From Burkholderia sp. BCC0322 (lineage in GTDB: Bacteria; Pseudomonadota; Gammaproteobacteria; Burkholderiales; Burkholderiaceae), in the NCBI RefSeq assembly GCF_902833045.1, contig NZ_CADFDU010000004.1:310001-374000 (forward strand): 64,000 bases of DNA. Reading direction: 5' to 3'. The notes under the pieces are model-generated. The model searched no databases. It was not told the origin of the DNA and saw only the letters and a list, made by a program, of their open reading frames with translations. Made by a program: the position numbers and the translations under genes. Positions 1 to 64,000 of the stretch are shown piece after piece. How positions within the stretch are numbered: position 1 is the stretch's first letter; the number at the start of each line of letters is the position of its first letter.

Positions 1-17
1 CGCAAATCGGCAAACCG
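1..17 (-). promoter_or_regulatory. Direct-repeat regulatory site, copy A
   Basis: The window opens with GCAAATCGGCAAA, two GCAAA half-sites separated by 3 bp. The same element recurs at 3272-3289, 6337-6350 and 7385-7402, always in this orientation and always ahead of a leftward gene. This copy would serve a leftward gene that lies outside the window. Operator function is inferred from recurrence and position. Confidence 0.45.
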
Positions 18-70
18 TGGCACGCATTGCCCGCGACGGCGCCTCGCGGCGGCGTCGCGCGGCGCGTGCA

Positions 71-1009
71 TCATGCGGGGCGCGTCGTCTGGGACGGCAA
101 CTCGCCGAACAGGTCGCGATACTCGCGCGCGAAATAGCCGAGATGCGTGAACCCCCAGCTCGCGGCGGCCTCGCCGACGCCGAGCTGCTGCACCGACGTC
201 GTGCGCAGCATGCGGCGCACCGCGTTCAGCCGGATCGTGCGCAGGTAGCCGACCGGCGTGACGTCGGCCACGCGTTGGAAGCTCGTTTGCAGCGTGCGGC
301 GGCTGCAGCGCAGCGCGCGGCACAGTTCGAGCACGGTGACGGGTTCTTCAGGGCGATCGCGCAGATGCTTCTCGCAACGGCTCACGATGTCGCTGTAGGT
401 GGCGTGCGTGATGTCGCGGCGCTCGACGCCGATGCCCTGCTCGAGCGCATCGAGGAACATGCCGAGCATCGCGTCGCGGAACATCTTGCGAGTGGCCGCA
501 TATTCGAGGTGGCCCGGATTGCGCTGCGCATCGTCGATCAGCGCCGACAGCCGCACGCCGAGCGCGACACCCTGCTCGTCGGACAGCCGCGTCACGTGGC
601 GCAGCTTGCGCGCGCCGGATGCGCCGAATTCGGCTTCGCACAGCTCGTCGACCATATCGGACGACGCGCTGATCCCGACCAGCCCCATCCCTTCCGGTGT
701 GTGGAATTCGAAATCCTCGCCGGCATGCAGCGCGAGCAGCGCATAGCCGTCGACGGGCTGGCCCTGGAACGTGCCCGCGAGCGGCACGGACAGCGGCACC
801 GCGAGCGACGTGCGCCCGGCCGGCGCGAGCCCGGTTTGCGCGACACGCCGGTTGGTCGTCTCGCGGAAGAAGTGGAAATCGTCGTACAGCACCTGCGTGA
901 CGGTGCCCTTGAAGCGGCCCGGCGTCATCTGCCGGTAGACCTGATGCCAGCCCGCGATCGCGAGCCCGTGATCGTGCACGTCTTCGTGTGAGCGTGACTG
1001 GAACAGCAT
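71..1009 (-). CDS. AraC-family transcriptional regulator (EutR/FeaR-like)
   Basis: This 312-residue protein has a divergent N-terminal effector domain and a C-terminal AraC/XylS double helix-turn-helix at about residues 225-305, with the motifs VLELCRALRCSRRTLQ and WGFTHLGYFAREYRDLFG. I start it at the ATG at 1009, because GGAG lies 6 bp upstream. The ATG at 1015 directly abuts that GGAG, and a longer reading to 1069 has no ribosome site. It lies 63 bp downstream of the DUF3156 gene, so it is probably the last gene of the permease unit. Regulators of this shape control ethanolamine or aromatic amine use in other bacteria. Its ligand here is unknown. Confidence 0.85.
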   Translation of the reverse strand: MLFQSRSHEDVHDHGLAIAGWHQVYRQMTPGRFKGTVTQVLYDDFHFFRETTNRRVAQTGLAPAGRTSLAVPLSVPLAGTFQGQPVDGYALLALHAGEDFEFHTPEGMGLVGISASSDMVDELCEAEFGASGARKLRHVTRLSDEQGVALGVRLSALIDDAQRNPGHLEYAATRKMFRDAMLGMFLDALEQGIGVERRDITHATYSDIVSRCEKHLRDRPEEPVTVLELCRALRCSRRTLQTSFQRVADVTPVGYLRTIRLNAVRRMLRTTSVQQLGVGEAAASWGFTHLGYFAREYRDLFGELPSQTTRPA

Positions 1010-1072
1010 CGGCATCTCCGGTAAAACCCCTAAACGCGGCCGCCGGGTTCCCCCGGCGCGCAACGCCATAGC

Positions 1073-1660
1073 TTACCCGTGCAAAATCCTGCGTAGTGCG
1101 GTTTCGAACGCAAGACAGGCCGCCGACAGCGCGGCGGCCTGCTCGCCCGTCAGGCGGACGTAGCGGCGCAACGACGGCATCCGGTTCACGACCTCGCTGC
1201 CGCCGAACGGCACGATCGCGAGCGTCCAGCGGCCGTCGCGTGCATCGATCGTACAGTCGGTCAGGTGCAGCGGCCGCAGCGCGTCGGCCAGCGACGGCTC
1301 GGCGACCAGCGCGGCCACGGTGTCGACGAATCCGGGGCTGCATCCCGGCACGGCCGCCGCATCGATGCCCGTGCGGCGCAGCCAGCCGGTCTGGCGCACG
1401 CGCGCGCTGCCCTGCGCAGCCGGGCCGCACGCGGTTGCCGTCACCTTCACGCTGACCGTATGCATCAGGAACTGGCGATCGACGCGCTCATCCACGCTCA
1501 CGCGCACGCCGTTCGGCAGCCGCGCCGTCAGACTGCCGCCCCCATCGGCATCGCGCTCGGCGCGCAGGTCGGCCAGCACGCGCGCGGCGATCGCGCCGGG
1601 CCGATGGCCGGGCGGCGGCGCATCGGGCGCTGCGCGCCAGCGGGCAAGCGCGAGCTTCAC
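1073..1660 (-). CDS. DUF3156 family protein
   Basis: This 195-residue protein starts with GTG at 1660, inside the permease stop (GTGA, positions 1660-1657), so the two are translationally coupled. It has no signal peptide and no membrane segment. The middle is rich in beta-strand-like stretches (RVSVDERV, HTVSVKVTATACG). The end is helical (TGEQAAALSAACLAFETALRR). It matches my memory of DUF3156, a family of unknown function found next to amino-acid permeases in Burkholderia and Pseudomonas. The coupling suggests a cytoplasmic accessory role to the transporter or its substrate. Confidence 0.75.
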   Translation of the reverse strand: MKLALARWRAAPDAPPPGHRPGAIAARVLADLRAERDADGGGSLTARLPNGVRVSVDERVDRQFLMHTVSVKVTATACGPAAQGSARVRQTGWLRRTGIDAAAVPGCSPGFVDTVAALVAEPSLADALRPLHLTDCTIDARDGRWTLAIVPFGGSEVVNRMPSLRRYVRLTGEQAAALSAACLAFETALRRILHG

Positions 1661-3159
1661 GATGCGACGTGCTCGTTGCGCAGCACTTCCTCGACCGGCA
1701 CCGGCTTGAACGGATGCCGGCGCTGCACGACGAGCGTCCAGAACAGTGCGTACAGCGCGGTGAGCCCGAGCATCGCGCCGAACGGCACGTAGATGTCGCG
1801 CGCGTTCATGCCGGGCGGCGTGATGTACCAGATCGCCAGGATGATGCCGGCGCTCGATACGATCTGCGGCAGCGGGAACAGCGGCGAACGGTACGGGCGC
1901 GGCAGGTCGGGGCGGCGAATCCGCAGCATCACGACCGACGCGGTGACGAGCAGGTAGGCGGTGCCCCACGCGCAGGTCGCGGCGAGCACGAGGTGCAGGA
2001 TGCTGTCGAGATTGCCGTTGATCAGCCACGCGTGAAAGATCGGCACGATCGCCGCCGCGACGATGCCGACCACCGGCGTCTTGAAACGCGGATGCAGGTA
2101 CGCGAAGCAGCGCGGCAGCGCCCCGTCGATCGCCATCCCGTACAGGATGCGCGGCAACCCGGCCATCAGCGTGTTGATCGTCGCGGCGCCCGCGCACAGG
2201 AACGCGATGCCGAACCACACGCGGCCGAAGGGCCCAAGCACCTGCAGCGCGAACGCGGGAATCGCGCCCGGCGTGTCGAGCAGGTGCGTGAGGCCGTCGG
2301 GGCTCACCGGCACGTTCGCGACCTGGCGGCGGATCGCCGCGCCGTACAGGAACATGCAGATCGCGACGCCGACGAGGCCGAGCGCCATCGCGCGCGGAAT
2401 CGTCTTGCCCGGCGCCTTCATTTCCGGCGCGAGCGGCGTGACGAACTCGCAGCCGACGAACATGAACATCGCCATCCCGACCAGTGACAGCACGGCCGGA
2501 ATCGACGTGCCGACCTCCGAGCCGCCGAACCAGCCGTCGAGATGGACGGCCGGCGCGGCCGCGAGCCCGAGGATCCCGAAGATCATCAGCGACAGCCACA
2601 TGCCGGCCGTCAGGATGATCTCGAGCTTGCTGAACACCTTGATGCCGATGATGTTGGTGATCGCGAACGTGACGACGAGGCCGACGCCGACGAGCCACGA
2701 GCTGTTGTGCTTCTCGAGCGCGGCGTTGAGCGACTCGAAATTGACGAGCGCCATGATGCCGCTCAGGATCGTTTCCGCCGTGCCGGCGAACACGTGCACG
2801 AGGAAATACGCGGAGATCGTGCCGGTGATCGCCCAGAAGCGGCCGAGCCCGCACGACAGGTAATCGTAAACCGAGCCGGCCGTCGGCAGCATCGCGGCGG
2901 CTTCCGAGAACGTGGTCGCCTGCGCCTGCATCATCACGAACGCGATGATCATCGCGACCGCGAACGCCCAGCCGCCCATCCCGAAGCCCGACGTCGCGGT
3001 GAGGATCACCGGGCTTGCCATGATGAGGCCGACGGCGCTCGCCAGCGCGGTCGGAAAACCGACCGCGCCCGCCTTCAGCGCCGTGCCGCCACCCGCTTCG
3101 GCCGGCGTGCCGGCGGGCGTGCCGCCCGCTGCGCCGGTAACTCCAGACCATTCCGACAT
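1657..3159 (-). CDS. APC-family amino acid/amine permease
   Basis: A 500-residue polytopic inner-membrane protein with about 12 hydrophobic segments and the APC hallmark near the start of TM1 (residues about 30-55, LASAVGLIMASPVILTATSG). It should import an amino acid or amine together with protons. The ATG at 3159 is preceded by AAGGAGACGAAG; the frame is open further upstream, but that part lacks a ribosome site. The neighbouring aminotransferase, aldehyde dehydrogenase and EutR-like AraC regulator suggest an amine such as ethanolamine, or an omega-amino acid. The substrate cannot be fixed from sequence. Its own promoter probably lies in 3160-3330, which also holds a GCAAA direct repeat. 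Confidence 0.88.
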   Translation of the reverse strand: MSEWSGVTGAAGGTPAGTPAEAGGGTALKAGAVGFPTALASAVGLIMASPVILTATSGFGMGGWAFAVAMIIAFVMMQAQATTFSEAAAMLPTAGSVYDYLSCGLGRFWAITGTISAYFLVHVFAGTAETILSGIMALVNFESLNAALEKHNSSWLVGVGLVVTFAITNIIGIKVFSKLEIILTAGMWLSLMIFGILGLAAAPAVHLDGWFGGSEVGTSIPAVLSLVGMAMFMFVGCEFVTPLAPEMKAPGKTIPRAMALGLVGVAICMFLYGAAIRRQVANVPVSPDGLTHLLDTPGAIPAFALQVLGPFGRVWFGIAFLCAGAATINTLMAGLPRILYGMAIDGALPRCFAYLHPRFKTPVVGIVAAAIVPIFHAWLINGNLDSILHLVLAATCAWGTAYLLVTASVVMLRIRRPDLPRPYRSPLFPLPQIVSSAGIILAIWYITPPGMNARDIYVPFGAMLGLTALYALFWTLVVQRRHPFKPVPVEEVLRNEHVAS

Positions 3160-3271
3160 CTTCGTCTCCTTGCTTTGTTGACCCGAACCCGCGCTTGCGC
3201 ACCCGGGCCCCTTGTCGATCACACGTTGATCCGATGTCGAAAAAATACGCAGGCAAAATAATCCGGTCATA

Positions 3272-3289
3272 GCGCAAATCGGCAAACCG
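3272..3289 (-). promoter_or_regulatory. Direct-repeat regulatory site, copy B (permease promoter)
   Basis: The site is GCGCAAATCGGCAAACCG, with two GCAAA half-sites 8 bp apart. It lies about 113 bp ahead of the permease start and is preceded by CCGGT, as are copies C and D. Its position fits an activator site for the permease/DUF3156/AraC unit. Binding by the AraC or LuxR regulator of this cluster is inferred. Confidence 0.5.
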
Positions 3290-3330
3290 GCGGCGGACGT
3301 GCTGCCCGCCGCCGGCGTGCCGTCACGCGA

Positions 3331-4671
3331 TCACGCGAACGGCACGGCCTCGAAGCCCGCCGCGAGCGCGTCGACGATCCGGTCGAGTTGCTCGCGCTGG
3401 ATCACGAGCGGCGGCGACAGGATGATCTTCGTGCCGACCGGACGCACCAGCACGCCGTTCTCCCGCGCGACTTCCGCGACCGCGTTCGCATAGCCGGACA
3501 GCGGGTCGATCGGCTCGCGCGTGTCCTTGTTCGCGACGAGGTCGAGCGCGAGCATCAGCCCCTTGCCGCGCACCTCGCCGACCGCCGCGAAGCGTTCCGC
3601 GAACGGCTGCAGCGCTTCGAGCAGATACGCGCCCTGCTTCGCCGCGTTCGCCGGCAGGTCTTCCTTCACGACGATGTCGAGGCTTGCGATCGCGGCCGCG
3701 CATGCGACCGGGTGGCCCGCATACGTGTAGCCGTGCATGATCGCGCCGCCGAAATCGGCATTCGCGGCGAACGCGTCCTCGATCCGCGCGTTCACGACCG
3801 TCGCGCCGAGCGGCACGTAGCCCGACGAGATCCCCTTCGCGAGACACATGATGTCCGGGCGCACGCCCCAGCCGCGGCTGCCGAACAGGCTGCCGCTGCG
3901 GCCGAAACCCGTCACGACCTCGTCGGCGATCAGGAGTACGCCGTAACGGTCGCACACTTCGCGCACGAGCGGCCAGTAGTTGGCCGGCGGCACGATCACG
4001 CCGCCCGCGCCCTGGATCGGCTCCGCGATGAACGCGGCGACCGTGTCGGGGCTCTGGAACTGGATCTCGCGTTCCAGCATTTCCGCGCAGATCCGGCCGA
4101 GTTCCTCCGGATCCTGCGTGAACGGGTTGCGGTACAGCCACGGCGTCTCGACATGGAAGCAGCCCGGCAGGTTCGGCTCGTAGTTGCGGCGGAACACCGT
4201 GTTGCCGTTCACCGACGCGCCGCCGAAGTGCGTGCCGTGATAGCCCTGCTTCAGCGAGATGAACTTCGTGCGGTCGGCCTGGCCGCGCACCTTCCAGTAC
4301 TGGCGCGCGATCTTCAACGCGGTCTCGACCGAGTCGGAGCCGCCCGAGCTGTACAGCACGCGGCGCATGCCTTCCGGTTCGAGCATGTCGATCACCTTCT
4401 TCGACAACTCTTCCGCGCGCGGATGCGAAATGCCGTCGAACAGCTGGAAGTATTCGAGCTCGTCGAGCTGGCGCACGATCGCGTCCTTCACTTCCTGGCG
4501 GTTGTGGCCGACGTTCACGTTCCACAGGCCCGCGACGCCGTCGACGAGTTTCCGGCCCTGTTCGTCGAATACGTAGCAGCCGTCGCCGCGCACGATGCGG
4601 ATCGGCTTGCGCTGCTTCATGTCGTTCGGGTGCACCATCGGATGCCAGAATTTCGCTTCGTTGTAGCTCAT
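3331..4671 (-). CDS. Class III PLP-dependent aminotransferase
   Basis: A 446-residue fold-type I enzyme of the omega-amino acid/diamine:pyruvate aminotransferase group. Visible motifs are the cofactor-phosphate-binding SSGGSDSVETALK (about 109-121), the cofactor Asp in LLIADEVVTGFGR (D250) and the Schiff-base lysine in CLAKGISSGY (K279). Length is normal for the family. The ATG at 4671 follows GGAG by 6 bp. It lies 72 bp behind an aldehyde dehydrogenase, so the pair probably converts a primary amine or omega-amino acid to an aldehyde and then to an acid. SpuC-like polyamine and taurine transaminases are alternatives. Confidence 0.87.
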   Translation of the reverse strand: MSYNEAKFWHPMVHPNDMKQRKPIRIVRGDGCYVFDEQGRKLVDGVAGLWNVNVGHNRQEVKDAIVRQLDELEYFQLFDGISHPRAEELSKKVIDMLEPEGMRRVLYSSGGSDSVETALKIARQYWKVRGQADRTKFISLKQGYHGTHFGGASVNGNTVFRRNYEPNLPGCFHVETPWLYRNPFTQDPEELGRICAEMLEREIQFQSPDTVAAFIAEPIQGAGGVIVPPANYWPLVREVCDRYGVLLIADEVVTGFGRSGSLFGSRGWGVRPDIMCLAKGISSGYVPLGATVVNARIEDAFAANADFGGAIMHGYTYAGHPVACAAAIASLDIVVKEDLPANAAKQGAYLLEALQPFAERFAAVGEVRGKGLMLALDLVANKDTREPIDPLSGYANAVAEVARENGVLVRPVGTKIILSPPLVIQREQLDRIVDALAAGFEAVPFA

Positions 4672-4696
4672 TGCAGTCTCCACTGTCGGATCGGTT

Positions 4697-4717
4697 GAAC
4701 CTCGATCGCCGAGGTTC
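4697..4717. other. Intergenic hairpin between dehydrogenase and aminotransferase genes
   Basis: GAACCTCG and CGAGGTTC form a perfect 8-bp stem with a 5-nt loop in the 72-bp gap between two same-direction genes. It has no T tract, so mRNA processing or stabilisation is likelier than termination. Confidence 0.4.
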
Positions 4718-4743
4718 GAGGTTGTCGTGGTTGGCGCCGCGCG

Positions 4744-6246
4744 TCAGTGCGCGATGCAGACGGATTTGGTTTCGGTAAAGCCTTCGATCGCGTACTGGCC
4801 GAACTCGCGGCCGATGCCCGATTGCTTGTAGCCGCCGAACGGCATCGACGGGTCGAGCGGGATATGGCAGTTCACCCACACGGTGCCGGCTTCGATCTGC
4901 GGCACGAGGTTCATCACGCGCTTCAGGTCGTTGCTCCAGATGCTCGCGGCAAGGCCGTACGGCGACGCGTTCGCGAGGCGCACCGCGTCGGCCGCATCGT
5001 CGAACGGCACGACGACGATCACCGGGCCGAACACTTCGTCGCGCACGATCGCGCTGTCCGGATGCGGATCGGCGATCACGGCCGGCTTCACGTAGTAGCC
5101 GGGCAGGTCGTCGGCCGGCGTGCCGCCCGCGAGGAACGTCAGGCCCGCGCGGCGCGCGCCTTCGATGTGCTGGACGACCTTCTCGCGGTGGTGCGCGGAC
5201 ACCAGCGGGTTGATCTGCGCGGTCGTGTCGAGGCCCGCGCCGAGCTTCATCGACTGCGCGACGCCCGCGAGGCCGTCGGCGAGTTGCGCGAACTTGCTGC
5301 GGTGCACATAGATGCGCGACGCGGCCGCGCACACCTGTCCCTGGTTGAAGAACGCGCCGGCGGCGACACCGTCGAGCGCCTGCGCGACGTCGATGTCGTC
5401 GAGCATCACGATCGGGTTCTTGCCGCCCAGCTCGAGCGAGAAACGCGTCATGTTCTGCACGGCCGCCGCGCCGACCTGCTTGCCGGTCGCGGTCGAGCCC
5501 GTGAACGAGATCTTCGCGATCGACGGGTGGCTCGCGAGCGCGGCGCCGCACACGCGGCCGCCGGTGACGACGTTGAACACGCCGGGCGGCACCCCGGCCT
5601 CGCGCGCGAGTTCGGCCAGGCGCAGCGCGGTGAGCGGCGTTTCCGGCGACGGCTTCAGCACGATCGTGCAGCCGGCGGCGAGCGCGGGAATCAGCTTCCA
5701 CACCGCGATCATCAGCGGGAAATTCCACGGCACGATCGCGGCGACCACGCCGACCGGCTCCTTGCGCGTATAGGCCGTATAGCGCGCGCCGGGCGGGAAC
5801 GGGATCGACACGTCGAGCGTCTGGCCGGTGATCTTGGTCGCCCAGCCGGCCATGTAGCGCGCGTATTCGACGCTCGCGCCGACCTCGATCGCGCGCGACA
5901 CGTGAATCGACTTGCCCTGGTTCAGCGTTTCGAGCTGCGCGAGCGTTTCGGCGTCGCGCTCGATCAGGTCGGCGAGTTTCAGCAGGATGCGTTCGCGGTC
6001 GGCCGGGCGCAGGCCGCTCCACACACGGGTGTCGAATGCGCGCTTCGCGCTGGCGACCGCGCGGTCGACGTCGCGTTCGTCGGCGTCCGCGACCGTCGCG
6101 AGCCGCTCGCCCGTCGCGGGGTCGTACACGTCGAGCCGCGCGGCCGCGTGTGCGGGCTGCGTTTCACCGTCGATGAAGAGGCCGAAGTCGCGCGCAACGA
6201 AGGTGCGCACGGTGTCGCTGACAGCGACGAAATTCGTGGTGCTCAT
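4744..6246 (-). CDS. NAD(P)-dependent aldehyde dehydrogenase
   Basis: A complete 500-residue ALDH-superfamily enzyme resembling phenylacetaldehyde and betaine-aldehyde dehydrogenases. Motifs are the oxyanion Asn in PWNFP (about 173-177), the cofactor turn FTGSTATG (about 248-255), the general base in LELGGK (E272) and the catalytic cysteine in NQGQVCAAASR (C306). The C-terminal PFGGYKQSGIGRE is also present. The start at 6246 (MSTTN) gives the normal family length; the open frame to 6342 is extra. It should oxidise the aldehyde made by the downstream aminotransferase. Confidence 0.9.
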   Translation of the reverse strand: MSTTNFVAVSDTVRTFVARDFGLFIDGETQPAHAAARLDVYDPATGERLATVADADERDVDRAVASAKRAFDTRVWSGLRPADRERILLKLADLIERDAETLAQLETLNQGKSIHVSRAIEVGASVEYARYMAGWATKITGQTLDVSIPFPPGARYTAYTRKEPVGVVAAIVPWNFPLMIAVWKLIPALAAGCTIVLKPSPETPLTALRLAELAREAGVPPGVFNVVTGGRVCGAALASHPSIAKISFTGSTATGKQVGAAAVQNMTRFSLELGGKNPIVMLDDIDVAQALDGVAAGAFFNQGQVCAAASRIYVHRSKFAQLADGLAGVAQSMKLGAGLDTTAQINPLVSAHHREKVVQHIEGARRAGLTFLAGGTPADDLPGYYVKPAVIADPHPDSAIVRDEVFGPVIVVVPFDDAADAVRLANASPYGLAASIWSNDLKRVMNLVPQIEAGTVWVNCHIPLDPSMPFGGYKQSGIGREFGQYAIEGFTETKSVCIAH

Positions 6247-6336
6247 GGGCGTCTCGAGGATTGTCGTGGCTGGACCGCGTGCGCACGGGCACGCGGGCGT
6301 CGTTCCACTGTATCGACGAGGGATCGCGCCCGGTGA

Positions 6337-6350
6337 GCGCAAATTGGCAG
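6337..6350 (-). promoter_or_regulatory. Direct-repeat regulatory site, copy C (aldehyde dehydrogenase promoter)
   Basis: GCGCAAATTGGCAG is a slightly degenerate version of the GCAAA-N3-GCAAA element, preceded by CCGGTGA. It lies about 90 bp upstream of the dehydrogenase start, at the distance and in the orientation seen for the other copies. Confidence 0.4.
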
Positions 6351-6566
6351 CGCGTGGGCGCTAAGGGGGCGGGTTCGAACCCTGCGGAGACGGGGCACGC
6401 GCCGCGTCCGGAAACTGGCCCGGTATCGCACGGGCAGACAGGCCGGCGCGCTCGACCGGGGCGGCCATGCCCGCGCCGGTACCGGGTTAGCGCCCGGTCA
6501 TTGCAAGGCTAGTTTCTGAAGCCATGCGCCACCGGTTCGAAGTCCGAACCGCAATTATCCGACGAA

Positions 6567-7307
6567 TTACAGAAACAGCGCCCCGACCAGTTCGGTGCGG
6601 TTCGACACGCCGAGCTTGCGGAACATGCGCATCAGGTGCGTCTTGACGGTCGGCTGGCCGAGCGCGAGATCGCGGGCGATCTCCTTGTTCGAGCGGCCGT
6701 CGCGCACGAGGCGCGCGATCTGCTCCTCTCGATAGGTCAGCCGCTCCTCGCAGCCGATCCGGTGGATCCCGCGCCGCATGCGCAGCAACGGGCTCAGCGC
6801 GGCTTCGGCCACGGGTTGCAGCCGCGCGAGCGCGTCGATCTCGCCGGGCGCGAACCGCCCGGCCGTGCGGTTGGCGGCCACACCGCCGCACGTTTCGCCC
6901 GCCCCGAAGCGCAGCAGCGAGAACGCGCCGACCGTCCGCCCCGCGTCGCGCAGCCAGATCTCGACGACGTCGGCCACGTCGTGCCGCCGCAGGAAACGGG
7001 TCCAGTACGCGGACGCGTCGCGTCTTTCGTCAGGCAATTGGGACGCAAGCGTGACGACCGCGCGCTCGCCCGCCGCGCAGCGCGACGGATGCAACGGATC
7101 GAGCATCCGGTAGCGCGCGACATAGGTGCGATGCATCGATTCCGGCATTCCGAACAGCTCGAAATCGGCCGGCTCGCCGCTCTGGTCGAGCCGGTAGAAC
7201 ACGATCGCTGAAGGGCTCGCGAACGCGTCGAACGCATCCACGCACGCGCGCAGCGCGCGTGGCCAGTCGGCGGCGGCCGGGTCGGCGGGAACGGATGAGG
7301 TCGGCAT
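6567..7307 (-). CDS. LuxR-family (GerE-type HTH) transcriptional regulator
   Basis: A 246-residue protein with a C-terminal GerE helix-turn-helix at about residues 188-245 (LTYREEQIARLVRDG, NKEIARDLALGQPTVKTHL, FRKLGVSNRTELV). The N-terminal ~180 residues show no receiver aspartate and resemble a PAS/GAF or autoinducer-like sensor of unknown ligand. It sits ahead of the aldehyde dehydrogenase gene and has a GCAAA direct repeat about 80 bp before its own start. It is therefore a candidate regulator of the cluster, possibly autoregulated. No luxI-like synthase is visible nearby. Confidence 0.83.
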   Translation of the reverse strand: MPTSSVPADPAAADWPRALRACVDAFDAFASPSAIVFYRLDQSGEPADFELFGMPESMHRTYVARYRMLDPLHPSRCAAGERAVVTLASQLPDERRDASAYWTRFLRRHDVADVVEIWLRDAGRTVGAFSLLRFGAGETCGGVAANRTAGRFAPGEIDALARLQPVAEAALSPLLRMRRGIHRIGCEERLTYREEQIARLVRDGRSNKEIARDLALGQPTVKTHLMRMFRKLGVSNRTELVGALFL

Positions 7308-7384
7308 GGCGGAATCGGCGGGCGGGCGAACGGATCGAAGCTCGAAGTCCGGGCCAGCCTACCGGCGCCGAAAAGCGCCGGTGA

Positions 7385-7402
7385 GCACAAATCGGCAAAT
7401 CG
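7385..7402 (-). promoter_or_regulatory. Direct-repeat regulatory site, copy D (LuxR gene promoter)
   Basis: GCACAAATCGGCAAATCG, preceded by CCGGTGA, matches copies A-C. It lies about 80 bp upstream of the LuxR-type gene, on the leftward-gene side of the gap between that gene and the metallopeptidase gene. Confidence 0.45.
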
Positions 7403-7468
7403 TCCCGGCCCGGCCGGCATCGCGGGTTCGGCGGGGACGATGCAGGCGCGCGACGGGGCGCGCCGCCT

Positions 7469-8350
7469 TCAGCGCGCGTTCGCGGCGAACGTGTCGCAGG
7501 CGCTCAGCTCGCCCGATTCCATCCCGCGCCGCAGCCAGTACACGCGCTGGTCGCTGGTGCCGTGCGTGAAGCTTTCCGGCACGACATAGCCCTGCCCTTG
7601 TTGCTGCAGCCGGTCGTCGCCGATCGCGGCGGCCGCCTTCAGCCCCTGCTCGAAATCGCCGGGTTCCATCAGCTGCTGGTTCGCACGCTGCGCATTGTTC
7701 GCCCACACGCCGGCAAAACAGTCGGCCTGCAGTTCCATCCGCACCGACAGCGCGTTCGAGTGCGCCTGGCTCGCCCGACGGCGGGCGGCGTCGACCTTGT
7801 CGGAAATGCCGAGCAGGTTCTGCACGTGATGGCCGACTTCGTGCGCGATCACGTAAGCCTGCGCGAAATCGCCGCCCGCGCCGAAACGCTTGCGCAGTTC
7901 GTCGTAGAAACCGAGATCGATATACACCTTGCGGTCGCCCGGGCAGTAGAACGGCCCCATCGCCGTCTGGCCCGTGCCGCATGCGGTCGGCGTCGAGTTC
8001 GTAAACATCACGAGCGTCGGCGGCTGGTATTGCGCATGCAACTGGGTCGAGAAAATGCCCGACCACGTGCGCTCGATATTGCCAAGCACCTTGCGCGTGA
8101 ACACCACGCTCGGTTCGTTCGCCGCTGCACCCTGGCGCTGGCCCGGCGCGGGCTGCGCCTGCTGCTGGCGGCCCTGCAGCGCCGATGCGCCTTCGAGTAT
8201 CACGCGCGGGTCGATCCCGAAGAAATACGACGCGGCGAACGCGACCACGATCGTGCCGATGCCGATCGTCGCGCCGCGCCCACCGCCGAACCCGCCGGCG
8301 CCGCGGCGATCCTCGACGTTCGTGCTTTCCCTTTCGTCGTCCAGCCTCAT
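7469..8350 (-). CDS. Neutral zinc metallopeptidase, YpfJ family
   Basis: A 293-residue protein with a short cytoplasmic N-terminus, one membrane anchor (about residues 27-45), a Gln/Pro/Ala linker and an extracytoplasmic metallopeptidase domain. The zinc-binding helix is HEVGHH (HExxH at 170-174), followed by MELQADCFAGVWA, which supplies the third ligand region. Start at 8350 follows AGGGCC. The family (annotated as neutral zinc metallopeptidase, YpfJ) is common but poorly characterised. No functional link to its neighbours is evident. Confidence 0.85.
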   Translation of the reverse strand: MRLDDERESTNVEDRRGAGGFGGGRGATIGIGTIVVAFAASYFFGIDPRVILEGASALQGRQQQAQPAPGQRQGAAANEPSVVFTRKVLGNIERTWSGIFSTQLHAQYQPPTLVMFTNSTPTACGTGQTAMGPFYCPGDRKVYIDLGFYDELRKRFGAGGDFAQAYVIAHEVGHHVQNLLGISDKVDAARRRASQAHSNALSVRMELQADCFAGVWANNAQRANQQLMEPGDFEQGLKAAAAIGDDRLQQQGQGYVVPESFTHGTSDQRVYWLRRGMESGELSACDTFAANAR

Positions 8351-8750
8351 AGCCGGCCCTCCCTGTTCTTGTCGATGGTCCGGCGCGCGAGCGCGCAACC
8401 GGGCGATAAGGTGTCATGGCACGATCCTCGGCCGATGCAATGCCCGCGCACCGAGTGTGCGCCGCTGCCGGGACCGCCCGCCTGCCGCTCCGCTCGCACG
8501 ACGGAATCGGCCGGCCGATGCGCCGCGCGTCGATGCGCGGCCCGCCCGCGCTATTCTGCCGGGCTTTCGTGACTTATCGCAAAAATGTGGAGGATAGAGC
8601 GATTCGGCGCCGGAGAACGTCAGCCTTTGCAAAATGGCCCGCTGCCGTCCCGGCCGTCCGGATGCCGCTCCCGTTCATCCTTTCGGCTGATACCGGCGCT
8701 CGCCGACGCCGCCTAAAGTGACCGGAATCGACACCTTTCCGGAGCCCGAC
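8351..8750. other. Divergent intergenic region without a gene
   Basis: These 400 bp separate the leftward metallopeptidase gene from the rightward SDR gene and must hold promoters for both. The open frames here look like chance high-GC frames. I see no convincing RNA gene, repeat or operator. Confidence 0.5.
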
Positions 8751-9542
8751 ATGACACACCCGCAACCCCGCACGATCGCGATCACCGGCGCGGGCACCGG
8801 TATCGGCGCCGCGTGTGCGCGCCGCTTCGCCCGCCGCGGCGACCGCGTCGTGCTGATCGGCCGGCGCCGGGCGCCGCTCGATGCGCTGGCCGCGGAAACG
8901 GGCGGCCTCGCGCTGGCCGGCGACGCCGCGAGCACCGCCGACTGGGCCCGCTTCCTGCCGCGGATCGCCGAACGCTTCGGCCGCGTCGACTCACTCGTTG
9001 CGTGCGCGGGCGGCCACGGGCTCGGCCGCGCGGACGAAACCGACGACGCGCAGTGGCACGACGCGATGCACGCGAACCTCGACACCGCGTTCGTCAGCGC
9101 GCGCGCGTGCCTGCCCGACCTGATCGCGCAGCGCGGCAGCATCGTGCTGGTCGCGTCGATCGCCGCGCTCGCGGCCGGGCCCGGCGTGTGCGGCTATACG
9201 GTCGGCAAGCACGCGCTGCTCGGGCTCGCGCGGTCGCTTGCGCGCGACTACGGGCCGCACGGCGTGCGGGCGAATGCGGTATGCCCCGGCTGGGTCCGCA
9301 CGCCGATGGCCGATGCGGAGATGGCGCCGCTGATGTCGGCGCATGGCGACACGCTCGACGGCGCGTATGCACGCGTCAGCGCCGACGTGCCGCTGCGGCG
9401 CGCGGCCGACCCGGACGAGATCGCGGCGGTGTGCGCGTTCCTCGCGTCGCCGGACGCATCGTTCGTGACCGGCGCGACGCTCGTCGCCGACGGTGGCGCG
9501 ATGGTCGTCGACGTGCCGACGCTCGCGTTCGACAAGCTTTGA
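8751..9542 (+). CDS. Short-chain dehydrogenase/reductase (SDR)
   Basis: A 263-residue classical SDR. The cofactor motif TGAGTGIG is at about 12-19, the active-site Ser is in VLVASIAAL (S136), and Tyr/Lys lie in YTVGK (Y149, K153). PG and VTGA motifs near the C-terminus complete a FabG-like oxidoreductase. Start 8751 has GGAG 7 bp upstream. It leads a rightward set with a LysR gene, a small unknown, an MHS transporter and a DUF2848 protein, suggesting catabolism of an imported organic acid. The substrate is unknown. Confidence 0.86.
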   Translation: MTHPQPRTIAITGAGTGIGAACARRFARRGDRVVLIGRRRAPLDALAAETGGLALAGDAASTADWARFLPRIAERFGRVDSLVACAGGHGLGRADETDDAQWHDAMHANLDTAFVSARACLPDLIAQRGSIVLVASIAALAAGPGVCGYTVGKHALLGLARSLARDYGPHGVRANAVCPGWVRTPMADAEMAPLMSAHGDTLDGAYARVSADVPLRRAADPDEIAAVCAFLASPDASFVTGATLVADGGAMVVDVPTLAFDKL

Positions 9543-9734
9543 TGCGCACGGGTGCGCCGCTCGCGTGACGCACGCGTCGCGGGCGGCGTTTCGTGCACTC
9601 GCCGCCCTCCACTGCCGGTCCTCGCCCCCGCCGCATGCGCACCGCGCCGCCCGCTCGCTTCCCGCCGCCGAAAATCCGCTACCATCGACCGATCCCGCCG
9701 CCCCGCCCGGCACCGCCTCACTGTTCGAACGTCG

Positions 9735-10784
9735 ATGAACATCCGGTTTCTTGAAACCTTCGTCTGGCTCGCGAAGCTGGAAAACTTCCGGCTCACGGCC
9801 GAAAAACTGCACACGACGCAGGCCGCCGTGTCGAGCCGCATCGCGTCGCTCGAGGAAGCGTTCGACGTGCGCCTGTTCGATCGCAACACACGCTCGGCGA
9901 CGCTCACGCCCGCCGGGCGCCGCATGCTCGCGTACGCGGAGCGGATCGTGCGGCTCGACGGCGAAATGCGCCGCGACATCGATGCGGCGAGCGACGCGGG
10001 CCTGATCCGGATCGGCGTGATCGAATCGATCGTGCACAGCTGGTTCCCGGCGCTGATGGCGCAACTGCGCGAGCGCTATCCGCGCCTCGACGTCGAGATC
10101 ACGAGCGACACGACGCTGCACCTGATCCGCCTGCTCAGCACCGACGGCGTCGACCTGATCCTGCAGACCGACCCGGTGCCGGGCCCCGATTTCACGAACC
10201 TGCCGCTGTGCGAATTCCCGGTGCGCTGGGCGGCCAGCCCGCGCCTCGGGCTCGGCGGCCAGCCGCTCGACGCCGCGCGCCTGGCGGCATTCCCGATCAT
10301 CAGCTTTTCGCGCCACTCGGGGCCGCACGCAACGATCGAGCGGCTGTTCGCGGCCGTCGAGCGGCCGGCCAGCATCAACTGCATCACGTCGGTCGCCGCG
10401 ATGATCCGTCTCGTCGCCGACGGTTTCGGCGTGGCCGCGCTGCCGCCCGCGATCATCGGGCGCGAGCTGCACGAAGGCGCGCTCGAACTGCTCGACGTCG
10501 AACCCGAATTCCCGGCGCTGCCGCTCGTCGCGACCTACCGCAGCCAGGGCCTGCCGGTCGCCGCGCGCATCGCGGAACTCGCCAGCGAAGTCGCGCGCGC
10601 GATGTCGGCCGCCGCGAGCGTCGCGAAGCCGGCCGCACCGGCCAGCCCCGATACCGTCGACGTATCACCCGCCCGTACGGCGGCCAAAACAAAGACAAAC
10701 ACGAAGACGGCAGCGAAGCGCGCGTCGACATCCGTGCAACCCGCCGCCACGCCCCCCGCGAAACGCCGCCCGCGCCGCTCATAA
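9735..10784 (+). CDS. LysR-family transcriptional regulator
   Basis: A 349-residue LysR protein with its winged helix-turn-helix at residues 1-60 (FVWLAKLENFRLTAEKLHTT, AVSSRIASLEEAF) and a periplasmic-binding-like effector domain to about residue 290. The last ~55 residues are an unusual Ala/Pro/Thr/Lys-rich tail (AAKTKTNTKTAAKR), longer than typical LysR C-termini and likely disordered. It lies between the SDR and the transporter group on the same strand, so it is the obvious regulator of those genes. Confidence 0.88.
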   Translation: MNIRFLETFVWLAKLENFRLTAEKLHTTQAAVSSRIASLEEAFDVRLFDRNTRSATLTPAGRRMLAYAERIVRLDGEMRRDIDAASDAGLIRIGVIESIVHSWFPALMAQLRERYPRLDVEITSDTTLHLIRLLSTDGVDLILQTDPVPGPDFTNLPLCEFPVRWAASPRLGLGGQPLDAARLAAFPIISFSRHSGPHATIERLFAAVERPASINCITSVAAMIRLVADGFGVAALPPAIIGRELHEGALELLDVEPEFPALPLVATYRSQGLPVAARIAELASEVARAMSAAASVAKPAAPASPDTVDVSPARTAAKTKTNTKTAAKRASTSVQPAATPPAKRRPRRS

Positions 10785-10885
10785 GAAAACCTGTTCACCG
10801 CGAATTTGTTTTCTTGTTGGACGGGCGCGGCCCGTCTTCGGGACACTGCGGTTCCTGACATCCCCCCGTCACGAGGAACCCCGCG

Positions 10886-11578
10886 ATGACCCGCCTTTCC
10901 CTTCCGCACGGCCAGCTTTGCGTCTGGACGGATATCGACCCCGCGTACGAAGCCGATTTCAACGCGTGGTACGACCGCGAGCACATGCAGGAACGTATCG
11001 CGATCCCCGGCTTCACGCATGCGCGGCGCTTTCGCGCGACCGATCGCGGCCCGCGCCAGTACCTCGCGCTGTACGTGACGGACGCGCTCGACGTGTTCCA
11101 TGGCGACGCATACCGGCGCGCGTTCACGCAGCAGACCGCATGGTCGCTCGCGAACTTCGCGCGCATGACGGGCACGCAACGACGCGTCGGAGAACTGACG
11201 ATCGAGGCCGGTGACGGCGAAGGCGCGCATCTTGCGCTGTTCGTGCTGCCGCCGGATCGCATCGATGTGCCGACGCTGCGCGAGCGCTTCGACGCCATCC
11301 TGCACGAACCGGGCATCCACGCCGCACGGCTCTTTTGCACCGCGCCCGAGCTGTCCGCGCCGATCGGCGTCGACGCGGCCGCGCGCCCGGCCGCCGATGC
11401 GCTCGTGCTGATCGAGGGCAGCGATGCGGCCGCGACGCGCCGCGTGGCCGCCTCGCTCGCCGGGCACGACGACGTGCGCACCTTCGACCTGCTGTGGCGC
11501 GCCGCCGCACCGCGGCATGCGGCACGCGGCGACGCCGAAACCGAGCCCGCTGCTGCCGCCGCCGCCCAGCCCGCCTGA
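10886..11578 (+). CDS. Conserved hypothetical protein, possible ferredoxin-like (dabb/EthD-type) fold
   Basis: A 230-residue cytoplasmic protein. Its N-terminal half contains WTDIDPAYEADFNAWYDREH and a following RxRYLALY-like strand (RQYLALYVTD), a pattern that recalls EthD/dabb alpha-beta barrels. The second half may be another copy of the same fold (LALFVLPPDRIDVPTL). The C-terminus is an Ala/Pro-rich tail. It sits 78 bp ahead of the MHS transporter gene. No catalytic residues can be assigned, so function is not claimed. Confidence 0.7.
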   Translation: MTRLSLPHGQLCVWTDIDPAYEADFNAWYDREHMQERIAIPGFTHARRFRATDRGPRQYLALYVTDALDVFHGDAYRRAFTQQTAWSLANFARMTGTQRRVGELTIEAGDGEGAHLALFVLPPDRIDVPTLRERFDAILHEPGIHAARLFCTAPELSAPIGVDAAARPAADALVLIEGSDAAATRRVAASLAGHDDVRTFDLLWRAAAPRHAARGDAETEPAAAAAAQPA

Positions 11579-11656
11579 TCGCCCGCGCCGGCCGCACCGC
11601 AGGCGCGATGCACGCCAGCGAATCGGCCCGGCACTTGACCCCGTTCCCGCCACGAC

Positions 11657-12976
11657 ATGCCCGACACCATGAACACTCTCGCCCAGCCCGCCGCCCACGC
11701 GCCCCGCCGCGTCCGCAACAGCCGACTCGCGACCGCGAGCATGATCGGCACGTCGCTCGAGTGGTACGACTTCACGATCTACAACACGCTCGCGGCACTC
11801 GTCTTCAATCACCTGTTCTTCCCGTCGGTCGATCCGCTGGCCGGCACGATCCTCGCGTTCTCGACCTATGCGGTCGGCTACGTATCGCGCCCGCTCGGCG
11901 GTTTCGTGTTCGGCAATCTCGGCGACCGCATCGGCCGCCGCGCGGTGCTGATGCTCACGCTCGTACTGATGGGCGCGACGACCGCGCTGATGGGCGCGCT
12001 GCCGACTTATGCGCAAGCCGGCATCCTGAGCCCGATCCTGCTCGTCGCGCTGCGCTTCGTGCAGGGCGTCGCGCTCGGCGGCGAATGGGCGGGCGCGGTG
12101 CTGCTGTCGGTCGAGCACGGCGACCAGAAGCGGCGCGGGTTGTCCGCGTCGTGGACGCAGATCGGCCCGTCGTTCGGCACGCTGCTCGGCACCGGCTGCA
12201 TCGCGCTCGTGACGCTGTCGACCACGTCGGGTGATTTCCTGTCGTGGGGCTGGCGCGTACCGTTCGCGGCCAGCGCGCTGCTCGTCGTGTTCGGGTTCTG
12301 GCTGCGGCGCGGCGTCGACGAAACGCCGCAGTTCGAGCAGCTCGCCGAATCGCACGCGACCGCCGAGGTGCCCGTCGCCGACGTGCTGAAGTTCCACTGG
12401 AAGCGCCTGCTGATCGCGGGCGGATCGCGGATCGGCTCGGACGTGCTGTATGCGCTGATCGTCGTGTTCACGCTCACCTACGTGACGACCGTGCTGCACC
12501 TGTCGCGCCCCGTCGCACTGACGGCCGTGATGATCGGCACGGCCTGCAACGCGCTCGCGGTACCGTTCTTCGGCGCGCTGTCGGACCGCTTCGGCCGCCG
12601 GCCCGTGTATCTCGCCGGCGCGCTCGCCGGCATCGTGTGGGCGTTCGTGTTCTTCGCGCTGCTCGATTCGGCGCGCCCCGTCGCGATCGTCGCGGCCGTC
12701 GCGATCGGCCTCGTGATCCACGCGGTGATGTACGGCCCGCAGGGCGCGTTCGTGACCGAACAGTTCCCGACCCGCGTGCGCTATGCGGGCTCGTCGCTCG
12801 CATACACGCTCGCCGGCATCGTCGGCGGCGGCTTCGCGCCGCTCGTGATCGCCACGCTGTTCCGGCAGACGGGCACGACGACGGCCGTATCGCTGTACGT
12901 GGCCGCCGCGCTCGTCGTCACGTCGGCCGCACTCCTCGTCGCACGCGAAACCGCACACCAGCCGCTCGCGGATTGA
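11657..12976 (+). CDS. MFS transporter, metabolite:H+ symporter (MHS) family
   Basis: A 439-residue major facilitator with about 12 membrane segments. The MHS signature is clear: SLEWYDFTIYNTLAALVF near the start, GNLGDRIGRR in loop 2-3 and GALSDRFGRRP in loop 8-9. The family takes up dicarboxylates, shikimate, benzoate-like acids or betaines by proton symport. Translation may start at 11657 or at the Met four codons later. It precedes the DUF2848 gene by 49 bp, implying one operon for an organic acid or a related compound. Confidence 0.88.
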   Translation: MPDTMNTLAQPAAHAPRRVRNSRLATASMIGTSLEWYDFTIYNTLAALVFNHLFFPSVDPLAGTILAFSTYAVGYVSRPLGGFVFGNLGDRIGRRAVLMLTLVLMGATTALMGALPTYAQAGILSPILLVALRFVQGVALGGEWAGAVLLSVEHGDQKRRGLSASWTQIGPSFGTLLGTGCIALVTLSTTSGDFLSWGWRVPFAASALLVVFGFWLRRGVDETPQFEQLAESHATAEVPVADVLKFHWKRLLIAGGSRIGSDVLYALIVVFTLTYVTTVLHLSRPVALTAVMIGTACNALAVPFFGALSDRFGRRPVYLAGALAGIVWAFVFFALLDSARPVAIVAAVAIGLVIHAVMYGPQGAFVTEQFPTRVRYAGSSLAYTLAGIVGGGFAPLVIATLFRQTGTTTAVSLYVAAALVVTSAALLVARETAHQPLAD

Positions 12977-13025
12977 GCGCCGCCGCCTGCCGCTTCATTC
13001 CTTCGCACTTCAAACGGATACCCGC

Positions 13026-13727
13026 ATGCCAATCCTGTCGTTCAACGTGATTTCCCGGCAACGCGCGCCGGCCACCGTCGACGTCGAGATCGAGCGCGTC
13101 GTGATCGCCGGCTGGGCCGGCCGCGACCCGGCCGCGATCCAGGCACATATCGACGAACTCGCGGCACTCGGCGTTGCACCGCCGTCGACCACGCCCTGCT
13201 TCTATCGCGTGTCGGCCGCGCTGCTCACGCAGGCGCCGTCGATCGGCGTACTGGGTGCGCACTCGGGCGGCGAGATCGAATGCGTGCTGGTCGACAGCCC
13301 GGCCGGCACGCTCGTGACCGTCGGCTCCGATCATACGGATCGCGAGGTTGAAGCTTACGGTGTAGCGGTGTCGAAGCAGGTATGCGCGAAGCCGCTCGGC
13401 CACGACGCGTGGCTTTACGCGGACGTCAAGGATCATTGGGATGCGATCGAGATGCGTTCGTGGCTGATCTCGCGCGATGAACAGCGGTCGGCCTACCAGC
13501 ACGGCACGGTGAGAGGCCTGCTGGCGCCCGAGGTGCTGTGGCAGCGCTTCGACGGCCGCCGCACGGTGCCCGCGCGCGGCGCGATGTATGGCGGCACGGT
13601 GGCGGTGCATGGCGCGATCGCGGCGATGGGCGACGGTGATGCGTTCGAGATGGAGTTGCACGATCCGGTGCTCGGGCGCAGCCTTCGGCACCGCTATGCA
13701 GTAGAGGTGTTGCCGGTCGTGGCCTAA
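13026..13727 (+). CDS. DUF2848 family protein
   Basis: A 233-residue protein matching my recollection of DUF2848: an N-terminal strand-rich part, then VTVGSDHTDREVEAYGVAVS and KQVCAKPLG, which look like an active-site region. It has no signal peptide. DUF2848 proteins resemble the fumarylacetoacetase fold in length and context and occur with transporters and hydrolases of organic acids. The reaction is unknown. It is the last gene of the SDR-to-MHS group. Confidence 0.78.
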   Translation: MPILSFNVISRQRAPATVDVEIERVVIAGWAGRDPAAIQAHIDELAALGVAPPSTTPCFYRVSAALLTQAPSIGVLGAHSGGEIECVLVDSPAGTLVTVGSDHTDREVEAYGVAVSKQVCAKPLGHDAWLYADVKDHWDAIEMRSWLISRDEQRSAYQHGTVRGLLAPEVLWQRFDGRRTVPARGAMYGGTVAVHGAIAAMGDGDAFEMELHDPVLGRSLRHRYAVEVLPVVA

Positions 13728-13752
13728 CGAACCACGAGGCGCGGAACACGGG

Positions 13753-13772
13753 GGCGACAGCGTTCTGTCGCC
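13753..13772. terminator. Convergent hairpin terminator candidate
   Basis: GGCGACAG and CTGTCGCC form a perfect 8-bp stem with a cgtt loop between the rightward DUF2848 gene and the leftward small lipoprotein gene. There is no long T tract, so bidirectional termination is probable but not certain. Confidence 0.5.
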
Positions 13773-13785
13773 GCCCATGCCGCTG

Positions 13786-13926
13786 CTAGTAGGGCTGGAA
13801 GCAGTGATAGTCCGGAAAGTCGAACTGCGAGTTGCCGCAATACAGGACGCCAACCAGGTTGGTACACCCGCTCAATGCGAACATCATGGCGCCCGCAACC
13901 GACACTTTCCATCCGAAATGCAGCAT
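13786..13926 (-). CDS. Small lipoprotein (46 residues)
   Basis: A 46-residue protein with a basic start, a hydrophobic core (VAGAMMFALSGC) and an LSGC lipobox, giving a mature lipid-anchored peptide of about 26 residues that contains two further cysteines and aromatic residues (YCGNSQFDFPDYHCF). The start at 13926 has GGGGG upstream. It is monocistronic. The function is unknown. The good lipobox and the conserved-looking aromatic tail argue that it is real. Confidence 0.65.
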   Translation of the reverse strand: MLHFGWKVSVAGAMMFALSGCTNLVGVLYCGNSQFDFPDYHCFQPY

Positions 13927-14038
13927 TGCGCCCCCGTTTTCGCTATTTCGACGTTGACCGCCATGATGCTCATCGGACGCGCCCCGGTATGTGGAAAATT
14001 GTTGCGCCGCGAGTGCGTCGGTTCGCCGTGACGCCTTC

Positions 14039-14066
14039 CCGTGCCCGGGCGCAGCCCGAGGCACGG
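14039..14066. terminator. Hairpin downstream of rtcB
   Basis: CCGTGCC...GGCACGG encloses GGGC/GCCC with a 3-nt loop, a strong GC stem 70 bp past the rtcB stop and upstream of the small lipoprotein. It lacks a T tract, so a termination or 3'-protection role is inferred. Confidence 0.4.
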
Positions 14067-14135
14067 CTAGACGAACGGTGTATCGCCGGCCCCGGCGCAA
14101 GCGACGACGGCGGCCACGGAGCACGCCGCCGCCCG

Positions 14136-15527
14136 TCACGCCTTGAACGTGATCCATGGCTTCAGCCGGACCGCGCTGCGAATGAGGCCGGCCTGCTCCT
14201 GCGCATCGATCACGGGCCCGATCGGCTTGTAGGCTTCCGGCGCTTCCTCGATGCGGCGCTCGTCGCGCAGCGTGACGCAGCGCCACGTGCCCGGCGCCTG
14301 CTCCGTGCGCATCCGCCGCACCGCCTGGCGGCGCACGCTGCGACCGGCGCCGTGGCTGCATGACCACAACCAGTCGGGATGGCCGAGCCCGGTCGCGAGA
14401 AACGACGCATCGCCCATCGATCCGGGAATCAGCGCGAAGTCGCCGTCGCGAGCGGGTGTCGCCCCCTTGCGATGGATGTTCATCCCGTGTTCGCGCAGCA
14501 CGACGTTGTGCGGCACGTCGACCACGAGGGCCGAGCGGGTCTCGCCGGTGAGTTCCGCGAGTTCCTTGCGCACCATCTCGGCAAGCACGACACGGTTGAG
14601 CCACGCATAGCGCGCGGCCGTGCCCATCGCGACGAGGTATTCGCGCGCCAGCTCGCCGGACAGGCCGTACAGGCCGCTTTCCGGATGCCTGACGCCTGCC
14701 GGCCACGCCGCGCGCGCCCGGTCCATCCAGCGCCGCCCGACGTAGAAACCGACATCGCGCGAGCCGCTGTGGATCATCACGACGACATCGTCCTTCGCGA
14801 GTCCCGCACGGTAGGCCGCATGCCGATCGAACACCGCGTCGACCACCTGCAGTTCGACGAAATGATTGCCCGACCCGGGTGTGCCGAGGCAAGGATCGCG
14901 GAATACCTCGCGCGACCCGACGTGGGCGTCCGGCGCATATTTCGCGCTGCCGTCGAACCGGTCGAGACCGATGCACGACGACAGTTCGTCGATCAGCCGG
15001 TCGCGGTCGACGTGCTGCCAGAGCCCCTGCGGCGCGACGCGATCGACGAATGCCGCCTGGCCCGCATCGAACAGCGCGCGAAATGCGTCGCTGGCGACGG
15101 GCACGTCGCGCCGATCCGCGAGAATCGCGCGCGTCAGCCGCTCGACGAGCGCCGTCTCGAACGGCGCGAGCGCCGACCGCTTGAGGCCCGTGGTAACGAG
15201 ACGCATCCCGCAATTGATATCGGTGCCGATCGCGGCGGGAATCACGAATGCGTCGTCGGTCGCGACGATCGAGCCGACGGGCGCGACGCCGCCCGGATGA
15301 AAATCGGGCGTCGCGCACGCCTTGCACACACCCTGATGGCCATCCGGCGAACGGACGGCCGCGAACGCGAGCAACTGCCGAACGGCCTTCTCCTCGAGCG
15401 GGAGCGAATCGGGCAACAGGACGGACGCCTGCGTCAGTTCATTGCGCAGGTGATAGATGCCGACGTGATAGTCGACATGGATGCCTTGCCGTTGCAAGGC
15501 CTTTTTTAAGCGAGGGAAAGTAGACAT
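14136..15527 (-). CDS. rtcB: RtcB-family RNA 3'-phosphate/5'-OH ligase
   Basis: A 463-residue RtcB homologue. RtcB joins 2',3'-cyclic or 3'-phosphate RNA ends to 5'-OH ends using GTP and Mn2+. Metal and catalytic motifs are present: GTDINCGMR (D103, C106), SGNHFVE (H222), IHSGSR (H253), VPHN (H340) and the guanylation motif SHGAGR (H392). No rtcA or rtcR is nearby, so it is not the sigma-54 rtcBA arrangement. The ATG at 15527 has no Shine-Dalgarno sequence. The 8 bases directly upstream instead pair with an upstream segment to close a large hairpin, so translation is probably controlled by RNA structure. Confidence 0.92.
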   Translation of the reverse strand: MSTFPRLKKALQRQGIHVDYHVGIYHLRNELTQASVLLPDSLPLEEKAVRQLLAFAAVRSPDGHQGVCKACATPDFHPGGVAPVGSIVATDDAFVIPAAIGTDINCGMRLVTTGLKRSALAPFETALVERLTRAILADRRDVPVASDAFRALFDAGQAAFVDRVAPQGLWQHVDRDRLIDELSSCIGLDRFDGSAKYAPDAHVGSREVFRDPCLGTPGSGNHFVELQVVDAVFDRHAAYRAGLAKDDVVVMIHSGSRDVGFYVGRRWMDRARAAWPAGVRHPESGLYGLSGELAREYLVAMGTAARYAWLNRVVLAEMVRKELAELTGETRSALVVDVPHNVVLREHGMNIHRKGATPARDGDFALIPGSMGDASFLATGLGHPDWLWSCSHGAGRSVRRQAVRRMRTEQAPGTWRCVTLRDERRIEEAPEAYKPIGPVIDAQEQAGLIRSAVRLKPWITFKA

Positions 15528-15625
15528 CGCTGCTGAAAATGAAAAAGGTACGACGCGACCTCCGGCCTTGCGGCGGTCGTGGGTACCTTCCTGCAGCAGC
15601 GTCGAGGAAGGGAGCGCGGATCATA
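15528..15625 (-). promoter_or_regulatory. rtcB promoter and structured leader RNA, possible Y-RNA-like element
   Basis: Reading leftward, an extended -10 (TGCTATGAT, hexamer 15625-15620) is followed by a leader that folds into two nested perfect stems. The outer stem is CGCTGCTG with CAGCAGCG (15601-15594 with 15535-15528), which abuts the rtcB ATG. The inner stem is AAGGTAC with GTACCTT (15589-15583 with 15551-15545), followed by a T run. Inside is a further stem closed by a GCAA (GNRA) tetraloop. The T run would make the inner hairpin an intrinsic terminator, giving a small RNA of about 70 nt or an attenuator. A relation to the YrlB RNAs found beside some rtcB genes is only a hypothesis. 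Confidence 0.55.
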
Positions 15626-15658
15626 GCAGAACGCGATTGCGTTCGCGACCGCCGTTGC

Positions 15659-16642
15659 TCACTTGAGACACCCGAGCCCCGCCAGCGTCGCCTCCACCGC
15701 CGTGTCGAGCGGCGTCACCGGCTCACGGCCGAGCACCGCGGTCACCCGCGTGTTGTCGAGCCGGATCGGCTCGCGCCACAGGTAGCGCATTTCGAGCAAT
15801 TCGCGCAGCGTCGTGACGAACGGCGCCGCGGCCCACACGAACCACCACGGGAACTTGCGCACCGTCGGGCGCAGCCCGTGCCGCCGCGCGACGCGCCGTA
15901 CGGCCTCCGCCATCTGCGTGCCGTCCGCATCCCAATGTCCGCCGAGGTGAAAGCGCGCGAACGGTTCCAGCGTGTCGCGCCGCTCGATCAGCTCGACCAT
16001 CGCGCGCGCGGCATCCGGCACGTACGACCATTGATGCCCGATGCCGTCCCGCCCCGGCACGCTGATGGCCGCAACCGGCTGCCCGGCCTTGACGAACCCC
16101 GCTGCAAACCAGCTATTGCCGGTGAGCTTCGGCCCGAAGAAATCGCCGGCGCGCACGATGATCGTGCGAACGCCTTGCGCGGCCGCATCCTGAAGCCGGC
16201 GCTCCAGTTCGACGCGGATCGCGCCCTTGCGCGTCGACGGATGCTGCGGCGCATCTTCGTACAGCACCGGAAACGCATCGGCGCCGTAGTTGTAGATCGT
16301 GCCCGGCAGCACGACGGTCGCACGCTCCGCCCTCGCCGCCGCGATCGTGTTGTCGATCATCGGCAGCACCTGCCCTGCCCAGTTCCGGTAGCCCGGCGGA
16401 TTCACCGCATGCACGATCACGCTGCAGCCGCGCGCGGCCCGGACGACCGCGTCGCGGTCCATCGCGTCGCCGCGCATCCATACGATGCCGTCGCGCTCCA
16501 CGACCTCGGCGTCGAGCCCGCGCTTGAGCCCACGCACCTGCCAGCCCGCATCGCGCAACTGCCGCGCGACTTCCCCGCCAATCCCGCCGCTCGCGCCGAG
16601 CACGAGTGCCTGTCGTTGCGTCCCGCCTGCGTGGGTCGTCAT
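15659..16642 (-). CDS. NAD(P)-binding NmrA/epimerase-type oxidoreductase
   Basis: A 327-residue atypical SDR. The N-terminal Rossmann motif VLGASGGIGGEVARQL (about 13-28) is followed by an acidic/NAD region and a YNYG-containing segment (GTIYNYGADAFP) in place of the canonical YxxxK. The C-terminus contains FPWWFVWAAAPF, resembling NmrA-like and complex I NDUFA9-like proteins. The ATG at 16642 has AAGGAG upstream. It is divergent from a LysR gene 97 bp away, which probably regulates it. The substrate is unknown. Confidence 0.82.
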   Translation of the reverse strand: MTTHAGGTQRQALVLGASGGIGGEVARQLRDAGWQVRGLKRGLDAEVVERDGIVWMRGDAMDRDAVVRAARGCSVIVHAVNPPGYRNWAGQVLPMIDNTIAAARAERATVVLPGTIYNYGADAFPVLYEDAPQHPSTRKGAIRVELERRLQDAAAQGVRTIIVRAGDFFGPKLTGNSWFAAGFVKAGQPVAAISVPGRDGIGHQWSYVPDAARAMVELIERRDTLEPFARFHLGGHWDADGTQMAEAVRRVARRHGLRPTVRKFPWWFVWAAAPFVTTLRELLEMRYLWREPIRLDNTRVTAVLGREPVTPLDTAVEATLAGLGCLK

Positions 16643-16713
16643 TGCGCTCTCCTTGAATGAACCGTGATGACCCACATTCTGGCGCGCCTTCTGCTATCAA
16701 GGAATTGCTTAAC

Positions 16714-16725
16714 CTGATAGATCAG
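16714..16725. promoter_or_regulatory. LysR-type operator candidate
   Basis: CTGATAGATCAG is a 5+5 bp palindrome, 14 bp before the LysR ATG, in the only divergent gap of this gene pair. Its surroundings are locally AT-rich, and it has the LysR T-N11-A form. Autoregulation is inferred. Confidence 0.45.
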
Positions 16726-16739
16726 CTATACATTTATGT

Positions 16740-17642
16740 ATGACCATCGATCTGAACTGGGAACGCTATCGCACCTTCCTCGCCGTGCTGACGGAAGGCT
16801 CGCTGTCCGGCGCGGCGCGCGCGCTCGGCATCACGCAGCCGACCGCCGGCCGCCATGTCGCGGCGCTCGAGGCCGCGTTCGGCCAGACGCTGTTCACGCG
16901 CTCACCGTCCGGCCTGCTGCCGACCGAGGCGGCGCTCGCGCTGCGCGGCCACGCGGAAGCACTGCGCAGCGCGGCGGCCGCGTTCGAACGCGCGGCCGCG
17001 AGTCATGGCGCCGGCGTGCGCGGCATCGTGCGGATCTCGGCCAGCGACGTCATCGCCGTCGAAGTGCTGCCGCCGATTCTCGCGCAATTGCGGCGCGACC
17101 ATCCGGGGCTCGTCATCGAACTGGTGCCGACCGACCGCATCCAGGACGTGCTGAACCGCGAGGCCGACATCGCGGTGCGGATGGCGCCGCCCGCGCAGGA
17201 GGCGCTCGTCGCGCGGCGCGTCGGCGCGATCGAAGTCGGGATGTATGCGCGCGACGACTACCTGGCGCGCAACGGGACGCCCGAGACGGTCGACGAACTC
17301 GCGCATCACGTGCTGATCGGCTTCGATACCATCACGCCGTTCATCCGTTCGGCGAGCCGCAGCATGCCGCAGTGGAAGCGGGATGCGTTCTCGCTACGCA
17401 CCGACAGCAACGTCGCGCAGCTCGCGATGATCCGCGCCGGCTACGGGATCGGCTTCTGCCAGAGCGGACTCGCGAAACGCGACGCGCGGCTCGTGCGCGT
17501 GCTGGCGGACAGGCTCGCGATGCAGTTGGAAACCTGGGTCGTGATGCACGAGGACCAGCGGTCCAGCCCGCGCTGCCGCGCGGTGTTCGACGCGCTGGCC
17601 GACGGGCTGCGTGCGTACGTGAACGGCGAAATCGTCGAATAG
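16740..17642 (+). CDS. LysR-family transcriptional regulator
   Basis: A 300-residue LysR protein with its helix-turn-helix at residues 6-65 (YRTFLAVLTEGSLSGAARAL, QPTAGRHVAALE). The effector domain follows and ends near residue 295. It resembles the GcvA/AmpR-like branch that acts on a single divergent target. It is transcribed away from the NmrA-type oxidoreductase gene, with a palindrome in the shared promoter region. Its inducer cannot be told. Confidence 0.88.
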   Translation: MTIDLNWERYRTFLAVLTEGSLSGAARALGITQPTAGRHVAALEAAFGQTLFTRSPSGLLPTEAALALRGHAEALRSAAAAFERAAASHGAGVRGIVRISASDVIAVEVLPPILAQLRRDHPGLVIELVPTDRIQDVLNREADIAVRMAPPAQEALVARRVGAIEVGMYARDDYLARNGTPETVDELAHHVLIGFDTITPFIRSASRSMPQWKRDAFSLRTDSNVAQLAMIRAGYGIGFCQSGLAKRDARLVRVLADRLAMQLETWVVMHEDQRSSPRCRAVFDALADGLRAYVNGEIVE

Positions 17643-17693
17643 ACGGTTTGGGGCGGCGGACACGAACGAAGCGAACGCATCGCCCGAGCGCCG

Positions 17694-18014
17694 CTATTCG
17701 TAGATTTTCCCGGCAAAGAGGATGTCCGCCATGCGCCGCCACGGATTGTCCGGCACGTCGTAAAAACGCAGCCCTTCCTCCGACGCCTCGGCCCAGTCGA
17801 CCATCGCTTCCAGGTACTCGCCGATCGAGCGGTTTTCCCAGCCGAGCGCGGCGCGCGCGTACGGCGACGGCGGCAGGTCGGCCTCGAGCTGCCGCTCCTT
17901 GTTCCAGTCGTGGCCGAGCACGCGCAGGAAATGAATCAGCGAGCGTTCGTCGACCACGCGCTCCAGCGCGTCCTGCAGCCTCTCGGCCATCTGGCTTTTC
18001 AGTTCGTCGTTCAT
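17694..18014 (-). CDS. Conserved hypothetical protein, DUF7660-like
   Basis: A 106-residue acidic cytoplasmic protein with SLIHFLRVLGHDW and WENRSIGEYLEAMVDWAEA, a pattern I associate with DUF7660. The C-terminus is PWRRMADILFAGKIYE. The start follows a plausible AGGGGACAAAAA ribosome site. Function is unknown. It lies 58 bp before a LysR gene on the same strand. Confidence 0.68.
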   Translation of the reverse strand: MNDELKSQMAERLQDALERVVDERSLIHFLRVLGHDWNKERQLEADLPPSPYARAALGWENRSIGEYLEAMVDWAEASEEGLRFYDVPDNPWRRMADILFAGKIYE

Positions 18015-18072
18015 TTTTTGTCCCCTGGCGCGCCTCTCAGTTACGCGCTGCCGCCTGTCGTGCGGCCCGGTT

Positions 18073-18945
18073 TTACATCAGCAATTGCCGCGACAGCACC
18101 TCGCGCGCCTGCGCGACGGTTTCGCGTTCGCCCGGCATCGGCGGCGTCAGCGAAAACACCGCGTCGGGCAGCGGCGGCAGCCGGTATTTCGCACCGAGCC
18201 GCATCATGCCCTCGCCGATCGCCGACGCGCACAGGCAGCCCACCCCGAGCCCCGCCGCCAGCATCGACTGCAGCCCGGCCACCCCCGACGCGCTGTGCAC
18301 GAGCCGGTACGGCATGTGCTGCTCGTCGAGCGAGCGCACCGCGACCTGATGCATCATGCAGTCGTCCGGCAGCAGCACGAGCGGCAGCGGCTCGGGCAAC
18401 TGCTCGGCGAGCGCCGGCGACGCGACCCACGACAGCGGCTCGCGCCGCAGCACCCAGCGCGTATCGGCCGACGCCGGCCGGAACGGCCCGCTCGACAGGT
18501 TCATCACCACGCCGAGATCGACCTGCCCGCGCGCATGCGCCGCCTCGATATCCGCGCTCTTCATCGCGCTGACGTGCAGGCTCAGTTGCGGGTAGCACTC
18601 CCGCAGCCGCGCGAGCAGGCCCGCGACTTCGTTGGTCCGGTAGTAATCGGTGATCGCGACGCGCAGCTCGCCCTTGATCGCCTGCCCGCGCACTTCGTCG
18701 AACGCGGCCTCGTTCAGCGCGACGATGCGCCGCGCATGCTGCAGCAGCCGCGAGCCGGCGGGCGTCGGCTCGACCCCGCGCTTGCTGCGCACGAACAGCG
18801 GCACGCCGGCGCGCGATTCGAGCTTGCGCACCTGCTCGCTGACCGTCGACTGCGACAGGTGCAGCAGCGGCGCGGCGGCCGTCAGGCTGCCGGCGTCCGC
18901 GACCGCCGCGAAAGTACGCAACTGATCCAGGTCGAAACCGCGCAT
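18073..18945 (-). CDS. LysR-family transcriptional regulator
   Basis: A 290-residue LysR protein with its helix-turn-helix at residues 4-62 (LRTFAAVADAGSLTAAAPLL, QSTVSEQVRKLESRAG). The start at 18945 has GGAGA 8 bp upstream; the Met two codons earlier is too close to that site. It is divergent from a 14-segment DHA2 efflux pump gene whose expression it probably controls, the standard regulator/exporter layout. Confidence 0.87.
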   Translation of the reverse strand: MRGFDLDQLRTFAAVADAGSLTAAAPLLHLSQSTVSEQVRKLESRAGVPLFVRSKRGVEPTPAGSRLLQHARRIVALNEAAFDEVRGQAIKGELRVAITDYYRTNEVAGLLARLRECYPQLSLHVSAMKSADIEAAHARGQVDLGVVMNLSSGPFRPASADTRWVLRREPLSWVASPALAEQLPEPLPLVLLPDDCMMHQVAVRSLDEQHMPYRLVHSASGVAGLQSMLAAGLGVGCLCASAIGEGMMRLGAKYRLPPLPDAVFSLTPPMPGERETVAQAREVLSRQLLM

Positions 18946-19103
18946 CGTCATTCTCCATCCATCGATTTACCCGATGGATGCTACCACCAATTCCCGCTTT
19001 TCCGATTCGTCGACACGAACCAGAATGGGGGTCAATCGCCCGTCCACGGCCGAACCGGCGCGCCCGACGTGAATGTGGCACTCATTCTTTCGGATCTGCT
19101 TCC

Positions 19104-20564
19104 ATGACGAACGACACCCTTGCTCCCTGCGTGCCGGCCGGCACGGCCGCCGCGGCGACGCCGCGCAGCCACCACGGCTGGGCGCTGGTGGTCCTGCTGG
19201 TTGGCGCGATTTTGCCGCCGCTCGACTACTTCATTGTGAATCTCGCGCTGCCGGCCATCCGCGACGGCATCGGCGCGCGCCCGGCCGAGCTGCAGCTGGT
19301 CGTGTCGGCGTACGCGTGCGCGAATGCGGTCGTGCAGATCACCGGCGGCCGGCTCGGCGACCTGTACGGCCGCAAGCGGATGTTCATGATCGGGATGGCC
19401 GGCTTCGTCGTCGCGTCGACGCTGTGCGGGCTCGCCGGCAGCGGCGTGGTGCTGGTTGGCGGCCGCGTGCTGCAGGGCCTGTTCGCCGCGATCCTCGCGC
19501 CGCAGGTGCTCGCGACGATCCGCAGCGTGTTCAGTCCGCAGGAGCAGGTGCGCGTGATGGGTTTCTATGGTTTCGTGTTCGGCCTCGCGGCCGTGATCGG
19601 CCAGCTCGGCGGCGGCGCATTGATCAGCCTGCATCCGTTCGGGCTCGGCTGGCGCGCGATCTTCCTCGTCAACCTGCCGATCGGCATCCTGGCGCTGATC
19701 GGCAGCTGGCGCTTCATCCCGGAAAGCCGGCCGCCGAAAGGCCAGCGCATCGACGTGCCGGGCATGGCGCTGCTGTCGCTGTTCCTGCTGATGCTCGTCT
19801 ACCCGCTCACGCATGGGCGCGAGGCGGGCTGGCCGCTGTGGATGATCGCGGGCCTCGTCGGCGCGCTGCCGATGCTCGGCGCGCTGCTGGAGGTCGAAGC
19901 GCGCCGTCTCGCAGGCGGACACGATCCGCTGCTCGACGTGCGCCTGTTGCGCAACCCCGTCGTCGCGCTCGGGCTCGTGCTGGCGTTCCTGTTCTATACG
20001 CTGAGCGCGTTCTTCCTGAGCTACGGGATCTACCTGCAGGGCTGCCTGAACTGGTCGCCGCTCGCGTCGGGGCTCGCGATCCTGCCGCTCGGGCTGGGTT
20101 TCCTGTCGAGCCCGCTGCTGATGCCGCGCCTCGTCGGCCGGTTCGGCGGCTATCGCGTGCTCACGCTCGGTTTCGCGATGCTCGCGGCCGGCGTCGCGAC
20201 GGCCGCCACGCTTGCGGGCGCCGCCGCGCCGGGCCCCGGTTTCTACGCGGGAATCGCGGCGATCGGGATCGGCCAGGGCCTCGTGCTGCCGTCGGTCGTG
20301 CGGATCGTGCTCGCGGAAGTCGACACGGCGCGCGCGGGTGTCGCATCCGGCATGGTCACCGCGATGCTGCAGATCGGCGCGGCCGTCGGCGCGGCCACGC
20401 TCGGCGGCGTGTTCTTCGCCCGGCTCGGCGCGCATCCGGCCGCGGTGGATTATGTGCAGGGCTTCAGGACGTCGATGTTCGCGCTGACGGCCGTGCTGCT
20501 CGTGTGCGTCGCGTTGTCGGCCATGCTCGGGCCGCTGCATCGGCGGCTGCATGCGGGAGCGTAA
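19104..20564 (+). CDS. MFS drug/metabolite exporter, DHA2 family (14 TM)
   Basis: A 486-residue transporter with about 14 hydrophobic segments. The motif LPPLDYFIVNLALPAIRDGIG in TM1 is the DHA2 form of motif D1, and GGRLGDLYGRKRMF is motif A. The antiporter motif C-like segment lies in TM5 (VIGQLGGGAL). The family exports drugs, dyes or host and plant compounds by proton antiport. It is divergent from the LysR gene at 18073-18945, and no membrane-fusion partner is adjacent. Confidence 0.88.
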   Translation: MTNDTLAPCVPAGTAAAATPRSHHGWALVVLLVGAILPPLDYFIVNLALPAIRDGIGARPAELQLVVSAYACANAVVQITGGRLGDLYGRKRMFMIGMAGFVVASTLCGLAGSGVVLVGGRVLQGLFAAILAPQVLATIRSVFSPQEQVRVMGFYGFVFGLAAVIGQLGGGALISLHPFGLGWRAIFLVNLPIGILALIGSWRFIPESRPPKGQRIDVPGMALLSLFLLMLVYPLTHGREAGWPLWMIAGLVGALPMLGALLEVEARRLAGGHDPLLDVRLLRNPVVALGLVLAFLFYTLSAFFLSYGIYLQGCLNWSPLASGLAILPLGLGFLSSPLLMPRLVGRFGGYRVLTLGFAMLAAGVATAATLAGAAAPGPGFYAGIAAIGIGQGLVLPSVVRIVLAEVDTARAGVASGMVTAMLQIGAAVGAATLGGVFFARLGAHPAAVDYVQGFRTSMFALTAVLLVCVALSAMLGPLHRRLHAGA

Positions 20565-20639
20565 GCGCGACGGGAATCGTTGCGACGGCAGGACCTGACG
20601 CGGAAACGGTGCGGGTGCAGCCACTCATTGGCGTCCGGC

Positions 20640-20885
20640 TCACGCGTGATGCTTGCGTTGCGCCTGACGCGCTTCCCATTCGGCCAGCTCGACGCGATAG
20701 CGCGCGAGTGCTTCGTCGTAGAGATCGAACACGCAAGGCGAGCAGCCGCTGTTGCAGCAGTCTTCCAGTTCGGGTTGGATGGGCGGGGTCGGACGGGGAT
20801 CGTCGACGGACGATTCCAGAGAGGCGGTGTCGGGCACGGCGAAAATCGAATGAAGAGACGGGTTCAGTATAAGCGGATGCTGCAC
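20640..20885 (-). CDS. Small oxidoreductase-like domain protein
   Basis: An 81-residue protein with the compact cysteine motif DCCNSGCSPCVFDLYDEAL and then RYRVELAEWEA, the hallmark of the oxidoreductase-like N-terminal domain family (Oxidored-like). The four cysteines may bind metal or an Fe-S centre. The rest is a Pro-rich linker. It is single-gene and convergent with the DHA2 pump gene. Confidence 0.78.
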   Translation of the reverse strand: MQHPLILNPSLHSIFAVPDTASLESSVDDPRPTPPIQPELEDCCNSGCSPCVFDLYDEALARYRVELAEWEARQAQRKHHA

Positions 20886-20919
20886 GACATGCGTGGCGCG
20901 CGGGCCATTCCATGCTGCG

Positions 20920-21357
20920 TCATATCCCCGGCATCGTCACCGGGTCGTGACGAATCCGGACCTCGCGCGTCCATGCGTCGATTCCGGCGATCACCTCGGC
21001 AAGCTCGGCGCAGCGCGCGTCCAGACGGTCGACGAAAGCCTCCCGCGAATCACGGAACACGAAGCCGAGCCGGTCGAGTGCGGTCATTCGCTGCGCGGCG
21101 TCGCCGAGCAGTCTGCGCGTGTCGTCCAGCTCGCCGATGATCCGAAGCCAGTCCGGCATACCGATGCCGTTGAATGCGTCATGATCGTACTGCGGGATCT
21201 GTCGCGCGATCGCCGCTTCGAGCAGGCCGAAGACGTCCTCCCTGAAAAACAGCGATCCTTCATTCCAGCACTTGCGCGCATACGGCCCGCCCATGAGTTC
21301 GATGCAGGCGGTGCCCTCGATTTCCGCGAGATCCTTGATGATCCGGATATCGTCCAT
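20920..21357 (-). CDS. Hypothetical protein (145 residues)
   Basis: A 145-residue cytoplasmic protein I do not recognise. It begins MDDIRIIKDLAEIEG, contains MGGPYARKCWNEGSLFFRED and is largely helical. Codon usage is the same as its neighbours. It is divergent from the RidA gene, about 205 bp away. An immunity-like or stress-linked role would be guesswork. Confidence 0.62.
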   Translation of the reverse strand: MDDIRIIKDLAEIEGTACIELMGGPYARKCWNEGSLFFREDVFGLLEAAIARQIPQYDHDAFNGIGMPDWLRIIGELDDTRRLLGDAAQRMTALDRLGFVFRDSREAFVDRLDARCAELAEVIAGIDAWTREVRIRHDPVTMPGI

Positions 21358-21561
21358 GGGGTGTCGTCGTTGCCGCCGTCGCGTCGCCGACGCGCCGCCG
21401 GGCGTTGATCCATAATGGCGCGATTGTCGGCGAACCCGGCGACGCTGTCGATGTCCCGCTTTCATTGCGTTTCCGGCAGGCGCTCTCGGCCCGGATTCAT
21501 CGCGACGCCCGCCGCCCACCCTGCCGCCGCATCCGCCTCATCGCCCCACAGGAGCCGCACG

Positions 21562-21984
21562 ATGGCCGAAGCCGTGAATCCGCCGGAAGTCTGGGCGCCG
21601 TTCGGCGCGTTCTCGATGGCCGTGATCCAGGGCGATGGCCGGATCGTGCACCTGAAGGGGCAAGTGGCGCTCGACCGCGACGGCCAGGTGGTCGGCCACG
21701 GCGACATGCGCACGCAGGTGCGGCAGTCGCTCGACAACCTCCGCGCCGTGCTCGACACGATCGGCGGACAGATGCAGGACGTGATCTCGCTCGTTCACTA
21801 CGCGACCGACATCGATGCCTTCATGCAGGCAGGCGATATTCGCAGAACCTACTTCGCCGCGCCCTATCCCGTGACGACGACCGTCCAGGTCGAGCGTCTC
21901 TACCATCCCGACCTGCTGATCGAGATCGCCGCCGTTGCCGAGATTCCGCTGGCGCGGTTTCGCCGGCCTGCATCGCGCGCGTGA
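21562..21984 (+). CDS. RidA/YjgF/YER057c/UK114 family protein
   Basis: A 140-residue RidA-superfamily protein. Such proteins are trimeric imine deaminases that hydrolyse reactive 2-aminoacrylate-type intermediates. Typical features are VHLKGQVALDRDG, the helix DMRTQVRQSLDNLRAVLDTIGG, and the C-terminal PVTTTVQVERLYHPDLLIEIAAVAEIP region. The arginine expected near residue 105 in archetypal RidA is not obvious, so it may be one of the Rid2-7 subfamilies. Start 21562 has AGGAG upstream. Confidence 0.85.
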   Translation: MAEAVNPPEVWAPFGAFSMAVIQGDGRIVHLKGQVALDRDGQVVGHGDMRTQVRQSLDNLRAVLDTIGGQMQDVISLVHYATDIDAFMQAGDIRRTYFAAPYPVTTTVQVERLYHPDLLIEIAAVAEIPLARFRRPASRA

Positions 21985-21990
21985 ATCGGC

Positions 21991-22006
21991 GGCGCGATAT
22001 CGCGCC
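21991..22006. terminator. Palindrome between convergent RidA and creD genes
   Basis: GGCGCGATATCGCGCC is a perfect 16-bp palindrome in the 88-bp convergent gap, followed by a second imperfect inverted repeat (CGCCGG...CCGGCG). Together they are plausible bidirectional transcript ends. Confidence 0.35.
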
Positions 22007-22072
22007 GTATGCGCCGCATGACGCGCCGGTCGTGACATTCCCGGCCGGCGCGCCTGCTCGCCACCCGCGCGC

Positions 22073-23458
22073 TTACTTCGGCTGCGCGCCCGGCTTCACG
22101 GCACCCGCCTTGTCGGCCAGCGGCTGCCACGCGGCACCGAGCGAATACCAGTCGACGCGGCGCGTGAGCGTCATGATGCCGGCAAGAATCGCGAACAGCA
22201 GCAACGAACCGAGCATCAGCGCGTTGTCTTCCGACAGCAGCAGCCCGTAGAGCGCCGCATAAAGCACCGCGAGCAGCACCGCGAACACCGCGCCGCGCTT
22301 CACGCTGTGCAGCACGAACGCCAGGTAGAACGCGAGCAACCCGATGCATGCGCCGCTCGCCGCGAGATACGCATACGCGAACTTGATGTGTTCGGACAGG
22401 CTCAGCAGCAGCAGGAAGAACAGCGCGAGCGACAGGCCGACCAGCGCGTACTGGATCGGGTGAATGCGCAGCCGCTTCACGAGTTCGTACATGAAGAAGC
22501 TCGCGAACGTGAGCATCACGAACAGCGCGCCGTACTTCGTCGCGCGCTCGGCCTGCAGGTACACGTTCACGGGTTCGATCACCGACACCGATGCCATTTC
22601 GATCGCACCTTCCCCGTTGCCCGAGATGATCTGCTCGCGCGCCTTCGTGTTGAACGACGTCACGCGCCAGTTGCCGGTGAAGCCGCGCGCATCGACCGTG
22701 CGGTTGTTCGGCAGGAACGCGCCGTCGAAACTCGGGTGCGGCCACGTCGATTTCAGCGAGAAATCGTTCTGGTCGCCCACCGGCGCGAACGCGACGGAAT
22801 CCGCGCCGCGCAGCGGCAGGTCGATGCTGAACGGCACGGCCGCGCCCGCGCTTGCGTCCGCCAGCGCTGCGAGATCGACGTTCGCGTGCACGCCCTGGCG
22901 CAGGCTGTCCAGCCGCGTGCCCTGCTCGACGTCGAAGTGCGCGCCGCCGATGCGCAGGTCAGGCTGCGCGGTCAGCCCGCGAATGTCGCCGATGCCGATC
23001 GCGACATAGGCTTCGTCGACCTTGAAGCTCACGTGGCCGTCCGCCTGCGGCAGCTTCTTCAGGTCCGGCAACGGCAGCGTGCCGGTCAACCGGCTCGCCA
23101 GCTCGTACACCAGCGCCTTGTGGATGCCGCGATAGCGGACGCTGGTCGTCAGCGTGCCGTCGACGTTCAGCGTCTTCGGAAACACGAGCAGGCGCTTCGT
23201 CTCGCTTCGCAGGCTCGTCTTCGTCGCGCCGCCGGCCGGCGAATCGTCGCGCACGCGCGTGACTTCCGTGTAGGGCACGACGAGCACGGGGCCCGCCACC
23301 GTCTGCGGCCCCGCATAGCTCGACCAGATGCTCTGCAGCGCATCCCGGCGATACGCGGAGCGTTCCTGCACGATGCTTTGCACCATCTGCAGCGGGATCA
23401 GGATCAGCAGCGCGAGAAACGCGGTGATCGCGAATTTGAACAACAGGACTCGATTCAT
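22073..23458 (-). CDS. creD: CreD inner membrane protein
   Basis: A 461-residue CreD family protein. One N-terminal membrane helix (about 8-28) is followed by a ~280-residue periplasmic domain, then about five C-terminal helices (from SFFMYELVKRLRIHPIQYALVGLSL onward in outline). CreD belongs to the CreBC regulon and affects envelope integrity, beta-lactam response and biofilm traits in enterics, Stenotrophomonas and Pseudomonas. It is the third gene of a leftward creB-creC-creD operon, 104 bp after creC. Confidence 0.9.
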   Translation of the reverse strand: MNRVLLFKFAITAFLALLILIPLQMVQSIVQERSAYRRDALQSIWSSYAGPQTVAGPVLVVPYTEVTRVRDDSPAGGATKTSLRSETKRLLVFPKTLNVDGTLTTSVRYRGIHKALVYELASRLTGTLPLPDLKKLPQADGHVSFKVDEAYVAIGIGDIRGLTAQPDLRIGGAHFDVEQGTRLDSLRQGVHANVDLAALADASAGAAVPFSIDLPLRGADSVAFAPVGDQNDFSLKSTWPHPSFDGAFLPNNRTVDARGFTGNWRVTSFNTKAREQIISGNGEGAIEMASVSVIEPVNVYLQAERATKYGALFVMLTFASFFMYELVKRLRIHPIQYALVGLSLALFFLLLLSLSEHIKFAYAYLAASGACIGLLAFYLAFVLHSVKRGAVFAVLLAVLYAALYGLLLSEDNALMLGSLLLFAILAGIMTLTRRVDWYSLGAAWQPLADKAGAVKPGAQPK

Positions 23459-23562
23459 GGCCGACGGGTACCGGAGTAAAAGGGTACGGTCAGCATGAGC
23501 GGCCCCGGTGAAGGGCGATTGAAGCCGGTGTGAAGCGAATGTGTGGCGAACGTGAAGCGCGC

Positions 23563-25014
23563 TCAGCCCGGCGACGGCAGCGTGAGCGTCGCGCACGCGC
23601 CGCCTTCGTCGCGGTTCGCGAGCGCGACCTGGCCACGGTGCAGCATCGCGACTTCGCGGACGAAACACAGCCCGAGGCCCGTGCTGCGATCCTGCCCGTC
23701 GGGGCGCGGCAGCGAATAGAAGCGCTCGAATACACGCGCCAGCGCGTAGTCGGGCACGCCGGGGCCGTCGTCGGCCACGCGCACGACGGCGACCTGCGCC
23801 CTGCCCGCCGGCTGCCGCTCGAGCGCGATGCGGATCGTGCTGCCCTGCGGCGCAAAATCCAGCGCGTTGTCGAGCAGGTTGACGAGCGCCTGGCGCAGCA
23901 GGAACGGATCGCCTTCGACAACCGCCGGGGCGGCCGCGTCGTGCGCGTCGATCGCCAGGTTCACGCCGCGCTGCCGCGCGCGCGGCTCGAGATCGTCGAC
24001 GAGCTGTTCGAGCACCGGCCGCAGCGCGACCGGTTCACGCACCGACAGGCGCTGCTTCTGCTCGACTTCGGCCAGCGCGAGCAGCTTGCGGATCATCTGT
24101 TCGAGGCGGCCGGCCTGGCGGCGGATGTTCTCGGTGAAGCGCCGGCGGTTCGCGACCGGCATCTCTTCCTGCAGCAGTTCGGCCGCGCCGCTGATCGCCG
24201 CCAGCGGGCTCTTCATCTCGTGCGTGAGCGTATGGATGTAGGTCTCGACGTACTGCCGGTCCTCCAGCCGCTGATGCATGCTTTCCACCGCGCGCCCGAG
24301 CTCGGCCAGTTCGCTCGCGCCCTGCAGCGGCATGTCGGCCCGCTCGCCCGCCGCGATCGCGCGCGCATAGCGCTGCAGGCGCCGCAGCCCGACCACCAGC
24401 CACCACGTGCACGCCACGCCGATCAGGATCGCGCCGCCCATCAGCAGCGCGCCGTACAGCATGATCTTGCGCTGGCTGCGCGCGATGAACGGCGCGACCG
24501 TCTGGTTCGGCTTCGCGATCGTCAGCACGCCGATGATCTCGTTGCCGCGCCGGATCGGCGCCGCCACGTGCATCACGGTGCTGCTGTCGTCGTTCGGATC
24601 GCTGCGCGTGCTGCGCGCGCCGTACTCGCCGCGCAGCGTCCGGTACACGTCGTTCCAGCGCGAATAGTCCTGCCCGACCGCCTTGCCGGACGAGTCGTAG
24701 CGCACGATGCCGTGCGCATCGGTGATGTAGAGACGATAGCCGATCGCGCTCTTCTGCACGCCCCACACGTTCGCGCTGACCGGGCGTTCGTGCAGGTTCG
24801 AGAGCTGCCGCGCGAACGCGCCGTCGGCGATGTGGCCGTTCGCCATGTCGTCGGCGGCCAGCGTCGCGAGCACTTGCGCGGTATCGACGAGCGTGTCCTC
24901 CATCGCCTCGCGCACGCCCGGCTTCACTTCCTGCACGAACACGCGCAGCGTGATCAGCGCGGCCAGGCCGACGATCAGGAAAAAGCCGAAGAAGATGCGC
25001 AGGCCGATATGCAT
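23563..25014 (-). CDS. creC: CreC sensor histidine kinase
   Basis: A 483-residue membrane kinase. TM1 is at about 6-24, the periplasmic sensor runs to about 183, TM2 is at about 187-208, then HAMP, the phospho-acceptor helix THEMKSPLAAISG (H265), and an ATPase with VNLLDNALDFAP, DDGPGVP and STGLGLCFVREV. It autophosphorylates and donates phosphate to CreB. The start at 25014 is 14 bp after creB, so the two are co-transcribed. Confidence 0.92.
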   Translation of the reverse strand: MHIGLRIFFGFFLIVGLAALITLRVFVQEVKPGVREAMEDTLVDTAQVLATLAADDMANGHIADGAFARQLSNLHERPVSANVWGVQKSAIGYRLYITDAHGIVRYDSSGKAVGQDYSRWNDVYRTLRGEYGARSTRSDPNDDSSTVMHVAAPIRRGNEIIGVLTIAKPNQTVAPFIARSQRKIMLYGALLMGGAILIGVACTWWLVVGLRRLQRYARAIAAGERADMPLQGASELAELGRAVESMHQRLEDRQYVETYIHTLTHEMKSPLAAISGAAELLQEEMPVANRRRFTENIRRQAGRLEQMIRKLLALAEVEQKQRLSVREPVALRPVLEQLVDDLEPRARQRGVNLAIDAHDAAAPAVVEGDPFLLRQALVNLLDNALDFAPQGSTIRIALERQPAGRAQVAVVRVADDGPGVPDYALARVFERFYSLPRPDGQDRSTGLGLCFVREVAMLHRGQVALANRDEGGACATLTLPSPG

Positions 25015-25028
25015 GGCGGTGCCGGTCG

Positions 25029-25733
25029 TTACGGTTGCAGCGAATAACCCATCCCGCGATGCGTGCGGATCGGGTCGCGCTCGGGGTCGATCGCGCGCAG
25101 CTTCGCGCGCAACGTCTTGACGTGCGTGTCGACCGTGCGGTCGGCCGAATCGAATGCCTCGTGCCACACGAGGTCCATCAACTGTTCGCGCGAATAGATG
25201 CGCCCCGGATGGCGGATCAGCAGCGCCAGCAGCCCGAATTCGTAGCGCGTGAGGTCGAGTGCGTGGCCGAGCCACGACACGCGCGCGCCGTCGGTATCGA
25301 GCGTGAAACCCGGTGCGATGGCCGCAGCCGGCGCGGGTACGGGTGTCGCTTCGGGTGCGGCCGTCCGGTAGAAACGCCGCAGGATCACGCGCACCCGTGC
25401 CGCCAGCTCGCGCGGCGAAAACGGCTTGACCACGTAATCGTCGGCGCCGATTTCGAGCCCGACGATCCGGTCGATTTCATCGTGCCGCGCGGTGAGGAAG
25501 ATCACCGGCACGTCGGAGAACGTGCGCAGCCGCCGGCACACCTCGAAGCCGCTGAGATCCGGCAGGCCGACGTCGAGCACCACGAGATCGAAGCGCGTGT
25601 CGCGCAGGTGGTCGAGCGCCGCCTGCCCGAGCGTGCAGTGGACGGTCTGCATGCCGTCGGTGCCGAGGGCGTAGATGATCGTGTCCGCGATCGCCACTTC
25701 ATCTTCGACGATCAGGATATTGGGCTGATGCAT
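25029..25733 (-). CDS. creB: CreB response regulator (OmpR family)
   Basis: A 234-residue OmpR/PhoB-type regulator. The receiver has D10/D11, phospho-acceptor D54 in LVVLDVGLP and K103 in VVKPFSPRE. The C-terminal winged helix recognises DNA (LTRYEFGLLALLIRHPGRIYSREQLM; RTVDTHVKTLRAKL). It is the first gene of creBCD. In related bacteria it responds to penicillin-binding-protein inhibition or carbon source. I did not find a convincing TTCAC-type cre tag here. Confidence 0.92.
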   Translation of the reverse strand: MHQPNILIVEDEVAIADTIIYALGTDGMQTVHCTLGQAALDHLRDTRFDLVVLDVGLPDLSGFEVCRRLRTFSDVPVIFLTARHDEIDRIVGLEIGADDYVVKPFSPRELAARVRVILRRFYRTAAPEATPVPAPAAAIAPGFTLDTDGARVSWLGHALDLTRYEFGLLALLIRHPGRIYSREQLMDLVWHEAFDSADRTVDTHVKTLRAKLRAIDPERDPIRTHRGMGYSLQP

Positions 25734-25812
25734 GGTCTCAGGCTGGGCTCGCGCGTTTCCGGTGCGACATTGTACGCACGACCGGCCGCGGCGCGAGCCC
25801 CTGCGCGCCGCG

Positions 25813-26526
25813 CTACGCCACGCGGCCCGTCACCGGAATCGACGCGCCGGTGATCGCCTGCGCGTCGGCCGACAGCAGGAAGCCGATCGTCGCGGCGATC
25901 TGCTCGGGCCGCACCCAGCGCGTGAAATCCGCGTCCGGCATGTCCGCGCGGTTCGGCGGCGTATCGATGATGCTCGGCAGGATCGCGTTCACCGTCACGC
26001 CGCGGTCGAGCAGTTCAGCCGCCAGCGCCTCGGTGAGCCGCGCGACGCCGGCCTTCGCGGCCGCGTACGCGCCCATCCCCGCGCCGGCCTTGAACGCCGC
26101 GCCCGCGCCGATGTTGACGATGCGCCCGGACGGGTTCGCCAGCAGGTGCGGCAGCGCGGCCTTCGATGCGTTCAGCGCGGTCTTCACGTTCAGTTCGTAC
26201 ATGCGGTCCCACGTGGCGGCGTCGCCGTCGGCGATCGTCTGCCACACGAACGCGCCCGCGATGTTCAGCAGCGCATCGACCCGGCCGAATTCGCGCTGCA
26301 CGGCATCGAGCGCCTGCACGGCGGCCTGCGGATCGACGAGATCGATGCCGCCGATGCGCAGCGCGTCGGCCGGCACGCCGGGCAGCGCCTGCGCCGCCGG
26401 GGCCGCGCCGCGGCCGATCAGCGCGACGCGTGCGCCGCGCTCGCCGAGCCACGCGGCCGTCGCGACGCCCAGATGGCCGAATCCGCCGGTGATCGCGACT
26501 GCCTTGCCTTTGAAATCGTGTTCCAT
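25813..26526 (-). CDS. Short-chain dehydrogenase/reductase
   Basis: A 237-residue classical SDR: cofactor motif ITGGFGHLGVAT (about 12-23), NIAGAF, and catalytic YAAAKAG. The serine position normally at about 140 reads IVNIGAGAAF, with no Ser in the usual place, so activity may be altered. The C-terminus ASIPVTGR is typical. It is downstream of the sterol-desaturase-like gene by 106 bp on the same strand, so co-expression is possible. Confidence 0.8.
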   Translation of the reverse strand: MEHDFKGKAVAITGGFGHLGVATAAWLGERGARVALIGRGAAPAAQALPGVPADALRIGGIDLVDPQAAVQALDAVQREFGRVDALLNIAGAFVWQTIADGDAATWDRMYELNVKTALNASKAALPHLLANPSGRIVNIGAGAAFKAGAGMGAYAAAKAGVARLTEALAAELLDRGVTVNAILPSIIDTPPNRADMPDADFTRWVRPEQIAATIGFLLSADAQAITGASIPVTGRVA

Positions 26527-26632
26527 CGATGTTTTCTCCTGGATCGAGGGTTGCTTGATGATGCGTGTTGCATGGGTCATGCCGGCCGCGACTTGCGTGC
26601 GCGACCGGCAATGCGCCACAGCGTAGCGCCGT

Positions 26633-27541
26633 TCACGCATCCGTGCGCACGGCGACGAGGCTGCGGCGGCGCAGCTCCTCCGTCGTTTCGCCCTGGTTGT
26701 CCGGGCGCCAGCCCGGCGGCAGCAGCACGAAGCGGATCGCGGTCCACACGTCGCGGGCCGTGGCGATGTCGCGGGCCAGGCTCGCCCAGTGTTCGAGTTC
26801 GACGACGAACGGATTGCGCGAGCGGGTCGGTGTGACGAGACCGAAACGGCACGGCTCGTCGGCGCGCTCGGCGACATAGGTGCCGAACAGCCGGTCGAAC
26901 ACGACCAGCACGCCGCCGTAGTTCGCATCGAGGTAGTCGAGGTTCGACGCGTGGTGCACGCGGTGCGCGGACGGCGTGTTGAACACGTATTCGAGCCAGC
27001 CGAGCTTCGGCATCCACGTGTTGTGCAGCCAGAACTGGTACATCAGGTTGAACGACAGGATCGCGAGCACGGCTTCCGGACGCACGCCGAGCCACACGAG
27101 CGGCGTGAAGAACATCGCGGCGCCGGCGATCTTGCCGGTCCAGCCGAGGCGAAATGCGGACGACAGCGTCAACTGGTTCGGCGAATGATGCACCGCATGG
27201 GTCGACCAGAAGAATCGCACGCGGTGCGACGCGCGGTGATACCAGTAGTAGCAGAACTCCTGGCCGACGAACACGAGCAGCGCGAGCGCGACGCTGTGGA
27301 GCGGGATCGTGAAGAGCCGATGTGCCCACGCGAGGTCGAACAGGGGCGTGGCGAGCGACAGCGGCACCAGCGCGAGCAGCTTGCGGCCCGCGAGATCGGC
27401 GAGCGACAGCCACACCTCGTTCCAGTCGAACGGTTCGGGCCCGCGGGCGCGGCGCCAGGTGAGCACGGCCGCCTCGACGAGCGAGACGGCGACGATGAAG
27501 AGCGTGACGTAGTACGCGAGCTTTCCTGTAGTGGTGAGCAT
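26633..27541 (-). CDS. Sterol desaturase/fatty acid hydroxylase superfamily membrane protein
   Basis: A 302-residue di-iron membrane enzyme. The histidine motifs HRASHR, HAVHHS and HRVHHAS are all present, within three or four membrane segments. The superfamily uses O2 to desaturate or hydroxylate lipids. Bacterial members often modify hopanoid, carotenoid or other membrane lipids, but the substrate here is unknown. The start at 27541 follows GGAAAGG. About 112 bp upstream is an ATGTCGC direct repeat that may be an OmpR-type operator. Confidence 0.87.
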   Translation of the reverse strand: MLTTTGKLAYYVTLFIVAVSLVEAAVLTWRRARGPEPFDWNEVWLSLADLAGRKLLALVPLSLATPLFDLAWAHRLFTIPLHSVALALLVFVGQEFCYYWYHRASHRVRFFWSTHAVHHSPNQLTLSSAFRLGWTGKIAGAAMFFTPLVWLGVRPEAVLAILSFNLMYQFWLHNTWMPKLGWLEYVFNTPSAHRVHHASNLDYLDANYGGVLVVFDRLFGTYVAERADEPCRFGLVTPTRSRNPFVVELEHWASLARDIATARDVWTAIRFVLLPPGWRPDNQGETTEELRRRSLVAVRTDA

Positions 27542-27652
27542 GATGGGCCTTTCCTTCGGTTGAGACGGACGCGTCATCGGCTGCACGGGCTGCCATCGCG
27601 TCGAATGGAACGCACTGTAGTGGGCGCGGTACGGAAAGGCCACGCGGGAAAT

Positions 27653-27669
27653 ATGTCGCCGTATGTCGC
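27653..27669 (-). promoter_or_regulatory. ATGTCGC direct repeat, copy 1
   Basis: ATGTCGC-CGT-ATGTCGC, two 7-bp half-sites with a 10-bp period, the spacing used by OmpR/PhoB-type regulators. Together with its GCGGGAAAT left flank it is repeated at 27755-27781. Relative to the leftward desaturase gene it has the same polarity as copy 3 has to the DUF4410 gene. Confidence 0.5.
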
Positions 27670-27764
27670 GCGGAAAGCGTCAAGCGGCGCGTGGCGGGCG
27701 CGGGCGCTTGCGGGCTGGCGCCGGGCCGGTTGGTGGCCGCGCGTGAGTGTGTCCGGCGGGAAAT

Positions 27765-27789
27765 ATGTCGCCGCATGTCGCCGCGACAT
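27765..27789 (+). promoter_or_regulatory. ATGTCGC direct repeat plus inverted half-site, copy 2
   Basis: ATGTCGC-CGC-ATGTCGC is followed after one base by GCGACAT, so the last two half-sites make a 7+7 palindrome. It lies 260 bp before the secreted repeat protein gene. A further GCGACAT half-site is at 27949-27955. Likely target of a response regulator, possibly the one at 29565-30278. Confidence 0.5.
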
Positions 27790-28048
27790 ACGTTCGCGCC
27801 GCGCACGACGCGTTCCGCCCCCGCGCCGCGGCACCGGCCCTCACGCGGCTGGATCGCCAACAGCCTTGCCCGGCGCGGCATGTCCGCTATCCGCGTGGCC
27901 GAGTTGCACATTCGTCGTACCTCGAAACAGCACGACACGTGTAACACCGCGACATCTTTTATGACGCGACGGGCGCGGGTCATCGCCTCTAAAGTTCGTC
28001 CCGTCGCCACGCCGCTGCGTGCCCCGAAACGAACCGCAAGGACACCCG

Positions 28049-29125
28049 ATGAAAACCCGCTTCCTCGTCACCACCGCCGCCCTCACCCTCGTCTGCGCAC
28101 CGGCCTTCGCCGGCTGGACCGGCCACGGCACCGCGTACACGCCGCGCGGCACCTACAACGGCGCGCATGCCGGCTCGTGCGGCGGCGGCAGCTGCTCGCA
28201 TGCGGGTGGCGTGATCGGCCCCGGCGGCCGTATCGCGACTAACACGGGCACCGTCACGCGCACCGCGCCCGGCCAGTTCTCGAACAGCGGCACGGCCGTC
28301 GGCCCGAACGGGCGCTCGGTCGAACACAGCGGCGACACGAGCTGCGCGGGCGGCACCTGCTCGCACACCGGTTCGCTGACAGGCTCGGACGGCCGCAGCG
28401 CAACGACGTCGGGCAACGTGACGCGCAGCGGCCCGGGCCAGTACTCGTCGAGCGGCACGATCACGGGTTCGAACGGCAACACGGCCAGCCACACGGCATC
28501 GACGAATTGCGCGGGCTCGACCTGCTCGCGCTCGGGCACCGTGACGAGCACCGACGGCGGAACCGTCACGCATTCCGGCAGCGCGACGCGCGTGGCGCCG
28601 GGTGTCGTGACGACGTCGGGCGGCTCCACGGTCGTGCACGGTGGCACGGTCTCGACCGGTGGCACGACCGTGATCCACGGCAGCACGACGGCAGGCGGCG
28701 CGGTCGTCGTGGCCGGCGGGACGGTGCCGGTTCCTGTCCCGATGCCGGTGCCCGTCGTGGCGCCCCCGCCCGCAGCGGTGGTCGTGACGGCCCCACCGCC
28801 TGTCGCCACCGTCGCTGTCGCAGCGCCTGCGCCTGCGCCTGCCGCAGTCGTGGTTACGCCCCCGCCCGCCGCCGTCGTCGTCGCGCCGCCGCCCCCGCCG
28901 ACGGTCGTGCATGCTGCGCCGCCGAAGGCTGTCGTCGTGACCCCCGCGCCGCGCGTCGTCTACGTCGCACCGCCGCCGCCGAAGGTCCTGTACCTCGCGC
29001 CGCCGCTGCCGCGCGCCGTCTACGTCGCCCCGCGCGCCGTGTATGTCGCTCACCCGCCGCGAGCCGTCATCTGGGTGCCCGCCCACTGGGCCGGCCGCGT
29101 GTGGGTGCCTGCGCACTGGGCGTAA
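28049..29125 (+). CDS. Secreted protein with 55-residue repeats and Pro/Val-rich tail
   Basis: A 358-residue exported protein I cannot assign to a named family. A signal peptide (residues 1-21, ending APAFA) is followed by 55-residue repeats starting near residues 43 and 98 and a decayed third near 153. Each starts with a Cys pair (SCGGGSC, SCAGGTC, NCAGSTC) and runs through a Gly/Ser/Thr-rich stretch with PGQFSNSGT or PGQYSSSGT. Residues about 225-340 are Pro/Val/Ala-rich, and the end repeats WVPAHWA twice. The shape suggests a surface or cell-envelope structural protein. It precedes an EF-hand protein and a two-component pair on the same strand. Confidence 0.72.
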   Translation: MKTRFLVTTAALTLVCAPAFAGWTGHGTAYTPRGTYNGAHAGSCGGGSCSHAGGVIGPGGRIATNTGTVTRTAPGQFSNSGTAVGPNGRSVEHSGDTSCAGGTCSHTGSLTGSDGRSATTSGNVTRSGPGQYSSSGTITGSNGNTASHTASTNCAGSTCSRSGTVTSTDGGTVTHSGSATRVAPGVVTTSGGSTVVHGGTVSTGGTTVIHGSTTAGGAVVVAGGTVPVPVPMPVPVVAPPPAAVVVTAPPPVATVAVAAPAPAPAAVVVTPPPAAVVVAPPPPPTVVHAAPPKAVVVTPAPRVVYVAPPPPKVLYLAPPLPRAVYVAPRAVYVAHPPRAVIWVPAHWAGRVWVPAHWA

Positions 29126-29215
29126 CCCGGCGCCCCTTTTGCTTCGTTTCGTTTTCCATCCGTTTCATCAACCACCCGGCCGGCGCAGACCGCTGGCCAC
29201 GCAAGGAGAAACCCC

Positions 29216-29521
29216 ATGAAGTCCATCAAGAAGATGATTGCCGTCGTCGTTTTGTGTATCGTCTCAGCAGCAGCATCGGCCCAGCAGATGCCGCCCGGCG
29301 CGGCGAACGGCGGGGCACGCGTCGAACGTGCGCTGATGCAGTTGCAGACCCGCTTCGCCAGCGCGAACACGACGCACGACGGCAAGCTCACCCGCGAGCA
29401 GGCCGCCGCGGGCATGCCGATGGTCGCGCAGCATTTCGACGAAATCGATACGCAGCACAACGGCTACGTCACGCTCGAGCAGCTCGCGGGTTTCATGCGC
29501 CAGCGCATGGCGGCCCGTTGA
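29216..29521 (+). CDS. Exported EF-hand domain protein
   Basis: A 101-residue protein with a signal peptide (about residues 1-22, ending AASA) and two EF-hand-like loops, NTTHDGKLTREQ and DTQHNGYVTLEQ. Position 1 is Asn in the first loop, position 3 is Thr or Gln, and position 12 is Gln rather than Glu in both, so calcium affinity is probably weak. It lies 44 bp before the response regulator gene, so it is likely part of the same operon and may act as a periplasmic ion-responsive component. Confidence 0.75.
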   Translation: MKSIKKMIAVVVLCIVSAAASAQQMPPGAANGGARVERALMQLQTRFASANTTHDGKLTREQAAAGMPMVAQHFDEIDTQHNGYVTLEQLAGFMRQRMAAR

Positions 29522-29564
29522 ACCCGCACGACAATCCGGCCGCGCACGCACCGGGAGGCAAGCG

Positions 29565-30278
29565 ATGGAACAGTCCTGCAGGATCGTCGTGCTCGACGAC
29601 GAAGCCGAGCTGCGCAACATGCTGCAGCGCTTCCTGACCGGCCATGGCTTCCAGGTCCGCGCGGTCGCCGACGGCAAGCGGCTCGACCGTCTGCTGCAGC
29701 GCGAACCGTACGACCTGCTGGTGCTCGATCTGATGATGGAGCCCGAGGACGGCCTGAGCGTGTGCCGGCGCCTGCGCGCCGAAGGCCAGACGCTGCCGAT
29801 CCTGATGCTCACCGCGAAAGGCGACGCCGCGGACAAGGTCGTCGGCCTCGAGACGGGCGCCGACGACTACCTGGCGAAGCCGTTTCTCCCCGACGAACTC
29901 GTGGCCCGCGTCCGCGCGCTGCTGCGGCGGCAGAAGATGGCGGCCGGCGAGCCGACGGTCACGTCGCAGCGGTTGCGTTTCGGCGCATTCACGTTCGACG
30001 TCGGCCAGCAGACACTGATGCGCGACGGCACGCCCGTCGAGATCCATTCGGCCCAGATGCTGCTGTTGCACGCGCTCGGCTCGTCGCCGAACCGCGCGGT
30101 GAGCCGCGAGAACCTGCTCGCCCGCGCGCGCGGCCGTGACCATGCCGCACTCGACCGCAGCGTCGACGTGCAGATCCTGCGGCTGCGCCAGATCGTCGAG
30201 GACGATCCCGGCAAGCCGCGTTTCATCAAGACCGTCTGGGGCATCGGCTACATGCTGGTGGCCGGCATCGAGCCGTGA
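29565..30278 (+). CDS. OmpR-family response regulator
   Basis: A 237-residue response regulator with receiver acidic pair D11/D12, phospho-acceptor D55 in LLVLDLMMEP and K105 in LAKPFLPDE. The C-terminal winged helix is complete (SVDVQILRLRQIV, FIKTVWGIGYMLV). Its stop overlaps the kinase start (TGATG). Candidate targets are the ATGTCGC direct repeats in the gaps at 27.65-27.79 kb and 31.95 kb. Confidence 0.9.
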   Translation: MEQSCRIVVLDDEAELRNMLQRFLTGHGFQVRAVADGKRLDRLLQREPYDLLVLDLMMEPEDGLSVCRRLRAEGQTLPILMLTAKGDAADKVVGLETGADDYLAKPFLPDELVARVRALLRRQKMAAGEPTVTSQRLRFGAFTFDVGQQTLMRDGTPVEIHSAQMLLLHALGSSPNRAVSRENLLARARGRDHAALDRSVDVQILRLRQIVEDDPGKPRFIKTVWGIGYMLVAGIEP

Positions 30279-31624
30279 TGCGCATCCCGCTGCCGCGCTC
30301 GCTGCTCGCGCGCAACATCGCGCTGCTGGTGGCGCTCGTCGCGCTGTCGCTCGCCTGTTCGCTCACCGTGCTGCTGCACTACGTGCAGCGCCCGCGCATC
30401 GAACGGGCCTCGATCGTCTTCTCCGACTACGTGCAGTTGCTTGACCGCACGCTCGCCAGCCTGCCGCCCGACGCCGGCCGCGCGGTCATCGCGCAGTTCG
30501 GCGGACAGGCCACGCTGCCGCCCGCCGCGCCGCCGCAAGCACCGAACCTGGCGGCCTTCTTTCGCACCTGGCAGCGCGACGTGTTCATGCAAGCGCTCGA
30601 ACGCCACCTGCCGCCCGACCTCCCGGCGCGCTGGCAATCGGGCGACGACGAGCGCCTGTGGATCCGCCTGCATGTGACCGGCTCGCCTGTCTGGGTGCCG
30701 CTGCCGATGGCCGCCGACGCGCAGGCGAGCGGCATCACGACGGCGCTCGTGCTGTCGGTCGGGCTGGCGCTGCTCGCGGCGCTGACCGGCTACCTGATCC
30801 AGCTCCACCTGAACCGGCCGCTCGACGCACTGGCGCGCGCGGCGCAGCGCGTCAGCGCGGGCGAGCGCCCGCCGCCGCTGCCCACCGACGGCCCGACCGA
30901 AATCGCCGACGTGAGCCGCGCGTTCAACCAGATGGCCGACGCGCTGCAACAGGCGGAAGCGACCCGCTCGCTGATGCTGGCCGGCGTGTCGCACGACATC
31001 CGCACGCCGCTCACCAAGCTGCGCCTGGCGATCGCGATGGCGCTGCCGCGCGGCACGCACGACGCGCTCACCGCATCGTCCGAGCATTACCTGGACCAGA
31101 TCGATACGATCCTGCAGCAATTCATGGACTACGCAGGCAGCGGCGAGCGCGAAACGCCGCAAACCGGCGACCTGAACGCGCTGATCGGCCAGCTCGTCGC
31201 GGATTTCGCGGGGCTCGGCCACGAATTCGACTTCGACGAAGGCGAGGTGCCGGCGTTCGCATTCCGGCCGATCAGCCTGATGCGGCTACTGATGAACCTG
31301 ATGCAGAACGCGGTCGTCTACGGCCGGACGGGCCTCGGCGTGCGTACGTGGGCCGAACGCGGCATCGCGTACGCGGTGGTCAGCGATCGCGGCAACGGCA
31401 TCGGCGCGGCCGAACTCGAGCGGCTCAAGGCGCCGTTCAGCCGGGGCTCGAACGCGCGCAGCCATGCGGGCGGCACGGGCCTCGGCCTCGCGATCGTCGA
31501 GCGGATCGCCCGCCAGCACGGCGGCTCGCTCACGTTCCGCGACCGCGACGGCGGCGGGCTGGAGGCCGTCGTCGCGTTGCCGCTCGATGCGTCGGCGGCG
31601 GTGCGGCGGTCGTTGTCGGCCTGA
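30278..31624 (+). CDS. Sensor histidine kinase (EnvZ-like)
   Basis: A 448-residue kinase. TM1 is at about 13-35, a periplasmic loop of about 115 residues follows, TM2 is at about 153-176, then HAMP, the acceptor motif VSHDIRTPLTKLRLA (H239), and an ATPase with LLMNLMQNAVVYG, SDRGNGI and GTGLGLAIVERIA. EnvZ/RstB-like overall. The ATG at 30278 overlaps the regulator stop; a GTG one codon earlier is an alternative. The stop is followed 19 bp later by a long 8-bp tandem repeat. Confidence 0.9.
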   Translation: MRIPLPRSLLARNIALLVALVALSLACSLTVLLHYVQRPRIERASIVFSDYVQLLDRTLASLPPDAGRAVIAQFGGQATLPPAAPPQAPNLAAFFRTWQRDVFMQALERHLPPDLPARWQSGDDERLWIRLHVTGSPVWVPLPMAADAQASGITTALVLSVGLALLAALTGYLIQLHLNRPLDALARAAQRVSAGERPPPLPTDGPTEIADVSRAFNQMADALQQAEATRSLMLAGVSHDIRTPLTKLRLAIAMALPRGTHDALTASSEHYLDQIDTILQQFMDYAGSGERETPQTGDLNALIGQLVADFAGLGHEFDFDEGEVPAFAFRPISLMRLLMNLMQNAVVYGRTGLGVRTWAERGIAYAVVSDRGNGIGAAELERLKAPFSRGSNARSHAGGTGLGLAIVERIARQHGGSLTFRDRDGGGLEAVVALPLDASAAVRRSLSA

Positions 31625-31643
31625 CGGGCTGGCTGTGTGGGGA

Positions 31644-31850
31644 CCTGTTTGCCTGTTTGCCTGTTTGCCTGTCCGCCTGTCCGCCTGTCCGCCTGTCCGC
31701 CTGTCCGCCTGTCCGCCTGTCCGCCTGTCCGCCTGTCCGCCTGTCCGCCTGTCCGCCTGTCCGCCTGTCCGCCTGTCCGCCTGTCCGCCTGTCCGCCTGT
31801 CCGCCTGTCCGCCTGTCCGCCTGTCCGCCTGTCCGCCTGTCCGCCTGTCC
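31644..31850. repeat. 8-bp tandem repeat (VNTR), about 25 units
   Basis: Three units ending CTGTTT (the first lacking its leading G) are followed by 23 consecutive perfect copies of GCCTGTCC. The period is 8 bp, so every reading frame stays open on both strands and produces spurious low-complexity frames (CPPVRLSA and RRTGGQAD types). Perfect copies with no decay imply recent expansion by slipped-strand replication. It lies in the 508-bp gap after the kinase gene and before the DUF4410 gene. Confidence 0.95.
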
Positions 31851-31949
31851 GCCTGACTGACTGGCTGATCGACTGGTTGACGGCTCGCCCGTTCGTTCGC
31901 CCGTCTGCACGACGGCCTGCCTGCCGTACATGTCCGCACACGGCGGCAC

Positions 31950-31966
31950 GTGACATGCGCCGACAT
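31950..31966 (+). promoter_or_regulatory. ATGTCGC-type direct repeat, copy 3
   Basis: GTGACAT-GCG-CCGACAT (minus strand ATGTCGG-CGC-ATGTCAC) has the same 10-bp period and 7-bp half-sites as the copies at 27.65 and 27.77 kb. It lies 167 bp before the DUF4410 lipoprotein gene and 4.2 kb from the other copies, flanking the same two-component system. Confidence 0.45.
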
Positions 31967-32132
31967 AATTCCTGCGTGGTGCATCGCGCCCGACCTCCGC
32001 ATACTTGCGCCTGCGTGTTGCGCAACGGCATGAAACCTCTCCCCAGCCAGCGATCACGCCCCGCTTCCGATCGTTCGCGTTCCTGAATGCCGCGACAGTA
32101 TCGGCAACTTCACCCAGGCCACGGAGATCGAC

Positions 32133-32897
32133 ATGTTTTCTTCCCTTCACGCACTTGCTGCCCATGCCAAACGTCTGACCAGTGTCGCGCTGATCGCCGG
32201 CACACTCGCGATGACCGGCTGCGCATCGACGGCGACCACGTCCATGAGCGCCGCGCCGGCAGCCCGCACGCTGCCGCAGGTTCGCGCGGACGTCGTCTAT
32301 GTGTCGCCGTTCGACGTGGACACGACCGACGTCAAGGTCGACGGCGGGATGATCAGCAAGATCGCGACCCTCGCGAGCGGTTCGTCCGCCGACGTGCAGC
32401 GCCAGCAGAGCACGCTGAAGACCCGCGAGCAACTCGCCGACGCCCTCGTACGCGAACTCCGGTCGCAAGGCATCCCCGCGCTGCGCGGCCCGGCGCCCGA
32501 CGGACGCGACGCGCTGGTCGTCGAAGGCCGGTTCGAGTCGATCGACGCCGGCAATCGCCGCCGCACGCTGATCGGGCTCGGCGCGGGCAAGAGCGAAGTG
32601 AAGGCATCGGTCACCGTGCTGTTCCAGCCGGCGCATGGCGCACCGCAGCCGCTCGGCACGTTCTCGTCCAGCGCGAACAGCGGCCACCTGCCCGGCATGG
32701 TGGAAACCGCCGGGGTCGGCGCGGCGGCCGGCCGCCTCGCGACGTCGGCAGCGGTTGGCGCCGGCCTGCATGGCGTATCGGAAGTGAAGCACGACACGGT
32801 GGCGTCCGATACGGACCGCCTCGCGCGCTCGATCGCAAAGCAACTCGCGACGCAGAACGCGGCGAATGCGTGGCTGCCGACCGTGTCGGCCAGCTGA
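32133..32897 (+). CDS. DUF4410 domain-containing lipoprotein
   Basis: A 254-residue lipoprotein with a lipobox at LAMTGC (C30). After the anchor, VVYVSPFDV opens a DUF4410-like domain with TREQLADALVRELRSQGIPA and a DALVVEGRFESIDAGNRRRTLIGLGAGKSEV core, as in other family members. The family is outer-membrane associated and of unknown function. It may belong to the regulon of the upstream two-component system, given the repeat site ahead of it. Confidence 0.82.
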   Translation: MFSSLHALAAHAKRLTSVALIAGTLAMTGCASTATTSMSAAPAARTLPQVRADVVYVSPFDVDTTDVKVDGGMISKIATLASGSSADVQRQQSTLKTREQLADALVRELRSQGIPALRGPAPDGRDALVVEGRFESIDAGNRRRTLIGLGAGKSEVKASVTVLFQPAHGAPQPLGTFSSSANSGHLPGMVETAGVGAAAGRLATSAAVGAGLHGVSEVKHDTVASDTDRLARSIAKQLATQNAANAWLPTVSAS

Positions 32898-33057
32898 CGC
32901 ACCGGGCTGCCCACCTGCGAAGCCCGGCGGGCACGCACGCGGGCGGCCGGGCATAATGCTCGGGGCCGCTCCGGCGCCCCGCGCGGCGACCGTGCCGTGC
33001 CACCCGACGGCCGACGCCGCTCCCGTTCCGAATCCTGAACCTCAACCCGTCAATTCC

Positions 33058-33750
33058 ATGCAAGTACTCGTCGTAGGAACCGGCAAGCTGGCCAGCGAGT
33101 TGCTCGACGCACACCGGCTCGACCCGGCAACCTGTCGCGTGATCCCGTGGTCCGACAGCGCGCGCAACGATGCGCAGCGTAGCGACGCAAGAACGATCGT
33201 CGTGCATGCCGGCTCCGGCCGCGAACTCCCCGCTGTAATCGCGTTCTGCGAGGCCACCGGATCGCCGCTCGTCGAGCTATCGACCGGCTCCGAGCTCGAA
33301 ACCGGCTCGCACGCTTTCCCGGTCGTGCTGTGTCCGAACACGAACATCCTGATGCTCAAGTTCATGAGCATGCTGGAAACCAGCGGCCATCTGTTTCACG
33401 ACTGCCGGATCAGCCTGACGGAGTCGCACCAGGCCGGCAAGACGTCCGTCCCCGGCACGGCCGTCGGGATCGGCCAGTCGCTCGGCGTGCGGCCGGAAGA
33501 TATCCGCTCCGTGCGCGACCCGAACGTGCAGCGCAGCGAATTCGCGGTCGCCGACGATCAGCTCGGCCGCCACGCGATTCACCGGATCCGCATCGACGAC
33601 GGTGCGTGCAGCCTGCAGTTCGAATCGCGCGTGGTGGGCGCGACACCTTACGCGGACGGTGTGTCTCGCATCGTCGACGCCGTTCGGCAGAACGATCTCG
33701 AGCACCGCCGCTATTCGATCGTCGAGTTCATCCGCAACGGCTGGCTGTAG
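33058..33750 (+). CDS. Dihydrodipicolinate reductase (DapB)-like protein
   Basis: A 230-residue DapB-like oxidoreductase. It has a Rossmann start MQVLVVGTGKLASELL, then CPNTNILMLKFM (matching the APNFS-like segment of DapB) and LTESHQAGKTSVPGTAVGIG, where DapB has its catalytic His and PSGTA. It is about 40 residues shorter than E. coli DapB, and the usual His-His pair is reduced to one His. A divergent paralogue rather than the housekeeping lysine enzyme is likely. Monocistronic. Confidence 0.78.
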   Translation: MQVLVVGTGKLASELLDAHRLDPATCRVIPWSDSARNDAQRSDARTIVVHAGSGRELPAVIAFCEATGSPLVELSTGSELETGSHAFPVVLCPNTNILMLKFMSMLETSGHLFHDCRISLTESHQAGKTSVPGTAVGIGQSLGVRPEDIRSVRDPNVQRSEFAVADDQLGRHAIHRIRIDDGACSLQFESRVVGATPYADGVSRIVDAVRQNDLEHRRYSIVEFIRNGWL

Positions 33751-34110
33751 TCGCGGCGCTACGCGGCGGGCGGCACCGGTGCGCCGCGTAGCAGACGTTT
33801 TTTTGCGCAACGCATGAAGCGGTTCGGTGCTGATTTCCGTGGATGTCGTCGACCGGCCGATCGGCAATATCCGGGCCGCCCTGAATCGCGCCGATCGGCA
33901 CCCGACGTGCCGCATGGCCGGCGGTCAGGATCACGCCGGCCTGCCCGGGGGGCGCCAATTCGCCGGTCGAGAGATTCAACGCGCAATCGTCCGTCCCCAT
34001 TCGCTGGTAAGTTGTTGACCGAGGTTCATTCGCCGAGATGGGGCGCGCGTCACCGCCAGCGTCGGCGCCTGAACCGCTACCCTCGACATCCCCCGACAGG
34101 AGAGCAACCG
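33751..34110. other. Intergenic region, no convincing gene
   Basis: These 360 bp carry open frames on both strands (for example 33827-34018 rightward and 33728-34000 leftward), but none has a ribosome site and a recognisable domain. A degraded gene is possible. I saw no operator or RNA structure apart from GC-rich stems. Confidence 0.4.
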
Positions 34111-34593
34111 ATGACCCGCCCCGATTTCATCAAGCACTGGACCGAACTCGAAGAACCGGAAGCGGGTTGCTATCGCGGCGATACCGAGCCGATGGGGCTG
34201 GACGCACCGCTGTCCGCCAAGCTCGGCATCACGCGTATCGGGATTCATCACGTGAGGCTTCTGCCGGGCCGGCGAACCTCCTACCCGCATGCCGAAAGCA
34301 CCGAGCAGGAGTTTGTGTACGTGCTCGAAGGCAAGCCCGACGTCTGGATCGACGGCGTGCTTTACCCCGTTGTCGAAGGCGATTCCGTCGCGTTTCCGGC
34401 GGGCACCGGCATCTGCCACACCTTCATCAACAACACGAAGGACGAAGTCAGGCTGATGGTGATCGGTGAGCGTCCGCGCGACGACAACCGCATCCGCTAC
34501 CCGATGAACGAGGCGTATGAGCTGACGCGCGCGGACCGCTGGGTGGACTGGCCCGACAGGCCGCTCGGGGGCCATGACGGAATGCCGGACTGA
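34111..34593 (+). CDS. Cupin domain-containing protein
   Basis: A 160-residue single-domain cupin. Motif 1 reads as RTSYPHAESTEQEFVYVLEG, with the His and Glu metal ligands, and motif 2 as GDSVAFPAGTGICHTFINN, with the C-terminal His. The C-terminal extension contains RADRWVDWPDRPLG. AGGAG precedes the ATG at 34111. Such proteins are often small metal-dependent isomerases or dioxygenases, or sugar binders. The substrate is unknown. Confidence 0.85.
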   Translation: MTRPDFIKHWTELEEPEAGCYRGDTEPMGLDAPLSAKLGITRIGIHHVRLLPGRRTSYPHAESTEQEFVYVLEGKPDVWIDGVLYPVVEGDSVAFPAGTGICHTFINNTKDEVRLMVIGERPRDDNRIRYPMNEAYELTRADRWVDWPDRPLGGHDGMPD

Positions 34594-34696
34594 CGCACGC
34601 GACGAGGCTCCCGACGGGACACGCCGAGCCCGCTGCGCGAACTCGCAGCGGACCGCCGACGCCGCCCGGTTCCGCCGGCCAATGCCCGCGCCACCG

Positions 34697-35506
34697 TCAC
34701 TCACCGCCAAGCACCGCCCCGCTCTCGGGCAACGTCGCTCCGCCATCGACGACGATCGTCTGCCCCGTGATGTATGCGGCATCCACCGAGGCGAGAAACA
34801 GCATCGCGTTCGCGATATCTTCCGGCTCGCCCATCCGCGCGAGTGGAATGTCGCGCGCGATCTGCGCCGCGACCGACGCGTCGCCGAGATTGCCGGCCGC
34901 CGGCGTGCGGATCATGCCCGGCTCGACGCCGTTGACCGTCACGTTGCGGCGCGCGAGCTCCAGCGCCGCCGCACGAATGAAGCCGTTCACGCCGGCCTTC
35001 GACGCCGCGTAATGCGCGAGCCCCGGATAGACGACGCGCGGCCCCGTTACCGACGACGTGACGAGCAGCCGGCCCGCTCCCGCGCGCTCGAACGGCGGCA
35101 ACGCGGCCTGCGCGAGCCAGAACAGCGCCGACAGGTTGACCGACAGCGTCCGGTCGAGTGTCGGCTCGTCGATCTGCGTGAACGGCGTCAGCGGAAAATA
35201 CGCGGCATTGTGGACGACGACATCGAGCCGGCCGCCGTCACGCTCGACCGCCGCGACCAGTGCGCCCAGTTCATCGCGACTGGCGGCATCCACCCGATAG
35301 GCGCGCGCCTCGCCGCCCGTGCTCGCGAGTGCATCGGCCTGCGCGGCGGCGGCCTCGCCGTTCAGGTCGGCAAGCGCGACGAACGCGCCGGATTCCGCGA
35401 ATCGGCGTGCGATCGCCGCGCCGATCCCCTGCGCGGCGCCCGTGACGAGCACGACACGCCCGCTGAAATCCGCGCGCAAGCGGCCGCTGCCCGGCGCGGC
35501 ATTCAT
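34697..35506 (-). CDS. SDR oxidoreductase (FabG-like)
   Basis: A 269-residue classical SDR: VTGAAQGIGAAIARRF (about 21-36), NAAY, a SSVTG serine region, YAASKAG (Tyr/Lys) and VVDGGATLPESG at the C-terminus. Its ATG overlaps the stop of the MoaF gene (ATGA at 35506-35503), so the two are translationally coupled and likely act on the same compound. An AraC gene is divergent from the pair. Confidence 0.88.
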   Translation of the reverse strand: MNAAPGSGRLRADFSGRVVLVTGAAQGIGAAIARRFAESGAFVALADLNGEAAAAQADALASTGGEARAYRVDAASRDELGALVAAVERDGGRLDVVVHNAAYFPLTPFTQIDEPTLDRTLSVNLSALFWLAQAALPPFERAGAGRLLVTSSVTGPRVVYPGLAHYAASKAGVNGFIRAAALELARRNVTVNGVEPGMIRTPAAGNLGDASVAAQIARDIPLARMGEPEDIANAMLFLASVDAAYITGQTIVVDGGATLPESGAVLGGE

Positions 35507-36387
35507 CGCCGCGCCTCGCCGCCGAACGGATGCACGGTGTCGTTCAGCACCTGCGCGTGGGCGCCGATCGGGAAGTTCGACAGCGTGCCGAAATCGCCAC
35601 CCTGGTAGCCGAAGATCTTGCCGTCGGTCTTGCGCTGCGCGAGGTCGATCAGCACGACGCCGAGCGTGGGCACCACCTTTTCGCGCCACACGAACAGATA
35701 CAGTCCATCTGCAATCCTGAAGTAATGGCAGCGGTCGACGTCGGCCAGCCCGCCTTCGACACCCTGCAGGCATTGCCACGCGTAGAAATTCTCGTTCAGG
35801 TAGATGTGCTCGTAGCATTCGGTCGGGCTGTAGCGATACATCGTCCGCTTGCCGATCAGCTCGCGCGTGGGCCCGTGCAGCGGCCCCGGCTGCGTGTGGC
35901 CGCCGAGCGTGCCGTGCCGGAACCCGGCCTCGACGCCCGTCAGCGGCAGCCCGCGCGCCACCCGTGTGAACGCGTCGATGCGCGTGTCGGCTTCGGTCGG
36001 CAGCACGCCGACGACCGAGGTCCATACCCCGTTGTCGAGATCGATCACGAGACTGACCGACGTCGCGCGGGCGGCCGAATCGATGTAGTCGACGAAGTAC
36101 AGCCCGTCGCGCAGCCGCGTCACGCGGCACGGCTCGCGGCCGCCCGTGTCGGTCGCCGCGTCGCGCCACTGCAGCGCGCCGGGCTCGAACGTATAGACGC
36201 GCCACGCGCCCGATGCATCGCCGAGCGCCAGCGTACGCCCGGCGAGCGCGTCGACGGATGCGAGGATGTTCGCGTCCGGCGCAAAGCCGTCCGCGAGCGC
36301 GCCAACCTGAATGAATACCGGATCCTGTCGTTCCACCTGCCGCCTCCCGCGCAGCTTCAGGCCCGGCGGGCCGTGTACGCTGCTCAT
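35503..36387 (-). CDS. moaF: MoaF family protein
   Basis: A 294-residue MoaF family member. Two related beta-barrel halves are visible, the first with LALGDASGAWRVYTFEPG and the second with ELIGKRTMYRYSPTECYEHIYLNENFYAWQCLQG. MoaF was named from a molybdenum-controlled locus in Klebsiella, but its biochemical role is not settled; small-molecule binding in a lipocalin-like barrel is plausible. The ATG at 36387 has a weak ribosome site. It is first of a two-gene operon with an SDR and divergent from an AraC regulator. Confidence 0.8.
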   Translation of the reverse strand: MSSVHGPPGLKLRGRRQVERQDPVFIQVGALADGFAPDANILASVDALAGRTLALGDASGAWRVYTFEPGALQWRDAATDTGGREPCRVTRLRDGLYFVDYIDSAARATSVSLVIDLDNGVWTSVVGVLPTEADTRIDAFTRVARGLPLTGVEAGFRHGTLGGHTQPGPLHGPTRELIGKRTMYRYSPTECYEHIYLNENFYAWQCLQGVEGGLADVDRCHYFRIADGLYLFVWREKVVPTLGVVLIDLAQRKTDGKIFGYQGGDFGTLSNFPIGAHAQVLNDTVHPFGGEARR

Positions 36388-36506
36388 GTGCACATGGTGC
36401 GGGCTGCGCGCGCCGCGCGGTATCGGCCAAAAGGATGAAGGGCGCACGGCGCCGGAACACGCTAAAGTGCACGAAATCCGCGCCGCGACCGGCGCGAGGA
36501 GCGCAC

Positions 36507-37301
36507 ATGCACCGCGTCACCCATTACCGACGAACCGGCGAAGGCATCGAGGCAATCAGCCTCGAATCCGATCGCGCGTTTCCGCGCCACGCGCACGACG
36601 AATTCGGGGTCGGCGTGATCGTCAGCGGCGCGCACCGGTCGTGGAGCGGCCGCGGGCAGGTCGACGCACTGGCCGGCGACGCGATCATGGTCAACCCGGG
36701 CGAGATGCACGACGGCTCGCCGATCGAGGCCGGCACGGGCCGGCGCTGGCGGATGCTGTACCTCGCGCCCGCGCTGGTCGCGGGCGTCGCGGCCGAAGAA
36801 GGGCTCGGCGGGGTCGAACTGGCGCACCCGGCCGTGCGCGATGCGCGGCTCGCGGCCGCCGTCGGCCGGCTGCATGCACGTATCGTCGCGGGGGAATCCC
36901 AGCCGCTCGCACGCGACGAAGCGCTCGTGATGCTCGTCGCCGGGCTACTCGCCCGGCACGCGAGCCGCACGCTGCCGCCGGCGGGCGTCGCACCGGCGAT
37001 CCGCATCGCCCGGGAACGGCTCGACGCGGCGCCGGCCGCCCCCGTTTCGCTCGCCGAGCTGGCCGACCTGAGCGGCGTCAGCCGCTTCCAGCTGCTGCGC
37101 GGGTTTGCCCGCGAACTCGGCATCACGCCGCACGCCTACCTGATCCAGTCGCGTGCGCGGCTGGCGCGCGCGCTGCTCGCCAGTGGCCTGCCGATCGCCG
37201 ATGCCGCAGCCGAAGCCGGCTTTGCCGACCAGAGCCATCTGACACGTGCGTTCGCGCGCCAGTTCGGGATCACGCCCGGGCGGTTCACGCAGGCCGTTTG
37301 A
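36507..37301 (+). CDS. AraC-family transcriptional regulator
   Basis: A 264-residue AraC protein with an N-terminal cupin effector domain (FPRHAHDEFGVGVIVSG, GDAIMVNPGEMHDG) and a C-terminal double helix-turn-helix (SLAELADLSGVSRFQLLRGF; IADAAAEAGFADQSHLTRAF). GAGGAG precedes the ATG at 36507. It is transcribed away from the MoaF/SDR pair across 119 bp that contain GTGCAC twice. It may control that pair, or the EamA exporter about 200 bp downstream. Confidence 0.88.
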   Translation: MHRVTHYRRTGEGIEAISLESDRAFPRHAHDEFGVGVIVSGAHRSWSGRGQVDALAGDAIMVNPGEMHDGSPIEAGTGRRWRMLYLAPALVAGVAAEEGLGGVELAHPAVRDARLAAAVGRLHARIVAGESQPLARDEALVMLVAGLLARHASRTLPPAGVAPAIRIARERLDAAPAAPVSLAELADLSGVSRFQLLRGFARELGITPHAYLIQSRARLARALLASGLPIADAAAEAGFADQSHLTRAFARQFGITPGRFTQAV

Positions 37302-37499
37302 CGCCGCCGCCATCCGGCGGGACGCGCCGCCAGGCGCACCGACTTCGAAGGCAGCGGCCCCATCGACAGCAGCGGCAACTGTCGCCCACTCCCTTGGCAC
37401 AAGCATGCCGGGCATGCCGAGTTGCGCGCACGCCGGATTCGACACCCCGCCTGCACGCTGCAATTTCGTTCAAGACGCGCACGGCCGCCGTACGCGACG

Positions 37500-38477
37500 A
37501 TGCGGCGCATGAAGACACGACTGATTGGCTATCTCTATCTCGCCGCCGCGATGGCCGGCGTCGGCAGCACCGTCATCGCGAGCCGCCTCGCGGCGGGCGG
37601 CCTGCCGCCGTTCGCGGCCACGGCGCTGCGCTTCCTGATCGCGACGCCGCTGCTGTTCGCGCTGATGCGCGCGCAGCGAATGCGCTGGCCGCGCCTGTCC
37701 ACGCGCGACGCCGTACTGCTCGTCATCCAGGCGGCGGCGGGCGGTGTCGGTTATACGGTGCTGCTGATCTGCGGCACGAAGCTGTCGTCGCCGCTCGATG
37801 CGGGTGTGATGCTCGGCACGCTGCCCGCGATGTCGACGCTGATCGCGGCCGTCGTGCTGCGCGAGCGGCAGACGCCGCGTGACTGGGTGGCCGCCGCGCT
37901 GGCCACGGCCGGCGTGCTGTTCGTCACGTTTGCGCCCGCTCAGGCGCTGCCGTCGCTCCAGACGCTTGCCGGCGATGCGCTGGTGCTGGCCGCCGTCGCG
38001 TGCGAAGCCGTATTCATCCTGCTCAACCGGCGGCTGGCCGCACCGTTGCCGCCGCTGGCGCTGTCCACCGCGATGTCCGGCCTCGGCTTCGTGCTCGCAC
38101 TCGTACCAGCCGCGTTCGAATGGCACGCGGTGGCGAGCGGCTGGACCGTGGGTGCCGTGTCGGCGATCGCCTACTACGCGCTGGTGCCGACCGTGCTCGG
38201 CTACCTGTGCTGGTACGCGGGTTCGGCGCGCACGAGCGGCACCGAGGCCGCGCTGTTCACGGCTGTCGCGCCGGTTTCGGCGGTGCTGTTCGCGGTCGCG
38301 CTGTTCGGCGAAACGCTCAACGGCACGCGGATCGCGGGGATCGCGCTCGTTGTCGCCGGCATGCTCGTCGGCGCGACGCGGCGGCGCGAACCGCCAGTCG
38401 AAGCACGCGATACGCACCCGGCGAATCCGGGTCGGCCGGCCGGCCCCGCGCCCGCCGCGCAGGCCGCCACCGACTGA
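37500..38477 (+). CDS. EamA/DMT-superfamily exporter (RhaT-like)
   Basis: A 325-residue protein with ten hydrophobic segments in two EamA repeats (YLYLAAAMAGVGSTVIASRL; LVLAAVACEAVFILLNRRL) and a Pro/Ala-rich cytoplasmic tail. The family exports amino acids, metabolites or toxic analogues. Start could be 37500 or the ATG at 37509. It follows the AraC regulator on the same strand with about 200 bp between. Confidence 0.85.
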   Translation: MRRMKTRLIGYLYLAAAMAGVGSTVIASRLAAGGLPPFAATALRFLIATPLLFALMRAQRMRWPRLSTRDAVLLVIQAAAGGVGYTVLLICGTKLSSPLDAGVMLGTLPAMSTLIAAVVLRERQTPRDWVAAALATAGVLFVTFAPAQALPSLQTLAGDALVLAAVACEAVFILLNRRLAAPLPPLALSTAMSGLGFVLALVPAAFEWHAVASGWTVGAVSAIAYYALVPTVLGYLCWYAGSARTSGTEAALFTAVAPVSAVLFAVALFGETLNGTRIAGIALVVAGMLVGATRRREPPVEARDTHPANPGRPAGPAPAAQAATD

Positions 38478-38673
38478 CTCGCGCTCATCGCGTCGTGGCG
38501 GAAACCGCGCGGCTGCGCGCCGCCTAGCTCGTCGATCCTCGCGATCACGCCATGCAGCCGGCGACTGTAGGAATGTGTCCGCGCACCGCAAAACCGTTGC
38601 GCACCACCCCGCAAGATGCAATATTCGCGTGGCCGGGATCTTTGACAACCATCGAACGACAATCCGCCACGCA

Positions 38674-39222
38674 ATGAACAGGAAGGAAGCCAAAACAAGA
38701 ATCGCGGTGCTGCTGTCCGCGGGAACGAGGAAGGCCGACGCACTGGCCGAACTGTCCGGACAGGGACTCAAGGATCGCGTGCTCGCGCACCTGATCGCGT
38801 CGCGCCCCGATCCCGAACGCTGCCGCCAGAACAAGCTGCATATCCGGATCCTGGTCGCGCTCGGTATCGCCCAGCTCGCGATCAGCCTCATGCTCGCGTA
38901 CTACTTCTTCGCAACGGGCGCCGCCAACGGCCTCGTGCTGGTGTTCCTTGCGTTGACCGTCCCGCTGTCGCTGCTGTTCATCTGGGGCTTTGCGACCCAT
39001 CGTGTCGGCGCGTACCACGCGTTCATCCTGCTGTCGCTGCTGCAGTTGCCGAAGACCATCGCCGAGCTCGGACGCGATCCGTCGACCGCACTGCCGAGCC
39101 TCGCGATCACGGTCCTGCTGGTGGGCTATGTCTGGTTCGTCCGCAACCGCCTGTTCCCCGACTACGGCTGGCTTACGCCGCGCAAGGTCGAAGGCCGTTA
39201 CGCGTTCGTCGAGCGCGCCTGA
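38674..39222 (+). CDS. Membrane protein of unknown function (182 residues)
   Basis: A 182-residue protein with a basic N-terminal domain of about 55 residues (helical, RKEAKTRIAVLLSAG) followed by four membrane segments (ILVALGIAQLAISLMLAYYFF; LVLVFLALTVPLSLLFIWGF; HAFILLSLLQLPKTI; LAITVLLVGYVWFV). The C-terminus FPDYGWLTPRKVEGRYAFVE is cytoplasmic or periplasmic. I do not recognise the family. It ends just before a strong bidirectional terminator. Confidence 0.72.
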   Translation: MNRKEAKTRIAVLLSAGTRKADALAELSGQGLKDRVLAHLIASRPDPERCRQNKLHIRILVALGIAQLAISLMLAYYFFATGAANGLVLVFLALTVPLSLLFIWGFATHRVGAYHAFILLSLLQLPKTIAELGRDPSTALPSLAITVLLVGYVWFVRNRLFPDYGWLTPRKVEGRYAFVERA

Positions 39223-39252
39223 CGCCGCCGGCATCGAGCGTCGGCCGCAAAA

Positions 39253-39296
39253 AAAGCGCCGGGCCGCCCCGCAATCGCGGGGCGGCCCGGCGCTTT
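39253..39296. terminator. Strong bidirectional rho-independent terminator
   Basis: A perfect 20-bp stem (AAAGCGCCGGGCCGCCCCGC with its complement) and a 4-nt AATC loop, flanked by an A run on the left and TTT on the right. It separates the rightward membrane protein gene from the leftward entericidin gene and would stop both. Confidence 0.9.
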
Positions 39297-39318
39297 CTGC
39301 ATTCCGGAACCGGCCGGC

Positions 39319-39453
39319 TTACTTGGCTTTTTCAGCCGTGTCGCTGATCGCCTGGCCGCCCTTCGAAATGTCCTGTCCCACGCCGGCGACCGTGTTGCAA
39401 CCGGCAAGCGCGGCGGTTACCAGCAGCAGCATTGCAGCAATCGTACGCGTCAT
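39319..39453 (-). CDS. Entericidin EcnA/B family lipoprotein
   Basis: A 44-residue lipoprotein: signal MTRTIAAMLLLVTAALAGC with an LAGC lipobox, then the family body NTVAGVGQDISKGGQAISD. Entericidins are small membrane lipopeptides of a stress-linked antidote/toxin pair in enterics; single copies like this are common in Burkholderia. The ATG at 39453 has AAGGAG 7 bp upstream. The earlier Met at 39459 is too close to that site. Confidence 0.88.
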   Translation of the reverse strand: MTRTIAAMLLLVTAALAGCNTVAGVGQDISKGGQAISDTAEKAK

Positions 39454-39624
39454 TCTCATTCTCCTTGAAATCAACAAGCCCGACGGGCGAATCGTTTGCG
39501 GCGTGGTGCCCGGCAAGATGCAGGGCACGGGGCCTGACCAGATTATACGGAGACGAACGCGGCACGCCAGTACGAATCCGTCGAGTGTCACGTGCGCCAC
39601 ACTGCCCAATCGGGCAGATTTTCC

Positions 39625-39668
39625 TTGACTTCACTGCGCCACGAACTAATATACGCACCGCGTATATT
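39625..39668 (+). promoter_or_regulatory. pyrB-like promoter with overlapping perfect palindrome
   Basis: TTGACT (39625-39630), a 16-bp spacer and TAATAT (39647-39652) form a strong sigma-70 promoter. A perfect 9+9 bp palindrome, AATATACGC-ACC-GCGTATATT (39648-39668), covers the -10 and the start site. A bound dimer would block transcription. The gene that follows encodes a protein with its own helix-turn-helix domain. Confidence 0.7.
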
Positions 39669-39686
39669 TTCCGTCAGGAGCCGCCG

Positions 39687-40982
39687 ATGACCGTTCCCCA
39701 GCAAGCCTTCCTCCGCGACGCCATGCGCCGCCTCAACATGACGCGTGAAGCGTTCGCCAATCGCATCGGCGTCAGCCGGCGCGCGCTCGACACCTGGCTG
39801 CTGCCTGACGACTCGCAGGAATCGCGCGGGATGCCGGAGATCGTCGAGCGCTTCGTGTCGGAAATCGTCGAGCGCTCGGTACCGGAAGGTGGAGGCTATA
39901 CGCAAAGCGTAGATAACCAGGGTCTCGCCAAGCAGTTCTTTTTCGAAGGCAAGCCGCAACTGCTGTCGGTCGACCAGTTCTCGCGGGAATCGGTCGAAGC
40001 GCTGTTTCGCGTGGCCGACGTGATGCAGCCGATCGCGCGCCGCCACAAGATTTCGCGCGTGCTGGAAGGCGCGGTGCTCGGCAACCTGTTCTTCGAGGCC
40101 AGCACGCGTACGCGCGTGTCGTTCGGTGCCGCCTTCTGCCGGCTCGGCGGTTCGGTGTGCGACACGACGGGCTTCACGTTCTCGTCGATGGCCAAGGGCG
40201 AATCGATCTACGACACGAGCCGCGTGATGGCCGGCTACGTCGACGCACTCGTGATCCGCCATCCGGAGAAAGGCTCGGTGGCCGAGTTCGCGCGCGCGAC
40301 CAACCTGCCCGTGATCAACGGCGGCGACGGCCCCGGCGAGCACCCGAGCCAGGCGCTGCTCGATCTCTACACGATCCAGCGCGAGTTCTCGCGGCTCGGC
40401 AAGATCGTCGACGGCGCGCACATCGCGCTGGTCGGCGACCTCAAATACGGCCGCACCGTGCACTCGCTCGTCAAACTGCTCGCGCTGTACCGCGGGCTCA
40501 AGTTCACGCTCGTGTCGCCGCCGACGCTCGAGATGCCGGCCTACATCGTCGATCAGATCGCGACGAACGGCCACGTGATCGAGCAGACGACCGACCTCGC
40601 GGCCGGCCTGCGCGGCGCGGACGTCGTGTATGCGACGCGGATCCAGAAGGAGCGCTTCACCGACGAGTCGTTCGAAGGCTACACGCCGGATTTCCAGATC
40701 AACCAGGCGCTCGTCGATACGGTGTGCAAACCGGACACGCTGATCATGCACCCGCTGCCGCGCGACAGCCGGCCCGGCGCGAACGACCTGTCGGTCGACC
40801 TGAACCGCGACCCGCGCCTCGCGATCTTCCGCCAGACCGACAACGGCATTCCGGTGCGGATGGCGATCTTCGCGGTACTGCTCGGCGTCGAGAACCTCGT
40901 CCAGCATTCGATGCGCGACGCGACGTGGCGCCCGCCGGCGTATCTCGGGCCGGAGGACGCGGTGTTTCACGGGGTCGATTAA
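39687..40982 (+). CDS. pyrB: Aspartate carbamoyltransferase with N-terminal helix-turn-helix domain
   Basis: A 431-residue protein, about 120 residues longer than the E. coli catalytic chain. Residues about 7-62 look like an HTH domain (LNMTREAFANRIGVSRRALDTW), and the enzyme follows from about 75. Carbamoyl-phosphate and aspartate sites are intact: STRTR (139-143), GPGEHPSQALLDL (215-226), LVGDLKYGRTVHSL (248-261) and HPLPR (355-359). It should condense carbamoyl phosphate with aspartate for pyrimidine synthesis. No pyrI or dihydroorotase gene is adjacent. AGGAG lies upstream of the ATG. The palindrome on its promoter suggests autoregulation by the HTH domain. Confidence 0.9.
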   Translation: MTVPQQAFLRDAMRRLNMTREAFANRIGVSRRALDTWLLPDDSQESRGMPEIVERFVSEIVERSVPEGGGYTQSVDNQGLAKQFFFEGKPQLLSVDQFSRESVEALFRVADVMQPIARRHKISRVLEGAVLGNLFFEASTRTRVSFGAAFCRLGGSVCDTTGFTFSSMAKGESIYDTSRVMAGYVDALVIRHPEKGSVAEFARATNLPVINGGDGPGEHPSQALLDLYTIQREFSRLGKIVDGAHIALVGDLKYGRTVHSLVKLLALYRGLKFTLVSPPTLEMPAYIVDQIATNGHVIEQTTDLAAGLRGADVVYATRIQKERFTDESFEGYTPDFQINQALVDTVCKPDTLIMHPLPRDSRPGANDLSVDLNRDPRLAIFRQTDNGIPVRMAIFAVLLGVENLVQHSMRDATWRPPAYLGPEDAVFHGVD

Positions 40983-41040
40983 GACCGAGTAATCGAGGCG
41001 CTGCCCGTCGGGCGCCCCCGGCTGGGCGTCTCGCCCGACA

Positions 41041-41073
41041 AAAAGCGCGCCGCTTGCCCGGCGCGTTTTTTTT
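41041..41073 (+). terminator. Rho-independent terminator after pyrB
   Basis: A CGCGCC/GGCGCG stem is followed by a run of eight T, with an A run on the left side as well. It ends the carbamoyltransferase transcript and could also terminate the leftward toxin-antitoxin unit. Confidence 0.9.
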
Positions 41074-41104
41074 CATGTGCGCCGAACGATTTGGCGACCG
41101 ACGG

Positions 41105-41524
41105 TTACGCCGCCCACGGATCGATCACCCGAAGCCCCATCGCCTCGAACGGCGCGACGTCGCGCGTCGCGACGATCAAGCCGTTCGCCTCCGCGGTCGC
41201 GGCAATGTAGCCGTCGGCCGGCGCAATCGCGTTGCCCGCGGCGCGGGCCCGCGCGCGAATGCTCGCGTACGCTTTGCTTGCCGCATCGTCGAACGGCAGG
41301 ATCCGGCTTCGAAACACCGGCATGACACGATGCTCGATGCTTTGATGCAGCCAGTCCCGCCTGCGCCCTGCCGGCAACATCGCGACACCGAACCGCATTT
41401 CGGCGAGGCTGATCGCGGCCAGAAACAGTGTTTCAACATTCTGGGCGTCGAGCCACGTGATGACGGCCGCGCTCGGCTCGCGCCGCAGCGGCTCGGAAAT
41501 GACGTTGGTATCAACAAGGATCAT
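41105..41524 (-). CDS. PIN-domain toxin (FitB/VapC-like ribonuclease)
   Basis: A 139-residue PIN domain with the acidic residues in place: MILVDTNVISE (D5), SLAEMRFG (E), PADGYIAATA (D) and VATRDVAPFE (D). It should be a Mg2+-dependent ribonuclease that blocks translation when unopposed. Its ATG overlaps the antitoxin stop (ATGA at 41524-41521), so antitoxin is made first. FitB is closest by length and partner type. Confidence 0.9.
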   Translation of the reverse strand: MILVDTNVISEPLRREPSAAVITWLDAQNVETLFLAAISLAEMRFGVAMLPAGRRRDWLHQSIEHRVMPVFRSRILPFDDAASKAYASIRARARAAGNAIAPADGYIAATAEANGLIVATRDVAPFEAMGLRVIDPWAA

Positions 41525-41760
41525 TCGAAGCTCATCGGATCGGTTGGCGTCTTGTCGCGCGGGACGTCGAGATCGACACCGCCTGCCTCCTGCCCGATTT
41601 CCGCCAGCAGCGTGCCAAGCTTGAGACGCCCACCCGGCAGAACGGCCTGCTCGAGGATGTCGCGCACCTCGGCTTCGGTGCTGCGCCCATGCTGGGCCGC
41701 GCGGATCCGAAGGGCACGATGGACCTCGTCGGGCAAATTTCGAACGGTGATCACCGGCAT
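41521..41760 (-). CDS. Ribbon-helix-helix antitoxin (FitA/VapB-like)
   Basis: A 79-residue protein. The N-terminal ribbon-helix-helix (MPVITVRNLPDEVHRALRIRA) binds DNA and is followed by a C-terminal toxin-binding tail (GGVDLDVPRDKTPTDPMSFE). I start it at 41760, since GGAG is 6 bp upstream. Autoregulation with the toxin through the inverted repeat at 41773-41799 is expected. Confidence 0.88.
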   Translation of the reverse strand: MPVITVRNLPDEVHRALRIRAAQHGRSTEAEVRDILEQAVLPGGRLKLGTLLAEIGQEAGGVDLDVPRDKTPTDPMSFE

Positions 41761-41772
41761 GATGCACTCCAT

Positions 41773-41799
41773 TAATATGCTTCCAATGCAGTCATATTA
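41773..41799 (-). promoter_or_regulatory. Toxin-antitoxin operator/promoter
   Basis: TAATATG and CATATTA form a perfect 7-bp inverted repeat with 13 bp between, just ahead of the antitoxin ATG in a locally AT-rich stretch. It fits binding by two ribbon-helix-helix dimers. Confidence 0.6.
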
Positions 41800-41947
41800 G
41801 CATTTTGCTGTCACACGGATGGCACCACGACGCGATCACTCTAACCCGCCCGCCGGGCCCGCCATACTCGGCCATTCGGCCGTCTCCCACGCCTCAACCG
41901 CGCTACAACCACCCCGCAACATTCGTCAACAATCCCCTTACAAACAC

Positions 41948-41969
41948 AAACAAGAACGCTTCTCATTTA
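41948..41969 (+). promoter_or_regulatory. Fur-box candidate
   Basis: On the minus strand AATGAGAA-gcg-TTCTTGTT resembles the dyad of a Fur box (half-sites related to TGAGAAT). It lies about 115 bp ahead of a TonB-dependent siderophore receptor gene, in an AT-rich patch, as expected for iron regulation. Confidence 0.55.
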
Positions 41970-42081
41970 CTCAGAAATTACATAGAATGCCGCCTGAAAA
42001 CAAATCGTAATAATTCCCGGCGGCATGCACATTCCCGCAGCGCACCGCCCCCGGGGCCATACCGCGAGGTCGAAGCGCACC

Positions 42082-44325
42082 ATGAAGTCACGTCCCGACG
42101 AGCTGAAGCTCGGCAAATTCACCACCCTGTGCGGCGTGCTCGCCGCGAGCCCGGCGTTCGCGGCGGACGGCACGCCGCCGCCTGCCCCGGCCGGCACCGA
42201 AGGCCATCTCGCACCGATCGAGGTCCACGGCAAGGCCGAGCACAGCTACAAGGCCGACTTCTCCGCTTCCGCGAAATTCACCGCGCCGCTCGTCGACACG
42301 CCGAAATCCGTCACCGTGATCCCGCAGGAACTGATCCAGAACAGCGGCGCGTCGACACTGACCGAAGCGCTGCGCACCGTGCCGGGCATCACGTTCGGCG
42401 CCGGCGAAGGCGGCAACCCGCTCGGCGATCGTCCGTTCATCCGCGGCTACGACACGCAGGGCAGCATGTTCGTCGACGGCATGCGCGACACGGGCGCCAC
42501 GACCCGCGAGATCTTCAACACCGAGCGCATCGAGATCACCAAGGGTTCCGACGGCGCGTACGGCGGCCGCGGCGGCGCGGGCGGCAGCATCAACCTGATC
42601 ACGAAGGCCCCGCACCTCGGCACCACCGCCGCCGCGAGCGCGGGCCTCGGCACCGACCGCTATCGCCGCTTCACCGCCGACGGCAACTGGCAGTTCGCCG
42701 ATCACGCTGCGTTCCGCCTGAACCTGATGAGCCACAACAACGACGTGGCCGGCCGCGACGCGGTCAACAACGAGCGCTGGGGCGTCGCGCCGTCGATCGC
42801 GTTCGGCCTCGGCACGTCGACGCGCGTCGTCGCGAGCTACTACCACCTGTCCACCGACGACCTGCCCGACGGCGGCATTCCGTACTACTACGGCTTCAAT
42901 CTCCCGAAAGGCGTCGCCACCGACGGCCCGGCGCCCGTCGACCGCCACAACTTCTACGGCCTGACCAACCGCGACTTCCGCAAGACGACGTCGGACATCA
43001 GCACCCTCAGGATCGAGCACGACATCACGTCGTCGCTGACGATCCGCAACACCACGCGCTACACGGAATCGACGCAGGACTACATCTGGACGCAGCCCGA
43101 CGACAGCCAGGGCAACGTGGTCAACGGCAAGGTCTGGCGGCGCGCGAACACGCGCAACAGCGCGATCAACAGCATCGCGAACCAGACCGAGCTGTTCGGC
43201 GAATTCCGCACCGGCCCGTTCAAGCACAGCTTCACGACCGGCATCGAGCTGTCGCGCGAATGGGGCAAGCGCGACACGTACAACGTCGCCGCCGCGAACG
43301 GCAAGATCTGCCAGAACGGCATCGGCGCGGCGTCGGGCTACAACTGCACGAGCCTGTGGTCGCCGAACCCGAACGACCCGTGGGCCGGCTCGATCACGCC
43401 CAACAACGACTATTCGCGTGCCCGCACCGTGACGAAGTCGATCTACGGCTTCGACACGATCGAGATCACGCCGCGCTGGCAGGTCAACGGCGGCGTACGC
43501 ATCGACGACTACTCGACCCGCTTCACCGACACCCGGGCCAACGGCGGCAAGACCACCACGCGTGACGACACGCTCGTGAACTGGCAGGCCGGCCTCGTGT
43601 TCAAGCCCGCGCAGAACGGCAGCATCTATGCGTCTTACGCGACGTCGTCGACGCCGGCCGGGATGTTGCTCGGCGAAGGCAGCGAAACGCAGTCGCTCAC
43701 GCCGGGCCGCGGCGGCGTCGGCTCGAACGCCGATCAGCTGTCGCCGGAGAAAAACCGCAGCATCGAGCTCGGCACGAAGTGGAACGTGCTGAACGACAAG
43801 CTCGCACTGACCGCCGCGCTGTTCCAGATCGACACGACGAACGCGCGCGTGACGCTGCCGAACAACCAGTACGCGATGGTCGGCAACAAGCGCGTGCAGG
43901 GGCTCGAACTCGGCGTCGCAGGCCAGATCACGAAGCAGTGGCAGCTGTTCGGCGGCTATACGTACATGAAGAGCGAGCTGCGCGACAACGGCAAGGACAC
44001 GGCGAACAACGGCAACCAGTTCCCGAACACGCCGAAGCACAGCTTCACGATGTGGTCGAACTACGACGTGACGCCGAAGTTCACCGTCGGCGGCGGTGCG
44101 TTCTACATGTCGCAGGTGTTCGGCGATACCGCGAACCAGCACGCGGTGCCGTCGTACTGGCGCTTCGATGCGATGGCGCAGTACCGGATCAACAAGAAGC
44201 TCGACCTGCAGCTGAACGTGAACAACCTGTTCAACCGCACCTACTTCGACCAGGCGTATCCGGCGCACTACGCGTCGATCGCACCGGGCCGCTCGGCGTT
44301 CGTCACGCTGAACGCGCGCTACTGA
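42082..44325 (+). CDS. TonB-dependent catecholate siderophore receptor (Fiu-like)
   Basis: A 747-residue outer-membrane receptor. It has a signal region ending near ASPAFA, a TonB box-like [10 protein letters not shown], a plug domain ([53 protein letters not shown]) and a 22-strand barrel ending in an aromatic residue (FVTLNARY). The plug sequence and the downstream piuC gene point to the Fiu family, which imports catecholate siderophores and related compounds. The start at 42082 (MKSRPDE) is chosen because it gives a suitable signal; a longer frame to 42025 is possible. Confidence 0.9.
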
Positions 44326-44328
44326 TCG

Positions 44329-45096
44329 ATGGAGGCCGTGTCGCTGAAGGCGCTCGCGTCGGTTTCGCCGCGCGAGTTCGCCGACATCCTGGCCGGGCCG
44401 CCCGAGCGCGCCGCCGCGTGGGTCGCGGCGGCGGCCGACCACGGCATCGTCGATGCGCAGGCCGTCTACGGGCAATACCTGCTCGACGGGCATGGCGTCG
44501 CGCGCGATACGGCGGCCGCGTTCAACTGGTTCCGGCACGCCGCGCGCGCCGGCCACGCGATGGCGATGAACATGCTCGGCCGCTGCTACGAATTCGGCTG
44601 GGGCACGGCCACGTGCGCGCCGGTCGCCGTGTACTGGTACCGGCTCGCCGCGCAGGCGGGGCTCGACTGGGGCATGTACAACTACGCGACGGTGCTCGCG
44701 CTCGGCAACGGCATCGACGAGCATCGCGCCGATGCGCTCGCCTGGTTCCAGCGCGCGGCCGCACTCGGCCACGCGAAATCGATCAACCTGATCGGCGGCT
44801 TCTACGAGGACGGCTGGGTCGTACCGGTCGATCGCGACGCCGCGTTCGACCACTATCGCCGCGCCGCCGAGGCCGGCGATTTTCGCGGCCAGTTCAACCT
44901 TGCGCGGCTGCTCGCCGAGCGCGGGCGCATCGACGAAGCGCTCGCATGGCTCGCGCGCGTGCCGGCCACCGCGACCCCCGCATTCGTCGCGAAGATGCAC
45001 GCGTATCTCGCGTCGTCGCCGATCGACGCGTTTCGCGCGGCGGCGCTGCAGATGCAACCGGAACTGCAACCGCACTGCATGGAATCCACATCATGA
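44329..45096 (+). CDS. Sel1-repeat protein
   Basis: A 255-residue alpha-solenoid with about four Sel1/TPR-like repeats ([68 protein letters not shown]). It starts 3 bp after the receptor stop and its own stop overlaps the piuC start, so it is embedded in the iron operon. A cytoplasmic scaffold or partner role for PiuC or iron handling is inferred. Confidence 0.85.
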
Positions 45097-45776
45097 TGCT
45101 TCATATCCCCGGCGTGCTGACGAAGGCGCAGGTCGCGCAATGTCGCGAACGGCTCGATGCAGCCGAATGGGTCGACGGCAATGCGACGTCCGGCACGCAG
45201 TCGGCGCTCGCGAAACGCAACCGGCAATTGCCGGAAGGCTCGCCGGCCGCACGCGCGGTGGGCGACGCGATCCAGGACGCGCTCGCACGCAATCCGCTGT
45301 TCTTTTCGGCGGCGCTGCCACTCAAGGTATTTCCGCCGCTGTTCAATCGCTACGAAGGCGGCGAGACGTTCGGCACGCATGTCGACAACGCGATCCGGCT
45401 GCTGCGCGGCACGGATTTCCGCGTGCGCAGCGATCTGTCGGCAACGCTGTTCCTCGAAGAACCCGATGCGTACGACGGCGGCGAGCTGTGCGTCGACGAT
45501 ACGTACGGCACGCATCGCGCGAAGCTGCCGGCGGGCGACCTCGTGTTGTATCCGGCATCGAGCCTGCATCACGTCACGCCCGTGACGCGCGGCGAGCGCG
45601 TCGCGTCGTTTTTCTGGATCCAGAGCATGGTGCGCGACGACGGCGACCGCACGCTGCTGTTTCAGCTGGATACGCAGATTCAGCAGCTCTCCGCGGACAA
45701 AGGCGCGCACGACCCGGGCGTGATCGCGCTCACCGGGATCTATCACAACCTGCTGAGACGGTGGGCCGATACCTGA
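45093..45776 (+). CDS. piuC: Fe2+/2-oxoglutarate dioxygenase, PiuC/YbiX family
   Basis: A 227-residue PKHD-type hydroxylase. The iron ligands are H96 and D98 ([10 protein letters not shown]) and H159 ([12 protein letters not shown]), with the 2-oxoglutarate arginine at about 167. The N-terminal MLHIPGVLT and mid-region [13 protein letters not shown] are typical. PiuC is linked to siderophore receptors of the Fiu/PiuA type; its exact substrate is not established. It overlaps the Sel1 gene by four bases (ATGA). Confidence 0.9.
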
Positions 45777-45854
45777 GCCATGCGGCGGGCTCCGCACCGT
45801 CCTGAAACGCGGCCCACTTCCGGCCAAGCCAGTCCACCGCCCAACGCGGCCGCC

Positions 45855-46277
45855 TCATGCCCGCTGCAGGATATCGATCGCCTTGTCTGCATCGTCCACC
45901 GAATCGACCGCGAAATACGCGATGAACTGGGAACCCAGCACGGCGGCCGAGACGCCACGGAGATTGATCGCGCCGTCCGCGAGCATCTGGGTCAGTTGCC
46001 CGATGATGCCCATTTGATCCAGACCCATTACGCGGACGGAGTGAACGCTCGGGGTGACGCTGAACCCCACCTGCGTGGCCGCGCGAATCACCGCGTCTCC
46101 CTGCAGCGGCGCGACGAACACGACGCCCTTGCCCGGCGCCTCCGATGTGCGGCGTGCGACGATGAACTGCAAATCTGCACCGGCAGTCCGCAGGGCGCCT
46201 AATACTGTCGCGAGGCCACCCGGCTTGTCGTCGATGTTCGCCGCCCAGACATCGACACGTTCTACGCTCAGTTCCAT
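45855..46277 (-). CDS. Tandem ACT-domain protein
   Basis: A 140-residue protein made of two ACT-like domains (VWAANIDDKPGGLATVLGAL and VRVMGLDQMGIIGQLTQMLADGAINLRG). ACT pairs bind amino acids or act as regulators. No enzyme domain is fused. It is divergent from the antitoxin gene at 46483. Possible ligand-binding regulator; target unknown. Confidence 0.82.
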   Translation of the reverse strand: MELSVERVDVWAANIDDKPGGLATVLGALRTAGADLQFIVARRTSEAPGKGVVFVAPLQGDAVIRAATQVGFSVTPSVHSVRVMGLDQMGIIGQLTQMLADGAINLRGVSAAVLGSQFIAYFAVDSVDDADKAIDILQRA

Positions 46278-46482
46278 GGCAGTCCCTCCCGCCCGAGAAC
46301 CCCGATAGAAAAAATCTAGGTCACGGCAAGCACGCGAGCAAGGCTGGCAGCGTCGTCCGCCCCCCGGCATCGACGCACCTTGTCGCGCTTTGCATGCATC
46401 CGGTGACGCCTGACCGTCGCGACTTGCCTCCCGCCGCCGCACCGCCATAAAATGACTATCGTCACATGACCAGGTCCTTATC

Positions 46483-46722
46483 ATGATGCCGCACGATCCC
46501 GTTTCGAAATCCGAGTTCAAGGCACGCGCACTCGAATACTTCCGGCTCGTCGAGTCGTCGGGCGAAAGCCTGATCGTCACCGATCACGGCAAGCCGACGC
46601 TCGAGATCCGGCCGTATCACGCACGCGAGGCTCAGCCGTTGGACATATTGCGCGGCTCGGTCATGCGCTACGACAATCCTCTCGATCCGATTGCGGAAGA
46701 TGATTGGGAGGCGTCGCGGTGA
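46483..46722 (+). CDS. Phd/YefM-family antitoxin
   Basis: A 79-residue antitoxin: VSKSEFKARALEYFRLVESSGESLIVTDHGKPTLEIRPY is a Phd/YefM N-terminal fold (given only in outline), with a C-terminal acidic tail ending DPIAEDDWEASR. The stop is overlapped by the toxin GTG start (GTGA). It can start at 46483 or 46486. Autoregulation by its N-terminus is expected. Confidence 0.88.
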   Translation: MMPHDPVSKSEFKARALEYFRLVESSGESLIVTDHGKPTLEIRPYHAREAQPLDILRGSVMRYDNPLDPIAEDDWEASR

Positions 46723-47114
46723 TCGTGCTGGATACGCATGCATTGGTGTGGTGGGTGGCGGGCGATCCGTCGCTCAGCAAGAAAGCGCGAAGCGCGATCG
46801 ATCGCGCGCGCAACGAAGGCGCGCTCGCCGCATCGGCGATCTCCGCGTGGGAGATTGCGATGCTGGTGCGCAACGACCGCCTCGCGCTGACGATGGATGT
46901 CGACGCGTGGCTCGCCACGGTCGCGCAGATCGACGGCATGCGCTTCTTGCCCATCGATGCCGACATCGCCGCGAAGTCCACCGCGCTGCCCGGCACGTTC
47001 CACAAGGATCCGGCCGACCGCATGATCGTCGCTACCGCGCGGCGGCTCGGTGCACCGCTCGTCACTCGCGACGAAAAAATCCGCGCTTACGCGCACGTGA
47101 AGACGCTCTGGTAA
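46719..47114 (+). CDS. PIN-domain toxin (VapC-like)
   Basis: A 131-residue PIN ribonuclease starting with GTG at 46719, which follows GGGAGG and overlaps the antitoxin stop. Acidic centres are LDTHALVWW (Asp), SAWEIAML (Glu), DPADRMIVATA (Asp) and LVTRDEKI (Asp). It is paired with a Phd-type antitoxin, a recombined pairing that is common in the PIN family. Confidence 0.9.
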   Translation: MIVLDTHALVWWVAGDPSLSKKARSAIDRARNEGALAASAISAWEIAMLVRNDRLALTMDVDAWLATVAQIDGMRFLPIDADIAAKSTALPGTFHKDPADRMIVATARRLGAPLVTRDEKIRAYAHVKTLW

Positions 47115-47221
47115 GCGTCGCGCAGCCGCCGGCCAATCCAAACCGCACGCCCACGCCAACTCCGACATGTTGGTAATTCGTCTGACCAGATCGATTATCA
47201 CTTGCAGGTACAACCGGGCAC

Positions 47222-47404
47222 GCCCGCACTGCCGCGCGCAACCGCCACGTGCTGATCGCCGCGCTGACCGGCGCCGGCTTCACGAATTACCCGTCCGAAT
47301 GGTGGCATTGGTCGTTCGGCGACCGCTATTGGGCCGTCATGCAGCGGGAATCGCACGCGATTTACGGCCCCGTCGAGGAAAACATGCTCGACGAAGGTGC
47401 GTGA
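47222..47404 (+). pseudogene. 3' fragment of a D-alanyl-D-alanine dipeptidase (peptidase M15D, VanX/DdpX-like)
   Basis: This frame reads RNRHVLIAALTGAGFTNYPSEWWHWSFGDRYWA, the C-terminal end of M15D dipeptidases, in which the EWWHW Glu and His are the catalytic base and a zinc ligand. I quote it only in parts: NRHVLIAALTGAGF and SEWWHWSFGD. Nothing upstream of about 47222 continues the family: the SxHxxGxAxD zinc motif is missing and there is no start. So about the last 60 codons survive, directly downstream of the Phd/VapC pair, which may have arrived with the event that truncated the gene. Confidence 0.75.
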
Positions 47405-47510
47405 TGACAGTCTTTCCGGTCTGACGGGCGCGACCCGGTAACATCCTCACTTGCCGATCCCCCCTGGCTCCCGCACAATCGCAGCACCTGCGTCACTCTC
47501 CCCCGCGCCG

Positions 47511-48095
47511 ATGTCCTATGCATCACTCGTCACCGGCGTCCTGCTCGCCGGCGGTCTCGGTCAACGCTTCGACCCAAGTGGTCTGCAAAGCAAGCTGCTC
47601 GCGCTGCTTCCCGACGGCACGCCGGTCGCGGTTGCGGCCGCCCGCCACCTCGCGGCGGCCACGGCCGACGTGATCGCCGTCGTCCGTCCGGGCGCCGAAA
47701 AACTCGCGATCCTGCTGAACGAAGCCGGTTGCCAGGTCGTCTACGCGCCCGACGCGTCGCGCGGAATGGGCGCGAGCCTCGCGGCCGGCGTGCGCGCCAC
47801 GCCCGATTCGAACGGCTGGCTCGTCGCGCTCGGCGACATGCCGTGGATCGCGGCATCGACCTACGAAGCCGTCACGCGCGTGCTCGACGGCGACGATGCG
47901 TCGATCGTCGCGCCCGCGCATCGCGGCGTGCGCGGCCATCCGGTCGGCTTCGCCGCGCACCATTTCGATGCGCTCGCCGCCCTCGACGGCGACACGGGCG
48001 CCCGCGCGCTGTTCGCCAGCGCGCCGGTGAAACTGCTCGACGTGAACGATCCCGGCATCCTGCGCGACATCGACACGCCGCAGGATCTGCGCTGA
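47511..48095 (+). CDS. MobA/MocA-like nucleotidyltransferase
   Basis: A 194-residue NTP transferase: VLLAGGLGQRFDPSG at about 10-24, then a SKLLALLPDG segment and VALGDMPWI with the metal-binding Asp. It resembles MocA/CoxD-type enzymes that attach CMP or GMP to molybdenum cofactor for xanthine dehydrogenase-class enzymes. No such oxidase is in the window, so the partner lies elsewhere. It is followed immediately by short tandem repeats. Confidence 0.82.
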   Translation: MSYASLVTGVLLAGGLGQRFDPSGLQSKLLALLPDGTPVAVAAARHLAAATADVIAVVRPGAEKLAILLNEAGCQVVYAPDASRGMGASLAAGVRATPDSNGWLVALGDMPWIAASTYEAVTRVLDGDDASIVAPAHRGVRGHPVGFAAHHFDALAALDGDTGARALFASAPVKLLDVNDPGILRDIDTPQDLR

Positions 48096-48110
48096 GCGCA
48101 ATCGCGCGGA

Positions 48111-48200
48111 CCACGCCACGCCACGCCACGCCACGCCACGCCACGCCACGCCACGCCACGCCACGCCACGCCACGCATTGCATTGCATTGCATTGCATTG
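48111..48200. repeat. Compound pentanucleotide repeat, (CCACG)13 then (CATTG)5
   Basis: Thirteen perfect CCACG units are followed with no gap by five CATTG units. Both have a 5-bp period. It lies 15 bp after the MobA-like gene stop. Perfect units imply slippage; the second unit (CATTG) differs in base composition, so the two arrays formed separately. Confidence 0.95.
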
Positions 48201-48357
48201 CAGGATCCCGCCAGACGATCGACAATCGTCGATTCACGGATTTCTCCGACGACCGACAACCCGCCGCAAGAATCCCGCTGCAAACGCTCGCCCGATTGGC
48301 TATAACGAAGACGAGGCGCGCCCTCCGCGCCGCCGTCACGCATTGCGCGAGCCCCCC

Positions 48358-48501
48358 ATGACCGATCACACGACCCCGACGCCCGAGCCACCGGCCGACC
48401 CGAACCGCGATCCGGAAGAAGACCCGCTGTCGCCGCCTCCGGGTCACCACCACGACAACCCGCAGCAACCGGACGGACCGCCGAGCAAAGACCCGGTCTA
48501 G
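48358..48501 (+). CDS. Small proline/aspartate-rich protein (47 residues)
   Basis: A 47-residue disordered-looking protein with PTPEPPADPNRDPEEDPLSP and PPGHHHDNPQQPDGPP. No signal peptide or membrane segment. It has a weak ribosome site. Similar short Pro-rich proteins are annotated in Burkholderia, but I cannot name a function. The coding call is moderate. Confidence 0.5.
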   Translation: MTDHTTPTPEPPADPNRDPEEDPLSPPPGHHHDNPQQPDGPPSKDPV

Positions 48502-48596
48502 TTGCGCGTCGGCCGCTCCGCGCATTCGCCCCCATTTCCCGTCATGCGCGGTCGACGGCAGCCGGCCGCCCGTCGCTCGTTACCGCATGACGCGAC

Positions 48597-49355
48597 CTAT
48601 CGCGCCGTATACCCGCCGTCGATCGGCAGCGACACGCCGCTGATCATCGACGCCGCATCGCTCAGCAAAAACAGGATCGGTTCGACGACCTCATCCGGCT
48701 CCGCAAATCGCCCGAGCGGAATCGCGGCCAGCATCGGCGCACGCTTTTCCGGTTCGCTCCACGCGAACTGCGCCATCGGCGTGAGCGTGACGGTCGGGTT
48801 CACACTGTTCACACGAATGCCGTGCGGTCCGAGTTCGATGCACAGCACGCGCGTAATCGCGTCCATTGCCGCCTTCGACGCGCAGTAACTCAGATGCGCG
48901 GGCAACCCGACGAGCGCGGCCTGGCTCGATACGTTGACGATGCTGCCCCGCGCATGCGCGGCGCCGCGTCCGTCACGCGCGATCATGCTCCGTGCGACGG
49001 CCCGTGCGACGAGCGCCGCGCCGCGCGCATTGACGGCCATCACGCGATCGAAATGCGCGGCGCTCACGTCGAGCGCCGGTTCGAGCGACGCAATCCCCGC
49101 GCAATTCACGAGGCCGTCGAACGCATCGTGCGCGGCGAGCGCCGCGTCGATCGCCTGCTCGTCACCGCCGACATCGACGCGCAACGTCTCGCACGCGGTC
49201 TCGCCGGCCAGCGCATCGAGCGCGGCCCTGTCGCGCCCGGCCGCGACGACCTGCGCGCCCGCCTGCGCCAGCGCGACCGCGCACGCGCGCCCGATCCCGC
49301 TCGACGCCCCCGTGACGAGCACCCGCGTACCGCCGAAATCGAATCGTGTCTTCAT
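48597..49355 (-). CDS. SDR family polyol/sugar dehydrogenase
   Basis: A 252-residue classical SDR similar to L-xylulose reductase/dicarbonyl reductases: VTGASSGIGRACAVAL (about 14-29), NCAG, VNVSSQAALVG (Ser) and YCASKAAMD (Tyr/Lys). The C-terminus ISGVSLPIDGGYTAR is typical of sugar-alcohol SDRs. Its ATG overlaps the FGGY kinase stop (ATGA at 49355-49352), so it is the last gene of the polyol operon. Confidence 0.88.
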   Translation of the reverse strand: MKTRFDFGGTRVLVTGASSGIGRACAVALAQAGAQVVAAGRDRAALDALAGETACETLRVDVGGDEQAIDAALAAHDAFDGLVNCAGIASLEPALDVSAAHFDRVMAVNARGAALVARAVARSMIARDGRGAAHARGSIVNVSSQAALVGLPAHLSYCASKAAMDAITRVLCIELGPHGIRVNSVNPTVTLTPMAQFAWSEPEKRAPMLAAIPLGRFAEPDEVVEPILFLLSDAASMISGVSLPIDGGYTAR

Positions 49356-50899
49356 GATGGCGTCTGCAACCCGTGCATGATCGGCTTGAGCGCCGGGTAC
49401 AGCGCCGTGTAGCGCGCAAAGCGCGCCGCATACGCTTGCGCACGTCCAGCATCGGGCCGTGCGCGCTCGACGAGCGTGACCCATCCGCCTTGCGCATCGT
49501 CGTGCGACACGAGCCCCGCCCCGACGCCCGCGAGCAAGGCCGCCCCCATCGCGGCTTCGACGTCCTGCTCGATCGTCCACACCGGGAAGCCCGTCACGTC
49601 CGCGATGATCTGCATCCATAGCGCCGAATGCGCGGCCCCGCCCACGACGATCAGCCGGTCGTCGAGCGCCGCCGCACCCCGCCGGCCGGCCTCGATGTTG
49701 TGCCGCAACGCGAACGCGACGCCTTCGAGTACCGCGCGATACAGGTGCGCGCGCGTATGCGCGAGACTCAGCCCGACGAACGCACCGCTCGCCTTCGCGT
49801 CCCACACGGGGCTGCGCTCGCCCATCAGGTACGGCAGGAACAGCACGCCGTCGGCGCCCGGGGGCACGCTTTCGGCCGCTTCCTCGAGCAACACGTGCGG
49901 ATCGCCGTGCGGCAGCAGCCGCGCGGCATCGATTTCCGCATGACAGAACTGGTCGCGAAACCAGGCGACCGATGCGCCGGCCGTGATCGCGCCGCCGAAC
50001 ACGTACAGGTCGCGCTGCCCGTCGAACACATGCGGCATGCTGACGAGCCCGTGACGCGCATCGACGTGCCGGCTCACGTAGCCCCAGCACATGCTGGTGC
50101 CGATCATCGCGACATGCTGCCCCGCGCGCGTCGCGCCGGCCGCGAAGGTCGCGACGGCCGCATCGACGCCGCCCGCGACGACGGGCGTGCCGGCCGGCAA
50201 CCCGAGTGGCTGCGTCCATTGCGACAGCAGCCCGCCGACGACGTCCGTCGATTCGACGAGCCGCTCGGGCATCATCGTCGCCGGAATGCCGAGCATGTCG
50301 AGCGCGTCGTCGGACCACTCGCGGCGCGCGACGTCGTACACGCCACCGATATTGCCGGCCGAACTGTGATCGACCGCGACCTCGCCGGTCAGCAGATAGA
50401 TCACGTACGCGTTCGGCGGCAGGAAGTAACGCACGTTCGCCCACACGTCCGGCCGCTGGTCGCGCAGCCACAGCATCTTCGTGAAGCCGTAATAGCTGTC
50501 GACGCCATTGCCCGTGATCACGCGCAGCCGCTCGACGTTCAGGTTCGCGTTGACCCAGTCGACTTCCGCGGTCGCGCGCCGGTCCATCCAGATCAGGCAC
50601 GGATGGAGCGGCCGCATGTCGCTGTCGACCGGAATGCCCGAGCCTCCGTAGAGGCTGCTCACGCACACCGTGCGAATCGCATCGGCCGGCACGCCCTGCG
50701 CACGCGCATCGCTCACGCAGCCGGCGATGCATTCGAGCACCGCGTCAAACCACACCTGCGGCCACTGCTCGGCCCACAGCGGGCGCGGCGTATCGGGCTG
50801 GTAGCCGGCCGAACGCCGCGCGACGATCGTGCCGTGCCGGTCGACGAGCAGCGCCTTGGTGCTCTGCGTGCCGATATCGACGCCTATGACGTATTCCAT
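49352..50899 (-). CDS. FGGY-family carbohydrate kinase
   Basis: A 515-residue kinase of the xylulokinase/erythritol-kinase group. It has an N-terminal VIGVDIGTQSTKALLVDR phosphate loop, a WMDRRA active-site region and a C-terminal VVGGAAHSALWMQIIADVTG adenosine motif. It should phosphorylate the sugar or keto-sugar made by the adjacent dehydrogenase. GGAG precedes the ATG at 50899. Polyol identity (xylitol, arabitol, threitol or erythritol) is unresolved. Confidence 0.88.
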   Translation of the reverse strand: MEYVIGVDIGTQSTKALLVDRHGTIVARRSAGYQPDTPRPLWAEQWPQVWFDAVLECIAGCVSDARAQGVPADAIRTVCVSSLYGGSGIPVDSDMRPLHPCLIWMDRRATAEVDWVNANLNVERLRVITGNGVDSYYGFTKMLWLRDQRPDVWANVRYFLPPNAYVIYLLTGEVAVDHSSAGNIGGVYDVARREWSDDALDMLGIPATMMPERLVESTDVVGGLLSQWTQPLGLPAGTPVVAGGVDAAVATFAAGATRAGQHVAMIGTSMCWGYVSRHVDARHGLVSMPHVFDGQRDLYVFGGAITAGASVAWFRDQFCHAEIDAARLLPHGDPHVLLEEAAESVPPGADGVLFLPYLMGERSPVWDAKASGAFVGLSLAHTRAHLYRAVLEGVAFALRHNIEAGRRGAAALDDRLIVVGGAAHSALWMQIIADVTGFPVWTIEQDVEAAMGAALLAGVGAGLVSHDDAQGGWVTLVERARPDAGRAQAYAARFARYTALYPALKPIMHGLQTPS

Positions 50900-50928
50900 G
50901 ATGTCTCCGGTGAGGCGCACGCCGGCCG

Positions 50929-52017
50929 TCAGCGGGCCGGCTTCAGCAGCACCTTGATCGATTCGGGCGATTTCGCGACGCGGATCGCATCGTCCCAGTC
51001 CTCGAGCGCGAAATCGTGCGTGACGATGCCTTTCGACGTGACGAGCCCGCGCGCGAGCAGGTCGATCGCGATCGGATAGCAGTACGGTCCCAGGTGCGCA
51101 CCGCGCACGTCGAGTTCCTTGCGATCGCCGATGATCGACCAGTCGACCGTTGCATCCTCGCCGAACACGCTGAATTCGACGAAGCGGCCGAGCTTGCGGA
51201 TCAGGTCGAGCCCCTGGCTAACGCCGACCGGCGCGCCGGTCGTCTCGATGTAGACGTCGCAGCCGTAGCCGTCGGTGAGCGACCCGACGATCTCGCGCGC
51301 GTCGTCGCGTTTCGGGTTGATCGTCACGTCGGCGCCGTACTCGCGCGCGAGTTCGAGCCGTTCGTCGATCAGGTCGATCACGACGAGCTTCTTCGGCGTC
51401 TTCAGGTGCGCGACCTGGGTCATCATCAGCCCGAGCGGGCCCGCGCCCGCGATCACGACGACGTCGTCGAGCTGGACGTCGCCGCGGTTCACCGTATGGA
51501 TCGCGCACGACAGCGGCTCGATGATCGCGGCGTCCTCGAGCGACACGCCGAGCGGAATCTTGTGGACGATCGCGGTCGGCGGAATGCGCATGTATTCGGC
51601 CATCCCGCCGTCGGCGACCTCGCGCTGGAAGCCGAAGATGTTGTGCACCTCGCACATCCAGTACTGCCCCGACTTGCAATAGCGGCACTTGCCGCACGGC
51701 ACGATCTGCTCGGCGATCACGCGGTCGCCCAACGCCACGCCGAAGTGCCCGGCCGCGCCGTCGCCGAGCGCTTCGACATGGCCGAAGAATTCGTGGCCGG
51801 GAATCACGGGCGCCTTTACCCACGGGCTCGGGCCGCCCCAGAACATCTTCGCGCCCGTATAGCACTTGCAGTCGCTCGCGCAGATCCCGCAAGCGGCGAT
51901 GCGGATCACGAGTTCGTTCGCGCCGGGGCGCGGCTTCGCGACCTGTTCGACGCGATAGTCCTCGGGGCCGTGGCAAACGACCGCGGTCATCCGCGGCGGG
52001 GCTTCGGGTGTCGTCAT
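50929..52017 (-). CDS. Zinc-dependent alcohol/polyol dehydrogenase
   Basis: A 362-residue MDR-family dehydrogenase. The catalytic zinc site is C46 with GHE (H75, E76), the structural zinc site is C108, C111, C114 and C122, and the cofactor motif AGAGPLGLMM lies near residue 200. The insertion MFWGGPSPWVKAP before GHE is a feature I associate with L-threitol/erythritol-type dehydrogenases. It is between the ABC transporter permease and the FGGY kinase genes, so it probably oxidises the imported polyol. Confidence 0.88.
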   Translation of the reverse strand: MTTPEAPPRMTAVVCHGPEDYRVEQVAKPRPGANELVIRIAACGICASDCKCYTGAKMFWGGPSPWVKAPVIPGHEFFGHVEALGDGAAGHFGVALGDRVIAEQIVPCGKCRYCKSGQYWMCEVHNIFGFQREVADGGMAEYMRIPPTAIVHKIPLGVSLEDAAIIEPLSCAIHTVNRGDVQLDDVVVIAGAGPLGLMMTQVAHLKTPKKLVVIDLIDERLELAREYGADVTINPKRDDAREIVGSLTDGYGCDVYIETTGAPVGVSQGLDLIRKLGRFVEFSVFGEDATVDWSIIGDRKELDVRGAHLGPYCYPIAIDLLARGLVTSKGIVTHDFALEDWDDAIRVAKSPESIKVLLKPAR

Positions 52018-52063
52018 GGGTTGCCTCTTTCGTTGATGATCCGGATACCTGATGAATCGGTCG

Positions 52064-53077
52064 TTACCGTGACCGTTCTCGGCTGATATAGATCGCAAGC
52101 AGGATGATTCCGCCCTTGATCACGTTCTGCACATACGGGTTCACGCCGATCATGTTCAGCCCGTTGTTGAGCACGCCGAGCAGCAGCGCGCCGACCAGCG
52201 TGCCGAGGATCGCGCCGCGCCCGCCGGAGATCGACGTGCCGCCCATCACGACGGCGGCGATCGCATCGAGCTCGAAGCCCACGCCCGCGTTCGGCTGACC
52301 GCTCATCAGCCGCCCGGTCAGCACGATCGCGGCGAGCGCCGACGTGAGCCCGGCCAGCGTGTAGACGATCAGCTTCACGCGTGCGACACGCACGCCGGTG
52401 AGCCGCGTCGCCTGTTCGTTGCCGCCGATCGCATACACGTAGCGGCCGAACGGCATCCGGTCGAGCAGCAGCCATGCGATTGCGTACACCACCAGCATGA
52501 TCAGCACCGGCGCCTGGATGCCGAGCACCTTGCCGCTGCCGAAGAACGCGACCCAGTCGGGCAAGCCGTCGATCGGATAGCCGCCCGTGTAGATCAATGC
52601 CAGGCCGCGCCCGATGCCCATCGTCGCGAGCGTGACGATGATCGGCGGCATGCCCGCGAACGCGACGAACACACCGTTCAGGATGCCGAAACCAAGGCCG
52701 ACCGCGATACCGATCGCGAGCGCGGCAACCGCGCTCACGCCCGCCACCATCAACCCGGCCGCCAGCGTGCCCGACAGCGCCATCACCGAGCCGACCGACA
52801 GGTCGATGCCGCCGGTCAGGATCACGCAGGTCATGCCGACCGCGATGATCGCGTTGATCGACACCTGTCGCAGCACGTTTTCCAGGTTCGCGGCAGACAG
52901 GAAGCTCGGGCTCGCGATCATCATCGCGATGCACACGACGATCAGGCCGACGAGCGGATAGAACAGCGTCGAGCGCCGCAGCTGCGCCCACATCGCGCGC
53001 GGCGGCGGTGCGTCGCCGTTTCCGGCGGTCGCCGCGAGCGTCGTGGAAGGCGTGGAAGAAGAATCAGGCAGGTTCAT
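52064..53077 (-). CDS. Sugar ABC transporter permease (RbsC-like)
   Basis: A 337-residue membrane protein with about ten segments and the RbsC-type signature ([46 protein letters not shown]). It forms the translocation pore with a homodimer partner. Its start overlaps the ATPase stop by 14 bp. The N-terminal ~30 residues are Ser/Thr/Pro-rich and cytoplasmic. Confidence 0.9.
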
Positions 53078-54584
53078 GGATCGCTCCTCGCGTGCCGGCC
53101 GTGGCATAGGTCATGACCGTGTCGGGATCGATCTCGCCGCCTTCCAGCGTCGCCTCGATGCGGCCCTGCCGGAACACGGCGACGCGATCGCACATGCCGA
53201 CGATTTCCGGCAACTCGGACGAGATCATGATGATGGCGTAGCCGCGCGCGGTGAGTTCGCGCATCAGCCCGTAGATTTCGGCTTTCGCGCCGACGTCGAT
53301 GCCGCGCGTCGGCTCGTCGAAGATCAGCACCGACGTGTGATGGTTCAGCCAGCGCGCGATCACGACCTTCTGCTGATTGCCGCCGGACAGCGTCGCGACC
53401 TCGGTGTGGATCGACGGCGCCTTCACGCCGACGCGCCGCATCACGTCATGCGTCGCGCGCGCCTCGCCGCGACGGTCGATCAACCAGCGCATCGACCGGT
53501 ACTTGCCGAGGTTGTTCAGCGAGATGTTGTCGCGGATCGAGAACGACGTGACGAGCCCTTCCGTCTTGCGGCTTTCCGGCAGGATGCCGATACCCGCGCG
53601 CAGCGCGTCGGCCGGATCGGCGAGCTTCGCCGCCGTACCGCGCACCCGCACGTCCTTGCGATGCGCACGCGTCGCGCCGATCACCGCGAGCGCGGTTTCC
53701 GTGCGGCCCGAGCCGACCAGCCCCGCGAAGCCGAGGATCTCGCCGGCATGCAGCGTGAAGCGGTTCACCGGGCCGCCGCGCTCGATCTGCAGTGCATCGA
53801 CTTCCAGCACCCTCGGCGCATCGGCCGCGCGCGCCGGCTTCGGCGGAAAGCTGCTTTCGATCCGGCGGCCGACCATCATCCGCACGAGCTGTTCGACGTC
53901 CGTGCGCGCGACGTCGGTCGTCGCCACGTACTGGCCGTCGCGCAGCACCGTGATGCGGTCGCACACCGCGAAAATCTCGTCGAGGTGATGAGAGATGAAG
54001 ATCATCGCGACGCCCTGCCGCTTCAGCTCGCGCATGATCGCGAACAGGTGCTCGGCCTCGGCCGGCGTGAGCGTGGCGGTCGGCTCGTCGAGGATCAGGA
54101 TGCGCGCGTCGAGCGACAGCGCCTTGCCGATCTCGACGAACTGTTGCTGCGCGACCGACAGCGCGCGGATCGGCGCATCGAGATCGATCGCCACGCCGAG
54201 CCGCGCGAAGATGCCGGCCGCCGCGCGGCGCATCCGCTTGCGGTCGCGCGCGCCCCAGCGGGTGCGCCATTCGCGGCCGAGGAACAGGTTGTCGACGGCG
54301 TCGAGGTGCGGGATCAGGCTGAATTCCTGGAACACGATGCCGACGCCCGCCGCGACCGCGTCGCGATAGTCGGAAAAACGGCGCGCGGTGCCGTCGATCT
54401 CGATCGTGCCGGCATCCGGCTGATGAATGCCGCACAGGATCTTCATCAGCGTCGACTTGCCCGCGCCGTTCTCGCCGAGCAGCGCGTGGATCTCGCCGCG
54501 CGCGATCTCCAGATCAATGCCGGACAGCGCCTTCACGCCCGGAAAGCTTTTCGTGATATGGCTGAGCCTGAGTATCGTGTCCAT
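53064..54584 (-). CDS. Sugar ABC transporter ATP-binding protein (RbsA-like)
   Basis: A 506-residue protein with two tandem ABC domains. The first has GENGAGKST (Walker A), LSVAQQQ (signature, degenerate) and [10 protein letters not shown]. The second has GLVGSGRTE (degenerate Walker A), LSGGNQQKV and [11 protein letters not shown]. This is normal for RbsA/MglA type proteins, in which one site is degenerate. It powers uptake of the sugar or polyol. Confidence 0.92.
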
Positions 54585-54646
54585 CGGCTTCTCCGTTCGA
54601 AGCGCGCCGGCTGTACCGCCGCCCTTCGCGTCGCATCGCACGTCGT

Positions 54647-55588
54647 TCACCAGCTGAAGCCCTTCGCGTTGCCGCGATCGACCACCCTCACGTCGACCGG
54701 GATCGCCTTCGGTACCGTCGCGCCCCACTTGCGCGCGATCGCGATGCCGAGCGCGATGCGCACCTGGTCGGCCGGGAACTGCGCGGTCGTCTCGATGAAC
54801 TTCGAATTCGGCTTCTGGATCGCGGCGATCGCCTCGGGAGCGCCGTCGACGCTCGTCAGCTTGATGTCCTTGCCGGATCCCTCGATGGCCGCGAGCGCAC
54901 CCATCGAACCGCCGTCGTTCACGCTGAAGATGCCCTTCAGGTTCGGATGCGCGGAGATCAGGTTCTCCGTGACCGACAGCGCGGTCGCCCGCTCCTGCTT
55001 GCCGTTCTGCGTATCGACCAGCTTCACGTTCGGGTATTTCGCGAGCCCGGCCTTGCAGCCGCGCACGCGTTCGAGAATCGGCACGACCGGAATGCCGTCG
55101 AGGATCGCGACTTCGCCGCTGCCGCCGATCGCCTTCGCGAGGTAGTCGCACGACATCAGGCCCGCGTCGTAGTTCTTCGAGCCGACGAACGAATCGACCG
55201 GGCCGTTCGCGTTCGCATCGACGGCCACCACCACCGCGCCGGCCTTCTTCGCCTGCGTGATCGCCGACTGGATGCCGGTCGAATCGGTCGGGTTCACGAG
55301 CAGGATGTCGATCTTCTTCTGCAGCATGTCCTCGACGTCGCTCACCTGCTTGCTGACGTCGTGATGCGCGTCGGTGACGACGACCTGCGCGCCGATCGAC
55401 GCAGCCGCATCGTTCAGCGCTTTCTGCATCGTCACGAAATACGGGTTGTTCAGCTCCTGGAACGTCATGCCGATCCGCAGCGGTGCAGCGCGCACGGCGG
55501 CGGGCAGCCAGGCCGCGACGGCGAGCGCGGCAACCGCCGCCATGCGGGCGGCGCGGCGGGTGGACGAAGCGGGCGATGCGTGCGTCAT
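54647..55588 (-). CDS. Periplasmic sugar-binding protein (RbsB-like)
   Basis: A 313-residue substrate-binding protein. A signal peptide (about 1-34, ending AVRAA) is followed by the two-lobed type I fold, with [37 protein letters not shown] and [21 protein letters not shown]. It captures the ligand and delivers it to the ATPase/permease at 53064-54584 and 52064-53077. The gene leads the transporter operon, 120 bp after the AraC gene. Confidence 0.9.
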
Positions 55589-55708
55589 GACGGTGTCTCC
55601 GGTTATCGGTGCAGCTTTTTCGTGGTTGAACGAGCCCCTCGCGACGTGAGCGGCGCGATCGGCTGGGTAAAACGGCGGGGGAAACTCGGGCGGGCAACGG
55701 CCCGGCGG

Positions 55709-56668
55709 TCATCCGGGCTGCGGCGCGCGCGCGGGGACGCCGGGCGTGACGACACGCGGCGGCAGCGGATTGCCGGTGGGCGCCGCGTGCAGCGCGAGCT
55801 CGCGGCTGCGCGCATTCAGGCGCTGCAGCGCGCGGAATTCGGACGGCGCCATCCCCTTCACCGCGCGGAACTGGCGGTTGAAGTTCGACACGTTGTTGAA
55901 GCCGGCCTGGAAGCAGATGTCGGTGATGCTCGCGTCGTCGGCGAGCAGCATCTGGCACGCGGACTCAATCCGCAGGCGATTCACGTACTGCACGAACGGC
56001 ATGCCCGTCTGGCGGTGGAACGCACGCGAGAACGCGCTGACGCTCTGCCCGGTCAGTTGCGCGAGATCGGATTCCCGCAGCTCGGACGCGAGGTGCTTGC
56101 CGATGTACGACAGCGCATGGCTGAGCCGCGTCGGCGTGACGTCGGCCTGGTCGTACGCGGGGCTCGCGAGCAGCGTGCGTTCGGCCGCCCCGCAAAGCCG
56201 TTCGAGGATCGTCATGAACAGCGCGATGCGGCGCATGCCGCGCGCGGTCAGCAGTTCGTCGAACAGCGGCGCGATCGCGGCGCTGGTCGCCGCGTCGAAG
56301 CCGACCCCGCGCCGCGCATCGTCGAGCAGCGCCTGGGCGTCGCGGCATTCGGGAAACGCGTCCATGCAGCGGCGCACGAACGCCGGGTCGAACTGGATCA
56401 CGAGATTGCGGCGCTCGACGGTTTCGCCTTCGGCCATGTCGCTGACCCAGTTGTGCGGCAGGTTCGGGCCGAGCAGCACGAGATGGCCGGGGCCGAACGA
56501 GCCGATGTGGTCGCCGACGAAGTACTTGCCGCGCGTCGCGACGATCAGGTGCAGTTCGAATTCGGGATGGAAGTGCCAGCGGATCGTGCGATACGGATAG
56601 CCGTGCGACCAGGCCTTGAACGACTCGTCGCGTCGCACGTCGACCACTTCCAGATCGGGGTGCATCAT
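55709..56668 (-). CDS. AraC-family transcriptional regulator of the sugar/polyol operon
   Basis: A 319-residue AraC protein with a cupin effector domain ([38 protein letters not shown]) and two C-terminal helix-turn-helix units ([36 protein letters not shown]). The GGAG at 9 bp favours the ATG at 56668 over 56689. The gene immediately precedes the binding-protein gene on the same strand and most likely activates the transporter/kinase operon on binding its sugar. Confidence 0.87.
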
Positions 56669-56901
56669 TGCTGGCGTCTCCATTCCCATGTCTCGCTGGC
56701 CGGTTCGTTGCGCGCGTGCGCCGCGTATTCCAGGCGGCGACGCGACCGGTCACATGGGAAGCAATGTAGGTCGATCGAGCGCGCGGCTCCACCAACTTTA
56801 CGCCTGATTTCCGATACTTTTTTGCGCGTTCCGGCCAGTTACGGCGCCGGACGGCAAATTTGTGCAGCGCGGAACGGCTGGGCGACCGCCCGCTCCGTGG
56901 C

Positions 56902-57849
56902 TTACGCGGCCGCGTGCTCGCGCGCCATGCGCACTTCGTATGCCTTCAGGTGGTTGTACGCGATCCGCAGCAGCGACAGCGCATCGGCCGCCTGCGGGTC
57001 GCGGCGCGCGAGCAGGTCGCCGATCACGTGATCGGCTTCGACGCGCGCATGGTTCTCGACGTCGCGCAGCATCGACGCGGTCAGCGGCGACGGCGTCAGC
57101 ACCATCCGCTGCATCCGCTCGATGGCGGCCGGGTCGGGCCGGTGGCCGTTGTGCTCGGCAATCGCGCTGCATTCGCCGAGCATCGTCTCGAGCAGGCGGC
57201 GGCCGTCCGGCGCGGCGAGAATGTCGCCCACCGAGCCGCGGAACAGCGACGTGCTCGCGGCGAGCGTCGCGAGGAACACCCACTTTTCCCACATCCGCGC
57301 AACCACGTTGTCGCTGAGCGTCGCGTCGAAACCCGCGCCGCCGAGCACCTCGGCCAGCGCCCGCACGCGCGGCGACTCGCCGCCCGCGAGTTCGCCGAAG
57401 GTGACCCCGTGCGTGTCGTTGAGGTGCACGATGCGCTGCTCGCGATCGAGCGTCGCCGCGATCACGCACAGCCCGCCGAGCACCTGCGCGGCGCCGAACC
57501 GGTCGCGCAGCACGTCGAGATGACGCATCCCGTTGAGCATCGGCAGGATCTGCGTCTGCGGGCCGACGAACGGCGCGAACGACAGAATCGCGTCGTCGAG
57601 GCTGTACGCCTTGCAGCTCAGCAGCACGAGGTCGAACGGCGCGACGCCGGCGCCCGCATCGCCCGCGCGCACGGTCTGCACGTTCGCGAGGGTCAGGTCG
57701 CCGCGCGGGCTGCGGATCAGCAACCCGTCGCGCGCCAGCGCGGCCGCGCGGCCGTCCCGCACCAGGAACGTCACGTCGCGCCCCGCCGCGGCCAGCCGGC
57801 CGCCGAAATATCCGCCGACCGCGCCGGCCCCTACCACCAGAATTCGCAT
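56902..57849 (-). CDS. Ketopantoate reductase (PanE/ApbA) family protein
   Basis: A 315-residue PanE-like reductase: [18 protein letters not shown] (1-18), [12 protein letters not shown] (the catalytic Lys region), NGMRHLDVL and the C-terminal [24 protein letters not shown]. PanE reduces ketopantoate to pantoate with NADPH. Several paralogues exist in Burkholderia and act on other 2-keto acids, so I do not assign the pathway. It is upstream of, and on the same strand as, the AraC gene. Confidence 0.85.
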
Positions 57850-57874
57850 CGTTGCCTCCTTTCGGTTTCATTCG

Positions 57875-57906
57875 CCGCCGAGCCGCCGAGCCGCCGAACC
57901 GCCGAG
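57875..57906. repeat. Short 8-bp tandem repeat, CCGCCGAG x4
   Basis: Four copies of CCGCCGAG, the third reading CCGCCGAA, lie just upstream of the PanE-like gene start. Same 8-bp period as the large array at 31644-31850 but a different unit. Probably replication slippage close to the ribosome site of that gene. Confidence 0.85.
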
Positions 57907-58116
57907 CCGGACGTGCGGCGCACGCGCCATTGCCCCGTGAGTATAGCGACACCCGTTATGCATATGCATAGATACCCGTGTCGGCATCAAAGGCATGCGT
58001 CCACGGTACCGGTTCCTAGGGATAACCCGCCTACGGCAACGCAGGTCGGGCGCCGACAAGACACTTATCCCGTCACGCCGTCAAGGCGAGCTTCCACGAC
58101 CGACCGACCACACACC

Positions 58117-59670
58117 ATGCGCAACCTTTCCCTGAATCAGAAACTCGCCTCGATGATCGTCATCCTCTGGCTCGGCTTGCTCGTGATCGCCGGGCTCGGC
58201 GCATGGCAGACGCGCGCATCGATGATCACGGACCGCCGTGACCAGCTCGCGTCGCTGGTCGCGCAGGCCGCGAGCGTGGCCGACCATTACTACAAGCTGT
58301 CGCAGCAGAACGCGCTGCCGGAAGCCGACGCGAAGCAGAAGGCGCTCGAAGCGATCGCCGCGATGCGCTCCAGCGCCGACGGCTACATCTCGGTCAACGA
58401 CTCGAAGCCGGTGATCGTGATGCATCCGATCAAGTCCGAGCTCAACGGCAAGGACGTGTCGAATTTCACCGATCCGAACGGCAAGCACCTGTTCGTCGAG
58501 ATCGTGAAGGCCGGCAACATGGAAGGCGGCAAGGGCTTCGTCGAGTATCTGTGGCCGAAGCCGGGCGCCGACAAGCCGCAGGAGAAAACCAGCGCGGTGC
58601 AGCGCTTCGCGCCGTGGGACTGGTATCTCGTGACCGGCATGTACATGAACGACGTGCGCTCGGCCGTGCTCGAAAGCGTCGGCCGCTGGCTCGCGATGAC
58701 GACCGTGCTCGGCGGGATCGCGACCGCCGTGATGGTGCTGGTGCTGAAAAGCGTGCGCGCGAACCTCGGCGGCGAACTGGAAGTGGCGCTCGACGCCGCG
58801 CAACGCATCGCGCAGGGCGACCTCACCGCGCGCGTCATCGTGAAGCAAGACGATCGCGGCAGCCTGCTGCACGCGCTGCACACGATGCAGGTCGGGCTGA
58901 TCGACATGGTGTCGCGTGTGCGGATGGGCACCGAGAACATCAACGTCGGCGCGAGCGAGATCGCGTCCGGCAACACGGACCTGTCGCAGCGCACCGAGGA
59001 ACAGGCCGCCGCGCTCGTGCAGACCGCGTCGAGCATGGACCAGATGACCGCGAACGTGAAGCAGAACGCGGACAGCGCCGCGCAGGCCGCGTCGCTCGCC
59101 GGCCAGGCGGCGCAGGTCGCGACGCGCGGCAGCGCGGTGGTCGACGACGTCGTGCGCACGATGAACGAGATCACCGGCCGCTCGCACAAGATCGGCGACA
59201 TCATCGGCGTGATCGACGGGATCGCGTTCCAGACCAACATCCTCGCGCTGAATGCGGCGGTCGAAGCCGCGCGGGCGGGCGAACAGGGCCGCGGCTTCGC
59301 GGTGGTCGCGGCCGAGGTGCGCTCGCTCGCGCAACGCTCGGCGACGGCCGCGAAGGAGATCAAGTCGCTGATCGTGTCGTCGAACGAGACCGTCGAGCAA
59401 GGCGCGGCGCTCGTCACGCACGCGGGCGAGACGATGGCCGAGATCGTGCAGTCGGTGCGGCGCGTGAACGAGATCCTCGACGAGATCAGCCATGCATCGC
59501 GCGAACAGAGCGCCGGGATCGAGCAGGTCAATCGCGCGGTGGGCGAGATGGACCAGGTGACGCAGCAGAACGCGGCGCTCGTCGAGCAAGCCGCGGCCGC
59601 CGCGCATTCGCTGCGCGATCAGGCCGAGGCGTTGCGGGATGCGGTGACGCGGTTTGCGTTGCCGGCGTAG
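58117..59670 (+). CDS. Methyl-accepting chemotaxis protein
   Basis: A 517-residue chemoreceptor. TM1 is at about 11-30, a periplasmic single Cache-like sensor follows ([34 protein letters not shown]), TM2 lies near 190-215, then HAMP and the signalling hairpin with the tip [37 protein letters not shown] (outline only). Methylation-site glutamates flank it. Ligands of this Cache type are often small carboxylates. It is a free-standing gene, probably coupled to chromosomal Che proteins. Confidence 0.92.
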
Positions 59671-59678
59671 GACTTGAA

Positions 59679-59718
59679 AGCGTGCGGGCCCGGTTTTCCT
59701 GTGCGTGGCCCGCACGCT
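59679..59718 (+). terminator. Hairpin after the chemoreceptor gene
   Basis: AGCGTGCGGGCC and GGCCCGCACGCT form a perfect 12-bp stem with a 16-nt loop, 8 bp after the chemoreceptor stop. It has no clear T tract but is a good candidate transcript end. Confidence 0.55.
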
Positions 59719-59848
59719 CGATCGGCATCGATCGGGATGTCCTCTTGTCTGCACGTCGATCGCATCTATCAGCGCCCCGCAATATCAATTCGCTGTGCAG
59801 CACTTGTTGGGGCAATCGGGCAGGAAGGAAATTTCCACGCGCCACCCG

Positions 59849-60020
59849 TTATCGAAGTCGCCACGCAAATAAACGCGTGTGCTTGCCGAACAGTCCGTCG
59901 AGTCGCTTCAGCTTGATTGACCAGCAGCCGCAGTGGCCGCAACGGGTGATCGGCCGGCACGAAGTCCTCCAGCTTCACCGTCGTGAACAGCGGCTCTTGC
60001 ATCTCGTCCATTCCACGCAT
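59849..60020 (-). pseudogene. Remnant of an insertion-sequence transposase (IS5/IS1182-like)
   Basis: The first frame begins MRGMDEMQEPLFTTVKLEDF and continues VPADHPLRPLRLLVNQ, a well-known start of IS5/IS1182-type transposases. A 1-nt shift then gives LKRLDGLFGKHTR before an early stop at 59849, so only about 55 of several hundred codons remain and they are frameshifted. It lies against a truncated PAAR gene. The element must have inserted and then largely been deleted. Confidence 0.7.
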
Positions 60021-60098
60021 CGCCCCCTTCCGACCAAGACCATGAACACGCTATCTCTAACGCACCGCCCGCAAAGCCCGTTTACATCGTTCCCAATT

Positions 60099-60167
60099 TC
60101 AACAGCCTGCCAGAACCTGTCCACCTGTTGACAACGTGTCGCCCACAACTGCAATGCGTCGCTTCAT
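60099..60167 (-). pseudogene. Truncated PAAR-repeat gene, 5' end only
   Basis: The start MKRRIAVVGDTLSTGGQVL is a typical PAAR-protein N-terminus, with an upstream GAGAGGG ribosome site. It runs into an in-frame stop after about 22 codons, at 60099. The following bases (about 60020-60110) belong to the insertion-sequence remnant. It was probably the first gene of a second effector cassette, disrupted by the element. Confidence 0.6.
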
Positions 60168-60334
60168 TGTTCGGCCCTCTCGGTAACGATGTTCGGTGCT
60201 GGGTGACGGGTTCCGATGTCTGGATGTTTGGGGAACACCATCCGCGCATTCTCTCAATCGTGGTCGGTGGCACTGGAAAAGCAGGAACAAGAAAGCCCGC
60301 ATTGCGCGAGCTTGTGTTGGTGTCCCGTGGTAGG

Positions 60335-60787
60335 TCACTGCTCCTTCGGTACGGGGTTCAGGTTCGGGCAGCAGTGATTCGGGCACCCCGGACTAACGTT
60401 GACCTCGACGCGTCGCCCGGATTGACCAAACTTGTCCGGCTTGAAGATTTTGCCAGCTAAGGCGCGATTCTCGCCGTGGACCGAATATTGATCCAAGACC
60501 GACATCACGCTTTCGGCTCGTCGCGTCGCAAGCTGTTGTGCGTCATGTTCGGTCCGTTCGGCCAACCCGTTCAACCACACGGTATCGATGATCGGAAAGC
60601 GCTTGTGCATGTCGATCGACCATTCGGACAACCGTGATAGCTCGGCCGGCGAAATTGCGCTCGAATCCGTATCGAACACAATATCGATGTAGTGGGCGGG
60701 CATGTTCGATGCGCCGTCACATGCGGCAGATGCGTGTACGCAGGTCAACGCGAGCACGGCGGCAACTGCGAATTTAGTCATCGCCAT
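60335..60787 (-). CDS. Periplasmic protein, candidate immunity partner of the M35 metallopeptidase
   Basis: A 150-residue exported protein with a signal peptide (MAMTKFAVAAVLALTCVHASA, outline) and a mature part with paired cysteines (CDGASN and CPNHCCPN). The central part contains ATRRAESVMSVL and GRRVEVNVSPGC, recalling OmpA-like peptidoglycan-binding domains (FDTDSSAISPAELSRLSEW). Its start lies within the end of the upstream metallopeptidase gene, so the two are coupled. Location and coupling fit a periplasmic immunity protein, but this is inference. Lower GC than the window. Confidence 0.65.
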   Translation of the reverse strand: MAMTKFAVAAVLALTCVHASAACDGASNMPAHYIDIVFDTDSSAISPAELSRLSEWSIDMHKRFPIIDTVWLNGLAERTEHDAQQLATRRAESVMSVLDQYSVHGENRALAGKIFKPDKFGQSGRRVEVNVSPGCPNHCCPNLNPVPKEQ

Positions 60788-61424
60788 CGACAACGTACCC
60801 CGCAATGCTATCGGCGTTGTTAATTGCCAAGTCAGGATTCGACCAGCCCCAAAGCGCTAGAAGCGGTGTGATGGTGTATTTGTCGTCAGTGGAAGACATG
60901 GTGTCGTGAAAATGCGTCGCTTCGTGGATGATAGTTGATACGTGAGAATCAGCGCCGTCCGTCCACGGGCGCATCGTGCAAAATCGCGCGCTGATTGCAA
61001 TCGTATGCGTTGCCGTGTCCGGCGCGCATACGTGAGCGGCTTCGTTTGCCGTCCCTCGCGGGTGAGGAGTGCAGCCTGTCGCCAGATCGCCCGCGCTGCC
61101 GCTACGGACGACATTGTGTTCGTTGAACCCACGTACCACGGCAAGCACTTTTGTTAGGCCGGTAAGTAGGCGCATGCGCGTGGTTTCGTCATTACGACCG
61201 AACCACTTGGACACGCGATTTCTTTCAGCCTGCGACCATCTTTGCAATGCGGTAATGCGTGCGCCTAGCTTCTCAACGGCCGTAACCTGCGCCGTCGCAA
61301 AGACGGCCCGAAATTCTGAGTTGGTCATGTTCTCGCAGATCGGTCGTAGGTCGACATCCGCGAACGTCTGCGATCCTGCAATGGTGTTCGTCGTCGTCTC
61401 AGCGACGGTGGTTTGGTTCCCCAT
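60774..61424 (-). CDS. M35-type lysine-specific metallo-endopeptidase domain protein, likely T6SS effector
   Basis: A 216-residue protein with the aspzincin signature: HEATH (167-171) followed by STDDKY (Asp 180 or 181 as third zinc ligand) and the downstream NADSIAGYV typical of M35/lysine-specific metallo-endopeptidases. No signal peptide, consistent with secretion through a PAAR-loaded type VI tip. It starts 4 bp after the PAAR gene and its end overlaps the periplasmic-protein gene. It probably cleaves a peptide or protein in the target cell. Distinctly lower GC than the chromosome average here. Confidence 0.82.
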   Translation of the reverse strand: MGNQTTVAETTTNTIAGSQTFADVDLRPICENMTNSEFRAVFATAQVTAVEKLGARITALQRWSQAERNRVSKWFGRNDETTRMRLLTGLTKVLAVVRGFNEHNVVRSGSAGDLATGCTPHPRGTANEAAHVCAPDTATHTIAISARFCTMRPWTDGADSHVSTIIHEATHFHDTMSSTDDKYTITPLLALWGWSNPDLAINNADSIAGYVVDGDD

Positions 61425-61428
61425 CCTC

Positions 61429-61965
61429 TTAATCCTCGATTACAAGCGTCAACGTCTGCGCGCGCTCGGTTCGCACACGCTCGGTACAACCCCGCCCATC
61501 GCTCACACCGGATGCAAGCACGTTTCCAGATCGATCTTTGATCCAATAGCGCACATTACTTAACGGTTCCTTCGTTCGAACGTCACGGATGACGAATTGA
61601 TCGTCGTGGGTGCCGCGAGCGGGCGCGAACCGCTCGGGGGAGTATGCGACGCTACCGAAGTACGGCATCGCGTCATTGCGGCCGCCGTCCCCGCCAATGA
61701 AAAACGTGCAGTCGGCACCTGCGATTAGTCGGTTTTTCCCGCACGGACAAAGTACCGGGTCGCCTTCAACCGCAACGCATCGGTTAGATGAGATAACGCT
61801 GACAGCACTCCCGGCGATGGGGAACAGACCTTCGCAATTTCCGCACGTCGCCCTATCGCCGTTTAATGCGGCGAGCCTGTCGCTAACGACGATGGACGAC
61901 GTGCCTTCGACAACGATTCCACCCGTCGTCGTCATGTCGCCAACTCTGATTACTCGTTTGCTCAT
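61429..61965 (-). CDS. PAAR-domain protein with transthyretin-like C-terminal extension
   Basis: A 178-residue protein. The N-terminal PAAR repeat region starts MSKRVIRVGDMTTTGGIVVEG and includes DRATCGNCEGLFPIAG and VLCPCGKNRLIAG, which cap the spike. The C-terminal ~60 residues (QFVIRDVRTKEPLSNVRYWI, DGRGCTERVRTERAQTLTLVIED, outline) form a beta domain of the transthyretin-like type known on PAAR tips. It should sit on the VgrG spike and carry the downstream metallopeptidase. Lower GC than the chromosome. Confidence 0.85.
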   Translation of the reverse strand: MSKRVIRVGDMTTTGGIVVEGTSSIVVSDRLAALNGDRATCGNCEGLFPIAGSAVSVISSNRCVAVEGDPVLCPCGKNRLIAGADCTFFIGGDGGRNDAMPYFGSVAYSPERFAPARGTHDDQFVIRDVRTKEPLSNVRYWIKDRSGNVLASGVSDGRGCTERVRTERAQTLTLVIED

Positions 61966-61974
61966 GGTGTGTCC

Positions 61975-62676
61975 TCAATCGAAATCGGTAACGATCCATT
62001 CGCCGGAATCGGGATCGTAGATCGCGTATTGATCGACTGTGGCCCCGGTGATTGCAATCGTCGGTGGCTTGCATGTCAGTGCTTCGGCCTCTGCGTCGGC
62101 TATCTGCTCGGCCGTCCACTTGCGCATTGCGTCAAGCGTTGCGCCGAAGCCGGATAACCCGGCGCGCCGATAGGCAATTTCGATTCGCTCGACCACGTCA
62201 TCCGGAAATTGGATCGTGAAATGGTCGCGCTGATCGAGCGGCACGTCGAAAGAAGAAGCAAAGTAGACCATCAGGGGGCCGGCATCGGACACGACCAGAC
62301 GCCCTCCGGTCGCCGCATAGGCATAGTTCACGGCGACTGACAATCGGCCTTGCTGCTCGATGAAATGACGGGTATCGACGTGCCGAAAGTCGATCGGCCA
62401 AAAATGGCCGTCGTTGCGCGTGAGCGCTCGGGAACCCATGACCGCATCAAGTGGAGAAAGGTAGGTGCAAATGAACGGATCACGCGTACAGATCATCCGC
62501 ATGTTGCCGTTGTACGTTCGATCGATCACCTCAGGTGAATCGATCGGTGACGTGTATAGCTGCTGCACCACCGTATAGAGCTTGATCGATGAATGAAGGA
62601 AGTACGGACATTCGGCATGTTCTCTTTGGGTCATAGGCTCGGATACCTTAGGCGTCGATTGACCGTAGACATTCAC
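61975..62676 (-). CDS. Unknown protein upstream of PAAR gene, candidate adaptor or immunity protein
   Basis: A 233-residue acidic protein I do not recognise. It has CTRDPFICTYLSPLDAVMG and DHFTIQFPDDVVERIEIAYRRAG and ends YDPDSGEWIVTDFD. No signal peptide. It is the first gene of the leftward set, 9 bp ahead of the PAAR gene, the usual place for a type VI adaptor or a second immunity gene, but no named adaptor domain is visible. Start could also be the Met at 62634. Confidence 0.65.
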   Translation of the reverse strand: MNVYGQSTPKVSEPMTQREHAECPYFLHSSIKLYTVVQQLYTSPIDSPEVIDRTYNGNMRMICTRDPFICTYLSPLDAVMGSRALTRNDGHFWPIDFRHVDTRHFIEQQGRLSVAVNYAYAATGGRLVVSDAGPLMVYFASSFDVPLDQRDHFTIQFPDDVVERIEIAYRRAGLSGFGATLDAMRKWTAEQIADAEAEALTCKPPTIAITGATVDQYAIYDPDSGEWIVTDFD

Positions 62677-62752
62677 CGGTAAGAATTTTCTTGTCTATAG
62701 GATTAATACGATATTTATTCGCACTCCGACTCAATACATGATCACGAGATGT

Positions 62753-63424
62753 TCAGAAAGCGTCCGTCGACATGCCCGACACTCCACCGAGCCCCAGCCC
62801 CGCCGCTCGCTGGATCAGCTCGACGTCGTTGCTCACGCCGAGCTTCTTCATCGCACTGATCTTCTGCGCGCTGACCGTCTGCTTGCCCTTGCTCAGGCGC
62901 TGCGCGATCGTCTTGATCGGCACCCCCGCCAGGTACAGGCGAATGACCTCGATCTCGCGCGCCGACAGCCGCACGGGCGCGTCGCCGCGCTCGCCGAATG
63001 CGTCGACCGCGCGCCTGACGAGCGGCGACAGGTAGCGCCCGCCGCTGTAGCTCGAATGAATGGCCGTGACGATGTGGCCGACCTCGTCGAACTTGCTGAC
63101 GATGCTCACGCCGCCGATCGCGAGGATCGATCCGAAGATCAGCGGGTTCTCGTTCGCGACCAGCGCGACGATCCCGACGTTCGGACGCGTGCGCCGCAGC
63201 CAGCCGAACAGCGCGAGGCTGTCCATCTGCTCGTCTCCACGGATCGCATAGTCGACCAGTACGACATCGCAGTCGACGCCGCCGAGCGTCGCGACCAGTT
63301 CGGCCACGCTCCGGTAGACCGCGACGATCTCGATCGAGCAGCCGCTGCCCGCGACCTGCTCGATGCCGGCCAGCGTCAACGGCCAGTCGTACGCGACAAC
63401 GACGCGAACATTGAATTTCCTCAT
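62753..63424 (-). CDS. LuxR/NarL-family response regulator (RcsB/BvgA-like)
   Basis: A 223-residue regulator. The receiver has D13 in VVAYDWPLT and phospho-acceptor D58 in VVLVDYAIRGDEQ. The C-terminal GerE helix-turn-helix has LSAREIEVIRLYLAGVPIKTIAQ and SAQKISAMKKLG. The start at 63424 is chosen because GGAA lies 7 bp upstream; 63445 is an alternative. No kinase gene is adjacent, so it is an orphan within this window. It may control the upstream gene or the PAAR module downstream of it. Confidence 0.86.
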   Translation of the reverse strand: MRKFNVRVVVAYDWPLTLAGIEQVAGSGCSIEIVAVYRSVAELVATLGGVDCDVVLVDYAIRGDEQMDSLALFGWLRRTRPNVGIVALVANENPLIFGSILAIGGVSIVSKFDEVGHIVTAIHSSYSGGRYLSPLVRRAVDAFGERGDAPVRLSAREIEVIRLYLAGVPIKTIAQRLSKGKQTVSAQKISAMKKLGVSNDVELIQRAAGLGLGGVSGMSTDAF

Positions 63425-63491
63425 GCGCAGTTCCAGGTGGTTCATCGGCCGCGCGACGCGGAACGCGCACGGCCGGTTTGGCGTTGAAAGA

Positions 63492-63519
63492 ACGTTCAGG
63501 CTATTTTTAGCCCGAACGT
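63492..63519. promoter_or_regulatory. Long inverted repeat upstream of the response regulator gene
   Basis: ACGTTCAGGCTA and TAGCCCGAACGT pair at 11 of 12 positions around a TTTT centre, about 70 bp ahead of the regulator start in the divergent region with the gene at 63814. It can be read as an operator or a short RNA hairpin. Confidence 0.45.
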
Positions 63520-63813
63520 CGATTCTATGAAGCCGCGCACGGACGGGATATCGGACGGCATCGGGATCGGCCGTCCGGGACGTAATACGAGTTTGATATT
63601 TGCGCCAGTTCGAGCGCTCGACACCGGGCGGACGACCTCTGCGGACATCGGCCGGATGGCCAGCGTGGCGGGCCATGCGGGCCAAGCGGCCGGTCAGCAG
63701 GTAAAATCGACGCCTTTGCATACTGCGCCGGGCCACCGTCGGCGAGCGACGCGCCGACGCCGGCCTCGCGCCACCGCCCGTTTGCCGGCTGCCCGACCTC
63801 CCCCGCTTTCCTC

Positions 63814-64000
63814 ATGACCGACTCCGACCTGCAATCCGACGACACCTCCATCCACGAAGACGGCCTCTGGCGCGACAGCGGCTGGACGGCCCGCATCATC
63901 AAGAACGAAGACGACGACGGCTGGGCCGTCGAGATGATCAAGGACGGCGAGTCCGAGCCCGCGCTCGTCGGGCCGTGGACCATGGGCCGCGACAAGAAGA
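63814..64000 (+). CDS. Conserved hypothetical protein, 5' end only
   Basis: The first 62 codons are present: MTDSDLQSDDTSIHEDGLWR then SGWTARIIKNEDDDGWAVEM and KDGESEPALVGPWTMGRDKK. The protein continues past the window. The acidic, Trp-rich start is seen in conserved Burkholderia hypothetical proteins. It is divergent from the response regulator gene and the reading frame runs cleanly to the edge. Confidence 0.75.
   Translation, partial: MTDSDLQSDDTSIHEDGLWRDSGWTARIIKNEDDDGWAVEMIKDGESEPALVGPWTMGRDKK

Follow-up and report, generated by a model that had tools for sequence, protein, structure and literature searches.

Aspartate carbamoyltransferase (ATCase) is a textbook allosteric enzyme. In E. 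coli, the PyrB-PyrI form (c6r6) is built of two trimers joined through regulatory dimers, as set out in part of a review of the transcarbamylases (PMC4581275). The terms 'DNA-binding' and 'helix-turn-helix' are absent from the text of that review as far as term counts reach, and a search of the open-access literature found no description of an ATCase with a DNA-binding domain of its own. Here we describe an ATCase with a predicted helix-turn-helix (HTH)-like head, HTH-ATCase, which is encoded in a 64-kb stretch of DNA from Burkholderia sp. BCC0322 that is referred to below as the window.

Among metabolic enzymes that act on genes, PutA (trifunctional proline utilization A) combines an N-terminal DNA-binding domain with the role of an autogenous repressor, as an excerpt of its description states (PMC5293562). 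HTH-ATCase is like PutA in that a DNA-binding domain appears to be fused to a metabolic enzyme and that a conserved putative operator at its own promoter co-occurs with the HTH. PutA, however, is a flavoenzyme with an RHH domain and a put regulon, whereas HTH-ATCase has an HTH-like domain, apparently concerns its own gene only, and has a second putative operator inside its own coding sequence. A different case is PepA of E. coli, described in a section of PMC6245113 as a hexameric trigger enzyme at carAB, where about 230 bp of DNA wraps one hexamer. PepA is an unrelated enzyme that controls a carbamoyl-phosphate gene, but it has no domain fusion and acts on a gene other than its own.

Auxiliary operators of the lac repressor type pair one site at the promoter with one inside the coding sequence of the target gene. 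HTH-ATCase has the same combination of promoter and intragenic sites, except that the intragenic site lies in the gene of the regulator-enzyme itself. It shares its catalytic family with PyrB, but the regulatory chain PyrI (PF01948) was found in none of the eight genomes searched (7 of 14 control genomes being positive), and in its place the catalytic chain bears an HTH-like head. In its way of working, HTH-ATCase may thus be likened to the autogenous enzyme-repressors; what would be new is the enzyme concerned and the presence of an operator within the codons of its linker.

The HTH-ATCase gene and its catalytic domain

The features of the locus are collected in Table 1. An earlier note on this DNA had placed the feature at 39625..39900; the promoter and a palindrome do lie there, but the coding sequence runs on to 40982. 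Just downstream of it on the minus strand, the FitA-like antitoxin gene adjoins a PIN-domain gene (41105-41772 together), and these two likely form a toxin-antitoxin pair.

TABLE 1 Features of the HTH-ATCase locus and neighbouring genes, in positions of the window
Feature	Position	Strand	Basis or remark
AraC-like ORF	36435-37301		recognised by eye
Entericidin-like small lipoprotein gene	39322-39456	-	divergent from the ATCase promoter
-35 hexamer TTGACT	39625..39630	+	promoter scan; at most of 80 loci, TTGACTT also noted by eye ahead of O1
-10 hexamer TAATAT, spacer 16	39647..39652	+	promoter scan; overlapped by O1
O1, perfect palindrome, putative promoter operator	39648..39668	+	core 39650-39666, TATACGC-ACC-GCGTATA
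AGGAG, likely ribosome-binding site	39676..39680	+	read from sequence
CDS of HTH-ATCase (P0001)	39687..40982	+	ATG at 39687; 431 aa plus stop
HTH-like domain, residues 1-62	39687..39872	+	weak profile matches, stand-alone relatives, predicted helices
Variable linker, residues 63-87	39873..39947	+	between HTH-like head and ATCase domain
O2, TATACGCAAAGCGTAGA, putative intragenic second operator, codons for YTQSVD	39897..39913	+	genome pattern search, codon conservation
ATCase catalytic domains, residues 92-399	39960..40883	+	profile matches and alignment to plant ATCase
CP-loop FTFSSMAKGE, residues 163-172	40173..40202	+	alignment with plant ATCase
FitA-like RHH antitoxin gene	41521-41772	-	profile search

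The protein is matched from end to end by NCBIfam PRK11891 (NF008853, aspartate carbamoyltransferase; residues 1-431, 893 bits against a cut-off of 560), and TIGR00670 is likewise above its cut-off (297.7 against 236.95 bits). Within the catalytic part, OTCace_N (residues 92-231, E 5e-43, 147 bits) and OTCace (residues 243-397, E 2.5e-28, 99.6 bits) both exceed theirs. The best PDB sequence match is the Arabidopsis ATCase 6YPO (E 4e-72), with which STRTR, KGE, RH, HPSQ, TRIQKERF and HPLPR align. We take these to be the catalytic motifs of ATCases; judged by them, the catalytic motifs appear intact, as do the ligand sites. The HTH-ATCase of the window and its B. lata counterpart are identical (100%, rounded), which suggests that the strain stands near the B. 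cepacia complex. Older work on the forms of ATCase in B. cepacia reportedly describes a chain of about 47 kDa.

A second, canonical ATCase with about 33% identity to HTH-ATCase is also present in Burkholderia, and ATCase duplication is mentioned for B. thailandensis in a passage of PMC3966863. The pyrB of a Burkholderia that is changed by root exudate, according to an excerpt of PMC10061817, may be either of the two. In three of 12 genomes (G083, G087 and G1124), HTH-ATCase is the only ATCase found besides a distant OTCase-like match, so that the pathway probably depends on it in these genomes.

All 80 named loci have the CP-loop, as do 40 of 40 others of family f1; in one set of HTH-less relatives, it occurs in 4 of 7. 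F165 of HTH-ATCase aligns with Phe161 of the Arabidopsis enzyme, and the Ser-Ser of the loop is also common to both. In Arabidopsis, the CP-loop recognises UMP and Phe161 is needed for UMP inhibition. The plant enzyme differs, however, in being without a DNA-binding domain, and UMP binding by HTH-ATCase is a guess from the likeness of the loops. It may be added that this plant-like loop (F-S-S-x-A-K-G-E) occurs here in bacterial ATCases, although in the plant ATCase paper it is described as exclusive to plants.

The HTH-like head

The earlier note had read an HTH-like domain of about 60 residues at the N-terminus, a view upheld by the PRK11891 match, by weak profile matches, by stand-alone relatives and by predicted helices. 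When HTH profiles were run on the N-terminus, Pfam HTH_3 weakly matched residues 9-34 in the first 81 aa (E 0.0034; 17.8 bits, below the gathering score of 23) and a PHROG transcriptional regulator matched at E 2e-4, a result that comes out in favour of the domain. A stand-alone small HTH-like protein, read from locus L244, is 53% identical to the head over 57 aa, and further stand-alone HTH proteins from other genera align with it. AlphaFold places helices at residues 3-16, 20-27, 31-37 and 49-63, with a mean pLDDT of 66-83 for residues 1-40; elsewhere the model is poor (mean pLDDT 48.5), and the alignment used for it, of 21 close relatives, was shallow. When the heads of 14 sequences from several genera are aligned, 30 of 71 columns are invariant. 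A search of PDB with a profile of the head returned four unrelated matches at E 0.17 or worse, and among the matches listed by Foldseek for the whole AlphaFold model, the best 50 are all ATCases. These lines of evidence, weak but consistent, point to a DNA-binding domain fused to a metabolic enzyme.

A palindrome over the promoter

As the earlier note had it, a perfect palindrome overlaps the -10 hexamer of a TTGACT/TAATAT promoter. This site, O1, reads AATATACGC-ACC-GCGTATATT and nothing else in the 64 kb of the window matches it at up to three mismatches (shuffle mean 0.00). The promoter was recovered by a scan of positions 39450-41100, which gave two promoter-like sites against a shuffle mean of 0.1. 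The ATG of HTH-ATCase lies 18 nt past O1, and the transcript should start inside the palindrome.

An operator that covers the -10 and the start point occupies a position typical of repression. The location of O1 over the -10 therefore favours repression over activation. A protein that binds the sites but mainly activates, or that switches with carbamoyl phosphate, aspartate or UMP, would suit the ligand sites, which are intact by motif; given the overlap of O1 with the -10 and the expected start, we consider it very unlikely.

A second site in the linker codons

The strongest part of the case for self-regulation is a site that the earlier note overlooked. O2 sits in the linker between the HTH and the enzyme, with its centre 247 bp from that of O1, and the next-best match to the site pattern in the window has three mismatches. 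Compared position by position along the coding sequence, O2 is, of 1,274 positions, the one most similar to the O1 of the gene: it shares 12.66 of 14 bases, where the mean is 3.41 and the runner-up reaches 9.11. The core of O2, ACGCN3GCG, is intact in 126 of 131 distinct coding sequences and has one mismatch in the other five, one of which (L199) was counted on a neighbouring stretch, its true O2 likewise being one off.

The frequency of TQS residues in the linker might suggest that O2 is simply a conserved peptide (YTQSV) and no DNA site. Its codon choice, however, is extreme: Val is written GTA at O2 in 118 of the 131 sequences, whereas in the rest of these genes GTA makes up 3.3% of Val codons, and Gln is written CAA in 112, compared with 11.6% of Gln codons. 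The five YTQSV codons form the gene's top window for synonymous conservation, with an excess identity of 0.46 (mean over codons 0.14; next window 0.39). The peptide, moreover, varies to H, R and A at O2 positions. Changes of Q to H and S to R touch only the N3 spacer, V to A (GCA, 11/131) affects an outer base of an arm, and T to A (GCG, 3/131) breaks the core. The peptide reading is accordingly very hard to credit, and O2 appears to be kept at the DNA level, by rare codons, while the surrounding linker drifts.

Action of the two sites in RNA, as a hairpin or through pairing of leader and linker, is just as improbable. Read from the sequence, O2 could fold into a stem of 5 bp closed by a 3-nt loop. 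The expected transcript, however, begins downstream of the left O1 arm, which lies in the -10; the letters are kept and not pairing alone; and no RNA family reaches its gathering score in Rfam over 39000-41500. The relocated second sites described below also sit in promoter regions.

Across loci, the O1-O2 spacing ranges from about 235 to 281 bp, with modes at 247 (L191 being one locus with this value) and 258-260 and four values of 279-281. Helical phasing was considered and set aside: the modes are suggestive, yet no period stands out among these loci, which are related and were counted with their kinship included. A third operator was rejected as well. In 80 loci (1.02 Mb) there are 64 further matches at up to three mismatches, of which 56 lie between +934 and +940, within the codons of the active-site residues YATRIQ; these are taken as codon coincidence because the window itself has four mismatches there.

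Conservation and loss of the site pair

All 65 genomes of the genus contain a full-length homologue. An N-terminal query matches 189 of 329 genomes of the family, in 11 of 25 genera; the weak matches in g11 and g16 are, where they can be located, short stand-alone HTH proteins, so that nine genera are left with the fusion. Across the order, a more distant query finds the fusion in 21 of 399 genomes, which belong to families f1, f4, f5, f8, f271 and f272, and it was found in none of the 368 other genomes of a class sample. It also occurs on Variovorax and Comamonas plasmids, and the one annotated copy there is named simply aspartate carbamoyltransferase.

The sites were compared in 146 loci with an intact HTH (141 distinct, all related), that is, 142 loci and four of f272, excluding re-fetches of the same genes as well as L004-L033, which do enter the codon counts. 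The palindrome that the earlier note had seen in one promoter recurs upstream of the other HTH-ATCase genes: with mismatches counted out of 14 bases, O1 is present at up to two in 145 loci and at up to three in all 146, which span six families of the order, and it disappears together with the HTH. In the linker, the core ACGCN3GCG is exact at 129 of the 146 loci, and 137 have it with no more than one mismatch, a count that includes L267 by a chance match (its full site has six mismatches).

Where the linker site is missing, a second site is often found in the promoter. Such a site, at up to three mismatches, is present in five of the nine loci without a linker site against five of the 137 with one, L267 being among the latter (Fisher p 5e-5, uncorrected for kinship). 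It lies 30 bp from O1 in L239, 31 bp in the Comamonas locus L249 and 45-46 bp in L266, L268 and L269. Of the other four loci without a linker site, L248 (Variovorax) and L250 have a weaker second promoter site, with four mismatches, 32 bp on, and in L258 and L261 no second promoter site was seen. The pair of sites thus appears to be mostly kept, although the second site moves between linker and promoter.

The promoter of L255 (G1433) offers a separate observation. This locus has three sites: the promoter holds two, at a distance of 18 bp, and the third is in the linker. It is perhaps a step between the linker and promoter arrangements.

Loss has occurred in genus g647, whose genomes are only 0.7-0.8 Mb. 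The catalytic domain is kept in all eight loci at 69-71% identity, whereas the head is down to 26-41% identity in seven, with the conserved Arg and Asp gone, and is missing in one. Both sites are gone in 8 of 8, the best operator match having 5-7 mismatches. As g647 is one AT-rich clade (GC of these loci 26-33%), this is probably a single event. Another small genome, G083 (1.2 Mb), has kept the head and both sites. In 27 distinct HTH-less relatives (L202-L221, L223-L225 and L227-L230), no site at up to three mismatches was found between 200 bp upstream of the open frame and the STRT motif; the best matches, in L214 and L225, have four. Sites and HTH are present or absent together.

Rarity of the sites and the case for a separate regulator

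A whole-genome pattern search at up to one mismatch was made in 13 Burkholderia genomes and eight genomes of other families. O1 was found in 13 and O2 in 12 of the Burkholderia genomes, four of which (G005, G049, G059 and G062) hold one extra site each. Among the other eight, G072 holds the O1 of its own fusion, four have no site at all, and G068 and G070 (one off) and G071 (exact to the pattern) have one site each, no fusion being found in these three. Within about 1-1.5 kb, none of the seven extra sites lies beside an ATCase or an HTH motif. O1 and O2 are nearly unique in the genomes searched. A wider regulon was considered and rejected, the extra sites in Burkholderia genomes being about at the level of a reversed-pattern control. 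The site in G071 (L129, 1222-1238) lies in a small, 68% complete genome.

These counts bear on the possibility that a separate trans-acting regulator binds both palindromes, the fused HTH being a vestige or an aid to oligomerisation. The earlier note had held that no separate regulator gene lies nearby, which is not quite so: the AraC-like ORF and the FitA-like antitoxin gene (Table 1) are within about 3 kb. The sites, on the other hand, are nearly confined to the HTH-ATCase gene, and they are absent, at up to three mismatches, from the 27 HTH-less relatives and lost with the HTH in g647. The invariant columns of the head also speak against a vestige. No conserved neighbourhood of HTH-ATCase was found between genera when window ORFs, picked mechanically, were compared with 46 Paraburkholderia/Trinickia loci: five upstream ORFs match in 0/46, and two downstream ORFs in 8/46 and 4/46. 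A separate regulator is in our judgement very unlikely.

A proposed mechanism

Our preferred reading, to which we give a probability of roughly 0.83, is that HTH-ATCase would be an active ATCase and a repressor of its own gene, pairs of HTH heads binding O1 and O2. That the enzyme might directly control its own gene had been proposed in the earlier note; the proposal gains from the weak HTH support and from a palindrome that recurs at every intact-HTH locus and is lost with the HTH, and of its two alternatives, repression is favoured over activation.

On this reading, paired HTH heads of an ATCase oligomer would bind O1, over the -10 and the expected start point, and shut the promoter, while the same oligomer would also bind O2, which lies within the codons of the linker about 247 bp further on. 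Two catalytic trimers joined via their HTH heads would present three HTH pairs, enough for two operators, a stoichiometry that we infer. Joint occupancy could take the form of a loop, of adjacent cooperative binding or of a roadblock. The long distance between O1 and O2 suggests a loop, and the variants with a second site at 30-46 bp suggest adjacent cooperative binding; since the O1-O2 spacing is without clear phasing, looping is only the likelier of these two. Binding would presumably be controlled by a ligand of the catalytic site. UMP is the first guess, followed by carbamoyl phosphate and aspartate, and the guess that it is a co-repressor comes from the Phe and Ser-Ser that the CP-loop has in common with plant ATCase. 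The picture as a whole, in which the oligomer loops its own gene shut through an operator in the domain-joining codons and an active-site ligand (UMP or the substrates) sets catalysis and transcription in one polypeptide, is tentative, and we hold it at slightly below even odds.

Many Burkholderiales appear to have enzyme and gene control united in a single chain, and in some of their genomes this is the sole ATCase found. The locus may thereby offer a compact system for how an enzyme becomes a regulator, with paired operators, a second site that moves and joint loss in small genomes.

A stand-alone relative of the head has a palindrome of its own. In L247 (G1145), just upstream of position 1995, ATATCCC-N5-GGGATAT lies over a TAATAT-like -10. 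The small HTH family may therefore be autoregulated generally, and the fusion may have inherited that habit.
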